Positions 1-64,000 of a stretch of 64,000 nucleotides of DNA are shown one piece after another. Within the stretch, counting starts at the first letter, position 1. Every line of letters starts with the position of its first letter. A program made the translations under genes and the position numbers. Below the pieces are notes generated by a model. It made no database searches. It was not told where the DNA came from and was given only the letters and a program-made list of their open reading frames with translations. The stretch is from the NCBI RefSeq assembly GCF_024494595.1, contig NZ_JANHDI010000013.1, forward strand, positions 1 through 64,000, given 5' to 3'. Source of the DNA: Halobellus rarus. Lineage in GTDB: Archaea > Halobacteriota > Halobacteria > Halobacteriales > Haloferacaceae.

Positions 1-575
1 CGACGCACAAGACGATTCGCGCGGGCCGCGGGGGGATCATTATGTGCGACGCCGAGTACGCCGACGCCATCGACAAAGCCGTCTTCCCGGGTGCACAGGG
101 CGGCCCACTGATGCACAACATCGCGGGAAAGGCCGTCGGGTTCGGCGAAGCCCTGTCCGAGGAGTTCGACGCCTACGCCGAACAGACCGTCAAAAACGCC
201 CAAGTGCTGGCAGAGCGGCTGCAAGAGAACGGGCTGAGCCTGGTTTCGGGCGGGACGGACAACCACCTCGTGCTCGTGGATTTGCGGCCCTCACATCCGG
301 AGACGACTGGGAAAGACGTCGAAGCGGCACTGGACGCGGCGGGTATCGTGATGAACGCGAACACGGTCCCCGGGGAGACGCGCTCGGCGTTCGACCCCAG
401 CGGCATCCGCCTCGGCACGCCCGCCATCACGACGCGTGGCTTCGACGAGGCAGCCACGCGAGAGGTCGCAGACCTCATCACGCGGATCGTCGACGACTAC
501 GACGACGAGGCGGTCGTCGAGGAGGTCGCCGCGCGCGTCGACGAACTCGCCGACGAATACCCGCTGTACGAGTAG
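1..575 (+). CDS. glyA: Serine hydroxymethyltransferase, 3' part
   Basis: This is the C-terminal part of serine hydroxymethyltransferase; the gene starts before the window and reads in frame 3. The enzyme interconverts serine and glycine using PLP and a folate- or pterin-type one-carbon carrier in the cytoplasm. The first visible residues, THKTIRAGRGG, match the family's PLP-lysine motif (THKT-R-GPRGG), so the Schiff-base lysine lies at the very edge. It is followed by the conserved FPGAQGGPLMH segment and the usual C-terminal domain ending in PLYE. It lies about 100 bp before folD on the same strand, which places two one-carbon enzymes side by side. The only incompleteness is the window edge. 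Confidence 0.97.
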   Translation, partial: THKTIRAGRGGIIMCDAEYADAIDKAVFPGAQGGPLMHNIAGKAVGFGEALSEEFDAYAEQTVKNAQVLAERLQENGLSLVSGGTDNHLVLVDLRPSHPETTGKDVEAALDAAGIVMNANTVPGETRSAFDPSGIRLGTPAITTRGFDEAATREVADLITRIVDDYDDEAVVEEVAARVDELADEYPLYE

Positions 576-674
576 CGATCGGAGTCGTCGGCCGTCTTCC
601 CGCACGGTCCGGGGGAATCGGATAGCGCACGCAAACCCGCACATTTGAAGTGTGCTACCCACTCCCTTCGTAAT

Positions 675-1562
675 ATGACCGAGATCATCGACGGCAACGA
701 CGTCGCCCAAGACATTCGGAACGGCCTGCTCGACGGCATCGAAACGCTCACCGACGCAGGGACGACGCCGTGTCTCGCGACCGTGCTGATGAACGACGAC
801 CCCGCCAGCGAGACGTACGTCTCGATGAAACACAAAGACTGCGAGGAGGTCGGCATCGCCACGCGCGACATCGAACTCGACCCCGAAACGCCGGCCGAGG
901 AGCTGTTCGACACTATCGACGAACTGAACGCCGACCCGGAGGTCCACGGCATCCTCGTGCAGATGCCGCTGCCGGACCACGTCGACGAGCGCGAGGTTCT
1001 CCGGAGCATCGACCCCGCGAAGGACGTCGACGGCTTCCATCCCGAAAACGTCGGTCGCCTCGTCGCTGGAAACGCGCGATACAAGCCGTGCACGCCGCAC
1101 GGCGTCCAGAAACTCCTCGCCGCGGCCGACGTCGAGACCGAGGGCGCGGAGGCCGTCGTGGTCGGTCGGTCGAACATCGTGGGCAAGCCGATGGCGAACC
1201 TCCTCATCCAGAAGGACGAGGGCGGAAACGCCACGACCACTGTCTGTCACTCCAGGACGGAGGACCTCGCAGAGAAGACTCGCGCGGCGGACATCGTCAT
1301 CGCCGCCGCGGGCGTCCCCGAGATGATCACCGGCGAGATGCTCTCTGAGGGCACGGTCGTGATCGACGTCGGGATCAACCGCGTCGAGACCGACGAGGGC
1401 TCCGAACTCGTCGGCGACGTCGACTACGACAGCGCGAAGGAGAAGGCGAGCGCGATCACGCCCGTGCCGGGCGGCGTCGGTCCGATGACGCGCGCGATGC
1501 TCCTGTGGAACACGGTCAAGTCCGCGAGCGACGTCGCCGAAATCGACGTCGACCTCCCGTGA
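675..1562 (+). CDS. folD: Methylenetetrahydrofolate dehydrogenase / methenyl cyclohydrolase
   Basis: This is a bifunctional FolD of 295 residues, normal for the family. It oxidises methylene-THF to methenyl-THF and hydrolyses that to formyl-THF. Visible family motifs are YVSMKHKDCEEVGI (with the catalytic lysine), the VHGILVQMPLPDH block, the NAD(P)-binding VVVGRSNIVGKP segment and the C-terminal PVPGGVGPMTRAMLLWNT. I chose the ATG at 675 because the family motif begins there; an in-frame ATG at 645 would add ten residues that do not fit. An inverted repeat (GCACA/TGTGC, 639-655) sits just upstream. With glyA it forms a one-carbon pair that feeds purine synthesis (purF is downstream). Confidence 0.96.
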   Translation: MTEIIDGNDVAQDIRNGLLDGIETLTDAGTTPCLATVLMNDDPASETYVSMKHKDCEEVGIATRDIELDPETPAEELFDTIDELNADPEVHGILVQMPLPDHVDEREVLRSIDPAKDVDGFHPENVGRLVAGNARYKPCTPHGVQKLLAAADVETEGAEAVVVGRSNIVGKPMANLLIQKDEGGNATTTVCHSRTEDLAEKTRAADIVIAAAGVPEMITGEMLSEGTVVIDVGINRVETDEGSELVGDVDYDSAKEKASAITPVPGGVGPMTRAMLLWNTVKSASDVAEIDVDLP

Positions 1563-1581
1563 GCGCCGGACTCGTTTTCGA

Positions 1582-2019
1582 CTAGCGGCCGAAGCCACTC
1601 GGACCGGAGGGCCCCCGCGGCCCGCTCGTCCCGCGAGGTCCGGACGGGCCGTCGCCTGCAATCGTCGTGTGGGTCCGCTCCGGTTCCGGTTCGACCTCCT
1701 CACCGTCGACGAACCTGACGAACGACAGGTACAGGTCCTCGCCGCAGGGAGACTCGCGGGTCGGATCCTCGACATCGTCGGCGCTGCTTCGCTCTCCGGT
1801 CCAGCGGACGACGTCGCCGTCGCTTTCTTCGCCACCAGCGATGTCCTCACCGCAGACGAGGCGGACGCCGTCGGCCGATTCGAAATCCTCGTCGGGAGCG
1901 ACGTACTCCCAACCGACGAGCGGGTACGGTGTGACCGACTTATCGGCGAGGTATCCCTCGCGTTGGAGTTCGAAGACGGCCCCGCAGTGCGGACAGTAGT
2001 ATCTGACCGGGTAACTCAT
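1582..2019 (-). CDS. Conserved haloarchaeal zinc-ribbon-like protein
   Basis: This is a 145-residue acidic protein that I do not recognise by name. It starts MSYPVRYYCPHCGAVFELQREG, giving one CPHC knuckle near the N-terminus, and has a second Cys in VRLVCGED and a third in SPCGED, so a metal site is possible but not canonical. The C-terminal tail is Gly/Ser/Pro-rich (repeats of GPSG and GPRG) and probably disordered. The ATG at 2019 is preferred over an upstream in-frame start that would add 26 unconserved-looking basic residues. It converges on folD with about 20 bp between the stops. Function unknown. Confidence 0.75.
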   Translation of the reverse strand: MSYPVRYYCPHCGAVFELQREGYLADKSVTPYPLVGWEYVAPDEDFESADGVRLVCGEDIAGGEESDGDVVRWTGERSSADDVEDPTRESPCGEDLYLSFVRFVDGEEVEPEPERTHTTIAGDGPSGPRGTSGPRGPSGPSGFGR

Positions 2020-2227
2020 CGTCAGATTTGGGGGTCGAAGCGACTTAACGCCCGCGCCGGCGGCGTATCGCTGTCGAATAGGGGAGCGGCCGGTCACTCG
2101 AAGGGTCCGGCCGAGGGTTCATATACAATTGTGGGACCACAGACGCCGTGCGATGACGACAGCCACGGGGCGTGCTGCGGGTGCGCGGTACAGCGTCTCG
2201 TGACCGACCCGTACCGCCTGTTCGCCC

Positions 2228-2815
2228 CTATTCGGAGGCGCGACCGTCGATCTCTCGGTCCTCGTCGACGTAGCGGAACGCCACGCCCGCCCGTCGAGCG
2301 GCCTCCTCGTCTCGAATCGAATCCCCGACGAACACGGCGTCGCCCGGGTCCGCATCGAGCCGGTCGAGCGTTTCGAGCAGCGGAGCCGGATCGGGTTTCC
2401 GAGTCGCGACGCTGTCACGGCCGACGACGGCGTCGACGTGCGGCGCGAGTCCGTGGACGTCGAGCGCGGTCCGACAGGCGTGTTCGGCGTTCAGCGAGCA
2501 GACGCCCTCGGCGTCGAACCGCCCGACGAAGTCCGCGTGCGGGAGGCGCTCCGAGCGCTCCGCACCCGTCCGTTCGTAGCCGCCGATGACGGCCTCGACG
2601 TCCGCGCGGAGGTCAGTCTCGTCGGCTAGGTCGATCATCCCCCAGAGGTCGTATCCGTCGGCGTCGACGCCGGCTGCCTCGAAGACGGCCGCGACGTCCC
2701 CGGTCACGACGTCCCAGTCGACGACGAGTCGAACGAGGGTCCCGTCTAAGTCCCAGACGACGGTGTCGAACTCGTCGAGCGGACGTGTCTCCGCCGCGGT
2801 CGGCCGATCAGTCAT
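2228..2815 (-). CDS. HAD-superfamily hydrolase (phosphoglycolate phosphatase-like)
   Basis: This is a 195-residue haloacid dehalogenase-type phosphatase. Motif I is DLDGTL near residue 22, carrying the nucleophile Asp and the acid/base Asp. The motif III lysine is in RKPDPAPL and motif IV is VGDSIRDEEAARRAG. The short alpha-helical cap between motifs I and II resembles phosphoglycolate phosphatase or PhnX-type C1 caps. The substrate cannot be told from sequence. It lies 89 bp from the AlaX gene on the same strand. Confidence 0.88.
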   Translation of the reverse strand: MTDRPTAAETRPLDEFDTVVWDLDGTLVRLVVDWDVVTGDVAAVFEAAGVDADGYDLWGMIDLADETDLRADVEAVIGGYERTGAERSERLPHADFVGRFDAEGVCSLNAEHACRTALDVHGLAPHVDAVVGRDSVATRKPDPAPLLETLDRLDADPGDAVFVGDSIRDEEAARRAGVAFRYVDEDREIDGRASE

Positions 2816-2904
2816 TGGGAACGTCTACGGCCCCGACGGGAAAAGGCGCTTCGGACGTGGCGGTGAGCGTCCGGAACGACCGAGACGCCGTCGTGGCGGT
2901 CAAC

Positions 2905-4110
2905 TCACTCCCGCGGTTCCCACGCGCGCACGGCGTCGAGAACGTCGTCCGGAGACGCATCGAGGCCGCCGCCCTGCGCGAACGGCGGGCCGCCGCCACC
3001 GCCACCGCCGTAGGTGTCGGTGACGTCGTCGACCACCGAACCGGCGTGGACGTCGCTGTCGTGGCCCGCGGCGACGACGAGGTAGGGCCGCTCGTCGCCG
3101 CCGACCGCGACGACGACGTCCGAATCGCCGACCGCGTCCTTCGCCGCCTCGCCGGCGTCGTTCGGGTCGACGCCGTCGAGCACGCCCAGCCGCCACGACG
3201 TGTCGCCTCTCGTGACGGTCTCGAAGTCGTCGATCGCGTCCGAGACGGCGGCGCGTTCGAGATCGCGGACGCGCGCTTCGAGGTCGTCGCGCTCCGTCCG
3301 GATGGCCGCCGCCGTCTCCGCCAGGTCGTCGACGTTCGTTTCGAGCGCCGCGGCGGTCTCGCGGAGCGCCCGATGGCGATCGGCGCCACGGTCGATGCCG
3401 CTCGGCCCGACGGCGAACTCGACGCGGGTGAGGCCCTCGCCGGGGTTCGAGCGGTCGAGGACGGTGACCGGCCCGATCTCGCGGGTGTTCGACACGTGCG
3501 TGCCGCCGCAGGCGGCGACGTCCCAGCCGTCGATGTCGACGATCCGGACCGTGTCGGCGTCGTCCATCACGCCCTCCTCGGTCTTGGTGTTGAACGCGAC
3601 GTCCTCGCGGGCGGTCGCCTCCTCCGTCGGGACCGCCTCCCAGCCGACGCCCCGTGAGTCCCACACCGTGCGGTTCGTCAGTCGTTCGAGTTCCACGAGC
3701 GTCTCGTCGTCGATGTCAGTCGAGGTCGTGAAGTCGACGCGGACCTTCTCCCCGGAGATGTCGAACCCGCCGTAGCCGAGGTCTTCGAGGAGCCGCCGAC
3801 CCGCCCCGTAGAGCACGTGGCTCGCCGTGTGTGCCCGCATGCAGTAGGTACGGAAGTCGTCGTCGATGACGCCGGTCACCGTGTCGCCGACGTCGAACTC
3901 GGGGACCGACGCGAGGGTGTGTCGAACCGTCTCCTCCCCCTTTTGGACGTCGGCCACCCGTGTGCCATCGAGCGTCCCGCGATCGGCCGGCTGGCCGCCG
4001 CTCTCGGCGTAGAAGTACGTGTGATCGAGCGTTACCGTCCGGTCGTCGACGCCGACGACTTCGGCGGAGAACTCTCGGACCTCCGGTTCCTCGGGGGCGC
4101 GTGTCTGCAT
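2905..4110 (-). CDS. alaX: Alanyl-tRNA editing protein AlaX with DHHA1 domain
   Basis: This is a 401-residue stand-alone editing protein that hydrolyses mis-charged Ser-tRNA(Ala) or Gly-tRNA(Ala). It has the two zinc-binding signatures of AlaRS editing domains: HTASH at residues 94-98 and CGGTH at residues 201-205. The N-terminal AlaRS-like beta-barrel contains YFYAESGGQPADRG. A coiled-coil (about 225-290) leads into a C-terminal DHHA1 domain with a glycine-rich stretch near residues 375-390, which marks the long AlaX-L type. The ATG at 4110 is preferred to an upstream in-frame start. There is no aminoacylation domain, so it is not AlaRS itself. Confidence 0.93.
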   Translation of the reverse strand: MQTRAPEEPEVREFSAEVVGVDDRTVTLDHTYFYAESGGQPADRGTLDGTRVADVQKGEETVRHTLASVPEFDVGDTVTGVIDDDFRTYCMRAHTASHVLYGAGRRLLEDLGYGGFDISGEKVRVDFTTSTDIDDETLVELERLTNRTVWDSRGVGWEAVPTEEATAREDVAFNTKTEEGVMDDADTVRIVDIDGWDVAACGGTHVSNTREIGPVTVLDRSNPGEGLTRVEFAVGPSGIDRGADRHRALRETAAALETNVDDLAETAAAIRTERDDLEARVRDLERAAVSDAIDDFETVTRGDTSWRLGVLDGVDPNDAGEAAKDAVGDSDVVVAVGGDERPYLVVAAGHDSDVHAGSVVDDVTDTYGGGGGGGPPFAQGGGLDASPDDVLDAVRAWEPRE

Positions 4111-4224
4111 ACCTCCCGCTGGGGGAGTCGGAGACAAAAATGGTTAACTTCCGGTTCGACGAGGGGCCTCGTCGATGCGGCGGATCGCGGGACGGCCTCT
4201 CGACCTGAATTCGGGTCGAGACCG

Positions 4225-4743
4225 CTACTCGTCGACCAGTTCGACGTCCAGTCGCTCTTCGAGCGCGCGGACGACGGACCCCCCGACGCCGGCCCGGGTC
4301 GCGCGGCCCTGTTCGACCGCGTCGATGTCGGACTCGTCGACGTCGAGTTCGGCCGCCAGTTCCTCGACGGTCAGTCCCGCGTCCTGCCGAGCTGATTCGA
4401 CGCGCTCACCGTATCCCGTCACGAGATACGGGAGCTGATCCTCCTCGTAGTCGGTCCCCTCCTCCCAGTGGGCGGCGTCGCCCTTCGTCTGATCGTACAT
4501 CCGCGCCTGTTGCTGGGCCGCCCGCTTCCGACGCGGTGTCTCACCGTCGTGACCGTCGGATCCGGACTGTGAGGTGCTATCGTTGCGTTTTTTCGAATCG
4601 TCGTGCGGTGCGCAGTCCGAACACACGAGCAGTTCCGCGCCGGCGACGTTCGCCCGGCGGAGGTTGCCGGTCGAGCGACCGCAGAGTTCACAACTGTCGC
4701 CGTCGCCACCGCCTCCGCCGCTGCCGGTGGAGTACTTGGCCAT
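4225..4743 (-). CDS. mbf1: Multiprotein bridging factor 1 homolog (zinc ribbon + HTH)
   Basis: This 172-residue protein has the archaeal MBF1 layout. After a Gly-rich N-terminus, a zinc ribbon has CELCG followed by CSDC. A charged linker of about 50 residues comes next, and then a Cro/C1-type helix-turn-helix (residues about 105-165), with the recognition region in ARQDAGLTVEELAAELDVDE. MBF1 proteins contact TBP and other transcription components; archaeal MBF1 has also been linked to the ribosome. It lies 180 bp downstream of tRNA-Leu(GAG) on the same strand, with two strong hairpins between. Confidence 0.94.
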   Translation of the reverse strand: MAKYSTGSGGGGGDGDSCELCGRSTGNLRRANVAGAELLVCSDCAPHDDSKKRNDSTSQSGSDGHDGETPRRKRAAQQQARMYDQTKGDAAHWEEGTDYEEDQLPYLVTGYGERVESARQDAGLTVEELAAELDVDESDIDAVEQGRATRAGVGGSVVRALEERLDVELVDE

Positions 4744-4865
4744 AGCGTCCAGTACCGACTCGACGGTTTAAAACGTATCCCAAGCGGTGTCCGTCTCTCG
4801 ACGGAGAGTGGTCGTGATATCGAGCACCGCGGCTCGCGAAGATAGCGTCGGAAGGATTGTGCGTG

Positions 4866-4926
4866 GGTGCTGTGTCCCCGAAGGGATGAGCACCTGCATC
4901 GAGTGGCGCGAAACGCCGTGCGATGC
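4866..4926 (-). other. Two adjacent hairpins just 3' of tRNA-Leu(GAG)
   Basis: Two imperfect stem-loops lie back to back between the tRNA and mbf1. The first (4866-4894) pairs GGTGCT with AGCACC, then TCCC with GGGA around a CGAA loop. The second (4896-4926) pairs GCATCG with CGATGC, then GGCG with CGCC around a CGAAA loop. The outer stem of the second reaches into the last bases of the tRNA. They could be a tRNA 3'-trailer structure, a terminator, or part of a small RNA. The sequence shows only the pairing potential. Confidence 0.45.
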
Positions 4927-5008
4927 GTGGGACCGGATTTGAACCGGCGGACCCCTATGGGACAGCGCCCTCAACGCTGCGCCGTTGGCCTGGCTTGGCT
5001 ACCCACGC
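4924..5008 (-). tRNA. tRNA-Leu (anticodon GAG)
   Basis: On the minus strand a class II tRNA folds. The acceptor strand GCGTGGG (5008 downwards) pairs with CCCACGC. The anticodon stem CAGCG/CGCTG holds the loop TTGAGGG with anticodon GAG (reads CUC). There is a long variable arm, the T loop is TTCAAAT, and the discriminator is A at 4924. The long variable arm plus GAG identifies leucine. No intron and no encoded CCA are seen. Confidence 0.96.
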
Positions 5009-5126
5009 TCGCTGTGTCTTGTCGCGCAATATCTGGTTGTCCGGGGTAATTTAAATGAGTTTCCTTTCGACGGCGAGCCGATCCGCAGTCGGCACCGTTT
5101 TCACCGCTCCGTCCGGCCATTCCGGT

Positions 5127-5687
5127 ATGGAACTGCGCGCACGAGACCACGTGCTCGAACTCACAGCGGTACTCTCGGTCGTCTCGCTCGCGGCCGTCTT
5201 CGCCGCCGTTGGCGGCGTCGTCCCCGCGTCGCTGCTTCCCGTCGTCCCCGACTCGGTTGTCGATGCGATTCCGCACGTCAACGCCGTGCTCAGCACGACG
5301 GGGCTCGTGACCATCGCCCTCGGCGTCCGATTCATCCGGCGCGACGACGTCCGACGACACCGGGCGATGATGCTCACGACGTTCGCGCTGTTCGTCGCCT
5401 TCCTCGTCCTCTACCTCTATCGGATCTCGCTGGAAGGCCCCGCCGAGTTCCTCGGTCCCGACGCCGTCTACCAGTTCGTCTATCTCCCCACGCTCGCGGT
5501 CCACGTCCTGCTCGCGATCGTCTGTATCCCGCTCCTGTTCTACGTGCTCCTCCTCGCGCTCTCTCGCCCGGTCGCGGAACTCTACGAGACGCCCCACCGA
5601 CGCGTCGGGCGAGTCGCGGCCGCACTCTGGTTCGTCTCCTTCGCACTCGGGGACGTCGTCTACGTCCTGCTCTACGTCGTGTACTGA
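5127..5687 (+). CDS. DUF420 family membrane protein
   Basis: This 186-residue integral membrane protein has five or six hydrophobic segments and matches the DUF420 family (YozB/CtaM-like). Its hallmarks are VNAVLSTTGLVTIALGVRFIRR, a histidine-containing RRHRAMMLTTFALF block and LYRISLEGP. CtaM-type members assist cytochrome oxidase maturation in some bacteria; for the haloarchaeal protein the role is inferred at best. The ATG at 5127 gives the expected N-terminus MELRARDHV; a start at 5055 would add 24 residues. No oxidase genes lie in the window. Confidence 0.88.
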   Translation: MELRARDHVLELTAVLSVVSLAAVFAAVGGVVPASLLPVVPDSVVDAIPHVNAVLSTTGLVTIALGVRFIRRDDVRRHRAMMLTTFALFVAFLVLYLYRISLEGPAEFLGPDAVYQFVYLPTLAVHVLLAIVCIPLLFYVLLLALSRPVAELYETPHRRVGRVAAALWFVSFALGDVVYVLLYVVY

Positions 5688-5782
5688 CCCCGTGGCGGCC
5701 GTCCCGGTCGCGTCGCCGAAATGAATAGCAACACGAACATATTCGGACACAGGGATTTGTCCGTGCGCGTCGTACGTCCGCT

Positions 5783-6178
5783 ATGGCTCAGTCGCAGTCC
5801 GCCCTGGAGACGACACAGACGACCGTCGAGGTGCGCGCGACGGGACACGTTCGCGACGCCCTCGGGACGCCGAAACTCTCGTTCACGTTCGAGGGCGACA
5901 CGCTCCGGGAGTTCGTCGACGCCTTCTTCGCCGAGTACGACGTCCGCGACCTCGTGATCGCCGAGACGGAAGCGGAGTCGGCGACGCGCGGGTGGGCGCC
6001 CATCGACGCCGACGACGTGCCGGGTGAGCTCCGAAAGAACCCCGACGGCGAGCAGACGCGAGCGTACGCGCGGATCCTCGTCAACGGGCAGTTCAACGAG
6101 AACCTCGCCGGCTTCGACACGAAACTGAACGCGGGCGACCGAGTCGCGTTGGTCAACCCGTTCCTGTTCTGTCTGTGA
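5783..6178 (+). CDS. MoaD/ThiS-fold (ubiquitin-like) protein lacking C-terminal diglycine
   Basis: This 131-residue protein has a ubiquitin-fold MoaD pattern: beta strands TVEVRATGHVRDALG and KLSFTFEGDTLREFVDAFFAEY at the start, a YARILVNGQ strand, and the LNAGDRVALVNPF segment at the end, where MoaD and SAMP proteins have the typical D-(V/L)-A-(L/F)-xPP-GG run. Here the chain ends NPFLFCL with no Gly-Gly, so it cannot be adenylated or conjugated in the usual way. About 40 residues are inserted compared with minimal MoaD. It may be a binding partner or a non-conjugating relative. It stands alone. Confidence 0.78.
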   Translation: MAQSQSALETTQTTVEVRATGHVRDALGTPKLSFTFEGDTLREFVDAFFAEYDVRDLVIAETEAESATRGWAPIDADDVPGELRKNPDGEQTRAYARILVNGQFNENLAGFDTKLNAGDRVALVNPFLFCL

Positions 6179-6223
6179 ACGCGGTCTGCTGCTGACTCCC
6201 CGTCCGGTCTCTGAAGCCGGCGA

Positions 6224-7828
6224 TCAGTCGTCGGCGCTGGCGGTCGCACCGTCGCCGATGACCGGCCGTCGGACGTCGCGGTCCGTGTCTTCGCCGTCGA
6301 TGTCGTAGGGGTACTCGCCGGTCACGCAGCCGAGACAGAGATCGAGCCGTGACTCTCCGAGCACGTCGGCGACGGCGTCGATCGAGAGGTACCCGAGGCT
6401 GTCCGCGCGGATCTCCTCGCGGATCTCCTCGATCGACTGATCCGCGGCGATGAGTTCCTCGCGAGAGGCCATATCGATCCCCATGTAACACGGGGCGACG
6501 ATCGGCGGCGCACCGATCCGGACGTGGACCTCCTCCGCGCCGGCGTCCTTCAGCAGCGAGACGAGCTGCCGGGAGGTCGTCCCCCGGACGATGCTGTCGT
6601 CGATGATCGTGACCGACTTCCCCTCGATGGTGCTCCTGATGGGGTTGAGCTTCAGCCGAACCGCGCGCTCGCGTTCGTCCTGTGTCGGCATAATGAACGT
6701 CCGGCCGACGTACCGGTTCTTCATCAGCCCCTCTGCGAACTCGACGGCGTCCTCCCCGGCGAGACGTTCAGTTCCCTCCGCGGTCGTCTCGTTGGCCGCC
6801 TCGGCGTACCCGGAGGCGAACGATCGCCCGGAGTCGGGGACGGGCATCACGACGTCGGTCTCGATTCCCGACTCCTCCCAGAGCTTCCGGCCGAGGTCGC
6901 GGCGGGCCTCGTAGACCAGCGAATCGTCGATGATCGAGTCGGGTCGGGCGAAGTAGACGTGCTCGAAGAAGCAGTGGGCGGTGTCGTCGCGCTCGACGAG
7001 CTGGTAGGAGTCGAATCCGGACCCGTCGGCCTCGAGGACGACGAGTTCTCCGGGGCGGACGTCGCGGACGAGTTCGCCGTCGAGGGTGTCGATCGCGGCG
7101 GATTCGGAGGCGACGACGTAGCCGTCCTCCAGTTTCCCGATGCAGAGCGGTCGGTTCCCCTGCGGGTCTCGAACCGCGAGCACGGTCTCGTCGTGCATTA
7201 TCGTCAGCGCGTAGGAGCCGTGGATGCGGTCCATCGTTCGCTTGACGGCGCGGACGAGGTCGGCTTCGAGCAGGTTCCGCGCGAGGTCGTGAGCGATGAC
7301 CTCCGTGTCGCCGTCGGACGTGAAGGCGTGGCCGAGGTTGGCCAGTTCCTCGCGGATCTCGTCGGCGTTGACGAGGTTGCCGTTGTGCGAGAGTCCGAGC
7401 GACCCCGACTTGAACGAGACAGAGAAGGGCTGGGCGCAGGAGGCATTGACGCCGCCCGACGTGGGATAGCGGACGTGACCGATTCCGGTCTGACCGGCCA
7501 GGGAATCGAGATCCGACTCGTCGAACGCGTCGCCGACGAGGCCCATCTCGACGTGGCTGTGCTGTTGGAAGCCGTCGTGGGTCACGATTCCGGCGGACTC
7601 CTGTCCGCGGTGCTGGAGCGCGTACAGCGAGTAGTACAACGGGCGCGACGCGGCGCGGTCCTCGAGCGCGACGCCGACGACTCCGCACTTCTCGGTCGGG
7701 CCGGAGAGGTCCGCCCCCGGCGGCGTCGCCTGCGTCGAGGCGGCGGTCGATGGGTCGTTGGTCGATGATTCCGCGTTCGTCGGCTCGCGTCCGGGAGTGG
7801 GGTTCGAGGAGTCCCGCCCGTCAGGCAT
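6224..7828 (-). CDS. purF: Amidophosphoribosyltransferase
   Basis: This 534-residue enzyme catalyses the first committed step of purine synthesis (PRPP + Gln to phosphoribosylamine). The class II glutaminase domain begins at CGVVG, with the nucleophile at Cys48, and the PRTase loop is TIIDDSIVRGTTS. Four cysteines at the places used for the 4Fe-4S cluster in Bacillus PurF are present (HCFFEHVYF, APCYMG and the CLGC pair). A Ser/Thr/Pro-rich extension of 47 residues precedes the nucleophile, with no alternative start between. Since the Cys must be N-terminal, the extension should act as a propeptide. A palindrome lies upstream at 7902-7915. Confidence 0.97.
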   Translation of the reverse strand: MPDGRDSSNPTPGREPTNAESSTNDPSTAASTQATPPGADLSGPTEKCGVVGVALEDRAASRPLYYSLYALQHRGQESAGIVTHDGFQQHSHVEMGLVGDAFDESDLDSLAGQTGIGHVRYPTSGGVNASCAQPFSVSFKSGSLGLSHNGNLVNADEIREELANLGHAFTSDGDTEVIAHDLARNLLEADLVRAVKRTMDRIHGSYALTIMHDETVLAVRDPQGNRPLCIGKLEDGYVVASESAAIDTLDGELVRDVRPGELVVLEADGSGFDSYQLVERDDTAHCFFEHVYFARPDSIIDDSLVYEARRDLGRKLWEESGIETDVVMPVPDSGRSFASGYAEAANETTAEGTERLAGEDAVEFAEGLMKNRYVGRTFIMPTQDERERAVRLKLNPIRSTIEGKSVTIIDDSIVRGTTSRQLVSLLKDAGAEEVHVRIGAPPIVAPCYMGIDMASREELIAADQSIEEIREEIRADSLGYLSIDAVADVLGESRLDLCLGCVTGEYPYDIDGEDTDRDVRRPVIGDGATASADD

Positions 7829-7901
7829 ACGCGTAGCTACGGTAGCCAGGGGCTAAAAACCCGTCCATATGCTACCTTCGGTGCCGTTTCCCGGCGTGAT
7901 T

Positions 7902-7915
7902 ATACACGAACGTGT
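7902..7915. promoter_or_regulatory. Palindrome upstream of purF
   Basis: TACACG-AA-CGTGTA is a perfect 6-bp inverted repeat with a 2-bp spacer. It sits in an AT-rich pocket about 75-90 bp upstream of the purF ATG, between purF and the next gene on the same strand. This is the size and symmetry of an operator for a dimeric regulator. Which protein binds is unknown. Confidence 0.45.
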
Positions 7916-7934
7916 AATTACTCGACGTCAGCCG

Positions 7935-8282
7935 TCACCCGAAGAAGGCGTGTTCGCCCCGACGGTAGTACGTCACGACGCCACCGCTGACCTGGATGCG
8001 CTTCGATTCGAGGTACTCGGCGTCGCGCAGGTCGGTCACGGCCGCCCGGACCTGTCGTTCGGTGACGTCCATCGGGGCAACGTCGACGTCGTCGGTCTCG
8101 TCGCCCTCGTCGTCCCACGAATCCGTCTCCGGCGGGACGACCGTTCCCCCGTCGACGAGGAGGTCGTGCAGTTCCTGAACGGTGTAGGCGCGGGGCTCGA
8201 CGGCCTCGAGGAACTCCGCGACCGCGCGCTCGACGTCGTCCCATTGCTTTCCCGATTCCCACTCGTCCTCGCTGATGGGCAT
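7935..8282 (-). CDS. Conserved haloarchaeal protein, winged-helix-like
   Basis: This is a 115-residue acidic protein whose family I cannot name. The N-terminal half (VERAVAEFLEAV, YTVQELHDLLVDGG) and the C-terminal half (MDVTERQVRAAVTDLRDAEYLESKRIQVSGGVVTYYRRG) are helix-rich, followed by a beta wing. The latter looks like a winged helix with a reading strand, so a DNA-binding role is possible. An acidic linker joins the halves. It precedes purF by about 105 bp on the same strand; the palindrome between them suggests separate promoters. Confidence 0.7.
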   Translation of the reverse strand: MPISEDEWESGKQWDDVERAVAEFLEAVEPRAYTVQELHDLLVDGGTVVPPETDSWDDEGDETDDVDVAPMDVTERQVRAAVTDLRDAEYLESKRIQVSGGVVTYYRRGEHAFFG

Positions 8283-8385
8283 ACGCGATGATCGGACACG
8301 GGCGCAAAAAGTGTTTCTTCGATGTCAGACGAGCGTCGGTCACCGCCGGTCGCCGACCGAGCGGTGAGTACGGCCGTCCGGCGAA

Positions 8386-8802
8386 CTAGTCGTCGCTCGG
8401 TGCCATCGAGACGGGGCTGCCGCCGGCATCAACGTCGCCGGTGAGCGTCGCGTACAGCATAATCAGCATCGAGACGATCAGCGCGATTCCCCACAGGAAG
8501 CCGGTCGGCATCAGGAACAGCAGGCCGAAGCCCTCACCGAGCCAGACGATACCGGGGATCCCCCACTGTCCGGCGATGAACAGAGCAGTGACCGCCGTCC
8601 GAAGCGTTCCGGTGACCCCGAGAGCGGGGACAGCGAATCCCATCACGATGGCGAGAATCGAGAGGACGCCCAGGTGGGCGTGTCCGCCGATCATCCACGG
8701 CGGGACCGGGTCCCCGCCGGCCACGATCGTGAACTGGTGCAACCCGACTGCCATCATCACGGCCAATCCGAGAAAGCCGGATGCTTTGAGTGCCTTCGTC
8801 AT
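8386..8802 (-). CDS. Small integral membrane protein
   Basis: This is a 138-residue protein with four predicted membrane segments (about residues 5-25, 36-58, 64-85 and 92-120) and a short polar tail. Histidines at the membrane boundary (GLHQFTIV and GGHAHLGVLS) resemble heme or metal positions of cytochrome-oxidase-like small membrane proteins, but I cannot assign a family. The ATG at 8802 is chosen because MTKALKASG starts the first membrane segment; a start six codons earlier is possible. It is isolated between purF-side genes and dnaK. Confidence 0.72.
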   Translation of the reverse strand: MTKALKASGFLGLAVMMAVGLHQFTIVAGGDPVPPWMIGGHAHLGVLSILAIVMGFAVPALGVTGTLRTAVTALFIAGQWGIPGIVWLGEGFGLLFLMPTGFLWGIALIVSMLIMLYATLTGDVDAGGSPVSMAPSDD

Positions 8803-8954
8803 ACGACAATCTGGATACACTAGTTGAATTACATAAATGTAACCCTATGCCGTCTATCGATTTCGGCAAAATGTGTGGCGATTCGTCCGACCGCCGGGCG
8901 GCACAACAATAGTTCTCGACAGGCGGTACAGCAGCAGTGAGGCGAACGCCTCGC

Positions 8955-10889
8955 TTACTGCTCGTCGTCGTCCTCGTCGTCCGTCTCGTCTACGTCCTCG
9001 AAGTCGGCGTCGACGTACTCGTCGCCGTCGGAGGCAGCGCCACCCATGTCTCCCATCCCGCCGGGACCGGCCGCGCCGCCGGGACCCGCGCCGCCCGGAC
9101 CGGCACCCGCGGCGCCTGCACCGCCCGCGCCGCCGGCGGCCTGCTGGGCCTCGTACATCTGCTTGCCGATCTCCTGCAGTTCCGTCGTGAGCGCTTCGGT
9201 GACGTCCTCGTAGTCCTCCTTCGTGGCGTCGTCGTCCTCGAGCGTCTCCTCGACGTCTTCGATCTTCGCCTCGATCGACTCGCGGAGCTCGTCGTCGACC
9301 TCCTCCTCGTTCTCTTCGAGGAGCGTCTCGGCGCGCTGGATCGTGCTCTCGGCCTCGTTGCGGGCCTCGATGCGCTCGCGGCGCTGTTTGTCCTCCTCGG
9401 CGTGCTCCTCGGCCTCCTCCTGCATCCGATCGATCTCCTCGTCGGAGAGGCCGGCACCGCCCTCGATCGTGATCGACTCGGCGTTGCCCGAGCCCTTGTC
9501 CTCGGCCTCGACGTTCACGATGCCGTTCTCGTCGATGTTGAACGAGACCTCGATCTGCGGCGTGCCGGCGGGGGCCGGCGGGATGCCGGTCAACTGGAAC
9601 TCGCCGAGGAGTTCGTTCTCTTCGGCGATCTCGCGTTCGCCCTGGAAGACCCGGACGTTCACGGACGTCTGGTTGTCCGCGGCGGTCGTGAAGATCTTCG
9701 ACTCCTCCGTCGGAATGGTCGTGTTCTTGTCGATGAGGCGCTCGAAGAGGCCGCCCTTGACCTCGATTCCGAGGCTCAGCGGCGTCACGTCGAGCAGGAC
9801 GATGTCGTCGACCTCGCCGCCGAGGACGCCGCCCTGGATGGCCGCGCCGAGCGCGACGGCCTCGTCGGGGTTGACGTTCTTCTTCGGTTCGGTCCCGAGC
9901 ATCTCCTCGACCTTCTCGTGGACCTGCGGCATCCGGGTGGAGCCGCCGACGAGGATGACCTCGTCGATGTCGCCCTTGTCGTAGCCGGCGTCGGAGAGCG
10001 CCTGCTCCGTCGGGCCGACGGTGCGCTGGATCAGATCCTCGGTGAGCGATTCGAACTTCGCCCGCGACAGCGTCTCCTCGAGGTGGACCGGGCCGGTGTC
10101 CGTCGCCGTGATGAACGGGAGGTTGATCGTCGTTTCTTTTCTACTACTGAGCTCGATCTTCGCCTCCTCGGCGGCGTCCTTCAGCCGCTGGAGCGCCTGC
10201 CGGTCCTCGCGGAGATCGATGTTGTGGTCGTTTTTGAACTGCTCGGCCAGCCAGTCGATGACGGCCTCGTCCCAGTCGTCGCCGCCGAGGTCGTTGTCCC
10301 CGTTCGTGGCGACGACCTCGTAGACGCCGCCGCCGAGATCCAGAACGCTCACGTCGAACGTCCCGCCGCCGAGGTCGTAGACGAGGATCGTCTGATCGGA
10401 GTCGTCGTCGAGGCCGTACGCCATCGACGCCGCGGTCGGCTCGTTGACGATGCGTTCGACCTCGAAGCCGGCGATCTCGCCGGCGTCCTTCGTCGCCTGT
10501 CGCTGGCGGTCGTTGAAGTACGCGGGGACGGTGATGACCGCCTTCTCGACCTCGTCGCCGAGGTACTCCTCGGCGTCGCGCTTGATCTTCTGGAGGATCA
10601 TCGCCGAGATCTGCTCGGGCGTGTACTCGTCGTCGTCGATTTCGACGGTGTAGTCCTCGTCCCCCATGTGCCGCTTGATCGAGCCGATCGTCTTGTCGGG
10701 GTTCTGGATCGCCTGGTTCTTCGCGGGCTTGCCCACGAGTCGCTCCTCGTCGTCGGTGAACGCCACTACGGAGGGCGTCGTTCGGTCGCCCTCGGAGTTC
10801 ACGATGATCTCCGGGTCGCCCCCTTCCATCACCGCGAACGCGCTGTTCGTGGTGCCGAGGTCGATACCGAGGATCTTGTTGCTGGCCAT
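8955..10889 (-). CDS. dnaK: Chaperone DnaK (Hsp70)
   Basis: This 644-residue Hsp70 has the ATPase domain starting [20 protein letters not shown], the phosphate-2 motif [19 protein letters not shown] and the adenosine motif [15 protein letters not shown] substrate-binding domain follows (about 380-500), with [14 protein letters not shown]. The helical lid leads into a long Gly/Ala/Pro-rich tail ending in Asp/Glu repeats, typical of haloarchaeal DnaK. The ATG at 10889 gives the family N-terminus; upstream in-frame codons are not conserved-looking. Neither grpE nor dnaJ is adjacent, although the three are often clustered. Confidence 0.98.
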
Positions 10890-11058
10890 CTTGGCCTCAA
10901 CTACTGGTCTAAATCGGTTAAAGGTTACTAGACGTTGGCAGTCGCGGTCCAACACGGGGTCTCCGCTGTCTCGCGCTTTGCCCGTGTGAGAAGTTGTCAA
11001 GTAGTAGGATTTATATCGAAGCGCAGGTCAGCGACTCGGCGTCCGAATCGAGAGCGGG

Positions 11059-11132
11059 CAACGGGGTCCAACTGCGGGGCAGTGAGATCGACCTGCGAGA
11101 CAGTGGGATCGACCTGCGGGACGGTCAGATCG
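11059..11132. repeat. 21-bp tandem repeat at the end of the hydrolase gene
   Basis: About three and a half copies of a 21-bp unit run from 11059 to 11132. The copies at 11080-11100 and 11101-11121 differ at three positions, 11059-11079 is more diverged, and 11122-11132 is a partial copy that overlaps the stop of the hydrolase gene. Because 21 is a multiple of three, one minus-strand frame reads as a seven-residue repeat (T-V/A-P/S-Q-V/L-D), but that frame is not the hydrolase frame. It lies in the roughly 235-bp gap between the hydrolase stop and dnaK. Confidence 0.8.
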
Positions 11133-11826
11133 CGTCCGGTCCCGCCTCGAGGGCCGCGAGCACGTCGTCGAGGACGGTATCCCGGCCCGACGAGGCGAAG
11201 AACTCGTGACCGCCGTCGTAGGATCGCCGGTTCCGGGGCGGCGTCCGCTCCTCGATCTCCGCGGGGTCGACCACCCGGTCTTCGGGCGTGTAGAAGACGG
11301 CGTCGCCGTCGTCGAACGACCCGAGCCGCGACTGGGCGTCGCGGATCGCCGCGAGGAACGCGGGCGAGAGCCCGTCGGGGCCGGCGGCCGCCTCCGCGCT
11401 CGACTTCAGATCGCCGATCGCCTCGGCGTCGAGATCCGGAGCGTACAGCCGCCTCGCGGTCGGCAGTCGCTCGAACGCGGCGAGGACCGCCCGATCGACG
11501 GCCCCGTCCGTTCGGACGCCCCACCAGGGGCTGAGAAAGACGTTCCGCAGGGCGTGCCGTTCCGAGAGGTATTCGGCGACGAGGCCGCCGGTGCTGTGGC
11601 TCAGCGCGACGTCGATGTCGTGGTCGTTCAGATAGTCGTCCAGCGGCGCGACGTACTGCGCCTCGAAGTTCCAGCCGTTCGTCGGGAGGGTCACCGCGTG
11701 GACGCGGTAGCCGGCGTCGAGCAGTCGGGTCAGGAGCCACGCGACGTGTTCGTGTGTGGGCTTGTTGCCCCATCCGAGCACGACGAGGAGGTCCTCGCCG
11801 TCGGCACCTCGACGCGTGATCCGCAT
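11125..11826 (-). CDS. Alpha/beta-hydrolase fold protein
   Basis: This 233-residue protein has an alpha/beta-hydrolase pattern. There is a strand [12 protein letters not shown] at the oxyanion position and a nucleophile elbow S-H-S-T-G (the second Ser is the nucleophile) near residue 79. The putative acid is near [11 protein letters not shown], and the catalytic His is in [11 protein letters not shown] near the C-terminus. The substrate is unknown. The ATG at 11826 is the first Met; an upstream TTG would add 23 residues. Its stop lies within a 21-bp tandem repeat. Confidence 0.82.
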
Positions 11827-12002
11827 CCGGGGCGTCTCGCGGAACCGGGTCGCAAGCGGGAGGTTCACGGTCGGAAGAGGGTTCTGAGCGAGCAAAAGTC
11901 CTCGGACGGCGTGACCGGCCGGCCGGTCGCAATCGCAGTTGCCCGGGACGGATCCGCTCCCGGCGAGCGAACGTTCAAACCATCGCCCGACAAAGGCGGG
12001 AT

Positions 12003-12995
12003 ATGGTCACGTTTCTCGCCGGGGGGACGGGGACTCCGAAGCTCCTCGACGGCGCGGACCGGGTGTTCGATCCAAGGGCGACGACCGTCGTCGCGAACAC
12101 CGGCGACGACGTCGAACTCGGCGGTCACCTCGTCTGTCCCGACGTCGACACGGTGCTCTTCCACGGGGGCGGCGTCCTCGACACTGAAACGTGGTGGGGA
12201 ATCGAAGGTGACACGACCGCGACGCACGAGGAACTTCACCACCTAGCCGACGCGGCCGGCCTCGATTCGGGCCCGCGGTACCTCCCCGAGGACGCCCAGA
12301 CCGCCGGCCGCGACATCGCGCGCTGGCGGCGGTTCTCCGGCGTCGCGGAGTTCATGGAGATCGGCGACCACGACCGCGCGGTCCACGTCACGCGGACCTC
12401 GCTGCTCGACGAGGGGCGCTCGCTGACCGAGGTCACCCGCGTCCTCGCCGGGGCGTTCGACCTCGAAATCGAGTTGCTGCCGATGAGCGACGACCCGGTG
12501 GCGACGATCGTTCACACCCCGGAGGGACCGATGCACTTCCAGGAGTACTGGGTCCACCGCCGCGCCGATCCCGAGGTTCTGGACGTCGAGTTCCGCGGGT
12601 CCGAGTCGGCGGAGCCGACGCCGGCGGTGCTCGACGCGCTCGACGCTCCCGTGGTCGTCGGCCCCTCGAACCCGGTCACGAGTCTCGGCCCGATGCTCGC
12701 GATGGACGCCTTCGCCGACGCGCTGGTGTCGACGCCGGTCGTCGCCGTCTCGCCGTTCGTCGAGAGCGAGGTGTTCTCCGGCCCCGCCGCGGAACTGATG
12801 GCGGGGGTCGGCCGCGACCCCTCGACCGCGGGCGTCGCGGACGCCTACCCCTTCGCGGACGCGTTCGTCCTCGACAGCGACGACGGGACGGACCTGGATC
12901 GGCCGGTCGTCCGAACGGATACGAAGATGGACGGACGGGACGACGCCGAGCGGGTCGCCCGCGCGGTCGAGCGCGCGCTGGAGGCGGTTGCGTGA
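12003..12995 (+). CDS. cofD: 2-phospho-L-lactate transferase (coenzyme F420 synthesis)
   Basis: This 330-residue CofD/FbiA-family enzyme attaches the phospholactyl (or related) group to the deazaflavin Fo. Motifs seen are the N-terminal [37 protein letters not shown] and [13 protein letters not shown]. Its length is normal. Haloarchaea are known to make F420. The stop codon is inside the first unit of a 24-bp tandem repeat, and the next gene (a Dus-like TIM barrel) follows on the same strand. The ATG at 12003 matches the family N-terminus. Confidence 0.96.
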
Positions 12996-13056
12996 GACGC
13001 ACGCACTGTAGTTACGTGAGACGCACGCACTGTAGTTACGTGAGATGTACGCACTG
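12991..13056. repeat. 24-bp tandem repeat between cofD and the TIM-barrel gene
   Basis: Two identical 24-bp units (12991-13014 and 13015-13038) are followed by a diverged partial third copy (13039-13056). Each unit carries a TGA; the first is the cofD stop. The third copy contains an in-frame ATG (13045) where the first two have ACG. The array therefore fills the whole gap between the genes and looks like slippage-type duplication of the cofD end or next-gene leader. Confidence 0.85.
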
Positions 13057-13068
13057 GAGGGTCGATTG

Positions 13069-13827
13069 ATGTTCGAACCGCGGGTCGCGCTCGCGAGTCT
13101 CAGCGGCGAAGCGGACGCCGACTGGGCGCGAACTGGGAGCGACCACGCCGGCGCGGCGTTCCTCGGCGGCATCGCTCTCGACGAGGCGACCAGAGACGCC
13201 GTCCGCGCGCTCGTCGCCCGCGACCGCACGGAGTTCCTCCCCGACGGCCCGCTCGCGTTCGTCGAGCGCGAACTCGACGCGCTTTCGGACGCTCCGATCC
13301 GACCGGGCGTCAACGTCCGCAGCGCGACGCTCGACCCGATCTCGGAAGTCGCGGCTGTCTGCGCCGACCGCGAGGCGATCGTCGAGATCAACGCCCACTG
13401 CCGGCAGTCGGAGATGTGCGACGTCGGCTGCGGTGAGGCGCTTCTCCGCGACACCGACCGACTCCGCGACTACGTCGCTGCCGCGAGCGACGCCGGAGCC
13501 GACGTGAGCGCGAAAGTTCGCGCGGAGGTCCCGGGCGTCGATCTCGCTGCCACCGCTCGCGCGGTAGCATCCGCGGGTGCAGACGCGATCCACGTCGACG
13601 CGATGGACACGGAGTCCGTCGTCGCCGACGTCGCCGCGGCCGCCCCGTCGCTGTTCGTCGTCGCCAACAACGAGGTCAGGGGACGCGAGAGCGTCCGCGA
13701 GTACTTCGAATACGGCGCCGACGCCGTGAGCATCGGTCGTCCGAGCACCGACCCGCGAGTCCGACGCCGCGTTCGAGTGGCGACCGAGGAGTGGTTCGAC
13801 GAAGTCGAAACGGCGGTCGACGAGTAG
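13069..13827 (+). CDS. Dihydrouridine synthase-like FMN TIM-barrel protein
   Basis: This is a 252-residue protein with a TIM-barrel pattern related to tRNA-dihydrouridine synthases and dihydroorotate dehydrogenases. Seen are the start LASLSGEAD, a conserved EINAHCRQSEMCDVGCGEAL block at the position of the Dus catalytic Cys loop, AKVRAEV, and the FMN-phosphate loops GADAIHVDAMD and YGADAVSIGRPS. The block carries three cysteines (HC, MC, GC), richer than classical Dus. A strong Shine-Dalgarno GGAGG (13056-13060), eight bases from the ATG, decides the start at 13069 over the in-frame ATG at 13045 in the repeat. It follows cofD directly; the substrate is unproven. Confidence 0.75.
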   Translation: MFEPRVALASLSGEADADWARTGSDHAGAAFLGGIALDEATRDAVRALVARDRTEFLPDGPLAFVERELDALSDAPIRPGVNVRSATLDPISEVAAVCADREAIVEINAHCRQSEMCDVGCGEALLRDTDRLRDYVAAASDAGADVSAKVRAEVPGVDLAATARAVASAGADAIHVDAMDTESVVADVAAAAPSLFVVANNEVRGRESVREYFEYGADAVSIGRPSTDPRVRRRVRVATEEWFDEVETAVDE

Positions 13828-13957
13828 TCCCGCGGAGACGAAACGGTGATCGAGACCGACGGAACGGGTGACGCGGACGCGTGGGACGTCACCGCTCCCG
13901 CGCGGCCCGCGACGACGCATCGAAGACTCCTTGTTCTCCCTCTTCGAGAGGGAGAGT

Positions 13958-14563
13958 ATGAGTGCAGATCAGCGCGACGACGCCGCGGCGGCCGGCGGAG
14001 CCGACGCGAGCGACGACGCCGACGTCCACGAGAACGCCCTCCAGGACGTGATCGCTGTCGACCCCGACGATAACCGGACGGGACTGGCCAACCGACTCGA
14101 CGCCCACACCGGCGACGGCGTCCGACACCGCGCGTTCACGTGTCTGGTCTTCGACGACGAGGGGCGCATCCTGCTCGGGCAGCGCGCGCCGAACAAGCGC
14201 CTCTGGGACACCCACTGGGACGGTACGGTCGCCTCCCACCCCGTCGAGGGGCAGACGCAGACCGACGCGACGAAACAGCGTCTCAGGGAGGAACTGGGGA
14301 TCACTTCCGACCAGTACGACGACCTCCGGGTGACGGACAAGTTCGAGTACAAGCGCTACTACGAGAACGCCGGCCTGGAGTGGGAGGTCTGCTCGGTCCT
14401 GAAAGTGACCCTGGAGGACACCTCGCTCGATCCCGACGAGGAGGAGATCGCGGGACTGCTGTGGGCCGACTACGAGCACCTCCACGAGCACCCCGAGTGG
14501 TACCGTCAGCTCCGGCTGTGCCCGTGGTTCGAGATCGCGATGCGTCGCGACTTCGAGGACTGA
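13958..14563 (+). CDS. idi: Type 1 isopentenyl-diphosphate isomerase-like Nudix protein
   Basis: This 201-residue protein has the IDI-1 Nudix fold: GVRHRAFTCLVFDDEGRILL (metal His57), a WDTHWDGT segment, a SHP motif (metal His94), a Nudix-type helix RLREELGI, and LEWEVC carrying the glutamate metal ligands. The residue aligned with the catalytic Cys67 of E. coli IDI (SVCGHP) is Ala92 here (TVASHP). By homology it would isomerise IPP/DMAPP for archaeal lipids, but without the Cys the activity is doubtful. An acidic, Ala-rich N-terminal tail of about 30 residues is extra. The ATG at 13958 is preferred to a longer frame start. Confidence 0.87.
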   Translation: MSADQRDDAAAAGGADASDDADVHENALQDVIAVDPDDNRTGLANRLDAHTGDGVRHRAFTCLVFDDEGRILLGQRAPNKRLWDTHWDGTVASHPVEGQTQTDATKQRLREELGITSDQYDDLRVTDKFEYKRYYENAGLEWEVCSVLKVTLEDTSLDPDEEEIAGLLWADYEHLHEHPEWYRQLRLCPWFEIAMRRDFED

Positions 14564-14641
14564 TCCGCGGAGCGTCCTCCGCGGCGGCGCTGCCGCGACC
14601 GAGACGGAATCCCCTTTTACGCCCGCCGCCTCACACGAACT

Positions 14642-15355
14642 ATGACCGAAGACTCACCGGAGCCGGAGCTATACGACTCCCTCGACGGGCAGGTCGCGCT
14701 CGTCACCGGGGCCAACCGCGGGATCGGACGACAGATCGCCGAGAACCTCCACAGCCTCGGGGCGACGGTCTTCGCCGCCACGCGGTCGATCACCCACGAC
14801 GTCCCCGACGAGTGGGAGCACCTCCTCGTCGACGTGACCCAGGAGGGCGAGATCTCCGACGCGGCCGACGAGATCTTCCAGTCCGCTGGACGGCTCGATA
14901 TCGTCGTCAACAACGCGGGCGTCGGCGGGTCCGATACGGACATCGTCTCCGAGCCGGTCGAGACGATCGATCGCACGCTCGCGACGAACCTCCGCGGCCC
15001 GATGCTCGTCTGCAAGCACACGGTCCCGCTGCTGCTGCAGACCGACGGCGGCCGCGTCGTCAACCTCTCCTCGCGGATGGGCGCGCTCGGCGAGGCGCAG
15101 TCCGGCGGGTCGCCGGCTTACCGCGTCTCGAAGACCGGACTGAACGGTCTCACGGCGTACCTCCACGGCGAGTACGGCGACGAGGGGCTGCTCGCGAACT
15201 CCGTGTCGCCCGGGTGGGTCCGCACGGAGATGGGCGGCGAGAACGCCGACCGATCCGTCGAGGCGGGCGCGGAGACGCCGACGTGGCTCTGCCGGTTCCG
15301 CCCCGAATCGCCGGCCGGGCGGTTCTGGCAGGACCGCGAGCCCATCGAGTGGTGA
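14642..15355 (+). CDS. Short-chain dehydrogenase/reductase
   Basis: This 237-residue classical SDR has the NAD(P)-binding motif VTGANRGIG, the NNAGVGG motif, the catalytic Ser in VNLSSRMG and the Y-x-x-x-K pair in YRVSKTG. The PG motif SVSPGWVRTEMGG follows. The basic residue in ANRGIG and ATRS after strand 2 favour NADP(H). The substrate cannot be inferred. It sits alone between idi and a small membrane protein gene on the same strand. Confidence 0.93.
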   Translation: MTEDSPEPELYDSLDGQVALVTGANRGIGRQIAENLHSLGATVFAATRSITHDVPDEWEHLLVDVTQEGEISDAADEIFQSAGRLDIVVNNAGVGGSDTDIVSEPVETIDRTLATNLRGPMLVCKHTVPLLLQTDGGRVVNLSSRMGALGEAQSGGSPAYRVSKTGLNGLTAYLHGEYGDEGLLANSVSPGWVRTEMGGENADRSVEAGAETPTWLCRFRPESPAGRFWQDREPIEW

Positions 15356-15423
15356 GGCGGGCAGACTACGGTTCCCGGCGTCGATGGGACAGTTCTTTGC
15401 TTCCGGACCGCGTCGAGTCGCGT

Positions 15424-15666
15424 ATGTCAGAGGACGCGACTCTCCGCGAGATACCCGGGGCGATCGCAGATTACGTGTCCGGCGTCGCCGACGTCGTGGC
15501 TCGCGGCGCGGTGGTCGTCGCCGTCCCAGTGCTACTGCTCGGTCTCCTGGCGTTTCTCGTCGTCGGCGGCGGCGTCGCGCTCGTCGTTCTCGCTGTCGTC
15601 GCACCCGCTATCGCCGCCGCTATCGCGCTCGAACTCCCGTCTCGACTCCGCGACCGGTTCGCGTAG
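15424..15666 (+). CDS. Small two-helix membrane protein
   Basis: This 80-residue protein has a short acidic/amphipathic N-terminus (MSEDATLREIPGAIADYV). A long hydrophobic stretch follows (about 27-70, Val/Leu/Ala/Gly-rich), enough for two membrane helices, and a basic end RLRDRFA. No family is recognised. It uses the ATG at 15424, about 70 bp after the SDR gene, and ends about 90 bp before tRNA-Leu(CAA). Confidence 0.65.
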   Translation: MSEDATLREIPGAIADYVSGVADVVARGAVVVAVPVLLLGLLAFLVVGGGVALVVLAVVAPAIAAAIALELPSRLRDRFA

Positions 15667-15757
15667 GGGGAACCCGCAGGCATCCGGATCTGGATCGTCC
15701 GCCGGGACGGCGAAGAATCGGAGGGTTAAACCTCCACGAAATCGAACACCGGACCGC

Positions 15758-15841
15758 GCGAGGGTGGCTGAGTTTGGAAAAGGCGGCGGACTCAAGATCC
15801 GCTCTCGTAGGAGTCCGTGGGTTCAAATCCCTCCCCTCGCA
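15758..15841 (+). tRNA. tRNA-Leu (anticodon CAA)
   Basis: This class II tRNA starts with the acceptor GCGAGGG and ends CCCTCGC plus discriminator A. The anticodon stem GCGGA/TCCGC holds the loop CTCAAGA, anticodon CAA (reads UUG). The long variable arm is CTCGTAGGAGTCC-like and the T loop is TTCAAAT. The T stem (GTGGG/CCCTC) carries one U-U mismatch by my fold. No intron. A degenerate copy of its 3' end appears about 100 bp downstream, so this tRNA probably served as an integration site. Confidence 0.95.
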
Positions 15842-15944
15842 CTAAATTGCGCGAGCGACAGCGAGCGCTATTTGCCGTACAGAGGGATTAGAATCAGGGA
15901 GCGGTTCCGCTGCGACCGTGGTTCAATATCCCTCCCCTCGCACT
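15815..15944 (+). repeat. tRNA-Leu 3'-end direct repeat (candidate att sites)
   Basis: The 3' end of tRNA-Leu(CAA), from the T arm to three bases past its end (15815-15843), recurs at 15917-15944 with one base lost and one gained. The shared core TCCCTCCCCTCGCACT is identical. The second copy has no tRNA body in front of it. Direct repeats of a tRNA 3' end are the usual mark left by tyrosine-recombinase integration; no integrase is found here, so this would be a remnant. Confidence 0.7.
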
Positions 15945-16042
15945 GATTTCGTCTCCAGATCCATCACATTCGCCGTGAATAAGCTGTCGGCACTCTGGTC
16001 CAATTACGAATAGTTATCCCTGTCCGGAGAGAATATTCGGGA

Positions 16043-16270
16043 ATGACGCCCTCTACGTCCAGTTCAGACCGACAGCCCCCCGACAAGATGACGCTCTATT
16101 GCCCCGACTGCGGTCACGAGAGTCGCATTGACGGAGACTGGCTCGTCCACGTACTCGCCGATTCCCTTATTTACGAATGCACGACGTGTGGTGCGGTGAT
16201 TGATTCTCGTCAGGATCAAGAAGAATTGACCGAAAAGAGTGGTGGATCGCTTCAGTTCGCCGAGAACTGA
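16043..16270 (+). CDS. Small zinc-ribbon protein
   Basis: This is a 75-residue protein with CPDCGHES and CTTCG knuckles separated by about 27 residues (HVLADSLIYE between), a likely four-Cys zinc ribbon of the kind common in haloarchaeal accessory regions. A Ser/Thr-rich N-terminus precedes it. Base composition is clearly more AT-rich than neighbouring genes, fitting acquisition. It lies in the islet after tRNA-Leu(CAA). Function unknown; it could bind nucleic acid or protein. Confidence 0.72.
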   Translation: MTPSTSSSDRQPPDKMTLYCPDCGHESRIDGDWLVHVLADSLIYECTTCGAVIDSRQDQEELTEKSGGSLQFAEN

Positions 16271-16418
16271 TTCATACGCAGACCGCCCAGTATTTCACGC
16301 TGTTCGCTGGTGTCCGGACATCGCTTCAGCCCCTGAATTATCGCTCTGTTGAATCGGTTGACCAGTTCCCTGTACTTGCGAACTGACCGCTAACAGAGGT
16401 TTGTACGTGGTAATCCTG

Positions 16419-16646
16419 TTATTCAGAGGCTTTCATCGCCAATCCAACGGAACGATACGCCCGATACAGGCGAATGATCCAGACCCACGCGATGACAGAC
16501 AGGACCAAGAGAACCGTTATTTGGCCAATTGACTCCGTGACCGTGTTCGTTAGTAATTGAACGGTGAGGATAGCTGGATAGAGAGCGAAAAACAGAGCGA
16601 GAACCAATCCGATCCCTTTCAGATACGTGAACAGATTTTGTTCCAC
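16419..16646 (-). CDS. Small membrane protein in the AT-rich islet
   Basis: This is a protein of about 75 residues with two strong membrane helices (LGLVLALFFALYPAILTV-like, and ITVLLVLSVIAWVWII) followed by a basic LYRAYRSVG end. The same frame stays open far upstream, but that part overlaps sdhA antisense and is not this gene. I place the start at a GTG (16646); a TTG at 16673 is also possible, so the N-terminus is uncertain. Codon use is AT-richer than in flanking genes. No family recognised. Confidence 0.5.
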   Translation of the reverse strand: MEQNLFTYLKGIGLVLALFFALYPAILTVQLLTNTVTESIGQITVLLVLSVIAWVWIIRLYRAYRSVGLAMKASE

Positions 16647-16807
16647 GTTTCTGGATAGCTCAAGATCGACCAAATATCTTCGGTGGGACCGACATACCCC
16701 GGATCGAACGGCTGGAACGCTACAAACAGCAACAGCTACGGATTCCGACACGGGCCTAAAACAGGAGATCCGAGCGATCGGGACTCGAGAGAGATCCGGA
16801 TCCGACC

Positions 16808-18658
16808 TCAGTAACTCCGGATCTTCGGCTCGTACCGCTTGTTCTCGCCTTCGAGCAGCACCGGCTTGTACCACAGTTCCGGCGAGCCCTCGTTCCACGA
16901 CAGCAGCGTGTGCTTCAGCCAGTTCTCGTCGTCGCGCTCCTGGTGCTCCTTGCGCCAGTGCGCGCCGCGGAACTCCTCGCGGGCGAGCGCACCGAGGGTG
17001 ATCGCCTCCGCCAGATCGATCACGTTCCGCGTCTCGATGGTCTGCTGTAAATCGGTGTTGAACGTCCGCGACTGATCGGCCACGCCGACGTCCTCGTAGG
17101 CCTCGCGCGCCTCGCGAATGTCCCGAAGCGCCTCTTCGAGGCGCTCCTTCTCGCGGAAGACGTTGACGTTCTCCGTCATCGACTCCTGGACCTCGGCGCG
17201 GATCTCCGCGTGATTGCGGCCGTCCTCGTTGTCCAGCAGCGCCTCGACGCGTTCTTTCGCACGCTCCGTCGCGCGTTCGACGAGGCCGGCCGGATCGAGG
17301 CCGGAACCGCCGTCCGCGACGGCGTCGCCGCCGGTGGCGTCGGCCTCGACGCTCGGTTCGATCGCGCCGGGTTCGACCGGCGTCTCGACGTCGCCGGCCT
17401 CCCACTCGCCGCGCTTGCCGGTCGGAATCTCGGCCTCGCCGAGGTCGCGGCCGGCGGCGTGGTGGCCCGCCCGAGCGCCGAAGACGATGAGTTCCGGCAG
17501 CGCGTTGCCGCCGAGGCGGTTCGAGCCGTGGACCGAGGCGCAGGCGCACTCGCCGGCGGCGTAGAGTCCGGAGATGCACGTCTCGCCGTTCTCGTCGGTC
17601 TCGACGCCGCCCATCGCGTAGTGCTGACCGGGTTTGACGGGCATCGGCTCTTCCAGCGGGTTGACGCCCTCGAAGTCCTCCGAGAGGTGGATGATGTTCT
17701 CGAGGCGATCGACGATTCGCTCCTCGCCGAGGTGCCGCATATCGAGGTGAACGTACTCCTCCTCGATGCCCCGACCCTCGTTGATCTCCGTCAGCTCCGC
17801 CCGGGAGACGACGTCGCGGGAGGCCAGTTCGCCGTCGTTGTTCGCGTACCCGTGCTCGAACATGAACCGCTCTCCCTCGCTGTTGTAGAGGATTCCGCCC
17901 TCGCCGCGGACTCCCTCCGTGATCAGGACGCCCGTCGAGGGGAGCGTCGTCGGGTGGAACTGGATGAACTCCATGTCCTCGATCGGAACGCCCGCGCGGT
18001 AGGCCATCGCGACGCCGTCGCCGGTGTTGGCCACCGCGTTGGTCGTGTGGTCGTACACCTGGCCGGGGCCGCCGGTCGCGAGGATGACGCCGTCCCGGGC
18101 GTGGAAGCCCTCGATGTTCCCCGACTGGACGTCGTAGCCGACGACGCCGTGGCAACTCCGCTCTTCGGGCGTCTCCTCGTCGCTGACGGCGAGATCGAGG
18201 ACGTACCACTCGTCGTAGACCTGGATGCCGCGCTTGACGAGCTGCTCGTACATCGTGTGGAGGAGTTGGTGCCCGGTCTCCGCGCCCGCGTAGGTCGTCC
18301 GCGGGAACGAGAGACCGCCGAACGGCCGCTGGCTGACCGTGCCGTCGTCCTCTCTGGAGAAGGCCATCCCCCAGTGTTCGAGCTGGATGACCTCTTCGGG
18401 ACTGTCCTGCGCCAGCGTCTCGATGGCGGGGGCGTCGCCGAGGTAGTCCGACCCCTTCATCGTGTCGTAGGCGTGATCTTGCCAGGAGTCGCCCTCCCGG
18501 AGCGCGGCGTTGATGCCGCCCTCGGCCGCGCCGGTGTGGCTCCGTACGGGATGGAGTTTCGAGACGATGGCCACGTCGGCCCCCTCTTCTTGCGCTGCGA
18601 TGGCCGCGCGGAGGCCTGCGCCTCCCGCGCCCACCACGATGACGTCGTGTTCGTGCAT
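16808..18658 (-). CDS. sdhA: Succinate dehydrogenase flavoprotein subunit
   Basis: This 616-residue subunit A of complex II oxidises succinate to fumarate with covalently bound FAD. The FAD-binding start is HDVIVVGAGGAGLRAAIAA, and the flavinylation histidine is in RSHTGAAEGGINA. The active-site block is HPTTLPSTGVLITEGVRGEGG, with GGVETDENGETCISGLYAAGE downstream. An insert rich in Asp/Glu/Ala (about 410-460) is halophile-like. It is the last gene of sdhCDBA, 15 bp after sdhB. The protein faces the cytoplasm and is anchored through SdhC and SdhD. Confidence 0.98.
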   Translation of the reverse strand: MHEHDVIVVGAGGAGLRAAIAAQEEGADVAIVSKLHPVRSHTGAAEGGINAALREGDSWQDHAYDTMKGSDYLGDAPAIETLAQDSPEEVIQLEHWGMAFSREDDGTVSQRPFGGLSFPRTTYAGAETGHQLLHTMYEQLVKRGIQVYDEWYVLDLAVSDEETPEERSCHGVVGYDVQSGNIEGFHARDGVILATGGPGQVYDHTTNAVANTGDGVAMAYRAGVPIEDMEFIQFHPTTLPSTGVLITEGVRGEGGILYNSEGERFMFEHGYANNDGELASRDVVSRAELTEINEGRGIEEEYVHLDMRHLGEERIVDRLENIIHLSEDFEGVNPLEEPMPVKPGQHYAMGGVETDENGETCISGLYAAGECACASVHGSNRLGGNALPELIVFGARAGHHAAGRDLGEAEIPTGKRGEWEAGDVETPVEPGAIEPSVEADATGGDAVADGGSGLDPAGLVERATERAKERVEALLDNEDGRNHAEIRAEVQESMTENVNVFREKERLEEALRDIREAREAYEDVGVADQSRTFNTDLQQTIETRNVIDLAEAITLGALAREEFRGAHWRKEHQERDDENWLKHTLLSWNEGSPELWYKPVLLEGENKRYEPKIRSY

Positions 18659-18673
18659 AGTGTGCTCTCTGAA

Positions 18674-19564
18674 TTACCAGAACTTGAGGTTGTTTTTCAC
18701 GGCCTCGCGCTTCAGCTCCTGAATGTGCTCCGTGAGCGGGATGTCCTTCGGACAGACCTCCGTACAGGAGAACTGCGTCTGACACCGCCAGACGCCGTGC
18801 TCCTGTTCGAGGATCTCCAGGCGCTGCTGTTTCATATCCTCGCCCTCGCGTTCGTCCATCGTGAAGCGGTACGCCTTGTTGATGGCCGCCGGGCCGAGGT
18901 ACTCGTTGTCGCCCGCCGCGATGTTGCAGGAAGACATACACGCGCCGCACCAGATACAGCGCGTCGACATCTTGACCTTCTCGCGGTTCTCCCGGGACTG
19001 CCGCTGCTCTTCGAGTTCGCCGTCGGGCAGGTCGTTCGTCTGGAAGTACGGCTCGACGGCCTCCATCTGGTCGTAGAAGTGCTCCATGTCCACGACCAGG
19101 TCCTTGACGACCTCGGCGTGCGGGAGCGGTTCGATGCGGACCGGCTCTTCGAGGTCCGACAGTTGCGTCTTACAGCAGAGCCGCTGTCTCCCGTTGACGA
19201 ACATCGCGTCCGACCCGCAGACCGCCTGCCGGCAGGAGTGTCTGAACGTGAGGCTCGAATCGTACGTGTCGCGGGCGTACATCAGCGCGTCGAGGACGGT
19301 CATCCCCTTGTGGTAGGGGACGTGGAAGTCGTCGAAGCGGGGCTCCTTCTTGCCCTCGATCTCGGGGTCGTACCGGAACACCTTCAGGTGGTACGTCTCC
19401 TCGTCGGCGAGGGCCGCTTCGGCCTCCTCTGCCTGCCGCTTCTCGTCTCGCTCCGCGGCGCGCTCGCGCTTCTTCGCCATCCGGCGCTCCTGCGCGGCGG
19501 ACGTCGGTTCGGCCTCGCCGGCGGACGATTCATCCTCGGTCTGATCTGGAAGTTGCGTGCTCAT
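18674..19564 (-). CDS. sdhB: Succinate dehydrogenase iron-sulfur subunit
   Basis: This 296-residue subunit carries three Fe-S clusters. The 2Fe-2S ligands are in SCRQAVCGSDAMFVNGRQRLCC, the 4Fe-4S ligands in CIWCGACMSSC, and the third set in CQTQFSCTEVCPKDIP. The first 70 residues are a highly charged, helix-prone extension (Glu/Arg/Ala-rich) absent from bacterial SdhB. The ATG at 19564 lies 14 bp after the sdhD stop, so it is co-translated in the sdhCDBA operon. It passes electrons from SdhA towards the membrane subunits. Confidence 0.98.
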   Translation of the reverse strand: MSTQLPDQTEDESSAGEAEPTSAAQERRMAKKRERAAERDEKRQAEEAEAALADEETYHLKVFRYDPEIEGKKEPRFDDFHVPYHKGMTVLDALMYARDTYDSSLTFRHSCRQAVCGSDAMFVNGRQRLCCKTQLSDLEEPVRIEPLPHAEVVKDLVVDMEHFYDQMEAVEPYFQTNDLPDGELEEQRQSRENREKVKMSTRCIWCGACMSSCNIAAGDNEYLGPAAINKAYRFTMDEREGEDMKQQRLEILEQEHGVWRCQTQFSCTEVCPKDIPLTEHIQELKREAVKNNLKFW

Positions 19565-19578
19565 TGGTGGACGGGCGG

Positions 19579-19950
19579 TTAGATCGGGACGCCTCCGGCC
19601 CAGGCGAGTGCGGTTCTGACGCCCTGAACGATCACGACGGCGCTGGCGACGACGAGAACCAGTTTCACGGCGGTCTTGCGGGAGCCGGTGAGGCCCTGGT
19701 TGATGAGGGCGTTGTAGACGCCGTTGACGCCGTGGAACGTCGCGGTCAGGAGAAAGAGGATCATCAGCGAGAAGTACGTCAGTTCCTGCATCCGCGCCTG
19801 CGACATCGCGAACGTGACCTCGTCGGCGTGGTTCACGAAGTGAAGCAGGAAGAAGTGGAACGCGAGGACGACCACGAGGAACGCGGCCGTGATGCGCTGC
19901 CAGAGCCAGCGGCGCCCGCCGGCCTCGAAGGAGGAGTAGCGCTCGGCCAT
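19579..19950 (-). CDS. sdhD: Succinate dehydrogenase membrane subunit D
   Basis: This 123-residue protein with three membrane helices matches the haloarchaeal second membrane anchor of complex II: a WLWQRITAAFLVVVLAFHFFLLHFVNH helix with histidines, YFSLMILFLLTATFHGVNGV with the conserved FHG, and a third helix near the C-terminus. The His residues are candidates for quinone or heme contact. Its ATG overlaps the sdhC stop by one base (TGATG), indicating translational coupling. Confidence 0.93.
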   Translation of the reverse strand: MAERYSSFEAGGRRWLWQRITAAFLVVVLAFHFFLLHFVNHADEVTFAMSQARMQELTYFSLMILFLLTATFHGVNGVYNALINQGLTGSRKTAVKLVLVVASAVVIVQGVRTALAWAGGVPI

Positions 19951-20345
19951 CAGCCGAACACCCCCGCGAGGAACGTCGGCACGCTCGCGACGGCGATGGC
20001 ACCCGTCAGCAGCAGCGACGCGTAAAAGCTCTTGTCCTGTGCTTCGAGCCCGACGCCGAGATCGACGAACAGCAGCCGAAGGCCGTTGAGAATGTGGAAG
20101 ACCGCCACCGACAGCAGCCCGACCTCGAGGATGCGCACGACGAGCAGACTCTCCAGGGACTGGATCGTCGTCGTGTACGCATCCGGGCTCTGCAGTGCCG
20201 TCGAGAGGACGGCGATGTGGGTGAAGAGATACCCCACGAGCACCCATCCGGTGAACTTGTGGAACACCCAGGCCCACATTCCGGCTGAGAACTCCCGCCA
20301 GCGGCCGAAGTCCTCGATGAGGCCCCGATTGTAAGACTGACTCAT
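19950..20345 (-). CDS. sdhC: Succinate dehydrogenase cytochrome b subunit C
   Basis: This 131-residue membrane anchor with three helices has the SdhC signature [19 protein letters not shown] (quinone/heme region) and a later heme-type histidine in [11 protein letters not shown]. It is the first gene of sdhCDBA. The sequence upstream (20346-20400) holds CTATAG-like AT-rich bases on the minus-strand promoter side. The complex links the citric acid cycle to menaquinone reduction in the cytoplasmic membrane. Confidence 0.95.
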
Positions 20346-20464
20346 ACTCCTCTGAGAGTCAGGCCGGACCCACTATAGAACTTACGTGTGCGGCTGGGAC
20401 CCGCTGTCGGGGAAACCGGATGACTCCGTGGAGGTGACTTCTGAACGAACGGATTCGGGGCGTC

Positions 20465-21481
20465 CTACACTCCACGGGTCGCCTGTTCGCGCTCGACGAC
20501 CCGTCGGACGCCGGGTTCGAGTTCGACGAGATGACAGAGGGGGTTCCCGGGGTAGACGACGGGGTTCTCCAAGACGCCGACGAGCAGGCCGGTAAAGGGC
20601 GCTTCGACCGCGACGTTGTCGTCCTTGAACGGGTTCGTGAGCGTGCAGATCTGCTCGCCCTCGCGGACGAGTGACCCGCGCTCGTGGTGCATATCGACGA
20701 TACCGCCGGCGTCGGCGCGGATCCACGTCTTCTCGTTCGCGTCGTCGATGACGGTCCGCCAACCGGGCCAGCGTACCGACGGCGACTCAAGCAGTTCGTA
20801 CTCGGCGAAGACGCTCTCGACGCCCGTGAGCGCGTCGTCGATGAGACCGCGCTGGAACCGGTGGGCCTCGCCCATCTCGACGGTCACCGTCGGGATGCCG
20901 ACCCGCGTCGCCTCCGTCCGGAGGACCCCGTCGCTGCCCTCGCTGTCGATGATCACGTTCGACCCGAACGCCCGGGCGAGCCGATCGACCGCGCCGTCGG
21001 ACATGTCCGCGCGGACGTGGAGCATGTTCGTCCGCCCGCGCGTCGAGGTGTGGAAGTCGATACCGAAGTCGCACGGCGCGACGAAGTTGTCGAAGATGCG
21101 CGCGGCCATCCGCTTGGCGCTCGTCGAGTCCTCCCGACCGGGGAACGAGCGGTTCAGGTCCCGATCGTATATCGGGAGATAGCGCTGCTGGGCGAGGAAG
21201 CCGGGGACGTTCATCACCGGCAGGCAGACGAGCGTCCCACCGAGGTCCGAGAGGTCCCACTCGTGGGCGACCTCGCGGACGACCTCGATACCGTTGAGTT
21301 CGTCGCCGTGGGCCGCCGCCGAGAGGAACACCGTCGGCCCCGATCGCTCGCCGTTGATGATGGTGACCGGAATGCGGACCGGATCGCCGAGGTACGTCTC
21401 GCTGATACCGTACCGGAGGTTCTGCCGCTCTCCCGGTTCGACCTTCCCCCCGTTGTACGTGAAGGTCCCGTCGGTGCTCAT
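20465..21481 (-). CDS. Succinylglutamate desuccinylase/aspartoacylase-family metallohydrolase
   Basis: This 338-residue zinc hydrolase belongs to the AstE/AspA branch of M14-like enzymes. The zinc ligands sit in AAAHGDELNG (His and Glu), and the third ligand is in FGIDFHTST. The RDLNRSFPG motif and the general-base glutamate region VTVEMGEAHRF follow. The C-terminal lobe (about 255-338) is a biotinyl-like beta domain with an EGEQICTL strand. It is divergent from the RimK/retropepsin gene across a 157-bp promoter region. I infer that the pair adds and removes an acyl or amino-acid group. An ATG three codons upstream is an alternative start. Confidence 0.88.
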   Translation of the reverse strand: MSTDGTFTYNGGKVEPGERQNLRYGISETYLGDPVRIPVTIINGERSGPTVFLSAAAHGDELNGIEVVREVAHEWDLSDLGGTLVCLPVMNVPGFLAQQRYLPIYDRDLNRSFPGREDSTSAKRMAARIFDNFVAPCDFGIDFHTSTRGRTNMLHVRADMSDGAVDRLARAFGSNVIIDSEGSDGVLRTEATRVGIPTVTVEMGEAHRFQRGLIDDALTGVESVFAEYELLESPSVRWPGWRTVIDDANEKTWIRADAGGIVDMHHERGSLVREGEQICTLTNPFKDDNVAVEAPFTGLLVGVLENPVVYPGNPLCHLVELEPGVRRVVEREQATRGV

Positions 21482-21638
21482 ACGCGCCATCGGATACCCG
21501 ACGGGATAAACGCTCGTAACCCGACGTCGCGACCCGATCGTGGAGTTCCGTGCAGTCCGATCGGTGCGAAACGTTCACACCGGCCGAGAGGGGTTCAGAT
21601 CGGCACCTCTTTCTTGACGTGGGCGTGTACAGAAGGGT

Positions 21639-22997
21639 ATGTCTACTGACGGAGATCCGGTTCGGGTTGGCGTCCTCTCACTGCACAACAGCAAGGAGAC
21701 GAAGGCGATTCTCAACGCGGTCGACGACCTCGGCCACGAGGGCATCTGGCTGCGTCGGGAGAACACCGCGATCAGCGTCGAGGACGGGGACGTCGCCATC
21801 GAGCCCGAAGTAGACATCGTGGCCAACCGGCTGCTGCTCTCGAACACCGAAGAACCGGCGGAACTCCTGGGGCTGGCGACGACCTTCGAGCGGATCCGGC
21901 CGATGCTGAACGAACCCGCGTCGGTGCTCACCGCGATCCACAAGTTCGCCACGGCGGCGACGCTCGCGAACTGGAACATCAAGGTGCCGGACGCGCTCCT
22001 GGCGCTCTCGAACGAGCGACTGAACAAGGGCCGGGACCGCTTCGGCGAGGTCGGCGTCTACAAGTCCGCGATCGGGACCCACGGCGGAGGGACGTGGAAG
22101 GTGGACCTCACGGAGGCGGTCAACCCGAAAGTCGGGAGCCGGCAAGCGTTCCTCCAGGACCTCATCGACCGCGACGAGAACGAGCACCGCGACCTCCGCG
22201 TGTACGTCGTCGACGGCGAGGTCATCGGCGCGATGTACCGCTACGCGCCCGAGGGCGAGTGGCGGACCAACGTCGCGCTCGGCGGCGACGTCATCGACGC
22301 GACCGAGGATATGCCGAAAGAGGCCAGAGAGACCGCGCTCTACGCGACGGAAGTGATGGGACTGGACTACGTCGGCGTCGACCTCATCGAGGGCGACGAC
22401 GGCTGGTTCGTCCTCGAAGTCAACCCGACCGCCGGGTTCAGGGGGCTTCACAAGGCGACCGGCCGCAGCCCCGCACCGTACATCGCCAAACTCGCGATCG
22501 AGGAGATCGGCGGCGAGGTCGACGACGAGCGCGTGGAGGAGTTGTCGGCGACGCTCGACGACTCCCGGCCCGCGGGGATGCCACGTATCACCTCGGATCC
22601 GGTCGGCGATCGACCGACGATCGGGTACATCGAGGAGGTCGTCGTCTCCGGGACCAGCGGGTCGACGCAGGCGAAGGCGAAGTCAGACACCGGGGCGACC
22701 CGGACGAGCCTCGACACCGCGCTGGCCGCCGAGATCGGTGCCGGACCGATCAAGAGTATGACGCGCGTCCGGTCGGGATCGGTGAAGTCCGGGAAGGCCC
22801 GCCCCGTCGTCGACCTCGTCGTCGGTATCGGCGGCACCCAGCACACCGTCACCGCGAGCATCGAGGACCGCTCGCATATGGATTATCCGCTGCTCCTCGG
22901 CCGCGACATCCTCCAGCACTACCAGGTGGACGTGAACCGCCGATCCGATTCGGGCGGTCCCGACGACGACGAGCGCGAAGAGGAGTACCTGGAGTAG
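21639..22997 (+). CDS. RimK-type ATP-grasp ligase fused to retropepsin-like (RimB) domain
   Basis: This 452-residue two-domain protein has a RimK-family ATP-grasp ligase in its N-terminal 300 residues (VYKSAIGTHGGGTWKV phosphate loop, LDYVGVDLIEG, VLEVNPTAGFRG metal-binding block). The last 140 residues are a COG4067/RimB retropepsin-like domain with the aspartyl-protease signature SDTGATRTSLDTALA (Asp-Thr-Gly) and the strand MDYPLLLGRDIL. In bacteria RimK adds glutamates to protein S6 and RimB is a putative peptidase. Here both are one chain, opposite an AstE-like deacylase. The substrate is unknown. Confidence 0.9.
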   Translation: MSTDGDPVRVGVLSLHNSKETKAILNAVDDLGHEGIWLRRENTAISVEDGDVAIEPEVDIVANRLLLSNTEEPAELLGLATTFERIRPMLNEPASVLTAIHKFATAATLANWNIKVPDALLALSNERLNKGRDRFGEVGVYKSAIGTHGGGTWKVDLTEAVNPKVGSRQAFLQDLIDRDENEHRDLRVYVVDGEVIGAMYRYAPEGEWRTNVALGGDVIDATEDMPKEARETALYATEVMGLDYVGVDLIEGDDGWFVLEVNPTAGFRGLHKATGRSPAPYIAKLAIEEIGGEVDDERVEELSATLDDSRPAGMPRITSDPVGDRPTIGYIEEVVVSGTSGSTQAKAKSDTGATRTSLDTALAAEIGAGPIKSMTRVRSGSVKSGKARPVVDLVVGIGGTQHTVTASIEDRSHMDYPLLLGRDILQHYQVDVNRRSDSGGPDDDEREEEYLE

Positions 22998-23030
22998 GGT
23001 GGCCGCCACGGCGACGTTCCGAGGGCGACA

Positions 23031-23101
23031 GCCGATCGGGGTCGACTGGAGTCTCCGAAGCCGATCGGGGCCACCCGAAGCCGACTGAAACCACTCGGGG
23101 C
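23031..23101. repeat. Degenerate tandem repeat after the RimK gene
   Basis: Three imperfect units start at 23031, 23060 and 23080, each opening GCCGA(T/C) and running into a CGGGG- or CCACxCG-type stretch; spacing is about 29 and 20 bp. It lies in the gap between the RimK/retropepsin gene and the next gene. No reading frame is supported. Confidence 0.5.
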
Positions 23102-23176
23102 TGGTCGAATCGATGAGACCGGACGCCCGACAGTCGCGGACAGAGCCGTCACAGGGCGATTCTTCCCGACGCCGGT

Positions 23177-23186
23177 ATTAATTTAA
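23177..23186 (+). promoter_or_regulatory. TATA-box-like element
   Basis: TTAATTTAAG is the only AT-rich run in this GC-rich gap and lies about 26 bp upstream of the ATG at 23212. That spacing is what a leaderless haloarchaeal transcript needs, so it probably drives the three-gene cluster ending in tfs. Confidence 0.5.
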
Positions 23187-23211
23187 GTATGCCGGGGTGA
23201 ACGTAGCGTAG

Positions 23212-24342
23212 ATGGGGAGCGAGCGCGTCGACGGCCTGCCGGACGAGCTCGAGTCGTGGGTGGACGACAGAGCCGCAGCCACGGACCGCACGCGCGAGGA
23301 AGTCGTGCATCGGCTGATCGCCGCACATCGCGAACTCGACGAGCGGGGGGGCGGAGACGGCGGAACCGATCTCGCCGGCGACGAGGGTTTCGAGACCGTG
23401 AACGACGTACTGCGGGAGGCGGACGCCGAATCGATCGAGCGGGAACTCGACGAGATCGTCGAGCGGGTCGCGGCCCTGGAGGCCGACCTCGACGAGAAGA
23501 TCACGGACGTCAGAGAGCGCGTCATCCAGGTCAAGCGGGAGACGGACGCCAAAGCGCCGGCCGAGCACGACCACCCGGAGATCGACCGCCGACTGTCCGA
23601 GGGGTTCGAGAACTACGAGGAGATCCTCGAGTACCTCACCGACACGACCGACGAACACGGGTCGAAACTCGACCGGCTCGGATCGGCGGTGCTCGCGGTC
23701 AGATCGCGCCTGTCGGCGCTCGAGGGCGCGGTAGAGACGCGGGAGGCGGCGGCGGATCTCCGCCGGGAGGCGAACAGCCGCGGCGTGACCAAGGCCGCCT
23801 GTGAGTCCTGCGGGGAGACCGTACACCTCGGCCTGCTCGACGAACCGCGCTGTCCGCACTGCGACGCCCCGTTCGACGGCCTTGAACCGAAACGGAGGTT
23901 CTTCGGCTCGAACCGGCTGACGGTTGGCGACCGGCCGGCGCTTGAGTCCGCGGCGGGTGCGTCGGGAGCCACCGACGAGGGGACATCCACAGCACCGACA
24001 CCGGACGAGGACCCCGATACCGACGACCGTACTGACGACCCCGCCACCCACGATCATACCGACGACGCTCGGGCTGACACCGGTGCGAACGCGTCGGTCC
24101 CGGGAGACAACCCGGTCGACCCCGACAGATCACCGTCAGCGTCGGGGACGCCAACCCGGGATTCCGAAGGGGGACGGTTGGAATCGGAAGCGACGACACC
24201 ACCGAAACCCGAGGAGCAGAACACGCACGACCGAGAGCCATCCGACCCCGACGAGGAACCCGAGGGTGCCGACGGCGAGGACGGTCGAGCGGACGAGACC
24301 GGTGGCGGACCCCCCAGCGATCACAGGGAGGTCCGGCAGTGA
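23212..24342 (+). CDS. Coiled-coil protein with zinc knuckles and acidic tail
   Basis: This 376-residue protein has four parts. First is an N-terminal segment (LPDELESWVDDRAA, EEVVHRLIAAHREL) resembling a ribbon-helix-helix/CopG-type helix pair. Second is a long coiled coil (about 60-185). Third is a four-Cys zinc module, CESCGETVHLG then CPHCDAPF (about 198-222). Fourth is a 140-residue disordered acidic Asp/Pro/Thr tail. I do not recognise the family. It starts a tight cluster; the next gene overlaps by 4 bp. A role in transcription is possible from the company of tfs but is inference. Confidence 0.75.
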   Translation: MGSERVDGLPDELESWVDDRAAATDRTREEVVHRLIAAHRELDERGGGDGGTDLAGDEGFETVNDVLREADAESIERELDEIVERVAALEADLDEKITDVRERVIQVKRETDAKAPAEHDHPEIDRRLSEGFENYEEILEYLTDTTDEHGSKLDRLGSAVLAVRSRLSALEGAVETREAAADLRREANSRGVTKAACESCGETVHLGLLDEPRCPHCDAPFDGLEPKRRFFGSNRLTVGDRPALESAAGASGATDEGTSTAPTPDEDPDTDDRTDDPATHDHTDDARADTGANASVPGDNPVDPDRSPSASGTPTRDSEGGRLESEATTPPKPEEQNTHDREPSDPDEEPEGADGEDGRADETGGGPPSDHREVRQ

Positions 24343-24863
24343 GCGAGGACATCGGCGAGGACGGGAACGCGACCGGAGAGGCGGAACCGATCGAACCGTC
24401 CGGCGGCAGCGAGGCTCCGCTCTCGGAGTTGGCCGACAAGATCTCCGAGCGCCGGCGTCGGGAGGCCTCCGGGGGGCGCGGAACGAGCGATGAGGGGACC
24501 GCCGAGGATCCCGCGGCGTCAGCCGCCGACGGGGATCCCGGTTCGGACGATGATCCGTTCGAGGAGATGTCGGTCTCGGAGATCGACGAGGAGACGCTCT
24601 GGGCGTCGCTGGCCGACGACGCCGGCGAGGGGCCGGAACTGAGCGTCGGGGCAGACACCGCCGGCGAGTCGGAGACGAGACGGACCCCCCGTGCTCCGCC
24701 CGAACCGCGAGAACACGTCGTCTCGAAAGAGGCCTACTGCCAGAAGTGTCCGCACTTGAGCGATCCCCCCGAGTTGACGTGTACTCACGGGGGCACCGAA
24801 ATCATCGAGGTCGTCGACAGCGAGCACTTCCGCGTCCGGGAGTGTCCGATGGTCGAAGAGTGA
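24339..24863 (+). CDS. Acidic protein with C-terminal Cys/His cluster
   Basis: This 174-residue protein starts at a GTG whose last two bases overlap the previous stop (GTGA), so translation is coupled. The first 115 residues are acidic and low complexity. The last 50 carry AYCQKCPHLSDPPELTCTHGG and FRVRECPMVEE, a Cys/His set that could bind zinc or a cluster. No known family name. It lies between the coiled-coil protein and tfs, with 33 bp to the latter. Confidence 0.72.
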   Translation: MSEDIGEDGNATGEAEPIEPSGGSEAPLSELADKISERRRREASGGRGTSDEGTAEDPAASAADGDPGSDDDPFEEMSVSEIDEETLWASLADDAGEGPELSVGADTAGESETRRTPRAPPEPREHVVSKEAYCQKCPHLSDPPELTCTHGGTEIIEVVDSEHFRVRECPMVEE

Positions 24864-24896
24864 GACACTTGTGTCCGCAGGGCGAACTCGAGGGAA

Positions 24897-25226
24897 ATGC
24901 AGTTCTGCGACGAATGCGGTTCGATGATGGTCTCTCGGGACGGATCGATGGTCTGTACCGACGACGACTGCGGCGCGCGGGCCGAACAGGACGAGGACCT
25001 GGCGGCACAGTTCGTCTCGACGGAGGAACAGACCGACGGCGACGTGATCGAGACGACAGAGGACGCGAACTTCGAGGGGAAGCCGACCGCGACGGACGTC
25101 GTCTGTGACGAGTGCGGGAATCGAGAGGCGTGGTACACGATCAAGCAGACGGGATCGGCCGACGAACCGCCGACGCGCTTCTTCAAGTGTACCGAGTGCG
25201 GCCACCGGTGGAGAGGGTATAACTAA
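24897..25226 (+). CDS. tfs: Transcription factor S (TFIIS/Rpb9-like)
   Basis: This 109-residue TFS stimulates RNA cleavage by archaeal RNA polymerase to rescue backtracked complexes. The N-terminal Rpb9-type ribbon is FCDECGS then CTDDDCGA. The C-terminal TFIIS-type ribbon is VCDECGN then CTECGHRW. Between these is SADEPPTRFFKC, with the Asp-Glu pair that activates cleavage. Length and layout are normal. It closes the cluster and is followed by a four-hairpin array. Confidence 0.97.
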   Translation: MQFCDECGSMMVSRDGSMVCTDDDCGARAEQDEDLAAQFVSTEEQTDGDVIETTEDANFEGKPTATDVVCDECGNREAWYTIKQTGSADEPPTRFFKCTECGHRWRGYN

Positions 25227-25579
25227 CGCCCCACCTTTTTCCAGCGGTGGGTTTCCTCGCTCACTGCGTTCGCTGCGGGAACCCACCGTGCAAAAACCTG
25301 TCTTGCTGAGCGTAGCGAAGCAAGGCTCGTGAGACGCTGTGCGTCTCACGGCGGAGGGAAAAAGACCGCGAGGCTCGCATCCGCTCGCCTCGCGGTACGA
25401 ACACTGGGACACCGCCACCGCACTGCGACAGCCCTGCCACCGCTCCGCCACCGCACTGCAACCGCCCTGTCTCCGCCCACCGCCACCACCGCCTCCGCGA
25501 GGACGTAGATTCCACTTCGGTCGGAGCGTCCCAGCACTCGTTACCGGATGTTTTTGAGACGTCCGACTAACAGAGACCT
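25227..25579. repeat. Intergenic array of four perfect hairpins plus a short CCACCGC-rich stretch
   Basis: Within 151 bp after tfs there are four inverted repeats: 25245-25253/25280-25288 (9 bp), 25302-25307/25319-25324 (6 bp), 25328-25336/25342-25350 (9 bp, 5-base loop) and 25366-25374/25387-25395 (9 bp). The right half (about 25405-25500) is a Pyr-rich strand with recurring CCACCGC and CGCCACC. No protein frame is supported. The first hairpin after the tfs stop, near CCACCTTTTTCC, could terminate transcription. Confidence 0.75.
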
Positions 25580-26008
25580 ATGCCCCTCCACCGCCGTCTC
25601 AGCGATCGACTCCGCCCGTGGTACCTCCTCGACGTCCTCGCGTTTCTGTTCGGCGCGAGCAGCACGCTCTGGCGCGCCGCCGACGGGTTCGGTGAACTCG
25701 CCGCGCTCACCCCGCTTACAGCGGTCACCGCAGTCGTCTCCGGCCTCCTGGCCGTGGTCGTTCTCCGCTTCACCGTCGGCAACCTCTGGGCCTACGCGGT
25801 CGAGTACGCCAACGCGGGCGGACAGTGGACCGACCTGCCGTTCCTCGTGCCCGTCGGTAGCGGTCTCGCCGGCCTGCTGCTCACGTACGCGACGACGTCG
25901 AACCTCGGCGCGGCCGCCTGGGCCGGGTTCTGGGCTTTCGTCGTCGCCGCTGGTGTCGTCGCGGCCGCCGTCTCCCTGGCTGCCGGGTACAGCGAAGCGT
26001 CGGCGTGA
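25580..26008 (+). CDS. Four-helix membrane protein
   Basis: This is a 142-residue protein with a basic N-terminus and four membrane segments (about 15-35, 42-62, 85-108 and 112-135). The loops are short and the sequence is rich in Ala, Leu, Val and Trp. It has no motif I can name. It converges on the hydrolase gene (stops 9 bp apart). The ATG at 25580 is the natural start. Confidence 0.7.
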   Translation: MPLHRRLSDRLRPWYLLDVLAFLFGASSTLWRAADGFGELAALTPLTAVTAVVSGLLAVVVLRFTVGNLWAYAVEYANAGGQWTDLPFLVPVGSGLAGLLLTYATTSNLGAAAWAGFWAFVVAAGVVAAAVSLAAGYSEASA

Positions 26009-26017
26009 AGCGGGTCG

Positions 26018-26755
26018 CTATTTCGACCCACCGGGCCGAAGCGTCGGAACCAGAAAGTCGGCGACCGCGGTCGCGACCTTCCCTGCCTGACCGATGAAGA
26101 AGTGGTCCGCCGCGAACTCGACGACCTCGTACCCGCGCTCTCTGGCGGCCGCGACGACCGGCCCGACCTCGGCGACGTCGTCGCGAGTCCCGTAGAGGAC
26201 TTGAACCGGCATCTCCGGCGGAATCGAGTCGAGGTCGGCGACGACGTCGACTCCGCCGATCTCCGTTTCGTCGGGGGCGTCGGGACCAGTCCGCGCGGTG
26301 CCGAGCCGTGCGGGTGCCGCGAGCGCGGCCACGCCCGCGACGTCCGCGCCGTGCGCCGTCGCAGAGAGCGCGACCGCACCGCCGAAACTGAATCCGAAGA
26401 GCCCGACGCGTTCGTACCGCTCGTTCGCCCACCCGACCGCCGAGAGGACGTCGGCGCGCTCACCGCGGCCGCCGTCCCACGGGCCGTAGTCGAACCGAAG
26501 GCAGTCGATCCCCCTCTCTCCGAGTTCGTCGCTCACGGCCCGGAGCCGCTGGTCGCCGCGGTGGCCACCGTGTTGCGGGTGCGGGGGACAGGCGACGACG
26601 CACGCCGGAGCGGTTTCGGCCGCGCCGCCCGGCTGATCTGATTGCTCAGGATCGCAGCCGTCCGCCGTCCCGGTCGCCCGATCCGAGCCCCCGGCCGCGA
26701 CGTCGAGCGTCCCGCGGGCGTCGCGGCCGCCGGGCAGTAGGATCGTCTCTGACAT
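26018..26755 (-). CDS. Dienelactone hydrolase-like alpha/beta hydrolase
   Basis: This 245-residue serine hydrolase has the nucleophile elbow GFSFGG, an early CPPHPQHGGHRGD segment, the acid near LYGTRDDVAEVGP, and the catalytic His in FAADHFFIGQ near residue 220, where FFxG-type hydrolases end. It resembles the KANL3/Tex30-like or dienelactone hydrolase groups. An N-terminal stretch of about 60 residues is polar and variable. The substrate is unknown. Confidence 0.87.
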   Translation of the reverse strand: MSETILLPGGRDARGTLDVAAGGSDRATGTADGCDPEQSDQPGGAAETAPACVVACPPHPQHGGHRGDQRLRAVSDELGERGIDCLRFDYGPWDGGRGERADVLSAVGWANERYERVGLFGFSFGGAVALSATAHGADVAGVAALAAPARLGTARTGPDAPDETEIGGVDVVADLDSIPPEMPVQVLYGTRDDVAEVGPVVAAARERGYEVVEFAADHFFIGQAGKVATAVADFLVPTLRPGGSK

Positions 26756-26814
26756 TCGGTTTCGTCCGGTTGGGGACGTGAGGTTTTAACTCCGGCGTGC
26801 CCAACGAGGGACGT

Positions 26815-27642
26815 ATGGGAATCCTCTCACGCGCGTCCTACGTCGTTCGCTCGAAGCTCAACGCCCTCCTCAACCGCGCGGAGGACCCGACGGAGACGCT
26901 CGAGTACTCCTACGAACAGATGCGCGACGAACTCCAGGACGTCAAACAGGGCATCGCCGACCTGACGACCCAGAAGAAGCGCCTGGAGATCCAGAAGCGA
27001 CGCCTCGAAGAGAACGTCGAGAAGCACAACGAGCAGGCCAGAGAGGCGGTCAGACAGGATCGAGACGACCTCGCGCGGCAGGCCCTCGAAAAGAAGCAGG
27101 CGAAGATGAACCAGATCGAGGAACTGGAGGGGCAGATCGCCGACCTCCAGTCGACGCAGGACGACCTCGTCGAGAAGAAGAACGAACTCCAGAACCGCAT
27201 CGAGGAGTTCCGGACGAAGAAGGAGACGATGAAGGCGCGCTACGAGGCCGCCGAGGCGTCGTCGCGCGTCTCCGAGGCGATGACCGGAGTCGGCGACGAG
27301 ATGAACGACGTCTCCCGGGCTATCGAGCGCGCCGAGGAGCGCACCGACGAGATGGAGGCCCGCTCGGAGGCGATGGACGAACTCGTCGACACCGGCGCGT
27401 TCGAGGACGCGATGTCCGATAAGGACAGTATCGACCGCGAACTCGAGAGCGGCCGGACGAACGCCGAGGTCGACTCGGAGCTGGAGACGTTGAAAACCGA
27501 GATGGGCGGCGGTGCCGACGAAGCGAGCGAGGCCGATTCGGAACCGGCCGCGGACGTCGAGGACGACCCCACCGCCGAGGTCGACGTCTCCGACACCGAG
27601 GTCGAAGCCGAACTGGAAGAGCTGAAAGACGACGAGAACTGA
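26815..27642 (+). CDS. pspA: PspA/IM30 (ESCRT-III-like) membrane-stress protein
   Basis: This 275-residue PspA-family protein assembles on membranes under stress. It has the typical N-terminus GILSRASYVVRSKLNALLNRAEDP with the amphipathic helix, then about 170 residues of uninterrupted coiled coil (EYSYEQMRDELQDVKQGIADL onward). A 70-residue acidic disordered tail ends in a short Glu-rich helix (EAELEELKDDEN). The ATG at 26815 is used, not the in-frame ATG six codons earlier, because MGILSRA is the family start. It is divergent from the hydrolase gene. Confidence 0.94.
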   Translation: MGILSRASYVVRSKLNALLNRAEDPTETLEYSYEQMRDELQDVKQGIADLTTQKKRLEIQKRRLEENVEKHNEQAREAVRQDRDDLARQALEKKQAKMNQIEELEGQIADLQSTQDDLVEKKNELQNRIEEFRTKKETMKARYEAAEASSRVSEAMTGVGDEMNDVSRAIERAEERTDEMEARSEAMDELVDTGAFEDAMSDKDSIDRELESGRTNAEVDSELETLKTEMGGGADEASEADSEPAADVEDDPTAEVDVSDTEVEAELEELKDDEN

Positions 27643-27818
27643 ACGGGGGCGATTTCGTTCGTCCTGCGGACCGGACCGACCGCGAAGCGGACGCTCGCGA
27701 TCGGCCCACTGATTCTGCCGACGACGAGCGGTGAAGTGTCCGATCGGAACGACGCGGGCGAGTGACCGCCAGATACGAGCCGACAGTATCAGTAGCCGTC
27801 GGCCGCGATACCCACGCA

Positions 27819-29387
27819 ATGACCGAGACGATCGACGCCGTTCGCGCGGCACTCGATTCCGAGCGACGCGCGGCGTTCGAACGACGCGTCGAGCGCGAAG
27901 CAGCGTCGTTACGGGAGGACATCTCAGGCGGACTGTTCGACGCCCCCGACTTCGCGGTCGGTCTCGAACTCGAAGGCTACGTCGTCGACGGGGACGGGCG
28001 CCTCGCGTCCGCGCCCGAACGCCTCTTCGAGACCGACGGCTGTAGCCGCGAACTCGGCGTCCACAACGCCGAACTACACACCGGACCCGACGTGGTCTGT
28101 GACGCCGGGCTCCGCCGGCAACTCGACGAACTGGACGGGATCTACGAGGCCGTCCAGCGGATCCTCGCGGAATCCGATCGGCGGTTCGTGCTCGACGCGA
28201 TGTGGACCGTGCCGCCGTCTGAGGGCACCGTTCGGTACCTCGAACGCGGCGAGGAGTCCGACGGAATCTTTCTCGCGGACAACATGCGACCCGTGCCCCG
28301 GTACGTCGCGCTCGACGGGAAGATCCGCGAGCTCAACGGCGGCCGGACCGACCTCGACCTCCCCGGCCTGGAGACGGCAAAGTCGATGCTCGCCGAGTCT
28401 CTCGCGACGTCGATGCAACCGCACCTGCAGATCCCGGACCCGGACGACGTGCCGCACTTTCTGAACGTCGCGACGCGGACGATGGGCCCGATCCTCTCGC
28501 TCACGGCGAACTCGCCGTTCCTCCCCGCGGACCTGTACGGCGGGTGGGTGGACCGCGAGGGCTGGGAATCGGTCCTCTCGCGCACGCCCCACGAACTCCG
28601 AATCCCGATCTTCGAGCGCTCCGTCGACGAGGGGTCGCACAAGTGTCGTGTGCCGCGCGACGTCGACACGATGGCCGAACTGATCGATCGGATCGCGACG
28701 GACCCGACGCTCGTCGCCCCGCCGGACCTCGACGATCCGGTCGAGAGCGGCGATCCGGCGGGGAAGGGCGACGTCGGGAGCGACAAGTACCCCGCGTTCG
28801 GCGCGAAGCGGGGCACGTACTGGCGGTGGATCCGTCCGGTCTTCGGCGGCGACGTCCCCCGCGGTGCCGACGGCGGGCCGTCGGCCGGGGCCGACGAGGG
28901 ATCGGTCCGAATCGAGTACCGCCCGCTCCCGACGCAGCCGACGCTGCGGGACACCGTCGGCGTGCAGGCGCTCGTCGTCGGCGCCCTCGTCGGCGTCGAC
29001 GCCGCCGACCACCCGCTCGCGACCCTGCCGTGGGAGGACGCCCGCGAATCGTTCTACGCGGCGGTCGACGACGGTTCGGACGCGGACCTCCGGTGGGTCG
29101 CCCGCAACGGCGAGCGCACGACGGCGACCGGGCGGATCTACGACGAACTGTTCGCGCTCGCGCGGCGCGGCCTCGACGAACTCGGCGTCGGTGCCGAGAC
29201 GGTCGAGTGGGCGCTCGGACCGATCGAAGCGCGCCGCGAGTCGACTCACACCGCGCCGAGCGCCTGGAAGCGTGCGAGGGTCCGCGACGCCGTCGACGAC
29301 GGCGCGTCGGCGTCGGCGGCCGTCCGCGAGATGCAGGCGACGTACATCGAGCGGTCCGCGAGCGGCGTGCCGTTCGCGCAGTGGTGA
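27819..29387 (+). CDS. Glutamate-cysteine ligase family 2 (GCS2-type) protein
   Basis: This 522-residue carboxylate-amine ligase is of the GCS2 fold. Seen are VGLELEGYVVD (nucleotide/metal glutamates), VHNAELHTGP, a TSMQPHLQIPDPDD segment, and LTANSPFLPADLYGGWVDREGWE. The catalytic Arg block is in RIEYRPLPTQPTLRDT. It is longer than the roughly 360-residue haloarchaeal GshA that makes gamma-glutamylcysteine, so it may ligate another amine. The ATG at 27819 is favoured. It follows pspA by 176 bp and has no operon partner. Confidence 0.85.
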   Translation: MTETIDAVRAALDSERRAAFERRVEREAASLREDISGGLFDAPDFAVGLELEGYVVDGDGRLASAPERLFETDGCSRELGVHNAELHTGPDVVCDAGLRRQLDELDGIYEAVQRILAESDRRFVLDAMWTVPPSEGTVRYLERGEESDGIFLADNMRPVPRYVALDGKIRELNGGRTDLDLPGLETAKSMLAESLATSMQPHLQIPDPDDVPHFLNVATRTMGPILSLTANSPFLPADLYGGWVDREGWESVLSRTPHELRIPIFERSVDEGSHKCRVPRDVDTMAELIDRIATDPTLVAPPDLDDPVESGDPAGKGDVGSDKYPAFGAKRGTYWRWIRPVFGGDVPRGADGGPSAGADEGSVRIEYRPLPTQPTLRDTVGVQALVVGALVGVDAADHPLATLPWEDARESFYAAVDDGSDADLRWVARNGERTTATGRIYDELFALARRGLDELGVGAETVEWALGPIEARRESTHTAPSAWKRARVRDAVDDGASASAAVREMQATYIERSASGVPFAQW

Positions 29388-29412
29388 GCGGCCGGAGCGC
29401 GTCAGCGACCTC

Positions 29413-29847
29413 TCACTCGCCGAGGACGTCGTCCAGTCTGTCGAGGTACGTCTCGCGCGGGAGTTGATACGCCTCCCGGTAGTCGACGTCCCCGTCAGCG
29501 AAGCGTCCGGCCAGGTCGTTCGCGCCCGCGACGGCGGCCTCGCGGGTCTCGTATGATTCGACGACCGCCTCGACCTCGGGTTCGAGCGTCAGAGCGACGT
29601 GCCAGGTGTCGGTCGCGATCTGTGACGCCCCGGGTCGTCGCGCCCGAGAGCGGTTCGAGACCAGTATCGTCGGGATGCACTCGGCGGGCAGGTCGTTGCC
29701 CTCGTTGAACACGTCCGGGCGGAAGACCAGAATGCGCCGGCCGTGCGGCTCGTCGTTCCAGAGCGTCCACCCCGCCGGCGGTTCGTCGGCGGCCGCCCCG
29801 TTCGAACCGCCGTCGCCCTTCGTGCCCTCCGAATCGTCGTCGTTCAT
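29413..29847 (-). CDS. Conserved haloarchaeal protein (DUF5820-like)
   Basis: This 144-residue protein starts with an acidic Ser/Gly-rich 25-residue tail. A compact domain follows: GWTLWNDEPHGRRILVFRPDVFNEGN, LPAECIPTILVSNRSR, WHVALTLEPEV and SYETREAAVAGANDLAGRFADG. From memory this resembles the haloarchaeal DUF5820 family; the function is unknown. It converges with the GCS2-type gene (stops 25 bp apart). Confidence 0.7.
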   Translation of the reverse strand: MNDDDSEGTKGDGGSNGAAADEPPAGWTLWNDEPHGRRILVFRPDVFNEGNDLPAECIPTILVSNRSRARRPGASQIATDTWHVALTLEPEVEAVVESYETREAAVAGANDLAGRFADGDVDYREAYQLPRETYLDRLDDVLGE

Positions 29848-30287
29848 CGCGCCGTGCCCGCTCCCGGCGTCCCTCGTCGGGACGGTCTCGCCCCGCCCGT
29901 TCCATCCTCCGGGTGTCCGATCATACCTGCCCTTCGTTCCCCCTCCTACAAATACCGTGGGCCGACCGTGACCCCTCCATAGGGAGACCGAAATCGACCC
30001 CGAACACGGGTGCCGTAATCGAAGGAAGGCTTATGTGTGTCGATCACTCACATACTTTCAGTCTCGGTCAATCGGACCGAGCGACCGCCCGCACACGTAC
30101 CGCCAGCCGAAATCGACGTTCTGTCGCCCGTCGCCGTCTCGTCGCCGTCGCCCCGTGATGTCCCGTTGCGCGTGTGTATATTGGTATGTTTATACATACC
30201 ATATTCGACGGTGAGCGAACGACCCGCTCGCCGCGCCCCGCCTGCCGAACGGCGGTGGGGCCTGTCGCTCCCCGAGACGGACAAACA
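29848..30287 (+). promoter_or_regulatory. Promoter region of the prkA operon with two palindromes
   Basis: This is a 440-bp gap without a supportable gene. It holds two inverted repeats. The one at 30032-30054 has TATGTG/CACATA arms, or 8 bp with one mismatch. The one at 30182-30201 is perfect: TGGTATGT/ACATACCA arms with a TTAT spacer. The second spans the TTTATA run, the best TATA candidate, about 95 bp before the prkA ATG, so a bound dimer would block or recruit at the promoter. The operon would have a leader of about 70 bases. Confidence 0.6.
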
Positions 30288-32357
30288 ATGAACGGTGACA
30301 GAGAAACCCTCGAAACCCTGAGCCGGCAGTACAAGGACTCGGTGCCAGAAGACCTCCGCGAAGCAAAACGCTTCGAGTGGTACCTCGACGCCGTGTACGA
30401 GGACCCCCGGATCGCGCGCAACGCCCACCAGCGGGTGGCGGACATGTTCGACCACTACGGCACCGACTACGACGAGGACGCCGGCGTCGTCGAGTATCGG
30501 ATGGCCGCCGAGGACCCGCTCCACGACGGCGAGAACACCTTCTACGGACGAGAGGTCCACGAGTCGATCCACGAGTTCGTCAACAAGGTGAAATCCGGTG
30601 CGCGGGGACTCGGCCCCCAGAAGCGTATCAAACTCCTCCTCGGCCCGGTCGGCTCCGGGAAGTCGCACTTCGACTGGATGGTCAGGCGGTATTTCGAGGA
30701 CTACACGGCGACGGACGCGGGGCGGATGTACACCTTCCGGTGGACGGACCTCGGCGACGTCATCCGCGATCAGGACCCCGAGGACGACGTCGTCACCTCG
30801 CCGATGAATCAGGACCCGCTCGTGTTGCTGCCGCAGCCACAGCGCGACGGGGTCATCGAGCGGCTCAACGAGCGCCTCGACGCGCCGTACACCATCCGGA
30901 ACGACCAGACGCTCGATCCGGCCTCGGAGTTCTACCTCGACAAACTGCTGGCGCACTACGACGACGACTTACAGAAAGTCTTAGAGAACCACGTCGAGAT
31001 CGTCCGCCTCGTCGCGAGCGAGAACAAGCGACAGTGCGTCGAGACGTTCGAGCCGAAGGACAAGAAGAACCAGGACGAGACGGAGTTGACCGGCGACGTC
31101 AACTACTCGAAACTCGCGGTCTACGGCGAGTCGGACCCGCGCGCGTTCGATTACTCCGGCGCGTTCTGCAACGCCAACCGGGGGCTCTTCTCGGGCGAGG
31201 AGCTGCTGAAGCTTCAGCGGGAGTTCCTGTACGACTTCCTGCACGCCTCCCAGGAGCAGACGATCAAGCCGAAGAACAACCCCAGAATCGACATCGACCA
31301 GGTGATCGTCGGGCGGACGAACATGCCCGAGTACAGAGAGAAGAAGGGCGACGAGAAGATGGAGGCGTTCAACGACCGGACGAAGCGGATCGACTTCCCG
31401 TACGTGTTAGAGTACGACGAGGAGGCCGAAATCTACCGGAAGATGCTCAGAAACGCCGACGTGCCGGATATGCACATCGAGCCACACGCCCTGGAGATGG
31501 CGGGGCTGTTCGGCGTTCTGACGCGGCTCACCGAGCCCGACGGGTCGGTCTCGCTGGTGCAGAAGGCGAAGGCGTACAACGGCGAAATCGACGACAGCGA
31601 CGACGTCGACGTCAGAAAGCTCCGCGAGAACGGCGAGGAGAAGGCCGACATCGGCGAGGGAATGGACGGCGTCTCCGCGCGGTTCATCGGCGACGAGATC
31701 GCCGAGGCGATCATGGACTCGACGCACCGGGGCCGGTCGTACCTCTCGCCGCTGTCGGTGTTCTCGCACTTCGAGGCCAACCTGGAGAACCACGGGTCGA
31801 TCCCCGAGGACAACCTCGACCGGTATCACCGCTACCTCGAACTCGTCCGCGAGGAGTACAAGGCCCGGGCCATCGAGGACGTCCGGCACGCCCTCGCCTA
31901 CGACATCGACGAGATCAGACGGCAGGGCGAGAAGTACATGGACCACGTGATGGCGTACATCGACGACGCCACCGTCGAGGACGAACTCACCGGGCGCGAG
32001 CAGGACCCCGACGAGACGTTCCTCAGGTCCGTCGAGGAGAAACTCGAGATCCCCGAGGACCGGAAGGACGACTTCCGCCAGGAGGTCTCGAACTGGGTCT
32101 CCCGGCGCGCCCGCGACGGCACCTCCTTCGACCCGCAGGACAACGACCGCCTCCGCCGCGCCTTAGAGCGGAAGCTCTGGGAGGACAAGAAACACAACAT
32201 CAACTTCTCGGCGCTCGTGAGCGCGAACGAACTCGACGACGACGAGCGCAGCGCCTGGGTCGACGCGCTGATCGAGCAGGGATACTCCCCCGAGGGCGCA
32301 CGCGAGATCCTGGAGTTCGCCGGCGCGGAGGTGGCCAAGAGCGAACTCGAGGAGTGA
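30288..32357 (+). CDS. prkA: PrkA-family AAA+/serine protein kinase, copy 1
   Basis: This 689-residue PrkA (YeaG-type) protein has the N-terminal P-loop AAA domain with Walker A GPVGSGKS at 119-126. The PrkA-specific NTR and middle blocks follow (ALVPQPQ-like LLLPQPQRDGVIERLNE; CNANRGLFSGEELLKLQREFLYDFLHASQE; VIVGRTNMPEY), and the C-terminal PrkA domain has STHRGRSYLSPLSVF. Bacterial YeaG acts in nitrogen-starvation and stress responses and works with YeaH. The ATG at 30288 is preferred to an upstream start. It is the first gene of a four-gene operon, with 2 bp to the second PrkA. Confidence 0.93.
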   Translation: MNGDRETLETLSRQYKDSVPEDLREAKRFEWYLDAVYEDPRIARNAHQRVADMFDHYGTDYDEDAGVVEYRMAAEDPLHDGENTFYGREVHESIHEFVNKVKSGARGLGPQKRIKLLLGPVGSGKSHFDWMVRRYFEDYTATDAGRMYTFRWTDLGDVIRDQDPEDDVVTSPMNQDPLVLLPQPQRDGVIERLNERLDAPYTIRNDQTLDPASEFYLDKLLAHYDDDLQKVLENHVEIVRLVASENKRQCVETFEPKDKKNQDETELTGDVNYSKLAVYGESDPRAFDYSGAFCNANRGLFSGEELLKLQREFLYDFLHASQEQTIKPKNNPRIDIDQVIVGRTNMPEYREKKGDEKMEAFNDRTKRIDFPYVLEYDEEAEIYRKMLRNADVPDMHIEPHALEMAGLFGVLTRLTEPDGSVSLVQKAKAYNGEIDDSDDVDVRKLRENGEEKADIGEGMDGVSARFIGDEIAEAIMDSTHRGRSYLSPLSVFSHFEANLENHGSIPEDNLDRYHRYLELVREEYKARAIEDVRHALAYDIDEIRRQGEKYMDHVMAYIDDATVEDELTGREQDPDETFLRSVEEKLEIPEDRKDDFRQEVSNWVSRRARDGTSFDPQDNDRLRRALERKLWEDKKHNINFSALVSANELDDDERSAWVDALIEQGYSPEGAREILEFAGAEVAKSELEE

Positions 32358-32359
32358 GT

Positions 32360-34663
32360 ATGACCGCTAAACACACCTCCGACCCCGGCCCGGCGCGGGA
32401 CTACGTCGAGCGCGCGGACGACCACCTCCGAGGGACCTACGAGGAGCCGATGAGCCTCGACGCCTACGTCGAGGCCGCCTTCGAGCGGCCGTCGATCGCC
32501 GCGCACGCCTCGAAGTACCTGCTGGACGCGATCGAGTCGATGGGCACGCGAACGGTGCTGGAGGAGGGCGAGACCAGGGAGCGGTACCGCTTCTTCGACG
32601 ACCCGGCGAACGACGGCGAACACGCCGTCCTCGGGAACACGGAGGTGCTGAACGGCTTCGTCGACGACCTCCGGACGATCGCCGCCGAGCGGGGGAAATC
32701 CGAGAAGATCCTCTGGTTCGACGGTCCTACCGCGACCGGGAAGTCCGAACTGAAGCGCTGTCTGATCAACGGCTTACGGGCGTACTCGAAGACCGAGGCC
32801 GGTCGCCGGTACACCGTCGAGTGGAACGTCGCGAGCGCGAGCGACACCCGCGGGCTCTCCTACGGCGGCGAGACCAGCGGCGCGGAGCGCGAGACCGACT
32901 GGTACGAGAGCCCGGTGCAGTCGCATCCGCTGTCGGTCTTTCCCGCCGACGTCCGCGGGGAGTTGCTGGCGGCGCTGAACCGCGAATCCGACGAACACGT
33001 TCCGGTCGCGGTCGACGCGGAGCTCGATCCCTTCTGCCGGGAGGCCTACGACCACCTGGAGGAGAAGTACCGCAGAGACGGAACGCGGGAGCTGTTCTCG
33101 GCGGTCACCGATCCCTCGCACCTGCGCGTGAAGAACTACGTCGTCGACGTGGGACGGGGAATCGGCGTCCTCCACTCCGAGGACGACGGCTCGCCCAAGG
33201 AGCGCCTCGTGGGGTCGTGGATGCCGGGGATGCTCCGCGAACTCGACTCCCGCGGTCGGAAGAACCCTCAGGCGTTCAGCTACGACGGCGTGCTCTCGCA
33301 GGGCAACGGCCTCCTCACGATCGTCGAGGACGCCGCCCAGCACGCGGACCTGCTGCAGAAGCTCCTGAACGTGCCCGACGAGGGGCACGTCAAACTCGAC
33401 AAGGGGACGGGGATGGACGTCGACACCCAACTGCTCATCATCTCGAACCCCGACCTCGACGCCGAACTCGACAAGTACTCGGATCGGAACGGCCGCGATC
33501 CGCTGAAGGCGCTGAAGCGCCGGCTCGACAAACACGAGTTCCGGTACCTCACCAACCTCTCCCTCGAGGCGGAGCTGATCCGCCGCGAACTCACCGACGA
33601 GACGGCGGTCTGGGACGTCGACGAGGAGGAGGAGTTGCGAGAACGGGTTCGCGCCCCGCTCCTCGTCGACGTGCAGAGCGGGGTCGGAGCGGTTCGGTCG
33701 AAGGAACTCGCACCGCACGCGGTCGAGGCCGCGGCGATGTACAGCGTGCTCACGCGTCTCGACGGCGAGGACGTCCCCGCCGGCTACGACCTCGTCGACA
33801 AGGCGCTGCTGTTCGATTACGGGTACGTCAGAGAGGACGACGGCCGGACGGGCGTCGAGGAGTTCTCCTTCGACGGCGAGGGCGAGGGCATCCACGGAAT
33901 CCCCGTCACGTTCACCCGCGACGTCATCGCGGACCTGTTGCACGAGGACGCCGACCGGTGGCACCCCGACCTCGACGTCGAGCGCGTCGTCCTCCCCGAG
34001 GACGTCCTCGACGCGATGGCCCGAGGACTACAGAACGCGCCGGTCTTCTCCCGCTCCGAGCGGGCGGAGTACGAGGGCCGGGTGGCGATGGCCAAGGAGT
34101 ACGTCCTCGACAGACAAGAGGAGGACGTCCTCGCGGCGCTGCTCGCGGAGCACTCCGTCGAGCGCGAGACGGTCGCCGAGTACGTCGAGCACGTCTACGC
34201 GTGGGACGGCGACGAGCAGGTCGAGACGAGACACGGACCGATCGATCCGGACCCGCTGCGGATGAAGCTCTTCGAGACCGAACAGCTGGGTCGCTTCGGC
34301 TCGGACGACTACCTCGGCAACCAGCCCACCGAGACGGTCAAACGCTTCCGTCGCGAGCGGATCATCACCGCGCTGAACCGGTACGCGTGGGAGAACCGCG
34401 ACGAGGGGTTCGCCGTCGACGACGTCGACCTCTCGGAGATCCCGGTGATCCGGTCGGTGCTCGACTCGCACGAGTGGGCCGACGTCCGGCGTCTCTACGA
34501 GGACTTCGACCCGACCCAGTGGGAGGATCCGCCGGAGAACACGGAGACGGCGCGACTGAAGGAACAGGCCATCGACGAGCTGATCGGCCGCGGCTACACG
34601 CCGGCCTCGGCGGAGCTGACGAGCCGCGCCGTGATGCGGGAGGTGCGCCACCGATGGGACTGA
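32360..34663 (+). CDS. PrkA-family protein, diverged copy 2
   Basis: This is a 767-residue second PrkA-like protein that starts 2 bp after the first. Its Walker A is GPTATGKS (122-129) and its overall order matches copy 1, but it is about 80 residues longer and clearly not a recent duplicate. The block [32 protein letters not shown] replaces copy 1's CNANRGLF segment. A sensor-like [16 protein letters not shown] block follows. The C-terminal region has an [20 protein letters not shown] helix. I infer it forms a hetero-oligomer with copy 1 or has a different target. It overlaps the next gene by 10 bp. Confidence 0.88.
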
Positions 34664-36012
34664 GAGAGGACCTCGAACGGTTCCGTGAGGTCGGCGAGGA
34701 GCGCCGCGAGGACCTCGAATCGTTCATCCGCTACGGCGACCTCAGCGGCTCCGATACCGACCACATCCAGATCCCGATCAAGGTCGTGGACCTCCCCGAG
34801 TTCGAATACGACAGGCTCGACCGCGGCGGGGTGGGCCAGGGCGACGGCGGCACGCCGGACGTCGGCCAGCCGGTCGGACAGCCGCAACCGGGTGACGGGG
34901 ACGGCGACGAGGAGGGCGACGACGGCGAGCCCGGCGAGGAGGGCGGCGAACACGGCTACTACGAGATGGATCCCGAGGAGTTCGCCGAGGAACTCGACGA
35001 GAAGCTCGGTCTGGACCTCGAACCCAAGGGAAAGGAGGTGATCGAGGAGGTCGAGGGAGACTTCACCGACGTCACGCGAACGGGGCCGAACAGCACGCTC
35101 GACTTCGAGCGGTTGTTCAAACAGGGGCTCAAGCGGAAGCTCGCGACCGACTTCGACGAGGAGTTCGTCCGCGAGGCGATGAAGGTCGCCGGCGAGACTC
35201 CCCAGTCGGTCTTCCAGTGGTGCCGCGAGCGGAACATCCTCGTCTCACTCGCCTGGATCGAGTCCGAGTGGGACGAGATCGAAGCCGAGGAGCGCGAGAA
35301 GTGGGACTCCTTCGCGGAGATGGAGTCGAACGTCGAGCGGACCACGGCGGTCCAGCGGATCCGGCGGAAGGGGCTACGCGAGGTGCCGTTCCGCCGCGAC
35401 GACGAGCGGTACCGTCACCCCGAGATCGAGGAGAAGAAGCAGAAGAACGTCGTCGTCGTCAACATCCGCGACGTCTCGGGGTCGATGCGGGAGACCAAGC
35501 GGGAACTCGTCGAGCGGACGTTCACGCCGCTGGATTGGTACCTCCAGGGGAAGTACGACAACGCGAAGTTCGTCTACATCGCTCACGACGCCGACGCCTG
35601 GGCGGTCGAGCGCGAGGAGTTCTTCGGCATCCGATCGGGCGGCGGCACGCGAATCTCCAGCGCGTACGAACTGGCGAAGGAGATCTTAGAGGAACAGTAC
35701 CCCTGGTCGGAGTGGAACCGCTACGTCTTCGCCGCCGGCGACTCGGAGAACTCCTCGAACGACACGACGGAGAAAGTGATTCCGTTGATGAGAGAGATCC
35801 CCGCGAACCGCCACGCGTACGTGGAGACCCAGCCCGGGGGAACGGCGATCAACGCGACGCACGCCGAGGAGGTCGAAGACGCCTTCTCTGAGGACGGCGA
35901 CGTCGTCGTCGCGCGGGTGAGCGGGCCGGAGGACGTCACCGATGCGATCTACGAGATCCTTCAGCCGGCGTCGTCGAAGGCGTCGACGGCGTCGCCCGCC
36001 GGATCGTCCTGA
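34654..36012 (+). CDS. yeaH: YeaH/YhbH family (DUF444) VWA-like protein
   Basis: This 452-residue DUF444 protein has a charged N-terminus with [26 protein letters not shown], a Gly/Asp/Glu-rich linker (about 60-105) and a C-terminal von Willebrand A-like domain. The MIDAS residues are D273, S275 and S277 (RDVSGSM), with further motifs [14 protein letters not shown] and [13 protein letters not shown]. Bacterial YeaH pairs with the PrkA kinase YeaG. The start at 34654 lies inside the end of the second PrkA gene, implying coupled translation. The VWA/AAA combination suggests a MoxR-like chaperone arrangement (inference). Confidence 0.93.
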
Positions 36013-36038
36013 GAGATGCGAGACCAACACACCAGACA

Positions 36039-38054
36039 ATGACAACCAGACCGCGACGCTTCAGACGGGTGGCGCGACAGGAGGCCGATCGGCTCGAAGA
36101 GCCGGTTCGAGAGGCCGCCGCGCTCGCCCGGAAACTCGGACTCGACCCCTACCCGGTGAACTACTGGGTGGTCGACCACGACGAGATGAACCAGCTCATC
36201 GCCTACGGCGGCTTCCAGGCCCGCTACCCGCACTGGCGGTGGGGAATGACCTACGACCGCCAGCGCAAGCAGGACCAGTTCGGGATGGGCAAGGCGTTCG
36301 AGATCGTCAACAACGACGATCCGAGCCACGCGTTCCTCCAGGAATCGAACACCCTGGCGGACCAGAAGGCCGTCATCACCCACGTCGAGGCGCACGCGGA
36401 CTTCTTCCGCAACAACGAGTGGTTCAGCCGGTTCTCCGGAGACGGCGACCTCGACGCCGCCGCGATGCTCGAACGCCACGCCGAGACCATCCAGCGCTAC
36501 GTGAGCGACCCGGAGATCGACCGCGAGGACGTCGAGCGCTTCGTCGACGCCGTGACCTGCCTCGAGGACACGATCGATCAGCACCGGCCGCTGGCGGCCG
36601 ACCGCGACGGCGAGCGGAGTCAGCCGGAGGACCTCCGCGAGCGCCTCGACGAGATGGACTTCTCCCCGACGGTCAGCGGGGCCGTCTTCGACGACGAGTG
36701 GCTCGACGAACTCGCGGAAGCGGAGGCCGCCGCGGCGGACCTCGACCGGCCGCGAACGGACGTCCTCGGGTTCCTCCTCGAACACGGGACCGTCTACGAC
36801 GAGGAGTCGGGGGAGGCCGTCGAGATGGAGCCCTGGCAGACGGAGGTCCTCGAACTCCTCCGCCGGGAGGCGTACTACTTCGCCCCGCAGAAGATGACGA
36901 AGACGATGAACGAGGGCTGGGCGGCCTACTGGGAGTCGCTGATGATGGGCGAGGAGCGCTTCGCCGGCACCGACGAGTTTCTCACCTACGCCGACCACCA
37001 GGCCCGCGTCCTGGGGTCGCCCGGACTCAATCCCTACAAACTCGGGAAAGAACTCTGGGAGTACGTCGAGAACACGGCCAACAGACGGGAAGTCGCGGAG
37101 AAACTCCTCCGCGTCGAGGGGGTCACCTGGCGGAACTTCCACGACGTCGTCGACTTCGATCGGGTTCAGTCGCTGCTCGAACCGCCGGCGGCGATCGACG
37201 CGATTCGCCCGGATACCCTCGAGAACCTCGCAGCACTCTCCGAGGACGACCCCCGCGTGGACTGGGAGACGCTCGACCGGGCGCTGTCGGACCCCGTGGC
37301 CGTCGACGTCGGCCGCTACCCCTGGAAAGTTCTCACCTACGAGGGGCTGGCCGAGCGCCACTTCTCGCTCGTGAAACCACAGAACCGTGGCTTTCTCCGG
37401 CGTGTCAGACGCTTGGAACTGGAGGAGATATCCAGATATATGTTCGACGACGCGAAGTACGGGAGCGTCGAGGAGGCCGTCGCCGACGTCGGGAAGACGG
37501 TCGGCTGGGACCGGATGCGAGAGGTCCGCGAGAGTCACAACGACGTGACGTTCCTCGACGCGTTCCTCTCTCCGGAGTTCGTCGAGTCGAACGACTACTT
37601 CACCTACGAGTACACCCGCTCGACGGGCGACTTCCGCGTCGCCTCCACGGACCCCGACGACGTGAAGAAGAAGCTGCTCCTGCAGTTCACCAACTTCGGC
37701 AAGCCGACGATCGCCGTCTTCGACGACAACTTCGAGAACCGCGGGGAACTGCTCCTCGGACACCGATACAACGGGATTATGCTCGACCTCGACGAGGCGC
37801 GCGACGTCCTCGAACGCGTGCACGAACTCTGGGGTCGACCGGTCAACCTGATGACGATCCGCAAGGAGTACGACGATCACGACGTCGAGATCGCGCGACG
37901 ACGCAACCGCGAACCGGAGCCGGTCGAAGTCGGGGTTCGGATCCGGTACGACGGCGAGGGATTCGACGAGTTCGAGCTCGATCCCGGGCTGAAAGAGCGG
38001 ATCGCCGCCGACGACATCGACTACGACACCAAGCCCGACGAGTGGCTGTCGTAG
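36039..38054 (+). CDS. SpoVR family protein
   Basis: This 671-residue SpoVR/YcgB protein includes WVVDHDEMNQLIAYGGFQARYPHWRWGMTYD, the metal-suggestive HVEAHADFFRNNEWF block, PQKMTKTMNEGWAAYWES and GLNPYKLGKELW. The C-terminal third ends with LLLGHRYNGIMLDLDEARDVLERVHELWGRPV. SpoVR is needed for spore cortex in Bacillus and is co-conserved with PrkA and YeaH in many bacteria, though its chemistry is unknown. It follows the YeaH gene by 26 bp and completes the operon. Compared with bacterial SpoVR (about 470-510 residues) it is about 150 residues longer. Confidence 0.94.
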   Translation: MTTRPRRFRRVARQEADRLEEPVREAAALARKLGLDPYPVNYWVVDHDEMNQLIAYGGFQARYPHWRWGMTYDRQRKQDQFGMGKAFEIVNNDDPSHAFLQESNTLADQKAVITHVEAHADFFRNNEWFSRFSGDGDLDAAAMLERHAETIQRYVSDPEIDREDVERFVDAVTCLEDTIDQHRPLAADRDGERSQPEDLRERLDEMDFSPTVSGAVFDDEWLDELAEAEAAAADLDRPRTDVLGFLLEHGTVYDEESGEAVEMEPWQTEVLELLRREAYYFAPQKMTKTMNEGWAAYWESLMMGEERFAGTDEFLTYADHQARVLGSPGLNPYKLGKELWEYVENTANRREVAEKLLRVEGVTWRNFHDVVDFDRVQSLLEPPAAIDAIRPDTLENLAALSEDDPRVDWETLDRALSDPVAVDVGRYPWKVLTYEGLAERHFSLVKPQNRGFLRRVRRLELEEISRYMFDDAKYGSVEEAVADVGKTVGWDRMREVRESHNDVTFLDAFLSPEFVESNDYFTYEYTRSTGDFRVASTDPDDVKKKLLLQFTNFGKPTIAVFDDNFENRGELLLGHRYNGIMLDLDEARDVLERVHELWGRPVNLMTIRKEYDDHDVEIARRRNREPEPVEVGVRIRYDGEGFDEFELDPGLKERIAADDIDYDTKPDEWLS

Positions 38055-38069
38055 TCGATAGCTCTCCGC

Positions 38070-38111
38070 CGCCGGTCAGACGGCAGAAGCCGTTCGTCGC
38101 CGGTCAGACGG
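38070..38111. repeat. 14-bp direct repeat, 28-bp period
   Basis: CGCCGGTCAGACGG occurs at 38070-38083 and 38098-38111. The second copy contains the stop codon and last residues of the SAMP-like gene; the first lies in the gap to the SpoVR stop. It fits the pattern of short duplications at gene ends seen elsewhere in the window. Confidence 0.75.
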
Positions 38112-38385
38112 TGGCTCGGGACCCGCCGGTCACCGGCGGAAACATCGCGAGCTCGTCGCCGTCCTCGATCGAATCCGCCGGCGAGGCCGGCGTGCCGTTC
38201 CGCATCAGATTCACGTCGTCGGCGAGGGAGTCGCCGTCGAGAATCCGATCGTCGAGCCCGTCACACTCCGCTACGAGCGCGGCGATCGCGTCGTCGATCG
38301 TGCCGTCGCCGTCGACGGAGACCGCGTGTTCTCGTCCGCCCGCGACCTCGGCGAGATCGGCGAACAGCCGCCAGGTGATCTGCAT
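38104..38385 (-). CDS. SAMP1/MoaD-like ubiquitin-fold protein with residues after Gly-Gly
   Basis: This 93-residue ubiquitin-fold protein closely resembles haloarchaeal SAMP1/MoaD: ITWRLFADLAEVAGGRE at the start, a DDVNLMRNG strand and GDELAMFPPVTGG at the end. The Gly-Gly is at residues 87-88 but five residues (SRATV) follow. Conjugation or sulfur transfer needs a free C-terminal Gly, so cleavage by a JAMM-type protease would be required first, as for eukaryotic ubiquitin precursors. The reading frame to the TGA at 38104 is clear. It converges on SpoVR. Confidence 0.86.
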   Translation of the reverse strand: MQITWRLFADLAEVAGGREHAVSVDGDGTIDDAIAALVAECDGLDDRILDGDSLADDVNLMRNGTPASPADSIEDGDELAMFPPVTGGSRATV

Positions 38386-38416
38386 ACCTCCACTCGCGTC
38401 CCGGACGAGTTGAGCG

Positions 38417-39700
38417 TTACGCCGTCGGATCGTCGCCGTCGGGACGCGCTCCGCCGCCGTCCGCGGCCGGGGCCGCCGCGAGTACGGCGACCTCGCGGAG
38501 CCGTTCGGGACGGGCGACCACGTAGAGTTCGTCGCCGGCGGTGAGTACCCTGCTCCGCGCCGGAATCGCCTCGATCGGGCTTCCCGGCGGCCGTACGGCG
38601 ACCACCGTCGCGGCGACGTCGCTCAGCGTCGCGCCGTCGAGAGCGCTGTCGGCCTCGACGGCGACGACGACCATCGTCTCGTCGGCCGCACGCAGTAGAG
38701 CGGTGAACTCGCGCTCAGCGCCGGGATCAGTCGGCAGCGTAAGCAGCCGGTAGGACTCGTCGGGCGCGAGCGCCGCCGCATCGGTCTCGTCGAGGATCAC
38801 CGTGGCGACGTCGTCGGTCGAAGCCCGCAGTTCGCCGCTCGCCACGCGTCTGGCGGGCTTTCTGCCGCTGTCTCCGTCTTCGTTCGCGCCGCCCCCGTTG
38901 CTCGCGTCGACCCGCCGCCACAACTGTACTGCGTCGCCGGCGGACGCTCCCGCTCCCGGATCCGCCCGGACCGCGACGGCGGCGAACCCGGGCGCGAGCG
39001 TCGTTCCGAGGCCCGCGACCCGCCGACCGAGTCCGAGTTTCGTCACCGTGCCGTCGTCGTCGAGTTCGAGGTCGACGTAGCCGACGCCGTAGTCCTCCTT
39101 GATACGCGCGACGACGCGGTCGCGGAGCGCCTCGCCGCGGAGGTTCCGGGGCACGAGGAGCGTCTTCCCCGCCAGTTCCTCCTTCGTCGCCCCCGGCACG
39201 GGCTCGTACCCCTCGATGTCCGCCACGTCGTCGGCCTCCTCCGGAAGTTCGATCGCGCGGATCCGACCGACGTTGCTGACCAGTCGACTCACCTCGGTGT
39301 CGAGTTCGCGCGTGCCGACGAGCGCGAACACGCTGGTCGCGAGTCGGTCCCCGACCGCTCGTCCGGCGGGCGAGACGGCGATGGCGGCGGCGAGCGTCGC
39401 CGCGTTGACGAGGACGACCGTCGGATCGAACACGTCGGCGGGGTCCGAGCCGACGGCCCGCTGGAAGAGCCCGACGGCGTTGAGGTACACCGCGACGCCG
39501 GACGCGCCGAAGAGCGTCGCCAGCCAGGCCGGGATCTCATCGCGCGTGTACCACCGATAGAGAATCGCCCCGAGCGCCGCGAGGATCGCCGCGAGAACGG
39601 CCAGACCGACCACCCGGGTCAGCGCACCCATCAGCGTCGGATCGTCCGGGATCCCCGCTCCGATCTGGAACGAGACGCCGGCCGCCAGGGGGAGGCTCAC
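38417..39700 (-). CDS. Membrane protein with TrkA-C-like cytoplasmic domains, second of pair
   Basis: This 427-residue protein starts at a GTG overlapping the previous stop (GTGA). It has two or three N-terminal membrane segments (about 20-95). The cytoplasmic part has an RCK-like stretch (residues about 110-230, with GKTLLVPRNLRGEALRDRVVARIKEDYGVGYVDLEL) and a C-terminal TrkA-C-like block (IEAIPARSRVLTAGDELYVVARPERLRE). The first gene of the pair has the same plan, so they probably form one membrane complex sensing or gating potassium. An acidic Gly-rich insert (about 275-290) separates domains. The family assignment is by pattern only. Confidence 0.75.
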   Translation of the reverse strand: MSLPLAAGVSFQIGAGIPDDPTLMGALTRVVGLAVLAAILAALGAILYRWYTRDEIPAWLATLFGASGVAVYLNAVGLFQRAVGSDPADVFDPTVVLVNAATLAAAIAVSPAGRAVGDRLATSVFALVGTRELDTEVSRLVSNVGRIRAIELPEEADDVADIEGYEPVPGATKEELAGKTLLVPRNLRGEALRDRVVARIKEDYGVGYVDLELDDDGTVTKLGLGRRVAGLGTTLAPGFAAVAVRADPGAGASAGDAVQLWRRVDASNGGGANEDGDSGRKPARRVASGELRASTDDVATVILDETDAAALAPDESYRLLTLPTDPGAEREFTALLRAADETMVVVAVEADSALDGATLSDVAATVVAVRPPGSPIEAIPARSRVLTAGDELYVVARPERLREVAVLAAAPAADGGGARPDGDDPTA

Positions 39701-40950
39701 GCCGTCACCTCCCCGAACGCGTCCAGGTCCGCCTTGCTCCCGACGACGAGGAGGTCGTCGCCGGACGCGATGGCGTGCGACCCGCGAGGCGCGATCGACC
39801 ACGATCCGTCGTGCCTGATCGCGAGGACGATCACGCCGTGGACCTCCCGGACGCCCGCCTCCCCGATCGTGGTCGCAACCAACTCGCTCCCCACGCCGAC
39901 CGTGAACCGACGGAACCGCTTGCCGGTGCGTCGGAGCAGTCCGACCAGCTCGAACTCCCGCCGGCTCCCCCGAGACTCGACGACCAGGCGGACGTCGTCG
40001 GCCGCGAGCAGGTCCGTCGCCGGTTGTCGCCCGGCCGCGAGCGTGACCCGCGCCGGGCCGCCGGTCGCCGTCGGAACCGTCGACTCTCCCGCTGCGGTCG
40101 GTGGGTCGGCCGTCTCGTCGCCGCCGTCGGTCTCGGCGGCCGGTGAACTTCCCGCCGGGGCGACGCCCCCGGCGTCCGAGCCCGCCTCTTCGAGGACTCC
40201 CAGGAACCGCGCGTCGAACCGCTCGCCGTCGGCGAGGACCGTCACCTCGTCGCCCCGTGCGGTTCCCGTCGGAACCAACGCGTCCACGGACACCGCCCGC
40301 TCGCCCGGTTTGAGGTGTTTCGAGAGCCCGCTCGTCGGCGGTGCCGCGGAAACCGTCGCGCGGGCGCGCTCGTCGAGCGTCACCGACACCTCCACGAGGT
40401 CGTACTCGGTCCGGAGCGCGGCCGCGACGCGGGATTCCAGTTCCACGAGCGGGAGGTCCGCCGGGAACGTCCACGTCTCCGCGCGGATCGCCTCTCGCAG
40501 CGCCGCCGGGAGCGGCGGGTAGCCCTCGAGGTCGCCCACGTCGCCGACGACGGTGATCCGGGCCTGGCCGCGACCGCCGACCAGTTCGACGACGTCCGCC
40601 GAGAGCGTCCGCTTCGTGAGTTCGCGGAGCGTCATCCGGCGCGGGAGCGACGCGCCCATCTTGTCGCCCTGGCCGTGCGCGTACAGCGTTCCCATCAGGA
40701 CGACGAGCAGGGCGACCGTGAGACGGAGCTGATTCGCCGATCCCGTCAGCGACGGGTCCGCGAGCGCGAGGAGCCCGCCGTTGAGTCCGGCGATCATCAC
40801 GCCGAGGCCGACGACGCCGAGCCCGGGAATCGTGATTCCGGTGAAGTACTTGAATCCGAAGCCGAGCAGCCAGGCGATGAGCGCCGGCACGAGCCCGGTC
40901 AGTACGCCGAGGTAGAGGCCGTAGAGGATTTCGACGGGGAGAGATGCCAT
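39697..40950 (-). CDS. Membrane protein with TrkA-C-like cytoplasmic domains, first of pair
   Basis: This 417-residue protein has three membrane helices in the first 90 residues (LYGLYLGVLTGLVPALIAWLLGF, GLGVVGLGVMIAGLNGGLLAL, LRLTVALLVVLMGTLYAHG). A cytoplasmic region of about 320 residues ends in a TrkA-C-like domain (GVREVHGVIVLAIRHDGSWSIAPRG, IASGDDLLVVGSKADLDAF). A Ser/Gly/Ala-rich linker lies near 240-290. It is translationally coupled to the second gene by 4 bp overlap. Together they look like a two-subunit regulator of K+ transport, but no pore subunit is next to them. Confidence 0.77.
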   Translation of the reverse strand: MASLPVEILYGLYLGVLTGLVPALIAWLLGFGFKYFTGITIPGLGVVGLGVMIAGLNGGLLALADPSLTGSANQLRLTVALLVVLMGTLYAHGQGDKMGASLPRRMTLRELTKRTLSADVVELVGGRGQARITVVGDVGDLEGYPPLPAALREAIRAETWTFPADLPLVELESRVAAALRTEYDLVEVSVTLDERARATVSAAPPTSGLSKHLKPGERAVSVDALVPTGTARGDEVTVLADGERFDARFLGVLEEAGSDAGGVAPAGSSPAAETDGGDETADPPTAAGESTVPTATGGPARVTLAAGRQPATDLLAADDVRLVVESRGSRREFELVGLLRRTGKRFRRFTVGVGSELVATTIGEAGVREVHGVIVLAIRHDGSWSIAPRGSHAIASGDDLLVVGSKADLDAFGEVTA

Positions 40951-41145
40951 CGACGGCTACTCTCGGGGAACCGGTTTACAGTTGTCGCTCACACTGTCGG
41001 GGATGGGCCGCAAAGGCCTTCCGTGCTCCCGCGCCACCGACACTCTTCGGGTCGCGCTGCGTCGACGGTGCGTGAGACGAGACCGTTCGGTCGTACCGGA
41101 ACCGACCGGGGGAACCCGCCGGTGTCCGAGCATCCGGTGGACCGA

Positions 41146-42084
41146 TCAGGGGTACGGTTCGTCGAGCGCACGGGCCCGTTCGAGCTCGGATTGGACTGCC
41201 CCCCAGTTCACGTGCGGTTCGACCCCGTCGAGGGAACGCGCGAACGCGTCGATCCGGTCGCCGTACGCCTCCGTCCACGCCGGGTCCCCGGCGTCGTCGA
41301 GCGCGTCCCGTACCGATTCGGCTCGCGATTCGAGTTCGTTCAACCGGCTCCGGAGCTCCTCGTCCCAGTGTTCGCCCGCGACGCCGTCCCGGTCGGCCAT
41401 CTCGCGAAGGTCGGCGAGTTCGGACCGCAGATCCCGTATCAACACCGGGATCAGCCCGACCCGCAACGACGCATCGAGCCAAGATTCGGCGTCCTCGTGG
41501 TCATCCCGGGCCGCTTCGAGCGAGTCGGCCACGGCGTCGACGTCCTCCTCGAACGCGCGGCGTCTGCGCTCGTATGAGTCGAGCCACCGCTCGAAGTCTT
41601 CGAGATCCAGTTGCAGTTCGTCGGCCCGCCGCTGTGGCTCCTGGATTTCGGTGGCGATCCGCCGGAGTTCGACGACCGACTCGTAGACCGCGTCGGGGTC
41701 GTCCGCGGGAGTCGAGATCTCTTGGAGTTCCAAGCCGAGCCGTTCCACCTGCGCTGTTGCCGCGTCGAGCGTCGCCCGATACCCTTCTAAGCGCGACGCG
41801 ACGACGTCGAGATCCCGCACCCCGTCGGCGGCCGCCGTCGCGTCGTCGAGCGCCGATCCGGCGAGTTCGACGCGGGTCTCCGCCGTCGCCAGGCGCTTCG
41901 CGACGTCCGAGACGGTCGAATCGATGCCATCCCGCGTTACCCGATCGTCCGTCGTGACGTGATCGAGGAGCGACCGCACCTCGTCGGGGTCGCGGGTCGG
42001 GTCCGCGGCGGCGATCGCCTCCACCGCCTCCTCGGTCGACAGTCCCACGACCGCTCGGTCGCCGTCCCATCGGTTCGAACTCAT
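41146..42084 (-). CDS. Long coiled-coil protein
   Basis: This 312-residue, strongly acidic protein starts with a small globular segment (LSTEEAVEAIAAADPTRDPDEVRSLLDHVTTDDRVTRDGID, about 15-55) resembling a helical DNA- or protein-binding cap. The rest is predicted coiled coil to about residue 300 with regular Leu/Ala heptads. There is no membrane segment. Haloarchaea have many such proteins and I do not recognise this one. It is divergent from pstS. Confidence 0.7.
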   Translation of the reverse strand: MSSNRWDGDRAVVGLSTEEAVEAIAAADPTRDPDEVRSLLDHVTTDDRVTRDGIDSTVSDVAKRLATAETRVELAGSALDDATAAADGVRDLDVVASRLEGYRATLDAATAQVERLGLELQEISTPADDPDAVYESVVELRRIATEIQEPQRRADELQLDLEDFERWLDSYERRRRAFEEDVDAVADSLEAARDDHEDAESWLDASLRVGLIPVLIRDLRSELADLREMADRDGVAGEHWDEELRSRLNELESRAESVRDALDDAGDPAWTEAYGDRIDAFARSLDGVEPHVNWGAVQSELERARALDEPYP

Positions 42085-42130
42085 CGTTCGGCTGCTATCG
42101 CCGGGACGGTTTGCGTCCTGCTATTAGGCG

Positions 42131-42146
42131 TCTATAGACCTATAGA
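42131..42146. promoter_or_regulatory. Palindrome in the pst promoter region
   Basis: TCTATAG-AC-CTATAGA is a perfect 7-bp inverted repeat with a 2-bp spacer in the gap between the coiled-coil gene and pstS. It lies about 105 bp upstream of the pstS start and may serve phosphate control of either divergent gene. Whether it matches a known phosphate-dependent element is not claimed. Confidence 0.5.
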
Positions 42147-42218
42147 GCGCTCGCGTTCGATCATTCTGGTACGTCCGGATACGAGACGTCCCTATCGGAC
42201 GGTACCACCGTAGACACC

Positions 42219-42227
42219 TATTATAAA
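42219..42227 (+). promoter_or_regulatory. TATA box of pstS
   Basis: TATTATAAA lies 25 bp before the ATG at 42252, the distance expected for a near-leaderless transcript. It is the clearest TATA box seen in the window and supports strong, regulated pst expression. Confidence 0.7.
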
Positions 42228-42251
42228 CCGCTTTTAACAGATCACGGATGG

Positions 42252-43475
42252 ATGCAGTTGATGACGCGCGAATCAGAGCGCCTCGGAGACCGCGTATCAC
42301 GTCGGGAATTCCTCGTTGCCTCGGGGACGGTGGGAGTCGCTGGGCTCGCCGGTTGCGGTGGCTCACAGGGCGGATCGAACACGGAGTCGGCGTCCGGTGG
42401 GGACGGCGAGGGCGGCGAGAGCACGCCGACGCAGTCCCAGTCTGGCTCCTCGGGCGGGGACGGAAGCGGCGTCGATACCTCCCTCCTCAACGCGGAGGGT
42501 TCGTCGACGGTCTACCCGATCTCGAACAAGGGCAGTTCGTACTGGAACTCCAACGCGCCGCCGAGCGATGGCGAATACTGGGGATCCAACGACGAGAGCA
42601 CCGTGCCTGGTTGGAGTGCACTCGGCGAGCCGGATATGATGATCGCCGACTACTTCGCGAGCCAGGCCGGGTTCGAGCCGACCGAACAGCGTTCGGAACC
42701 GCCGTTCCCGACGACGGTCGGCCTCTCGCACTCGGGCACCGGCTGTGAAGCTGTCGTCGACGGACTCGTCGACATCGGCAACTCCTCGGGGCCGATCACG
42801 GCCGAACTCGACTGGAGCGAGGAGCGCCGGGACGAGGAGGTCGTCGACCACGTCGTCGGCCGCGACGGACAGCCGATCGTCGTCAGTAGCGACGTCGCCG
42901 ACGCCGGGATCGACCAGCTCACCGGTGAACAGGTCCGAGCCATCTTCCAGGGCGAGGTCGACAACTGGAGCGATCTCGACGGCATCGACTACGACCAGGA
43001 GCTGTACGTGATCGGCCGCGCGGAGGGCTCGGGAACGGACACTGCGTTCCGGCTCAATATGCTCGGCGACGCCGACGCGTCGATGGACGTCGACACCCGA
43101 CAGGGGCAGAACCAGCAGGTCGCCCAGCTCGTCTCGCAGAACGACGGTGCCATCGCATATATGGCGCTCGCGTTCACGGGCGATCAGGTCCAGCCGATCG
43201 CGATCGACTTCGAGGGGACCGTCTACGAGCCCGACCGCGACGCGGAGAACACCATCTTCGACAGCGAGTACCCGCTCAATCGCGACCTCCATATGTACAC
43301 GAAGATCACGGAGGACACGCCGAGCGGAACGGACCAGCGCGAGGCCGCGTTTATGAATATGTTCCTAACGGAGTTCGGGCAGAGGCTGTTCGTCGAGGAC
43401 GTCAACTACATCCCTCTCCCGACCGCGGACATCGAGGCCGAGCGCGAGAAGCTGAGCGATTGGATCGACTACTGA
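42252..43475 (+). CDS. pstS: Phosphate-binding lipoprotein PstS
   Basis: This 407-residue (or 404 from the ATG at 42261) substrate-binding protein of the high-affinity phosphate ABC importer has a twin-arginine lipoprotein signal: SRREFLVASGTVGVAGLAGCGG, with the lipobox Cys in LAGCGG. An acidic Ser/Gly linker follows, then the PstS fold: EGSSTVYPIS (phosphate loop), SHSGTGCEAVVDGLVDIGNSS and GRAEGSGTDTAFR. It acts outside the membrane. It is first in pstSCAB-phoU, with 67 bp to pstC. Confidence 0.96.
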   Translation: MQLMTRESERLGDRVSRREFLVASGTVGVAGLAGCGGSQGGSNTESASGGDGEGGESTPTQSQSGSSGGDGSGVDTSLLNAEGSSTVYPISNKGSSYWNSNAPPSDGEYWGSNDESTVPGWSALGEPDMMIADYFASQAGFEPTEQRSEPPFPTTVGLSHSGTGCEAVVDGLVDIGNSSGPITAELDWSEERRDEEVVDHVVGRDGQPIVVSSDVADAGIDQLTGEQVRAIFQGEVDNWSDLDGIDYDQELYVIGRAEGSGTDTAFRLNMLGDADASMDVDTRQGQNQQVAQLVSQNDGAIAYMALAFTGDQVQPIAIDFEGTVYEPDRDAENTIFDSEYPLNRDLHMYTKITEDTPSGTDQREAAFMNMFLTEFGQRLFVEDVNYIPLPTADIEAEREKLSDWIDY

Positions 43476-43542
43476 GCCGGAGGGCTCGGTAGCGGGACCG
43501 CGGTTCGCGACGCGGCACGCGGTCGGCCATATTTGATACCAA

Positions 43543-44685
43543 ATGTCATTCATTACAACACTCATCAAACGCGGACGATCGAGGCTCCGGGAGGTCGCTC
43601 GGCGGCAGGGCCGACGGGCACGCGACTTCGTCGACGAGACGGAATCCGAGGCCCTGGCGGTCGTGACGGTCGTCGCGCTCTCGCTCGTCGCCGCGCTCGT
43701 CGGCTTCCTGCTCGTCTCGGCGCTGACCGTCGTTCCCCTCGCGACGTTCGTCGTCGCCACCGTCTACGGCTGGTTCCGCCACCAGGAGGTGACGGCGCGC
43801 GTCCTGACGCTAACGACGACAGTCTCGACGCTCTTGATCTTGGGGCTCATCATCGTGTTCATCTTCCTGGAGTCGATCCCGATCGTCCGCTACGAAAGCG
43901 CGACCGTGTTCGGCGTGACCGTGCCGGGGCTCCGGCTGTTCGTCGAGACGCGCTGGGACGCCGTCAGCGACCCCGTGCGGTTCTCGATGGTCCCGATGAT
44001 ACACGGGACGGTGATGGTGACCCTCATCGCGACGGCGGTGGCCGCCCCCCTGGGCGTCTCCGCCGCGCTCTTCCTCTCGGAGATCGCCCCCGCACCCGTC
44101 CGAGAGGTAGTCAAACCGGGCGTCGAGATCCTCGCTGGCATCCCGTCGATCGTCTACGGGTTCATCGGGTTCACCATTCTGAGCCCCTGGGCCTCCGACC
44201 AGTTCCGGCTCAACGGTCAGGGGACGTACCTCTTCGTCGGAATCGTCGTCGGTCTGATGGCGCTGCCGACGGTCGTCTCCGTCGCCGAGGACGCGCTGTC
44301 GAGCGTGCCGGAGTCGATCAAGAGCGGCTCGCTCGCGGTCGGGACGACCGACTGGCAGACGATGACGTCGATCACGCTCCCGGCGGCGTTCTCGGGCGTC
44401 TCCGCCGCAGTCCTCCTCGGAGTGGGGCGCGCCATCGGCGAGACGATGGCCGCGACGGTGATGCTGAAGGGAGTCCCGCGGCTCACCGATCCGCTGTACA
44501 ACGTCTTCTACGGGCAGGAGACCCTCACGTCGATCATCGCCCGCAACTACGGCGACGCGGACGGGCTCCAGATGGACGCGCTGTTCATCGCCGGGGTCAT
44601 CCTCTTCGTCACCGTCCTGTTCATCTCGATCGGGTCGCAGTACATCGAGTGGCGAATGAGGCGGCAGTTCGGAGGTGACGTCTGA
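43543..44685 (+). CDS. pstC: Phosphate ABC transporter permease PstC
   Basis: This is a 380-residue permease with about seven membrane helices. The binding-protein-dependent transport signature (EAA loop) is SIKSGSLAVGTTDWQTMTSITLP. Family motifs include MIHGTVMVTLIATAVAAPLGVSAALFLSEIAP and GIPSIVYGFIGFTIL. It is about 60 residues longer than E. coli PstC because of an extra N-terminal helix pair. Its stop overlaps the pstA start by one base (TGATG). Confidence 0.96.
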   Translation: MSFITTLIKRGRSRLREVARRQGRRARDFVDETESEALAVVTVVALSLVAALVGFLLVSALTVVPLATFVVATVYGWFRHQEVTARVLTLTTTVSTLLILGLIIVFIFLESIPIVRYESATVFGVTVPGLRLFVETRWDAVSDPVRFSMVPMIHGTVMVTLIATAVAAPLGVSAALFLSEIAPAPVREVVKPGVEILAGIPSIVYGFIGFTILSPWASDQFRLNGQGTYLFVGIVVGLMALPTVVSVAEDALSSVPESIKSGSLAVGTTDWQTMTSITLPAAFSGVSAAVLLGVGRAIGETMAATVMLKGVPRLTDPLYNVFYGQETLTSIIARNYGDADGLQMDALFIAGVILFVTVLFISIGSQYIEWRMRRQFGGDV

Positions 44686-46319
44686 TGGCCGGCGCGACGC
44701 GATCGACGCTCGCCAATCAAGAGACCTCCGGGACCGACCTCGCGGCCGCGGCGGCGATCGGCCTCTCGACGATCCTGTTCGTCCTGTCGGTCGCCTCGCT
44801 GGCGGAACAGCTGTCGATCACCGGCTCGATCTCCGGCGTACCGACGGTGACGCTGCTCGGCGGGCTCCTCGTGCTCCTCGGGGGGACCGTCGCGTCCTTC
44901 GGCGTGAGCTCCCGGCTCGGATACGTCGAGACGAACGCGGACCACAGCGCCGGCCTGATCGCGGCCGTCGCCGCCGGGATCCCCTGGTTCCTTATCGGCG
45001 GTGGATTCGCCTCGGAGACGCTCGGACTCGGTGCCGTCGCCGGCCTCGCCGTCGGCGTCCTGATCGGCGGTACCGCCTTCGCGGCGACGGCATTCCCGCG
45101 CGAGGACGTCGGCTCGACCGTCCCGATCGGCGCACTGTCGATCGTCACCGGCCTCGTGTTCCTGACGAGCGTCCTGGGCCCCGAGTGGGTGTGGGATCTC
45201 GGGTGGGAGCAGACCGCGTCGCTGACCGCCGAGTTCGTCATCCCGGTTCTGACGCTCCTGAACGCGATGTACGCGGGCTGGGCGGCGGCGAAGGCGTACG
45301 GGGGATTCGGCGCTCGCGGCCGGCACGTGGGAGCGTACGTGCTCGTCTACCTGAACGCGCTCTCGATCGTGGCCTTCCTGTTCGTCCTCGTCGCGTTCAC
45401 GGTCGTGCGGGGCATCCCGGGACTCCTCACCGGCGCCGAGTTCGGTTGGGGTGTCGGTCCGGGGACGACGGTCGGAGTGGGCGGGTTCGGCTTCACGCTC
45501 TCGTTGCCGTTCTCCGTGCCGTTCGTGATGAACGGGGTCGCGTTGATGAACGACTTCCAGGGCGTCCTGCCCGCCATCGTCGGGACGATCTGGCTGGTCG
45601 TCGGCGCGGTCCTGTTCGCGGTGCCACTGGGCATCGGGGCAGCGATCTTCCTGACGGAGTACGCCGAACAGGGGCCGTTCACGCAGGTCGTCGAGATCGC
45701 GACCAACGGCCTCTGGAGCACCCCGAGCATCGTCTTCGGCCTCTTCGGCTTCGCGTTCCTGATTCCCCGGTTCGGCAACAGCAAGTCGCTGCTCGCGGGG
45801 ATGCTGACGCTCGGCTTTATGCTCTTGCCCCTGGTCCTCATCACGAGTCGCGAAGCGATGATCTCGGTCCCGGACGAGTACCGCGACGCAAGCGCGGCCC
45901 TCGGCGTCTCGAAGTGGCAGACGATCCAGAGCGTCGTGTTGCCGGCGGCGCTTCCCGGCGTGGTGACCGGAGTGATCCTCGGCGTCGGGCGGATCGCGGG
46001 CGAGACGGCACCCATCCTGCTGACGATGGCGGGCGGGACCTTCGTCCCCGGGAGCCAGACCGCCGACGTGATCGGTGGCTTCGAGTTCATCGCCTCGCCG
46101 CCGTTCGTGACGAACCCCGAACTGCTCCAGGCGACGTCGGCGCTCCCGTACCAGCTATTCGCGCTCATCACCGCGGGAGTCGGGCTCGGTGAAAACGTCG
46201 CGAACCCGGAGGAATTCCGGTGGGCGACGGCGCTGATCCTGCTCGTCGTGGTGCTATCGTTCTACGCGGTGGGAATCGCGACGCGGTACTACTTCCGGAG
46301 GAAACTAAGCTATGAGTGA
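44685..46319 (+). CDS. pstA: Phosphate ABC transporter permease PstA with N-terminal extension
   Basis: This 544-residue protein has a normal PstA permease in its C-terminal 260-300 residues: [75 protein letters not shown] loop [24 protein letters not shown]. The first roughly 250 residues add about seven hydrophobic segments not found in bacterial PstA (about 300 residues). I infer a lineage-specific membrane domain. It overlaps pstB by 8 bp. Confidence 0.95.
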
Positions 46320-47235
46320 AATCGAACCAACAGAGCAGACCCAGACGAAGACAGACGCGGGCTCGGCCCAGCCGCTCCAGACGACGAGCGGCGAATCGGA
46401 GGAACAGCTACACGAGGAGTGGATCGACTACCGCTTCGACGGCGAGACGAAGCTCGCGGTCGAGACGCTCGACGTTCACTACGGCGACGATCACGCCCTC
46501 AAGGACGTTTCGATGGAGATCCCCGAAAAGAGCGTGACGGCTCTCATCGGTCCGTCCGGGTGCGGGAAGTCGACGTATCTCCGGTGTCTCAATCGGATGA
46601 ACGACCGCATCAAGTCGGCTCGTGTCGACGGATCGGTCCAGCTCGACGGCGAGGAAATCTATCAAGACGGCGTCGACCTCGTCGAACTCCGCAAGCGTGT
46701 CGGGATGGTGTTTCAGTCCCCGAACCCGTTCCCGAAGTCGATCCGGGAGAACATCTCCTACGGCCCGCGGAAACACGGCGACATCGACACGAGCCTGCTC
46801 GCACGGCTGTCCGGTCGAAGCGACGAAGAGGCTGAGGAGCGGCTCGTCAAGCGTTCACTCAAGCAGGCAGCGCTCTGGGATGAAGTCAACGAACGTCTCG
46901 ACGACAACGCGCTCGGCCTCTCGGGCGGCCAGCAACAGCGGCTCTGCATCGCGAGGGCGCTGGCGACGGATCCCGAGGTCCTGCTGATGGACGAACCCGC
47001 CTCCGCGCTTGACCCGATTGCCACCTCGAAGATCGAGGAGCTCATCCACGAGCTCTCCAGAGAGTACACGGTCGTCATCGTCACCCACAATATGCAACAG
47101 GCCGAGCGAATCTCCGATCAGACGGCGGTCTTCCTGACCGGCGGGAAGCTGGTCGAGTACGGTGACACCGACCAGATCTTCGAGAGTCCGCGGAGTCAGC
47201 GCGTCGAGGACTACATCAACGGGAAGTTCGGCTGA
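46312..47235 (+). CDS. pstB: Phosphate ABC transporter ATP-binding protein PstB
   Basis: This 307-residue ATPase has Walker A GPSGCGKS at 80-87, the Q-loop in [14 protein letters not shown], the ABC signature LSGGQQQRL, Walker [12 protein letters not shown] and the switch His in [15 protein letters not shown]. The first roughly 45 residues are a polar, Gln/Glu-rich extension. It drives phosphate uptake with PstC and PstA. The GTG/ATG choice is clear: the ATG at 46312 overlaps the end of pstA. Confidence 0.97.
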
Positions 47236-47314
47236 TCGGGGTTCGACGGGGCCCCTTTCGGGGTCCGACGTCGGAGTCCACCGAAACACTAGCGGGAGAG
47301 AGCGGAGCCAACGG

Positions 47315-48385
47315 ATGGAGACACGCAAGATACAACAGGTCAGCAAGGGTACGTTCACGGTTTCGATCCCGCGCGATTGGGCCCGGGAGACCGGGCTCTC
47401 CGCGGGCGACGTCGTGCACGTTCACACGTCTCTCGACGGCACACTGACGATCCAGCCCGCCGCCGATCAAACGGCGAACATCGATCTCGCGATCGACGAC
47501 GAATCACCCGAACAGCTGACTCACCTGCTCCGGACCGCGTACGTCCTCGGGGTGCTCCGAATCCGCTTCTCCTCGGAGGAGGGGTTCAATGACCGTCAGC
47601 GGACGGCGCTTCGATCCACCGTCCGGACGCTCTCGGGGATAGCGATCGGTGAGGAATCGGAGACGCTGATCACCGCCGGAAACGTCATCGACTCCGAGCA
47701 GGTGTCGGTTCGGCAGTCGGTTCGCCACCTCCAGTTCGTCGCGCTGTCGCGGCATCGCGAAGCGACGGGGGCGCTGCTCGATGCCGACCGCACGCAGGCG
47801 GCTCCCCCGGACGACGCCCGTAGTGATCGACTGGCGATGTTAGTCAAGCGGTATCTTGTCAGGAGCCTCTCGCGTCTGGACGCGGTCGACAAACTCGGAG
47901 AGAACCGGGTGGAGCTCTTCAGTCTGTTCGAGGTGGCGGACGAACTGGCCCGCATCGCGTCGTGTGCGGATAGGATGGCGGCCGTCGCTCTCGAACTCGA
48001 CGAGTCGCTCTGCGACCTGTACGACGACGAGGTCGCCGCCGAGATCGAGGCCGCCGCGATCGACGCGCGCGACGTCGCCGAGACCGCCACTGAATCGGTC
48101 TTCGACCCCGATCCCGACGAGATCTGGTCCGTGCTACAGACGTGCGACGCCGTCTGTGAGACCCTCGACGAAGTCGAGCGGCGGGTGTTCAATTCGTCGG
48201 ACGGGAACTACCGGACCAGTCGCGTTCTCTCGGCCGTTCGGCGAACGGCCGAGAGCGCGGCGTCGATCGCTTCCATCGGGCTCCGACGCGCCGTGCAAAG
48301 CGGCCGGTTCGAAGGGGATCGGACCGCCGAGGCAGAGAGTGGTGACACGACCGGCTCCGCGGTCACCACGGACGCGGACGGGTGA
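47315..48385 (+). CDS. phoU: PhoU family regulator with N-terminal AbrB-like domain
   Basis: This 356-residue protein starts METRKIQQVSKGTFTVSIPRDWARETGLSAGDVVHVH, a SpoVT/AbrB-type swapped-hairpin DNA-binding domain (1-50). A beta/alpha linker region follows, and then two PhoU-like helical repeats (about 190-330). PhoU proteins repress phosphate uptake through Pst; the AbrB domain, common in archaeal PhoU proteins, suggests direct DNA binding. It follows pstB by 79 bp. The ATG at 47315 begins the conserved domain. Confidence 0.93.
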   Translation: METRKIQQVSKGTFTVSIPRDWARETGLSAGDVVHVHTSLDGTLTIQPAADQTANIDLAIDDESPEQLTHLLRTAYVLGVLRIRFSSEEGFNDRQRTALRSTVRTLSGIAIGEESETLITAGNVIDSEQVSVRQSVRHLQFVALSRHREATGALLDADRTQAAPPDDARSDRLAMLVKRYLVRSLSRLDAVDKLGENRVELFSLFEVADELARIASCADRMAAVALELDESLCDLYDDEVAAEIEAAAIDARDVAETATESVFDPDPDEIWSVLQTCDAVCETLDEVERRVFNSSDGNYRTSRVLSAVRRTAESAASIASIGLRRAVQSGRFEGDRTAEAESGDTTGSAVTTDADG

Positions 48386-48605
48386 CGCTCTCCCTCGGCG
48401 TCGCGATCGCGTCTGTCTCGTGGGGCGTCCGCCGATCCGTCACCGTCGCAGTCCTCCGAAGGCCCGTCCCACCACGTGTCGGACGGATCGATCGGATCGT
48501 CCCGGAGCGCTATATATCGATCAGTTCGGCTATCCGACGCACGGAGAGATATACCCCGCTCTTAGCAGCGACTTTGTATCCGACGACGAATCACGTAACC
48601 GAGCG

Positions 48606-48866
48606 ATGAGCAGTTCACCCCGCGCTCCCGACGATGACGACGCCCGCCGATCGAGACGGTCGCCGACCCGGCCGACGGACCCTCCGGCGACCTCGGAGTC
48701 AGAGTCTCGTCGGATCGGTCCCGAACTCCGGCTGTCGATCGCCGAACGCGACGACGGCGCGGACCGCGGCACCGTCCACCCGACGGGGGCGACCGGAATG
48801 GAGCGAATGGAGACGTGGCTCTCGGTCGACCTCTCGGCCGTCGTCGACCTATACGCCTGGCGCTGA
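48606..48866 (+). CDS. Small conserved haloarchaeal protein
   Basis: This is an 86-residue protein with a disordered Asp/Arg/Pro/Ser-rich first half (about 1-45) and a short conserved-looking end: LRLSIAERDDGADRGTVHPT, then GMERMETWLSVDLSAVVDLYAWR. The final RMETWLxVD motif is one I have seen in small haloarchaeal proteins, but no function is known. It lies between phoU and the K+ channel gene, with a CTATATATCG-type AT run about 100 bp upstream as likely promoter. Confidence 0.6.
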   Translation: MSSSPRAPDDDDARRSRRSPTRPTDPPATSESESRRIGPELRLSIAERDDGADRGTVHPTGATGMERMETWLSVDLSAVVDLYAWR

Positions 48867-48959
48867 CGCGGCGGGTCGTTGTCGGGGACGACCGATCCGG
48901 AGCGCCCGGGCGCTCTCCCAGTGCGAGATTCTTAAGTCGATGACGCGGGAGGGGAGGGT

Positions 48960-50192
48960 ATGGCGCTCTCACGGGACTGGGTCGGGGCGCGAGCGTCCGT
49001 CGCGCTGACGCTTCTGGTCGGCCTGCTGTCGGTGGTCACCGGCATCGCCAACATCGGCGTCGGCGGCGGTGCGGACTTCCACCTCCTGGGCGTCCTCGTT
49101 CCGGGTGTCGTCCGGCAGGCGACGGCGTTCACCGGAACGCTCACGGGGTTCGTCCTGCTCTTGAGCGCGTTCGGCCTCCAGCGACGCCTGCGCGCGGCGT
49201 GGTACGCGACCGTCCTCCTGTTTCCGATCACCGCCGCACAGGGAGTGCTGCAGTCCTCGCAGCTGTCGCTTCCCCTCGTCGCGCTCTCGGTGCTGGCTCT
49301 TGTGATCGTCGGGGTGAACGTCCGCGCGTTCGACCGGGAGCTGTCGCTGACGACCAGTCAGATCGCGTCGCTGGCGGCCCTGGGGGGCGCGCAGGCGTAC
49401 GGGACCGCGGGCGCGTTCGCGCTGCGAGAGGAGTTCAGAGACGTCGACACGATCCTCGACGCGTTCTACTTCTCGCTCGTGACGGGGAGTACGGTCGGCT
49501 ACGGCGACATCACCCCGAACACGGCGGTCGGCAAACTGTTCGCGCTGTCGGTGCTTCTCGTGACCGTCTCCTCGTTCGCCGTCGTGCTCGGGGTCGTGTT
49601 CACGCCGCTCATCGAAGCGCGGTTTTCGAAGGCACTCGGACGTATGACAGAAGAACAACTCGACGTACTCGACAACCACGTCCTCGTGCTCGGATTCGGG
49701 GACCTGACGGAACCGATTCTCGAAGAACTCTCGACGCAGGCGGACGTGCTGGTCGTGACCGACGACGAGGAGCGCGCCAGGCGGCTCTCGGAGCGCGGGT
49801 ACACGGTCCTCACCGACGACCCGAGCGACGAGGAGGCCCAGCACCGCGGCAAGGTCGGAGCCGCCCGGGCCGTCGTCGCCGCGACCAACAACGACGCGGA
49901 GGACGCGCTGACGATCCTGACCGCCCGGCAGCTCAATCCCGGGGTGACCATCGTCGCCGCCGCGACTCAACGAGAGAACATCAACAAACTGAAACGAGCC
50001 GGCGCGGACACGGTCATCAGCCCCGCGACGCTCGGCGCGCACTTCCTCGCGGAGTCCGCGCTGGGACGGAAAGGGGCGGAAACCCTCGAAGAACACCTGC
50101 TCGGCGACGACGGCGGCGGCGACATCGAGGCCGCCGCCGAGATCGTCGAAGAGGTCGATAGCGACGGCGCGACGGACGAACCGAGGGAATAA
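48960..50192 (+). CDS. Ion-channel (K+) protein with TrkA-N (RCK) domain
   Basis: This 410-residue protein has four or five helices in the first 140 residues. A two-helix pore module follows, with selectivity filter TVGYGD near residue 180. The RCK domain (about 240-370) has NHVLVLGFGDLTEPILEEL, VLVVTDDEERARRL and AARAVVAATNNDAEDALTIL. The GFGDLT loop lacks the final Gly of the NAD-binding GxGxxG. The tail is acidic. The gene end is followed by three extra copies of its own last 31 bp. Confidence 0.93.
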   Translation: MALSRDWVGARASVALTLLVGLLSVVTGIANIGVGGGADFHLLGVLVPGVVRQATAFTGTLTGFVLLLSAFGLQRRLRAAWYATVLLFPITAAQGVLQSSQLSLPLVALSVLALVIVGVNVRAFDRELSLTTSQIASLAALGGAQAYGTAGAFALREEFRDVDTILDAFYFSLVTGSTVGYGDITPNTAVGKLFALSVLLVTVSSFAVVLGVVFTPLIEARFSKALGRMTEEQLDVLDNHVLVLGFGDLTEPILEELSTQADVLVVTDDEERARRLSERGYTVLTDDPSDEEAQHRGKVGAARAVVAATNNDAEDALTILTARQLNPGVTIVAAATQRENINKLKRAGADTVISPATLGAHFLAESALGRKGAETLEEHLLGDDGGGDIEAAAEIVEEVDSDGATDEPRE

Positions 50193-50285
50193 CGACGACG
50201 CGACGGACGAACCGAGGGCATAACGACGACGCGACGGACGAACCGAGGGCATAACGACGACGCGACGGACGAACCGAGGGCATAA
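50162..50285 (+). repeat. 31-bp tandem repeat copying the end of the channel gene
   Basis: Three identical 31-bp units (50193-50223, 50224-50254, 50255-50285) follow the stop codon. The gene's own last 31 bases (50162-50192) are a slightly diverged first copy. Each unit carries the in-frame end ...ATDEPR- and a TAA. The array separates the channel from the convergent HPP gene and probably arose by slippage or unequal exchange from the gene end. Confidence 0.93.
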
Positions 50286-50293
50286 CGACTCCG

Positions 50294-51820
50294 CTACGGC
50301 GCTCCGCGGTCGAACACGGCGACGTCGCAGTCGAGGCCCTGCAGCCGCTGGAACATCGGCGGCGAGACGAAGCGCGACGCGGGCGAGCGTTCCCCGCTGG
50401 ATCCGAGCACGAGCAGGTCGTAGTGCTCGGCGTTCGCGGCGATGAAGTCGTCGACAGACGACCGCGCGACCCGCGTCTCGACGTTCCCCTCGACCGTCTC
50501 GACGAGGTGGTTCAGCCGGGTTTCCGCCCGGCGCCGCTCGACCTCGCTGCCGACGCAGGTCGTCGCGCTCACCACCCCGCGGCCGTGGGTGAGTCGGGTC
50601 GCGAAGTCGATCATCGCGTGGGCCGTGTCGCCGGGTCGGGCCACGAGGACCAGCACGCGCGGCCAGCGACGCCGGGCTGCCGACGACCGAAAGGCCACCG
50701 CGTCGAGGTCGCCGTCGAATACCCCGCGGACGAACGGCGAGAGCGCGCCGCGGTCGGCCTCGTAGGGCGTCACGATCAGGTCGCAGTTGGCGTTTCGCGC
50801 CGCCTGCAGCGTCGCCGAGACGGGGTCGCCGGCGACCACGACGACCTCGCAGGGGACGCCGATCCGCGTCCGGACCGTCCCGGCGATCCGTTCGAGCCGC
50901 TCGACCCGTTCGGCCGTCGAGGGGGCCAGCGCGTCGCCTCCGATACCGCTTGCGGCAGTCGCCGCGTCGTCTCCCTCAGCAGCCTCGACCGCGGTCGTCG
51001 CGTCGTCGGTTTCGGGAGCGCCGGTCGCGGTCGCCTCGGCATCGGTCGCATCGGTCTGTCCGCTCTCCTGGGCCGTCGCTTCGTCGACGACGTCACAGAG
51101 GACGACCTTCCCGGCTTCGTGGGCGGCCGCGAGGCGGGCCCCGAACAGGGCGGTCCGCTCGCCGGTCTCGCCCCGCACCGGTACCAGAACGTGGTCGTCG
51201 CCCCGCACCGTCTCGTAGAGGTATTTCGCGCGCTGCTCGTAGAACTGCTCGCGCCAGAGGACGAACGCGCCGGCGACGAGCGAGGACGCCAGCACGATGC
51301 TGACGAGGTACGTCTCCGGGTCGACGTCGCCGGTCACCAGCGCCAGGAGCGCCGTGGCGAACGCCGAGGGCGCCTCGATGTCGGCCGCCCAGGTGACCAG
51401 CCCGGTGAGGAAGACCGCGAGCGCGGCGCTCTCGGGGTGGACGACGCCGGCGTCGACGCCCCCGTACGCCCAGACGGTCGCGGTGTATGCGACGAGCCCG
51501 CACAGTGCGCCGGCGCTGAGACTCGCGACGAATCGGACCGGGTTCGCGTACTCCCCCTCCGGGTCCGCAACGAGCGTGTAGGTCCCCGAGGCCAGCGGCG
51601 GGAAGAGCAGGAACGACAGCGTCTGCACCTGATTCGAGAGATAGGTGACGAAGCCGATGACGACGGGGACGAAGAGGACGATCGAGAGGTGCAGCAGGTT
51701 GCTCGTGTCCTGGACCCAGCGGCGGAACTCCCCGAACTCCCGCCGCTCGATCCGCCGGATGCGACTCCGCGCGGCGACGAGGCGATCGAGGGCCGCGTCG
51801 AGGAGTCGCCGCCCGCGCAT
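50294..51820 (-). CDS. HPP-family membrane protein fused to UspA-like domain
   Basis: This 508-residue protein has an N-terminal HPP-type membrane domain of five or six helices (about 50-200, including LSFLLFPPLASGTYTLVADPEGEYANPVRFVASLSAGALCG). The HPP family includes chloroplast and bacterial nitrite/anion transporters. The second half (about 215-508) has a duplicated universal-stress-protein pattern: DDHVLVPVRGETGERTALFGARLA, then LVLGSSGERSPASRFVS near the C-terminus. An Ala/Thr/Asp-rich linker (250-300) is disordered. Its start is 1 bp after the stop of the nucleoside phosphorylase gene. Confidence 0.87.
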   Translation of the reverse strand: MRGRRLLDAALDRLVAARSRIRRIERREFGEFRRWVQDTSNLLHLSIVLFVPVVIGFVTYLSNQVQTLSFLLFPPLASGTYTLVADPEGEYANPVRFVASLSAGALCGLVAYTATVWAYGGVDAGVVHPESAALAVFLTGLVTWAADIEAPSAFATALLALVTGDVDPETYLVSIVLASSLVAGAFVLWREQFYEQRAKYLYETVRGDDHVLVPVRGETGERTALFGARLAAAHEAGKVVLCDVVDEATAQESGQTDATDAEATATGAPETDDATTAVEAAEGDDAATAASGIGGDALAPSTAERVERLERIAGTVRTRIGVPCEVVVVAGDPVSATLQAARNANCDLIVTPYEADRGALSPFVRGVFDGDLDAVAFRSSAARRRWPRVLVLVARPGDTAHAMIDFATRLTHGRGVVSATTCVGSEVERRRAETRLNHLVETVEGNVETRVARSSVDDFIAANAEHYDLLVLGSSGERSPASRFVSPPMFQRLQGLDCDVAVFDRGAP

Positions 51821-51821
51821 C

Positions 51822-52550
51822 CTACGCTAGGTCGACGACGGCGTCGAGCGTCAGCGCGATCGCGCGCTCGACGTTGTTCTTCGCCTTCTCGGGGAGTTCC
51901 GAATCGGAGTCGGCCCCCTTCTGCGTCCCCTCGACGAGGTTGCCGTCGACGGTGCAGATCGCGCCCGCCGCGAGGCCCTTCCGCCGCGCGAGCGAGAAGA
52001 CCGCCGCGGCCTCCATCTCGATCGCCAGCAGGTTCGCCGCCTCCCACTCCTCGACGTAGGCGTCGCTCTCGTTGTAGAACGCGTCGTCGGAGACGATCGG
52101 CCCGACGTGGACGTCCTCCCCCCGCTCCTCCGCCGAGTCGACGAGCGCCGACAGCACGTCGTAGTCGGGGACGGCCGGGATCACGGCGTCCTCGTAGCGC
52201 TTCGAGGTGCCCTCCTCCTTCGCCGCGCCGGTCGCGACGACCATGTCGCCGATCTCGATGCCGCGCTGGAGCGCGCCCGTCGTCCCGACGCGGATCGCGG
52301 TCTCGACGCCGACGCGGGAGAGTTCCTCGACGGCGATGGCGGCGGAGGGACAGCCGATTCCGGTCGAGCAGACCGTCAGCGGCACGCCCCCGTAGGTCGC
52401 GTTCACGACCTTGTACTCGCGGTTCTCCGCGACCGTTTCGGGGTCGTCACACTGCGCGGCGATGCGGTCGACGCGCCCGGGGTCGCCCGGGATGAGCGCG
52501 GTGTCGTGGACGTCGCCCGGTTCGACGAGCAGATGCGGCTGTTTGGCCAT
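51822..52550 (-). CDS. Nucleoside phosphorylase (uridine phosphorylase-like)
   Basis: This 242-residue PNP/UDP-family enzyme opens with GDVHDTALIPGDPGRVDRIAAQ (phosphate-binding Gly-Asp-Pro-Gly) and ICSTGIG-like VCSTGIGCPSAAIAVEELSRVG. RVGTTGALQ, EMEAAAVFSLA (ribose-binding Glu-Met-Glu) and AICTVDGNLVEG follow. It splits nucleosides with phosphate; the family pattern favours uridine. It is first in a two-gene operon with the HPP/UspA protein. Confidence 0.93.
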   Translation of the reverse strand: MAKQPHLLVEPGDVHDTALIPGDPGRVDRIAAQCDDPETVAENREYKVVNATYGGVPLTVCSTGIGCPSAAIAVEELSRVGVETAIRVGTTGALQRGIEIGDMVVATGAAKEEGTSKRYEDAVIPAVPDYDVLSALVDSAEERGEDVHVGPIVSDDAFYNESDAYVEEWEAANLLAIEMEAAAVFSLARRKGLAAGAICTVDGNLVEGTQKGADSDSELPEKAKNNVERAIALTLDAVVDLA

Positions 52551-52700
52551 ACCGCCATCTCACGCGAGGCGGTGAAAAACGACGCGGTCAGTGCCGCGTC
52601 GAAACGGACTGGACCGCCTGTACCGGTCTCGAAGGGGAGTGAACGACGCCGCCGTCGATTGCGGCTTGACGCCCGGTGTGAGACGACCGGCGTCCAGTTG

Positions 52701-53300
52701 CTACAGAACGCTCGTGAGGACCGGAACGGTCACGCCGATTGCGACGCCGAAGACGACCGCGGATCGGAGCCACTGCCCGCGAACCGCCGTCGCCCGTTCC
52801 TCGTAGATGCCCCGGCCCGCGCGAGGGAGCACCACGTGGGCGAAGAACCCGTAGACGAACGCCGCGACCGCGGCGGCCGCGACGACGTGCGGAATCGCCT
52901 CGACGCCGCCGACGACGGCACCGGCGGGGAGGACCGCGGCCGACAGCAGAAACACGACTGCGTACAGTCCACCCGCGATGGCGCCCGTGGCGTGGTGGAC
53001 GACGACCGCCTCGCGGAAGGGGACCTCCCCCGGCGGCGTGCGTCGGAGGAGCGCGGCGGCGACGTACGCCGGCGCGAACCCGTCTTCCTGCTTCGACATC
53101 GGGAAGTCCATCACCACCGCACCGAGAAGCCCGCAAGCGACGCAGACGAGGACGAACCGACCGACGTCGCCGCCACTCCCACCGAGACCAGCCAGGGCCG
53201 GGGCTACGGTGGCGAGCACAGATAACGACGTCTCGGCGAGGAGATCTGTGGCGGCGGACGCAGAGAGCACGAGTACGCACACGTCACCGCCGAAGGTCAA
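52701..53300 (-). CDS. Membrane protein of unknown function
   Basis: This is a 199-residue protein with about five membrane segments. The region MDFPMSKQEDGFAPAYVAAALLRRTPPGEVPFREAVVVHHATGAIAGGLYAVVFLL looks conserved and carries paired histidines at a helix start. The end is PRAGRGIYEERATAVRGQWLRSAVVFGVAIG. I do not recognise the family. It is isolated on the minus strand. The exact start is uncertain because the N-terminus is itself hydrophobic. Confidence 0.65.
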   Translation of the reverse strand: MTFGGDVCVLVLSASAATDLLAETSLSVLATVAPALAGLGGSGGDVGRFVLVCVACGLLGAVVMDFPMSKQEDGFAPAYVAAALLRRTPPGEVPFREAVVVHHATGAIAGGLYAVVFLLSAAVLPAGAVVGGVEAIPHVVAAAAVAAFVYGFFAHVVLPRAGRGIYEERATAVRGQWLRSAVVFGVAIGVTVPVLTSVL

Positions 53301-53339
53301 AAACGCTCCTGATACGCGACCGGCCGCTTCGCCCGCCGG

Positions 53340-53395
53340 GGGGACGTACGCGTCTCATTCTCGGAGGGGCGCGCCGGATCTAATTCTCAGGGGGA
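53340..53395. repeat. Degenerate duplication in the gap before the sugar kinase
   Basis: A block CTCATTCTCGGAGGGG is echoed as CTAATTCTCAGGGGG about 27 bp on, each followed by (G/A)CGCGCC- or ACACGCC-like bases. The gap has no supportable frame. It is one of several gene-end duplications in the window. Confidence 0.4.
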
Positions 53396-53423
53396 CACGC
53401 CACGTCGAGGGACGCGCGATTTC

Positions 53424-54287
53424 TCACTCGCCGAGGAACGCCCGGACGTCCTCCCAGGTGAGGGACGTCCGCGCGCCGGGGGCTTTCGACGCCAGCGCCC
53501 CGCAGGCGTTCGCGACTGCAAGGGCGCGGTCGTCGCCCGCGCCGCCGACGTTCGCGGCGATGAACCCCGCGGCGAACGCGTCGCCGGCGCCGGTCGTGTC
53601 GACCACCTCGATCGGATAGCCGGGGTGAGCGGTGCGGCCGTCGCCCCGTCGGATCTCGGCCCCGTCGGGACCGTGTTTGAGGACGAGCGTCTGCGCTTCG
53701 AGGTCGAACGCGTCGAGGGCCAGCGCGGCCTCCCGGTCGTTCAAGAAGAGGTAATCGACGGACGTGATCGCGGGGCCGTACCCCCGCTGATCGATCCGTC
53801 GCCCGGGATCGAAACTCACCGGGACGTCGCGTTCGCGGGCGCGCTCGGCGAGGCGGATCGCCGTCTCGGGAGCCTGACTCGTCATGTGGAGGTGGTCCGC
53901 GGCGGCCAACGCCGACTCGGGGAGGTCGTCGGCCGCGAACGACTCGTTGGCCCCCGAACAGCCGAGGACCATCACTTCGCCGGAGGGTTCGACGATGATG
54001 TACTTCGTGGTGGTCTCGGCCTCGGAGTCGGTGACCACTTGGTCGACGTCGACGCCGGCGCCGGCGAGTTCCTCGCGCGCGGCCCGCCCGTGTTCGTCGT
54101 CGCCGACGCTACCGAACAGTACCGGACCGACGTCGAGGTCTGCGAGTCCGGTGGCCACGTTCGCGGCGCTGCCGCCCCCGCCGGAGCGTCGAGAGTCGAC
54201 CGCGACCTCGCCGTCCGGATCCGGCAGCGCCTCGACGCGGAGGGTCACGTCCCAGTTCACGTGGCCGGCACAGATGACGCGGGGCAT
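53424..54287 (-). CDS. PfkB-family sugar/nucleoside kinase
   Basis: This is a 287-residue ribokinase-type kinase. Seen are the N-terminal PfkB pattern GGGGSAANVATGLADLD, YLFLNDREAALAL, and the catalytic anion hole DTTGAGDAFAAGFIAAN with the base Asp. The ATG at 54287 (MPRVICAGHVNWD) is the family start, although the frame is open 29 codons further and would overlap the regulator gene. The substrate is not determinable (ribose, KDG or nucleoside). It lies 84 bp after the regulator gene on the same strand and may share its transcript. Confidence 0.92.
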   Translation of the reverse strand: MPRVICAGHVNWDVTLRVEALPDPDGEVAVDSRRSGGGGSAANVATGLADLDVGPVLFGSVGDDEHGRAAREELAGAGVDVDQVVTDSEAETTTKYIIVEPSGEVMVLGCSGANESFAADDLPESALAAADHLHMTSQAPETAIRLAERARERDVPVSFDPGRRIDQRGYGPAITSVDYLFLNDREAALALDAFDLEAQTLVLKHGPDGAEIRRGDGRTAHPGYPIEVVDTTGAGDAFAAGFIAANVGGAGDDRALAVANACGALASKAPGARTSLTWEDVRAFLGE

Positions 54288-54370
54288 GTCTCCGAGGGGA
54301 AGCGGGCTAGCGACAAAAACGCTCGGACGAACCGAAGGCAGCGTTGCGCGGTCGGCGGCGTCGATCGGTA

Positions 54371-54736
54371 TCAATCAGCGGCCGGATCTCCCGACCGAGA
54401 ACCGTCCTCGAACCGGATGACGAGCCGATCGATCAGTAACCCGTACACGGTCATTTCCCTCCCTTTCGGCGAATACCACGTGTCGACCGGCTCGACGAAC
54501 CCGGCCTCGCAGAGGCGCTCGACGTGATACCTCGTGTTTTGAAGCGACGTCTCGACCGTTTCGGCGATCGCAGAGACCGGCTGTGGTTCCTCCCGCAGAG
54601 TGCTGAGAATCGCGTGGGCGGTCTCCGAGGCCAAGACGGAAAGCACCGTGCCCGATCCGCTTCCGTCGACGACGATCTCGGTTCGATTCCGCGGTGGGTG
54701 ATCGACCGATCGACGGGCAGGTAGCAAACCCGACAT
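54371..54736 (-). CDS. ArsR-like winged-helix regulator
   Basis: This 121-residue protein has an ArsR/HTH_20-type winged helix: LSVLASETAHAILSTLREEPQPVSAIAETVETSLQNTRYHVERLCEAGFVEPVDTWYSPKGREMTVYG covers helices 1-3, the recognition helix TSLQNTRYHVERL and the wing. The C-terminus is a short acidic tail. It lies just upstream of the PfkB kinase on the same strand, so control of that gene is plausible but inferred. Metal-site cysteines are absent. Confidence 0.87.
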   Translation of the reverse strand: MSGLLPARRSVDHPPRNRTEIVVDGSGSGTVLSVLASETAHAILSTLREEPQPVSAIAETVETSLQNTRYHVERLCEAGFVEPVDTWYSPKGREMTVYGLLIDRLVIRFEDGSRSGDPAAD

Positions 54737-55060
54737 CGGTCACCTGCGCGGGGTGCCCGCGTTGCGGGAGTCAGCTGACGTTTCAGCGCGCGGAACGACC
54801 GGTCCGGAACGCCGGCCGTTCGACTGATCGCACGGAGGGTCGCTTGAATTCCACCGAACGTCCAACATACGATCGTCTGCGGACCGCACCCACAAGAGAC
54901 GGTATGCACAGTTTCTCGCTCCGAAACCACCCCGACTATTTATCGGGGATCGACGTGGCAGTCCGTGCCTCTCTATCCGCGGGGACCCCAGGCTGGACTC
55001 GAAGAGCGCTTTTTCGACCTCGAAACGGCGAGCGTTCTGCGGTGGCGATAGCCGACAGGC
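54737..55060. other. Non-coding gap with a short hairpin
   Basis: This 324-bp gap has no supportable gene. It contains one clear inverted repeat, CCCCGA/TCGGGG around CTATTTA (54933-54951). The loop is AT-rich and could be a TATA region for the minus-strand regulator, although it lies about 200 bp upstream. The remaining frames are short antisense shadows. Confidence 0.45.
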
Positions 55061-55372
55061 TCACTCCCGAGCGTGGAGCGAGTACGCGATGAGAAGGACC
55101 CCGAGAAACTGCAGGGCCCGCGTCACGAGTGTCAGTGGACGCTGGTACTGCAGGCCGAGGTATCCCTCCCGGAGGAGCAGTGATCCGCCGAACGCGATCC
55201 CGAACGCGACGGTGGTGAGCAAGAGCAGGCCGACAGAGAGCGCCCGCATCGTTCGACTGTCGTGTCGGCGGTAGCCCCGGTACGCCTGGTAGCCGACGTA
55301 TCCACCGACGAGTGTCGACCCGAGGGACAACGCGCCGATCAGCCAGTCGATGACGGCAGCCAGTGGGAACAT
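55061..55372 (-). CDS. Small three-helix membrane protein (DUF7521-like)
   Basis: This 103-residue membrane protein has three helices: VIDWLIGALSLGSTLVGGYVGYQAY, a basic YRGYRRHDSRTMRALSVGLLLLTTVAFGIAFG helix, and LVTRALQFLGVLLIAYSL. The R-x-x-L-R-loop pattern resembles haloarchaeal DUF7521-type proteins, many of which sit next to a winged-helix gene as here. Its start is 1 bp downstream of the regulator stop, so they are one operon. It may be a membrane partner of the regulator (inference). Confidence 0.72.
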   Translation of the reverse strand: MFPLAAVIDWLIGALSLGSTLVGGYVGYQAYRGYRRHDSRTMRALSVGLLLLTTVAFGIAFGGSLLLREGYLGLQYQRPLTLVTRALQFLGVLLIAYSLHARE

Positions 55373-55373
55373 C

Positions 55374-55745
55374 TCAGAGGTCCTCCCACATCCTTGCGAA
55401 GCGATCGGCGGGGTCGGCCTCGCGCTCCCCCGGGAAGGACTCGGGTTCGCGTCGCGTCACGTCGGCCTCGAAGGATCCGTCCTCCAGTTCGACGGAGAAC
55501 GCCGCGAGCGTCGCCGCGTAGACGCTGTAGTGGTTCCCGTCGTCTTGTATCTCCGTGCGTTCCTCGATGAGATCGTGGTCCCGTAGCCGTTCGACCCGCC
55601 GATACACTGTCGGTTTGGACATCTCGCACTCGTCGGCGAGTTGCTGTGCAGACATTGGATTGACACTCGTTGCAGCGAGGATCGCCCGGGCGTACTCGTC
55701 GCTGAGGACGTCGAGAACGTCACCGAGTGCCGGGTCCTCACTCAC
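55374..55745 (-). CDS. Winged-helix (HTH) transcriptional regulator
   Basis: This is a 123-residue regulator starting at a GTG (SEDPALGDVLDVLSDEYARAILAATSVNPMSAQQLADECEMSKPTVYRRVERLRDHDLIEERTEI), with a TrmB/ArsR-like winged helix. Helix 3 is MSKPTVYRRVERL and the wing follows in QDDGNHYSVYAATL. The C-terminal acidic tail has FEADVTRREPESFPG. The frame is open far upstream but that part is basic, repeat-containing and not credible. It heads an operon with the small membrane protein. Confidence 0.85.
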   Translation of the reverse strand: MSEDPALGDVLDVLSDEYARAILAATSVNPMSAQQLADECEMSKPTVYRRVERLRDHDLIEERTEIQDDGNHYSVYAATLAAFSVELEDGSFEADVTRREPESFPGEREADPADRFARMWEDL

Positions 55746-56197
55746 GTATCGACTGAATGATCGCCGGTGAAATAAAAAGCCCCACAGATTTCTCTCCCAG
55801 AAATTCCGCGCGACGAGTGTCGTGAGCGTGGGTGCCCGTCCCTGTCGGACATATCCAGCGGGTGCCCGTCCCTGTCGGAGGTGCCGAACCGGCTCGATGC
55901 GAGACCGCGAACGGGAACTCGACGCCGGAGCGGGCGGTTTCGGAGAGCGAAGTTCCGGCGGAGGGCGCAGGAACACGTCAGCGGGGGTGCGGTGACGACG
56001 GAGACATCGACGACGGGCGAAAGGGGGGCACAATCGGTCTCACCGCCCGGCGTCCGTCGGCTGTGTCCATCGCACTCGACGGGAGGGAACGGCGGGAGAT
56101 ATAATGGCGGGCGCAGTTTCCGAGTCAGAAGTTCCCGACGCGGACGCGGCCGGAGGCGGATCGAGTGCGTCGTTGCGGCTCGCGAGAGCGAAGGCGC
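55746..56197. other. Non-coding gap with a 30-bp tandem duplication
   Basis: This 452-bp gap lies between the regulator and the LolA-like gene. It contains a 20-base identical block at 55830-55849 and 55860-55879 (period 30). The rest is GC-rich with no supportable frame on either strand: the small plus-strand frames are Ser/Arg-rich shadows. The regulator promoter is likely in the AT-rich AAATAAAAAGCCCCACAGATTT region (about 55770-55795, minus strand). Confidence 0.5.
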
Positions 56198-57385
56198 TTA
56201 CCCGGCTGGACAGCCGATCGACTGACCCACCGCGATCAGCCGCTCCGTCTCGATACCCGTGCCGCGCACCGTGTATCGGTACCGGTCGCACGCCCACGAC
56301 AGCGAGGTCGTCGGCCCGCGATCGAGCGTCGCCGGCCGGCCGTCGATCGTGAGGTCGCGCTCGTCCCCGTCGGGCGCGTAGGTGAAGTTGTACTTGGCGA
56401 CCGTGAGTCGGCGTCCCTCGGTCGCGTACCGGAGTCCGACCCCCTCTACGCGCCCGGTCGTACGAGTGGCGTACGTCAGCGTGAACTCGGACGGGACCGA
56501 CGGCTCCGGAACGGCGATCGAACTCCGAGCGGAGAGCCGAGCAGCGCTGCGATACCACTCGGTGTCGGGGGTTTCGAGCCGCTCGAGTGTCGTTCCGGGG
56601 CCGAAGTCGGGACGGAACGCGGCCGCCGGGACCGACGCGTCGAACGTCACGTTGGTGTAGGTGGTCGTGACCGACCGCCGAGTTCCGTCGGCGGTCCACG
56701 CGGTCTGCGTGCGGAGCGGATAGAAGCGTTCCGTGTCGAGCCAGAGTCGCTGTCGATACCCCTCGTCCGTGTGGTTCGCAGTCGGGGTGACGCTGAGAAC
56801 GTAGGCCTCACGGTCGTCGACCGAGGTCGTCTCGACGTACTCGACGGTGTACTCTCCGGTAGCGCCAGGGGTTGGCTGCGCGCCGTCGCGCCGCGGTACG
56901 ACCGGAAGCGGTGCGACGCCCGGTTGCTGTGGTCGCCCGGACGGATCTGTCAGTCCGGCTTCCGCGACGAGTCGCTGGAGCCGGCCGGGCAGCACCGATC
57001 TCGTCGGCGGTCCGGTGAGGTTGACGACCGTGACGGCCTGCCGGTCGCGGTCGTAGAGCCACAGGACCGAACCGTTGGAGACGCGCCGCTCGTAGCGGTT
57101 TGATCCGGCTCGGCGAAACCTGACGCGCTCGCGGTCGGTCCCGGGAACGAGCGTCACGTCGGCGACGGAGCGCGTGGCCGCCGTCCCGTTGGTCCGAACC
57201 ACGACTGAGCGGGTCGCTGTGAGGGTGTCAACCGAGTGGTATCGCTCGCTCACGTTGGCGCTTACCTGTGGCTCGTTGTCGATCACAGCGGCTCCCGAGG
57301 CCCAGACGAACGCGGAGAGGGCGACGGTGAGCAACAGCAGCACGACGAATGTGCGCCGGCTACGTGGAGGGACGTCGTCGATCAT
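56198..57385 (-). CDS. LolA-like/outer-membrane-lipoprotein-sorting-like secreted protein
   Basis: This 395-residue protein has an N-terminal membrane anchor or signal (RRTFVVLLLLTVALSAFVWA) and an extracellular part with two repeated beta-rich halves. Each half has the LolA/DUF2092-type pattern: LTATRSVVVRTNGT, NRYERRVSNGSVLWLYDRDRQAVTVVNLTG, EYVETTSVDDREAYVLSVTPT, RLWLDTERFYPLRTQTAWTADGTRRSVTTTYTNVTFD. Asn-x-Thr/Ser sites are plentiful, fitting S-layer-type glycosylation. Archaeal members lack an outer membrane, so the sorting function is unlikely; the role is unknown. The C-terminus has two cysteines (WACDRY, SIGCPAG). Confidence 0.75.
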   Translation of the reverse strand: MIDDVPPRSRRTFVVLLLLTVALSAFVWASGAAVIDNEPQVSANVSERYHSVDTLTATRSVVVRTNGTAATRSVADVTLVPGTDRERVRFRRAGSNRYERRVSNGSVLWLYDRDRQAVTVVNLTGPPTRSVLPGRLQRLVAEAGLTDPSGRPQQPGVAPLPVVPRRDGAQPTPGATGEYTVEYVETTSVDDREAYVLSVTPTANHTDEGYRQRLWLDTERFYPLRTQTAWTADGTRRSVTTTYTNVTFDASVPAAAFRPDFGPGTTLERLETPDTEWYRSAARLSARSSIAVPEPSVPSEFTLTYATRTTGRVEGVGLRYATEGRRLTVAKYNFTYAPDGDERDLTIDGRPATLDRGPTTSLSWACDRYRYTVRGTGIETERLIAVGQSIGCPAG

Positions 57386-57539
57386 ACGCGGGGGGCGTGA
57401 TACAATTACTCGCTGCGGTTGCTAGCAGATAAATACCGCTGATTCCGCCAACGGAAGTCATCCCCCGAGGCGGGAAACGCGGGGCGAGACGGCCGCCGGC
57501 GACACGTCGCTCACGCGCCGGGCGGCGCTACCGCACCGC

Positions 57540-58361
57540 TCACGCGGGCGCGCTGATCGTGAACAACAGGACGTTGTGCGTCGCCGGTCCGAACCCGACG
57601 GCCGCGACGAAGCCGAGCAGCAGCCGCGCCTCCGTCGGGTCCGTCTCGACGAGGTCGGCGAAGAGCCACACCACGAGCGAGGCGACCGCGATCTTGACCA
57701 AGACGAACAGCCACCCCGACCCCAGCATCGGTTCGGTCGGTAGCCCGGCGGCGAAGTCGACGATGAGCCGCGAGAGCGGGGTTCGCTCGCCGAACCCCAG
57801 GAGATCGATCCCGGCGGCCGTCGAGACGCCGTCGAGAACGTGCGCGAAGACCGCGAAGGCGCCGAGCGCGCCGGTGGCCCGGGTCTCCGGAGCGACGCGG
57901 GTGAGCGCGAACCAGACGACGGCGGCGAGGATCGCGGCGACGACGAGGCTGCCTGCGGGGACGACCGGAGACAACGTGCCCGCGGCCGCACCGACGGCGA
58001 GGACGCGGACGACGGCGACGAGCGCGAGGACGCCGCCGACGAGCGCGAGGGCGCGGGCGACGCGGTCCGCGTTGAGGACGGCGTCCGCGACGAGCCAGGC
58101 ACCGACGGCGGCGACGGCCACGGTGACGTACACGGCGGGCGTTCCCGCGAGCGGGCGAGCGAGCGTCGGGAGCGCATCCTCGACGTAGAGGACGTGCAGT
58201 GCGGACCCCAGGGCCATCCAGGGCGCTAAGGCGAGGACGCGAGCGGTCGTGACTGCCGGACGTCGTCGGAGCGCGGCGCGTGCGACGACCGCGGCGGCGG
58301 CGAGGAGCGCCACGAGGTACGTCGGGGGCGGTAGCGCGAACCCTTCCGGGAGTATCGCCAT
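57540..58361 (-). CDS. DUF63 family membrane protein
   Basis: This 273-residue integral membrane protein has eight or nine helices. The C-terminal signature is FAHVLDGVSTAAGIDLLGFGERTPLSRLIVDF, then GSGWLFVLVKIAVASLVVWLF and GFGPATHNVLLFTI. DUF63 occurs only in archaea, mostly Euryarchaeota, and has no proven function. Conserved His and Asp within the membrane suggest an enzyme or transporter. The ATG at 58361 (MAILPEGFALPPP) is the family start. No operon partner is apparent. Confidence 0.87.
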   Translation of the reverse strand: MAILPEGFALPPPTYLVALLAAAAVVARAALRRRPAVTTARVLALAPWMALGSALHVLYVEDALPTLARPLAGTPAVYVTVAVAAVGAWLVADAVLNADRVARALALVGGVLALVAVVRVLAVGAAAGTLSPVVPAGSLVVAAILAAVVWFALTRVAPETRATGALGAFAVFAHVLDGVSTAAGIDLLGFGERTPLSRLIVDFAAGLPTEPMLGSGWLFVLVKIAVASLVVWLFADLVETDPTEARLLLGFVAAVGFGPATHNVLLFTISAPA

Positions 58362-58517
58362 ACTGGCGGATCCGGACCCGCGGGCAAAACGGTACCGAAC
58401 CGGTCCGACCCCCGCCCCGAGACGAACTCGGCGTCGGGAATCCGGGACCAACTCGACCGCGGAGGTCCGGGGCTCATTCGACGGCAGAGACTCGCGACGA
58501 CCGCGGGTGCCGACGGC

Positions 58518-59774
58518 TTACTCGGGTGTCCGGCATTTCTGCCGGATCGGGTTCATCACGAGCCAGACGGTGAGTACCGACAGCACGAGGACGAGAGTCA
58601 CCGACGAGACGACGTAGGCGAGCGTGATCCGCTGGAAGACCATATTTATGAGTTGGCCGGTTCCGACGATCACGCCCAGGATACCGAAGGCCGACAGCGA
58701 CACCTGTTTTCCGGCCTGATACCGCATATCTCGACGTATCTGAATACTGTCGCCGACGCTGATGTTCAGGTTGTCGCGCTCGGTGCTCGGGATCCGGACG
58801 GACAGCGACTCCTCCTCGCCGTAGGAACTGTCCGGCGTGGCCTCGGGTTCGAGGTCTGTGTCCTCCTCCCAACCGGACTGACAGCGGACGTTGCGCCGTC
58901 GCTTCTCGTCCCGCAGCCAACTCAGGAGCACGCGGTCGTTCTCCTCGATGCCGAGCCCCTTCATCGCGTCCTCGTTCATCCGGACGACGTTTCGGCCCTC
59001 GTCCCGGTCGTACCCCGGCAGGACGCGGAAGTTCGAGTAACTGTAATCGACGAACCGCCGGCCGAGCCACTTCGAGGCCCGTTCCAGGATTCCCTCCGCC
59101 TCGTCGACTTCGGTGAGTATCCGGAGTCTGACCTCGTTGGTGTCGCCCTCGTCTTTCGAGTCCACGCGGAGGAGCTTCCGGGTGATGCCGTTGATCCTGA
59201 TCGTGTTGTCTTTCCGGCCCTTGTGATCGTACGTTTCGATCGGCAACTGGATTCGAGCGCCCGTCTTCGGGTTGATCAGTTCACAGACGTCGCCCCGCTG
59301 CAACGCGTCCGTATCGTCCATGTCGCCCGCGGAGATGTATCCGGCGAGCCCTTCGGTCGTGATGTCGCGATCCTCCTGCTCCCACGCCGAGACGCGGTGG
59401 ACGGTCAGGTCGTCCAGCGTCTCCGTGTCGCACTCGCGGATCACGACCTCCATATTCTCGTCCTCGTCGCCGTCGTCCGGATCGAGGCCGATCTCCCGCT
59501 GGAGCCTGGTCCGGATGCAGGCCCACGGCCGACCCTCGTCCGTCGAGAACTCCGCGACGTCGTGATCGTCGCTGAAAGCGATGATCTGCGCCAGTGTCCC
59601 GTCGGCGTCCGCTTGCGGGGCGGACAGCTCGACGTACTCGTACTCCTCGGTGTCGTCCAGCCCCGAGAGCGTCGACTGCGGGACGATCGCCGCGTACCGG
59701 AACTTGTCGCCCTCTTCGAAACAGTGGTTCCGGAAGTCCGAAATCGTCTTCGAGACTACTCTCGCACCGTCCAC
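58518..59774 (-). CDS. Membrane-anchored protein with two Cdc48-N-like barrels
   Basis: This is a 418-residue protein without a recognised family name. Residues about 150-220 (RGDVCELINPKTGARIQLP ... IRINGITRKLLRVDSKDEGD) and about 258-350 (RMNEDAMKGLGIEENDRVLL ... SVRIPSTERDNLNISVGDSI) both follow the double-psi-barrel pattern of the Cdc48/p97 N domain or AbrB-like barrels. Two membrane helices follow (358-379, 384-408) with a basic C-terminal tail. The first 130 residues are a separate alpha/beta region. It overlaps the upstream gene (a GGCT-like protein) by 19 bp, so they are co-translated. No ATPase domain is present. Domain calls are by eye. Confidence 0.75.
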   Translation of the reverse strand: MDGARVVSKTISDFRNHCFEEGDKFRYAAIVPQSTLSGLDDTEEYEYVELSAPQADADGTLAQIIAFSDDHDVAEFSTDEGRPWACIRTRLQREIGLDPDDGDEDENMEVVIRECDTETLDDLTVHRVSAWEQEDRDITTEGLAGYISAGDMDDTDALQRGDVCELINPKTGARIQLPIETYDHKGRKDNTIRINGITRKLLRVDSKDEGDTNEVRLRILTEVDEAEGILERASKWLGRRFVDYSYSNFRVLPGYDRDEGRNVVRMNEDAMKGLGIEENDRVLLSWLRDEKRRRNVRCQSGWEEDTDLEPEATPDSSYGEEESLSVRIPSTERDNLNISVGDSIQIRRDMRYQAGKQVSLSAFGILGVIVGTGQLINMVFQRITLAYVVSSVTLVLVLSVLTVWLVMNPIRQKCRTPE

Positions 59775-60445
59775 GCTGAATCACCCGAGATCTCGTCGTT
59801 CTCCGCGACCGTGTTGAAATCGGTCGCGTCAGTCGAGTCGTACGCGGTTTCGTACGTGCTCGCACAGAAGTCCCTGTAGAACTCCGTGGCCACCGCCGAG
59901 CCGTACGTCTCTCCGATCATCATAATGCCGTTGACGATCCGGCTGTGATACGTCCCGTTTCGCGGTTTCTCCGCGGTGATGTCTGCACTCTCGGCGCTGT
60001 TTGCGAACAATCGGACCTCCGAAATGTCGGTGACGTCGTACTCGTCGAAGCGGTCCGGATCGACGTAGTACTCCAGTTCCGGGTCCCGAACGCCGGTGTA
60101 GTCGTACGGGGTCTCCGTCTCCCTGATCTGGTTTTTCTCCTCCGCGGTCAGCCCAAATACGAGGACGCCGTTGATCCAGTCGTCGGGATCGTCGGTCCGG
60201 ACGGCCTCCAACATCGTCCCTCCCCGATCGGATTCGAGCGAGTAGTACCGGCGGAATCCCCGTATCTTCGCGGGGACGTACACGATGCGCTCCCGTCGCT
60301 CCTCCCACTTCTCCAGGGCGTTCGCCCTGACGTTCCGCTCGGTGTTGCCCTCGTAGACGTCGTCGAGCGTCGGATCGACGTTCTCGAACCTGGATATCAG
60401 ACTCGTCGGGAGGATCAGACTGCCGTACCCAAATATCGGTGTCAT
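59756..60445 (-). CDS. Gamma-glutamylcyclotransferase-like (GGCT fold) protein
   Basis: This 229-residue protein begins [20 protein letters not shown], the GYGSL nucleotide- and glutamyl-binding motif of GGCT/AIG2-like proteins. Strands [31 protein letters not shown] and [12 protein letters not shown] follow, and then a helical tail with [19 protein letters not shown]. The family cleaves gamma-glutamyl or amino-acyl amine bonds, releasing 5-oxoproline. Asp/Tyr content and codon use are a little AT-richer than in neighbours. It is first in an operon with the double-barrel membrane protein; the pairing is the odd feature. Confidence 0.8.
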
Positions 60446-60536
60446 TGATCGAGCGTCGTCTCCGCTTGTGTTGTCGGCTGTCGTACTTCACTATTGCGAC
60501 CCCTCGCTTTTTCTCGCTCGGTGTCCAGGTGACGGT

Positions 60537-61187
60537 ATGAACAGAACGGAGTTCGCCGCGCGCATCGACCACACGGTGCTGGGGCCGACGACGACGCTCG
60601 ATGCCGTCGAGACCGTCCTCGACGAGGCGGAGGCGTACGGGATGAACGCCTGCATCCCGCCGTGTTACGTGCCGGAGGCGGCGGCGTACGCGCCCGACGT
60701 GACGCTCGCGACGGTCGTCGGATTCCCGCACGGCCAGCACTCGACGGCGGCGAAGCACGGCGAGGCCGTCGACGCCTGGCAGTCCGGCGCGGACGAGGTG
60801 GATATGGTGCTCAACGTCGGTCGCCTGAAGGCCGGCGAGGACGAGGCCGTCGCCGCCGACGTCGCGGAAGTCGTCGCGGCGGTCCCCGTCCCGGTGAAAG
60901 TCATCATCGAGACGGCGCTGCTGGACGACGAGGAGACGCACCGCGCCTGCGAGGCGGCCGCCGACGCCGGTGCCGACTTCGTGAAGACGTCGACCGGATT
61001 CGCCGACGGCGGGGCCACCGTCGCCGACGTCGAACTGATGGCGGAGTACCTGCCGGTCAAAGCCAGCGGCGGGATCGGATCCTACGAGGAGGCGACGGCG
61101 ATGCTCGACGCGGGCGCGGAACGGATCGGCGCGTCGTCCGGCGTCGAGATCGTCGAGGGGTTCCCGGACGAGGACGACCCCCGATGA
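60537..61187 (+). CDS. deoC: Deoxyribose-phosphate aldolase
   Basis: This 216-residue DERA cleaves deoxyribose 5-phosphate to glyceraldehyde 3-phosphate and acetaldehyde. Motifs seen are [56 protein letters not shown], the Schiff-base lysine region [12 protein letters not shown] and [21 protein letters not shown], and the end [28 protein letters not shown]. The ATG at 60537 is the family start. It is a nucleoside-salvage partner of the distant nucleoside phosphorylase in function, not in operon. Confidence 0.96.
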
Positions 61188-61250
61188 AACAGTAGCGGCG
61201 GTCCGGTCACGGAACCGATCGACGCTCGGGCGAACGGGTTCACGACAGTC

Positions 61251-61310
61251 GAGGAAAGAGGTCGCTACTCCCCCCGGGCCGAGAAGAGAGGTCGTTACGC
61301 CACCAGGGGC
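61251..61310. repeat. Degenerate 30-bp tandem duplication after deoC
   Basis: Two adjacent 30-bp units (61251-61280 and 61281-61310) share GAGAGGTCG(C/T)TAC and a GGGCC/GGGGC end, with about eight differences. They lie between deoC and the DUF5786-like gene, and no frame is supported. Confidence 0.6.
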
Positions 61311-61353
61311 GGAACGGCGCGTCGCGCGCTCGCGGCCGGTCGTCGCGACCGCG

Positions 61354-61527
61354 CTACTCCTCGCGCATCTCGCCGAGCCGGTCGACGAGCGCGTCGGTGT
61401 CGACGTCGGATTCGACGTTGACGTCGCCGTCGTGGTCGTGCTCGTGGACGTTGACCGCCTCGCTGTCGTCGTCCTCCTCGGTGGTCTGCTCCTTTTGCTC
61501 GGATTCGTCGTAGCTTCCAAAGCCCAT
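61354..61527 (-). CDS. Small acidic haloarchaeal protein (DUF5786-like)
   Basis: This 57-residue acidic protein starts MGFGSYDESEQKEQTTEED, the usual opening of the haloarchaeal DUF5786 family. A His/Asp stretch (NVHEHDHDGDVNVESDVD) and an end DALVDRLGEMREE follow. It has no cysteine or membrane segment. The ATG at 61527 sits before the family motif. The function is unknown. It is a single-gene unit converging with deoC. Confidence 0.8.
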   Translation of the reverse strand: MGFGSYDESEQKEQTTEEDDDSEAVNVHEHDHDGDVNVESDVDTDALVDRLGEMREE

Positions 61528-61775
61528 ACCTCGTGGTGCCGCCCGCCGTAGAAGAAACGCACGAAGTGCCGGAGGAACGAGTGAGCGTGACAAGATAGCA
61601 CACCGACACCTCAATATGCGTTTGTGTATTCCGCGATCGCCCCAGCGTCTCATCGGGTCTGAGAGCTCGCCTCCGCGGAATATTTCGACAGCGTAGATTC
61701 GTCTCGCGATTGTGTATGTGAGTGGATGACATTTCAATAGCCTTTTGATACGGTGTCAGAGATTCCGACACACAA

Positions 61776-62936
61776 ATGACCGTGAGAGAGGGGGCCTCAC
61801 TGAATCATCTCGACATCGTCGCCCGGGGGGCGGCGATTACGGTCCTGCACGTCGACGACGACGCGGCCTTCGTCGATCTGGCCGCGACGTTTCTCGAACG
61901 TGAGTCGAGTTCGATCCGAGTGCTGACCGAGACGACCGTCGAAGAGGGACGGGCCGCCCTGGACGAACACGACGTCGACTGCGTCGTCAGCGACTACGAT
62001 ATGCCCGGACAGAACGGCCTGGAGTTCCTCGAAATCGTCCGCGAGCGGGACCCGGAGCTCCCGTTCGTGCTCTTCACCGGGAAGGGTTCCGAAGAGATCG
62101 CCAGCGAAGCGATCTCGGCGGGCGTCACCGAGTATCTCCAGAAGGAGCGTGGGACCGATCAGTACGCCGTGCTCGCGAACCGGATCGAGCAGGCGGTGAA
62201 ACGACGTCGGGCCGAAGAGGAAGTCTACCGCGGGTTCCTGGCGATAGAGTCCGCACGGGAGGGGATCGGGATCATCGGCGAGGACGGCACCTACCGCTAC
62301 GTGAACCGCTCGTACGCGGAGGTCTACGACAGAGACCCGATGGAACTCGTCGGCGACCACTGGGAGAAACTCTACCCCGAGGAGGAGACCGAACGGTTCC
62401 ACGACGAGATCCTGCCGGCGCTGGAACGGCGCGGGACCTGGGTCGGCGAATCGGTCGGCGTCACGAAGCACGGCGAGCGGGTCCCCGAGCGGCTCGCACT
62501 CACCGAGATGGACGACGGTGGCCACGTCTGCATCGTCCGCGACATCTCCGACCGGAAGGCCCGGGAGCGCGAACTCCGCCGCGAACAGCAGTTTCTGCGC
62601 ACGGTACTGGACGCGCTCGGCGACCTGTTCTACGTCTTCGACGAGGACCTGAACTTCCTCCGCTGGAACGACCGCGTCGAGGAGGCGACCGGCTACTCGG
62701 GCGACGAACTCGAGGAACTGTCGCCGCTGGCCCTGTTCGACGACGACGCACCACGCGTCGCCGACGCGATCGAGACCGCGATCTCCGATCGTCGGCAGGT
62801 CACCGTCACGGCCGAACTCTCCCCGAAGAACGGGGAGAGCCGGGAGTACGAGTTCACCGGATCACCGATAGAAGACGACGGTGAGTTACTCGGCATCTGC
62901 GGGATCGGACGGGAAGCGACGGACGACGGTCACTGA
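61776..62936 (+). CDS. Response-regulator receiver/PAS/PAS signal protein without kinase domain
   Basis: This 386-residue protein has a receiver domain (about 20-140) with acidic pocket DDD, phospho-acceptor Asp in VVSDYDMPGQ and Lys in EYLQKERG. Two PAS domains follow (about 150-270 and 280-385). The first is FLAIESAREGIGIIGEDGTYRYVNRSYAEVY and the second LDALGDLFYVFDEDLNFLRWNDRVEEATGYSGDELEELSP. There is no HisKA or HATPase domain, so it must signal to a partner. The adjacent PAS/GAF protein begins 61 bp downstream. Confidence 0.9.
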   Translation: MTVREGASLNHLDIVARGAAITVLHVDDDAAFVDLAATFLERESSSIRVLTETTVEEGRAALDEHDVDCVVSDYDMPGQNGLEFLEIVRERDPELPFVLFTGKGSEEIASEAISAGVTEYLQKERGTDQYAVLANRIEQAVKRRRAEEEVYRGFLAIESAREGIGIIGEDGTYRYVNRSYAEVYDRDPMELVGDHWEKLYPEEETERFHDEILPALERRGTWVGESVGVTKHGERVPERLALTEMDDGGHVCIVRDISDRKARERELRREQQFLRTVLDALGDLFYVFDEDLNFLRWNDRVEEATGYSGDELEELSPLALFDDDAPRVADAIETAISDRRQVTVTAELSPKNGESREYEFTGSPIEDDGELLGICGIGREATDDGH

Positions 62937-62997
62937 TCGAGGCACCGGTCCGCGCGGACCGAAACGTTTTGAGGTCGTTGCCCCTCGATCCGAGTAG

Positions 62998-64000
62998 ATG
63001 AGTGTCGACTCGAAGCGACGGATCGTCGGTGGCGGTGCGCTCTCGACGCTCGGAGCGTTACTCGCCACCGTCACGCTTTTCGACGTCTACGAAGATTTCG
63101 CGCTGCAGGGCGATCCGCTGGTTCTCACCCTCGTCGAGAACTCTCTGCCGCTGGTTCTCAATCTCGGACTCGTCGCCGCGGGCCTGCTCCTCGTCAGCGA
63201 CGACTCCGTCCCAGAGGAGTTCGTCACGCGCTCGACGGCGTGGAGCGTTCTCGGCGCGGTGTCGCTGTTCGGGATCACCGGCTGGGTGTACTACTTCCAG
63301 GTCGCACAGGGGCAGATCAAGCCGCACATTCTGTTCAGCCACGTCGTCTCGATGGGCGCCGTCGCGGGGCTCGCGGTCGGTTTTTACGACGGCCAGCGAC
63401 GCGAACGCGAGGAGCAAGTCGTGACCGAACGCGATAAGATGATGGCGCTGTTCGAGAACAGTTCCGACTGCATCGCCGAGATCGAGTTCGTCGACGACCG
63501 GCCGCTCGTGCGCGATGTCAACCCCGCCTTCTGTGAGACGTTCGGGCTCGATCTCGACGCTGTCCGGGGAAGATGCATCGACGACGTCATCGTCCCCAGC
63601 GAGGACGAAGGGATGGCAGGCGTGATCAGCGAGCGAGCGAACCGCGGCGACCAGTTCGAGATCGACGGCCTGACTCGGCGGACTGCCGGCGGCGAGGTCC
63701 GCGTGTTCCGGTTGCAGGCGATACCGCTCGACGCCACGTCCTGGGCCGCCGACGGGTACGCCGTCTACACGGACGTCACCGCCGAACACCGGTACGAGGA
63801 GCGGATGACCTCACTCCACGAGGCGACGCGGGAGCTGATGACTATCGGTTCGATCGAGGGGGTCGCGCGAACGGCCGTCGACGCCGCCGAGGCGATCCTC
63901 AAACTCGACTTTACCAGCATCCACCAGTACGACAGCGAAAGGGAGGCCCTCTGTCCGGTCGCGCACACCGAACGGATGGACGACCTGATCGGTGCACCAC
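62998..64000 (+). CDS. Membrane PAS/GAF sensor protein, 5' part
   Basis: The gene is cut by the window end; 334 residues are visible. It starts with the ATG at 62998 and has four membrane helices in the first 135 residues ([69 protein letters not shown]). A PAS domain follows (about 145-260; MMALFENSSDCIAEIEF ... AVYTDVTAEHRYEERM), then the start of a GAF domain (VARTAVDAAEAILKLDFTSIHQYD). A histidine kinase probably follows outside the window. With the preceding REC-PAS protein it may be a signalling pair. Confidence 0.85.
   Translation, partial: MSVDSKRRIVGGGALSTLGALLATVTLFDVYEDFALQGDPLVLTLVENSLPLVLNLGLVAAGLLLVSDDSVPEEFVTRSTAWSVLGAVSLFGITGWVYYFQVAQGQIKPHILFSHVVSMGAVAGLAVGFYDGQRREREEQVVTERDKMMALFENSSDCIAEIEFVDDRPLVRDVNPAFCETFGLDLDAVRGRCIDDVIVPSEDEGMAGVISERANRGDQFEIDGLTRRTAGGEVRVFRLQAIPLDATSWAADGYAVYTDVTAEHRYEERMTSLHEATRELMTIGSIEGVARTAVDAAEAILKLDFTSIHQYDSEREALCPVAHTERMDDLIGAP

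Follow-up and report, generated by a model that had tools for sequence, protein, structure and literature searches.

A five-residue tail after the diglycine of a haloarchaeal SAMP1 and its association with an HvJAMM1-type desampylase

Archaeal SAMPs are usually presented as proteins that are made ready for use, unlike ubiquitin. In the window, a stretch of 64,000 nucleotides of Halobellus rarus DNA, a SAMP1-like reading frame continues past its diglycine for five residues (SRATV) before it stops. As encoded, the product therefore has no Gly-Gly at its very C-terminus, and a terminal GG would exist only after trimming.

The SAMP1 gene and its surroundings

The frame opens with ATG at position 38385 of the minus strand and ends with TGA at 38104, and the C-terminus of the 93 encoded residues is DELAMFPPVTGGSRATV (Table 1). 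The product thus terminates in DELAMFPPVTGG-SRATV, the frame reading FPPVTGG-SRATV-stop. The initial annotation had given this ending and these coordinates correctly and had left the strand unstated. Its assignment to SAMP1/MoaD-like proteins was borne out by profile and structure comparisons. The protein scored 92.9 bits with the NCBIfam SAMP1 model NF041918 (cut-off 60) and 46.4 bits with Pfam ThiS (PF02597, cut-off 22.5), and its best solved relatives were SAMP1 structures (E 8.8e-22, over residues 3-88). The NF041918 cut-off was also passed by a SAMP3-like paralogue of the same genome, so that this model by itself cannot tell the two apart. In the predicted structure (mean pLDDT 85) strands and helices follow each other as in a beta-grasp fold, and the last seven residues (87-93) had values below 50 and are predicted to be disordered. 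A single ThiF-family E1 was found in the genome (282.5 bits), and the protein is a putative UbaA-dependent modifier and sulfur carrier.

Table 1. Positions of the SAMP1 gene, its C-terminal elements and its neighbours in the window
Feature	Position	Strand	Evidence or remark
SAMP1/MoaD-like ubiquitin-like protein, 93 aa and stop TGA	38104..38385	-	ORF; NF041918; PF02597; predicted beta-grasp
FPPVTGG codons, E1-recognised end	38122..38142	-	sequence; GG in 149/149 fetched family orthologues
Five-residue SRATV tail codons, 3' of GG	38107..38121	-	sequence; SLPIV in nearest relative; predicted disordered
24-nt direct repeat, copy 1	38060-38083		between convergent SAMP1 and SpoVR genes; 28-nt spacing
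24-nt direct repeat, copy 2	38088..38111		as copy 1
Convergent neighbour, SpoVR family	36039..38054	+	PF04293, 264 bits; 49 bp between the two 3' ends
Upstream neighbour, open frame with C-terminal TrkA-C-like domain	38417..40474	-	PF02080, 23.2 bits, below cut-off 27

The final part of the tail and the SAMP1 stop codon fall within the second copy of the 24-nt repeat, and this stop may have been supplied by a local duplication. A hairpin at the tail was not supported (fold z -0.83). As far as tested, the SpoVR neighbour is no part of a SAMP system. It belongs to a plus-strand cluster (about 32400-38054) in which only the SpoVR identity was checked by profile; the other members are presumably a PrkA kinase and a YhbH-like protein. 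The upstream genes on the strand of SAMP1 carry TrkA-C-type domains, one of the two below the cut-off, and the true start of the adjacent frame is probably near 39700.

Tails among the relatives

Of the 170 family genomes searched, 168 gave a match, and the C-termini of 149 of these 168 were fetched and read. The GG was kept in all 149, and the concern that orthologues might lack it at this site found no instance. In 68 of the 149 genes, from 11 of 26 genera, the GG was followed by a tail of 1-12 residues. An encoded terminal GG is therefore no defining trait of the SAMP1 family, and the rule assumed in the initial annotation, by which nothing follows the GG of an archaeal SAMP, is broken by these 68 genes. 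SAMP precursors of Caldiarchaeum, described in the accessible part of PMC6043591, had already departed from it. Conservation of the tail among orthologues, proposed as a check, was confirmed for its presence, which is common, and not for its sequence: sequence and length differ within genera.

The nearest named relatives are Halobellus species. Nine of 15 Halobellus genes were tailed, with SRATV, SLPIV, SRP, SAR, SLSSVDP, SERCDPVA, SGIGRGDA and, twice, a single R. The closest relative, 90% identical (genome G088), carried SLPIV at the tail site. Among the named isolates, Halobellus rufus had SRP, H. clavatus SLSSVDP, H. salinus R and H. inordinatus SAR; Halobellus sp. Atlit-31R had SERCDPVA and H. 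captivus had no tail. Tails in named isolates and many independent assemblies, SLPIV of G088 among them, rule out a sequencing error or frameshift, which had been considered as the source of SRATV. Tails were found in 34 of the 50 genes fetched from the largest genus (g21), mostly [SA]VGR-like, and in none of 15 from the Haloferax-like genus g9. On a tree of the 149 SAMP1 bodies the tail state changed at least 21 times.

It is very improbable that the tailed SAMP1 is a dead or decaying copy whose work is done by another SAMP. A second SAMP1-family protein, SAMP3-like, is indeed encoded in the genome, but it is tailed as well (ALGGES). Moreover, the tailed SAMP1 genes show strict conservation of body and GG, and 12 of the 15 matched Halobellus genes, tailed or not, are at least 68% identical to the window gene.

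The tails are much shorter than expected of chance read-through. Genus medians were 1-12 residues (11 genera), compared with a median of about 44 for the would-be extensions of tail-less genes (24 genera; p 4e-5). A few long tails of 37, 47 and more than 90 residues occurred elsewhere in the order. Of 46 genus-residue events, 32 had a small first residue after GG (P1'; S, A, C, T or G), against an expected 41% (p 1e-4), the control codons being a rough background and Ser lying one step from stop codons. Pro was found at P1' in none of the 46 events (p 0.03), and Glu was present in two genera. The bias towards small residues and the absence of Pro are in line with the steric limits of the related CsRpn11, for which the available text of PMC6043591 states that a bulky Glu after GG stops cutting and that Gly speeds it.

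A conserved functional peptide was not supported: the 29 four-residue tails of g21 showed no clear codon-position constraint, third positions being not clearly freer than the others. The conserved DNA element ATCGGTCGTTTCAAA directly follows the SAMP1 stop in most of these 29 genes, and the apparent conservation of the g21 tails may therefore be partly at the DNA level. In g21 loci, for example L087, ATCGGTCGTTTCAAA is strongly conserved, although a few species have short insertions that displace it; it looks like a regulatory element. Second SAMP1-like copies with much diverged bodies were observed on other contigs of G206 and G228 (L225 and L227), where the tails read SFSLRI and LFSLRI; a mobile element may carry these copies.

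Tails and the desampylase across the order

If the tail must be removed, tails are expected only where a tail-removing protease exists. The presence of any Prok-JAB protein was useless for this comparison, since 169 of the 170 family genomes have one. Only the desampylase equivalog model NF041370 (HvJAMM1 type) separated the genomes, with 273 of the 392 genomes sampled across the order above its cut-off. A desampylase was counted as present at a match of E <1e-20; by our count five such matches lay below the curated cut-off, none of them in a tailed genome. The SAMP1 ends were scored by the DNA pattern D..A.FPPV[ST]GG, searched both with a stop next to it and without one, and sequences were fetched where the pattern failed. 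In this way 377 of the 392 genomes were scored and 15 were left unscored. For 11 tail-less genomes lacking the desampylase the score is the stop-pattern count alone, in a pattern that would also accept TGG.

A tailed SAMP1 was present in 69 of 270 genomes with the desampylase and in 0 of 107 without it (Fisher p 6.5e-12, a genome count whose p-value is weakened because the species are related). By genus, tails occurred in 25 of 66 with and in 0 of 28 without the enzyme (p 2.9e-5), and the exact probability stratified by family was 7e-4. In g68 and g92, genera of mixed desampylase status, tails were confined to desampylase genomes, and g54 and g63 had no tails. In genus g23, three genomes with a weak Prok-JAB match (G158-G160) were tail-less and one with a strong match (G161) had a SAMP1 ending in TRV. 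That the association is an accident of shared descent is an unlikely explanation. The genomes are related, and a pair test on the family tree had only two supported pairs, too few for significance; however, the association holds by genus and when stratified by family, the tail state has changed many times on the 149-row tree, and SAMP3 shows the same pattern (see below).

Removal of the tail by another enzyme, such as JAMM2, the proteasome, general peptidases or a carboxypeptidase, appears quite improbable. It could draw on the near-universal Prok-JAB proteins of the family, on the role of JAMM2 in SAMP2 recycling proposed in the accessible part of PMC4895103, and on one tailed genome with only a weak Prok-JAB match (G078, 79% complete, outside the order sample). 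On the other hand, no tails were found among the fetched genes of family genomes at least 90% complete that have only a weak, JAMM2-like Prok-JAB match, none of the 107 desampylase-lacking genomes was tailed, and carboxypeptidases would be expected to run past the GG. According to the same part of PMC4895103, HvJAMM1 is active alone and purified HvJAMM2 is inactive.

The SAMP1 was tail-less in 201 of the 270 desampylase genomes, and the enzyme is therefore not kept solely for tail trimming. Judged from these distributions, a tail seems to require the desampylase but not to follow from its presence alone. The tail-less majority also bears on the idea of a regulated block, according to which trimming is slow and an inactive SAMP1 pro-form is stored until the zinc or redox state of JAMM1 allows its release. 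Such a regulatory role is possible, and the persistence of the largely [SA]VGR-like tails through a clade as large as g21 favors it. We nevertheless regard it as unlikely, because so many desampylase genomes do without a tail, because sequence and length vary within genera, and because the g21 tails lack a clear codon-position constraint. The tail probably has no purpose. Whole haloarchaeal genera of the order sample (e.g. g46, g32, g70, g57, g62 and g89) keep SAMP1 without an HvJAMM1-type desampylase; desampylation in these genera must therefore be performed by another enzyme or be absent.

The second SAMP1-family protein of the genome (L001, on G000:C11) ends in FPPVAGG-ALGGES. Its counterpart in the genus Haloferax is nearly identical to chain 2M19, which we take to be SAMP3. 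In a set of 80 genomes chosen by hand (52 without and 28 with the desampylase) the FPPVAGG pattern was found in 39, and 38 were kept. The match that was dropped, in the desampylase-lacking genome G346, was a chance reading frame and no SAMP. Within this hand-chosen set SAMP3 was tailed or fused in 17 of 26 genomes with the desampylase and in 0 of 12 without it (p 2e-4). In four desampylase genomes (G324, G104, G066 and G161) the SAMP3 frame continues into the next protein and ends in ...KAMRAGG. The same fusion was present in G184, which had no desampylase match, was 59% complete and was unscored for SAMP1.

These fusions are natural ubiquitin-like fusions with both an internal and a terminal GG. 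In the genome studied here L001 overlaps a small gene for a protein ending in MRAGG; the two are separate genes there and form one frame in four other genomes (L280, L281, L283 and L284). The fusion partner ending in KAMRAGG may belong to arCOG06308, a TBP-like GG-ending family that Makarova and Koonin placed beside MoaD genes (PMC2948915, as far as its text was available).

Proposed maturation and comparison with known systems

The genome encodes one desampylase, outside the SAMP1 locus (L162; 161.5 bits with NF041370, cut-off 130). Its motifs EEVCG and HSHP...PRPS..D align with those of PfJAMM1 (5LDA/5LD9), and the metal-binding E, H-x-H, S and D are all present. A JAMM2-like protein (L163) is encoded as well. 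Residues after the GG and a JAMM protease with intact motifs, which together would mark a JAMM-matured precursor, thus occur in the same genome. In the part of PMC4443979 available to us, HvJAMM1 cuts a linear SAMP1-MoaE fusion precisely after the Gly. The cut occurs both in vitro and in vivo, and the fusion needs HvJAMM1 to be active. Hydrolysis of linear linkages of SAMP1-3 by HvJAMM1 is likewise described in the accessible text of PMC4048286. Against the maturation proposed below counts a report, cited in the part of PMC8832034 at hand, that fusion cleavage in vitro is independent of GG.

With tail, protease and E1 in one genome and a published HvJAMM1 cut after GG, the likeliest course would be precursor synthesis, JAMM1 cleavage and activation by E1, and we hold this with good confidence. 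The five extra residues would cover the C-terminal glycine of SAMP1. The HvJAMM1-type desampylase, a zinc JAMM/MPN+ protease, would cut after Gly-Gly, the exposed glycine would be adenylated by the single UbaA-like E1, and the trimmed SAMP1 would act as a MoaD sulfur carrier and as a protein modifier. The suggestion of the initial annotation that the protein is a precursor to be trimmed, perhaps by a JAMM protease, is supported by the restriction of tails to desampylase genomes and by the cut described in PMC4443979. The tail itself would be disposable, and once the protease is present it could be gained, lost and changed freely as long as it is short and its first residue is acceptable to the protease.

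We further incline to the view that the haloarchaeal JAMM1 also matures SAMP1 and SAMP3. Its presence would permit stop loss, tails and whole-protein fusions, the fusion of SAMP3 to a small GG-ending protein being an archaeal counterpart to ubiquitin fusion genes. A lineage with such genes would then need the protease, and a bare GG would be kept wherever JAMM1 was lost.

JAMM-cut SAMP precursors are already known from one other archaeon, Caldiarchaeum, as described in the accessible part of PMC6043591. The open literature searched, outside which Hepowit 2012 and Miranda 2014 lie, yielded no mention of tailed haloarchaeal SAMPs or of a connection between such tails and jamm1. If a quarter of the desampylase-bearing haloarchaea make a SAMP1 precursor, a ubiquitin-like maturation step would be widespread in archaea, and JAMM1 would have a second job beside taking SAMPs off their targets. 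It would also be a clear example of how an enzyme, by rendering a defect harmless, creates a dependency.

C-terminal residues are removed to expose GG, as proposed here, in bacterial QbsE/QbsD-type sulfur carriers and in the eukaryotic ubiquitin and SUMO precursors. These are different proteins, and the eukaryotic precursors use other protease families. One of the closest known systems is that of Haloferax volcanii, with SAMP1 (HVO_2619), HvJAMM1 and UbaA. Its modifier is orthologous to the window protein, to which a Haloferax-like SAMP1 (L022) is 51% identical, and it shares the FPPV-S/T-GG end and the same desampylase and E1 families. In contrast to the window protein with its SRATV, however, the Haloferax-type SAMP1 stops at GG in all 15 genes fetched from g9. 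In Caldiarchaeum, according to the available text of PMC6043591, an archaeal SAMP likewise carries residues after GG and is matured by a JAMM protease. That case concerns one species of another phylum and has biochemical proof, whereas the haloarchaeal one covers many species and is known from comparison alone. An extension after GG that blocks MoaD until a JAMM cut is also described, in the parts of the two papers at hand, for the engineered SAMP1-MoaE (PMC4443979) and for MoaD-MoaE of Deinococcus (PMC8832034). The extensions in both of these are whole proteins, while the tail of the window SAMP1 is a short peptide.

Follow-up and report, generated by a model that had tools for sequence, protein, structure and literature searches.

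A predicted gamma-glutamyl cyclotransferase-like protein and its double-psi barrel membrane partner: a recurrent, sometimes fused gene pair in archaea

Gene organization of the locus

The stretch of DNA analysed here (the window, 64,000 nucleotides from Halobellus rarus, genome G000 of our set) carries on its minus strand two overlapping reading frames of 229 and 418 amino acids, followed on either side by genes that lie outside the unit (Table 1). A sequence-only reading of the window had described the frames as a GGCT-family enzyme sharing 19 bp with a membrane protein, and both frames and their overlap are present as described. The shorter, upstream frame encodes the GGCT-like protein (N terminus: [11 protein letters not shown]) and the longer one a barrel-repeat membrane protein, which we refer to as DPBB-TM. 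Across the junction the sequence runs ...GGTGATTCAGCGTGGACGG..., with GGTGA placed 6 bases 5' of the GTG start and within the upstream gene, which suggests that the two genes may be translationally coupled. Frame overlaps of similar size are found in the pairs of G010, G008, G099, G124 and G337.

Table 1. Coordinates of the gene pair, its predicted domains and candidate residues, its flanking genes, and the GNAT genes beside DPBB-TM at other loci
Feature	Position	Strand	Basis or remark
GGCT/AIG2/ChaC-like putative cyclotransferase gene, 229 aa	59756..60445	-	ORF, AF2 model, fold matches, orthologues
Barrel-repeat membrane protein (DPBB-TM) gene, 418 aa, GTG start	58518..59774	-	CDC48_N E 2.5e-11, PDB fold matches
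19-bp overlap of the two frames	59756..59774	-	GGTGA precedes second start
Y7-G8-S9-L10 motif, predicted gamma-glutamyl-binding loop of the GGCT fold	60416..60427	-	Conservation, PMC7022552
Glu111, candidate catalytic acid/base	60113..60115	-	Invariant in 16 relatives; aligns with Glu of AIG2-like 2jqv
Domain 1, N-terminal, barrel-like (residues ~1-122)	59409..59774	-	AF2 strand-helix-strand pattern similar to other domains
Domain 2, predicted double-psi barrel nearest PanD (residues ~119-222)	59109..59420	-	Profile search
Domain 3, predicted Cdc48-N-type double-psi barrel (residues ~243-351)	58722..59048	-	Profile search
Predicted transmembrane helix 1 (residues ~350-379), RRDMRY ahead	58638..58727	-	AF2 helix 350-379, hydrophobicity ~358-380
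Predicted transmembrane helix 2 (residues ~385-414), RQKC at end	58533..58622	-	AF2 helix 385-414, hydrophobicity ~382-412
Cys298 in domain 3	58881..58883	-	Conserved in 15/16 relatives
Cys414 at membrane edge	58533..58535	-	Conserved in 13/16 relatives
DUF63 membrane protein, left flank of insertion, outside unit	57543..58361	-	PF01889; abuts deoC where congeners lack the pair
deoC aldolase, right flank of insertion, outside unit	60537..61187	+	PF01791; present in 17/17 genomes of the genus
Convergent GNAT genes at other loci	L050 10722-11306 (G168), L051 10925-11455 (G286), L052 10743-11078 (G285)		

The upstream protein has a predicted GGCT fold

Neither Pfam, NCBIfam, PHROGs nor PADLOC contained a match to the GGCT-like protein, and the curated GGCT families PF06094, PF13772 and PF04752 gave none at E<=1; its relative in G518 is matched weakly by AIG2_2 (E 0.17). 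The AF2 model (pLDDT 75, pTM 0.79) has as its best five PDB fold matches YkqA, ChaC2 (twice) and GGACT (human and mouse), all of them GGCT-fold proteins, with E values of 0.017-0.27 that fall short of the usual cut-off and probabilities of 0.97 and 0.89 for the top two; the PDB matches ranked under these five are unrelated low-probability noise. When BFVD was searched with the same model the best match was a GGCT AIG2-like protein (E 3.6e-5), and GGCT matches were returned at a probability of 1.00. Profile searches of the PDB with broader alignments placed the solved AIG2-like protein 2jqv first, weakly (E 0.0041 and 6e-4), and comparison of the family profile with haloarchaeal GGACT was likewise weak (probability 30%). 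Two other matches were set aside: influenza haemagglutinin HA2 (E ~0.004, PDB profile search with 7 close relatives) is attributed to chance on an acidic helical segment, the broader profiles putting AIG2-like first, and Peptidase_M17_N_1 matched one member of the family and was absent from the others. Ordinary GGACT genes, sought with PF13772 and PF06094, occur in 3 of 30 relatives and were not found in G000.

Conservation within the family is concentrated on a small set of residues. Across 16 GGCT-like relatives, with identity down to ~21%, G8, S9 and L10 are invariant and Y7 is kept in all but the protein of G307, which has Ile where the motif Tyr is expected; Y114, Y127 and Y166 are invariant together with Glu111. 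For GGCT enzymes the conserved active-site residues include Tyr-Gly-Ser, one Glu and three Tyr, and the Tyr6-Gly7-Ser8 motif named for ChaC2 is the counterpart of Y7-G8-S9 (PMC7022552). By sequence alignment rather than superposition, we infer that the Tyr-Gly-Ser motif, Glu111 and the three Tyr of the window protein correspond one-to-one to that active-site set.

The GGCT assignment is therefore supported by the predicted fold, by the weak AIG2-like profile match and by conserved active-site-like residues, and in this respect the sequence-only reading holds, with the probable catalytic Glu kept though the curated families give no match. Taken together, the model and the residues make it probable that the protein is catalytically active. 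It might instead be catalytically dead or regulatory and bind a gamma-glutamyl ligand, its membrane partner serving as a signalling or transport regulator, as its great divergence from the curated GGCT families and the replacement of the motif Tyr in G307 would allow; but the Tyr-Gly-Ser loop, the Glu and the three Tyr are otherwise retained at ~25% identity, and we consider such a binder quite improbable. As to the direction of the reaction, it had been suggested that the enzyme could either remove or form a gamma-glutamyl linkage. Known GGCT-fold enzymes cleave with cyclisation and do not form gamma-glutamyl linkages, with which the second of these options is at odds.

The downstream protein has three predicted barrel-like domains and two predicted membrane helices

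CDC48_N matches DPBB-TM in three stretches (E 2.5e-11; 44.1 bits against a Pfam cut-off of 35.1), and each of the 10 proteins in the first family alignment is matched as well. The AF2 model (pLDDT 70, pTM 0.69) returned 131 PDB fold matches at E<=0.001, including 7dg9 (E 2.9e-7), and among the matches listed all are DPBB/Cdc48-N chains. Three soluble domains can be delimited, of which domain 3 gave the strongest profile matches, to designed Cdc48-N-type DPBBs (E 6.7e-13) and to the Aeropyrum Cdc48 DPBB (E 4.9e-12). For domain 2 the best 15 PDB profile matches are PanD (best E 5.7e-5), and the pyruvoyl-forming Ser of PanD is not conserved at the corresponding position (alignment A4). Domain 1 had no match to solved structures in the profile search. 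Only one of the three domains, domain 3, is clearly Cdc48-N-like. The two Cdc48-N-like barrels claimed earlier are in this sense borne out by structure prediction and by the CDC48_N profile, although a third, N-terminal domain had been missed and the second barrel lies nearest PanD, not Cdc48.

Hydrophobic segments and AF2 helices agree on the two C-terminal membrane helices that had been read from the sequence. Positive charges flank both of them (RRDMRY before, RQKC after), and by the positive-inside rule the barrels would very probably lie on the cytoplasmic side. Cysteine is otherwise rare in these proteins, yet Cys298 and Cys414 are strongly conserved (Table 1).

No AAA ATPase domain was found in DPBB-TM with Pfam or NCBIfam, the NCBIfam CDC48 model scoring 13.7 vs 802 bits. 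It had been proposed that the protein might draw the archaeal Cdc48 ATPase to the membrane, a notion for which a Cdc48-N-type barrel within a membrane protein is the point in favour. However, Cdc48 itself uses its N domain to bind clients and cofactors, so that the presence of this domain elsewhere suggests shared clients and not recruitment; to our knowledge this barrel is the substrate- and cofactor-binding part of Cdc48 and is not known as a Cdc48-binding module. With only one of the three domains clearly Cdc48-N-like, recruitment finds no support and we give it very little credence.

The two genes are paired across two archaeal classes

A single-protein search of genome contigs gave no match and a family alignment search found only Halobellus captivus. 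When 391 haloarchaeal genomes were searched, the DPBB-TM family was found at 15 loci in 14 genomes (a further entry, from G035, is an ordinary Cdc48 ATPase and was discarded), and the GGCT-like family at 16 loci in 15 genomes, 6 of these being solo. A GGCT-like gene adjoins or is fused to the barrel gene at 9 of the 15 DPBB-TM loci (both loci of G000, and G008, G010, G099, G124, G337, G128 and G307). The pairs overlap or nearly abut in G000, G008, G010, G099, G124, G337 and G218, where the overlapping downstream neighbour of the GGCT-like gene is a divergent barrel-membrane protein, as well as in G518 of another class; in G128 and G307 the two genes are convergent neighbours. On contig 21 of G000 the GGCT-like and barrel parts are fused in one 653-aa frame (L020 9361-11319, minus strand). 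Among 58 genomes of that other archaeal class only two barrel-membrane genes were found, each downstream of a GGCT-like gene; the pair is clear in G518 and tentative in G538, where the GGCT-like gene is recognized by its YGS motif together with a weak match between profiles (E 0.0077). Weak protein matches in G077, G047 and G048 had no pair within their 20-kb surroundings.

The pairs span Halobellus, three other haloarchaeal families and another archaeal class. Chance adjacency at the observed rate is not credible, given a few thousand genes per genome, and the association first seen in the window is upheld by neighbouring genes in many lineages and by the one-gene fusion. The main groups are common to the GGCT-like and DPBB-TM trees, with a Mantel r of 0.83 (p 0.0001), or of 0.62 (p 0.0008) without near-duplicates, on 8 distinct pairs.

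Two further observations were made around these loci. Approximately 500 bp downstream of the pair in G518, behind an opposite-strand MBF1-like gene, lies a gene resembling the proteasome-activating nucleotidase PAN (L116 4803-6032). In three genomes of genus g67 (L068, L070 and L073) the solo GGCT-like genes share a conserved neighbour that encodes ~217 aa and lies close to an ftsZ-like gene, a hint that this GGCT subfamily has another, distinct role.

Barrel genes without a GGCT-like neighbour

Eight of about 20 DPBB-TM genes lack a GGCT neighbour (G003, G006, G081, G168, two in G171, G285 and G286), so the GGCT-like partner is not obligatory for DPBB-TM. A GNAT acetyltransferase adjoins 5 of these 8 genes. 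In G168, G286 and G285 it belongs to one subfamily (48-57% identity) and is convergent beside the barrel gene, in two different genomic contexts, while in G003 and G006 (L025 and L026) the GNAT is a different one and divergent from DPBB-TM. GNATs are common, and the latter arrangement may be due to chance. These findings suggest that the partners of DPBB-TM are exchangeable. One could go further and envisage a hitherto undescribed archaeal module, in which a membrane-embedded double-psi barrel array would be an interchangeable platform for small modifying enzymes (GGCT-like in most lineages, GNAT in others) that modify one common target, on the inner side of the membrane, by gamma-glutamyl or acyl chemistry, but the odds seem to us to be against it.

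The surroundings of the solo genes are varied. The barrel gene follows lysA in G168 and dapF, by 2 bp, in G286, that is, what we take from their sequences to be lysine biosynthesis genes (L050 8196-10704, L051 8829-10912); the interval between lysA and the DPBB-TM gene of G168 contains no called dapF. The second, solo DPBB-TM gene of G171 is beside an MvaI/BcnI-type restriction endonuclease and a putative DNA methylase (L117 6541-8802). In G081 the gene is divergent from two that resemble DgcN and DgcA, presumably of the D-glutamate/dipeptide epimerase pathway (L028 8947-10757). Relative to the family profile, the DPBB-TM genes of G128 (L027 9143) and of the G171 plasmid (L048 9275) have an in-frame stop and may be decaying.

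The pair is a clean insertion between deoC and a DUF63 gene

In G000, G008 and G010 the pair lies between deoC and the DUF63 gene, whereas in G002, G003, G004, G005, G006, G007 and G013 these two are direct neighbours, separated by a short intergenic stretch like the joined flanks. The pair is thus a clean insertion. Its GC contents are 0.606 and 0.632 against a mean of 0.680 (sd 0.031) for the 41 called genes of the window, the GGCT-like gene having the lowest value of all 41; this AT-richness, from which transfer had been suspected earlier, is real but modest. Given the empty sites in congeners and the lower GC, horizontal transfer fits. No integrase or target duplication was identified at the insertion. 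Relatives of DPBB-TM are present on plasmids of Halobacterium hubeiense and Haloarcula marina, and viral contigs held no copies of the pair.

Such a distribution invites the view that the pair serves in defence or conflict, as a sporadically inherited sensor or enzyme whose two-helix membrane effector would, once triggered, damage the cell or stop a virus. The patchy occurrence (about 15 of 391 haloarchaeal genomes), the clean insertions at unrelated sites, the lower GC, the plasmid copies of the barrel gene and the MvaI/BcnI restriction enzyme adjoining one solo barrel gene are all in keeping with it. Most copies are, however, flanked by housekeeping genes, PADLOC has no match for either protein (only an insignificant SspH, E 0.057) and copies are absent from viral contigs, and we regard a defence role as doubtful.

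Proposed function and substrate

The reading we prefer, with a probability of roughly 45%, is that the pair forms one functional unit, a gamma-glutamyl cyclotransferase tethered to the membrane on its inner side. In the GGCT-like protein the Tyr-Gly-Ser loop would bind the gamma-glutamyl group, and Glu111 would drive cyclisation to 5-oxoproline with release of the attached amine or amino acid. DPBB-TM, with three barrel-like domains in the cytoplasm and two membrane helices, would anchor the enzyme and present or recognise its substrate, in a manner that may be likened to the double-psi barrels in Cdc48 and VAT. A scaffold or recognition role of the barrels is, by itself, somewhat favoured.

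Gamma-glutamylcysteine (gammaGC) is the main haloarchaeal thiol and nearly universal in haloarchaea, while about 2-3% of genomes have the pair, which makes a housekeeping role in thiol metabolism unlikely and a specialised or conditional use more likely. Since all 15 carrier genomes tested encode a GCS2 (GshA-type) ligase and haloarchaea are reported to contain gammaGC at millimolar levels, 4 mM in H. salinarum (PMC7278568), gammaGC is the first candidate substrate; the conserved Cys298 and Cys414 of DPBB-TM also speak for it. That it is indeed the substrate, and that the pair helps to provide thiol or cysteine close to the membrane, is a guess, possible and offered with caution. The synthesis and reduction of gammaGC in haloarchaea are described by the same review, in which a cyclotransferase is unmentioned (PMC7278568). 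That gshA is located 2.6-8 kb from the DPBB-TM gene in G006 and G003 might have pointed to a functional link but is probably due to chance; in G000, gshA lies ~70 kb from the fused copy, on a contig that differs from that of the window pair.

The enzyme could also act on proteins: the barrels would bind clients as Cdc48-N does, and the GGCT-like partner would free them of a gamma-glutamyl modification or crosslink ahead of their disposal or repair at the membrane. GGACT, which acts on gamma-glutamyl-lysine, is among the fold matches of the GGCT-like protein, but we know of no gamma-glutamyl protein modification established in haloarchaea. Domain 3 resembles Cdc48-N, a substrate-recognition domain (PMC11188069), and the PAN-type ATPase gene is located ~500 bp downstream in G518, yet protease or ATPase linkage is absent at all other loci, the PAN neighbour having been seen once, and protein clients seem to us unlikely.

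Whichever substrate a tethered cyclotransferase would serve, archaeal gamma-glutamyl metabolism is poorly charted, and a conserved, sometimes fused enzyme-membrane pair is a concrete candidate for it. A Cdc48-N-type barrel outside the ATPase and in a membrane protein also bears on the reuse of this recognition domain. Laboratory haloarchaea allow expression and assay of both genes, making the question directly testable.

Comparison with known systems

No description of the GGCT-like/DPBB-TM pair was found in the open-licence literature, and other literature may hold one. With the GGCT-fold cyclotransferases (ChaC2, GGACT, YkqA and AIG2-like) the window protein shares the predicted fold, the N-terminal YGS(L), a conserved Glu followed by a Tyr, and further conserved Tyr residues. 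It differs from them in lacking a curated family match, in belonging to an archaeal subfamily whose window clade has a C-terminal extension, and in its co-transcription or fusion with a barrel membrane protein.

Domain 2 of DPBB-TM has its best solved-structure matches in aspartate 1-decarboxylase (PanD), with a common N-x-x-x-G-x-R stretch; the pyruvoyl-forming Ser of the self-cleaving Gly-Ser of PanD is not conserved, and consequently decarboxylase activity would not be expected of this domain. Halo_adaptin ESCRT-like systems likewise have a haloarchaeal VAT/Cdc48-N barrel outside Cdc48, but theirs belongs to a Vps4-like ATPase accompanied by adaptin-like partners (PMC11188069), and neither that ATPase nor such partners are present here. 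The N-terminal double-psi barrel of Cdc48 and VAT (CDC48_N, PF02359) is strongly matched by domain 3 in sequence and in fold, whereas DPBB-TM lacks the AAA ATPase domains and instead has three successive barrel-like domains followed by two C-terminal membrane helices. The folds of the parts are already known; what is new is their combination, its natural fusion and its spread over two archaeal classes.
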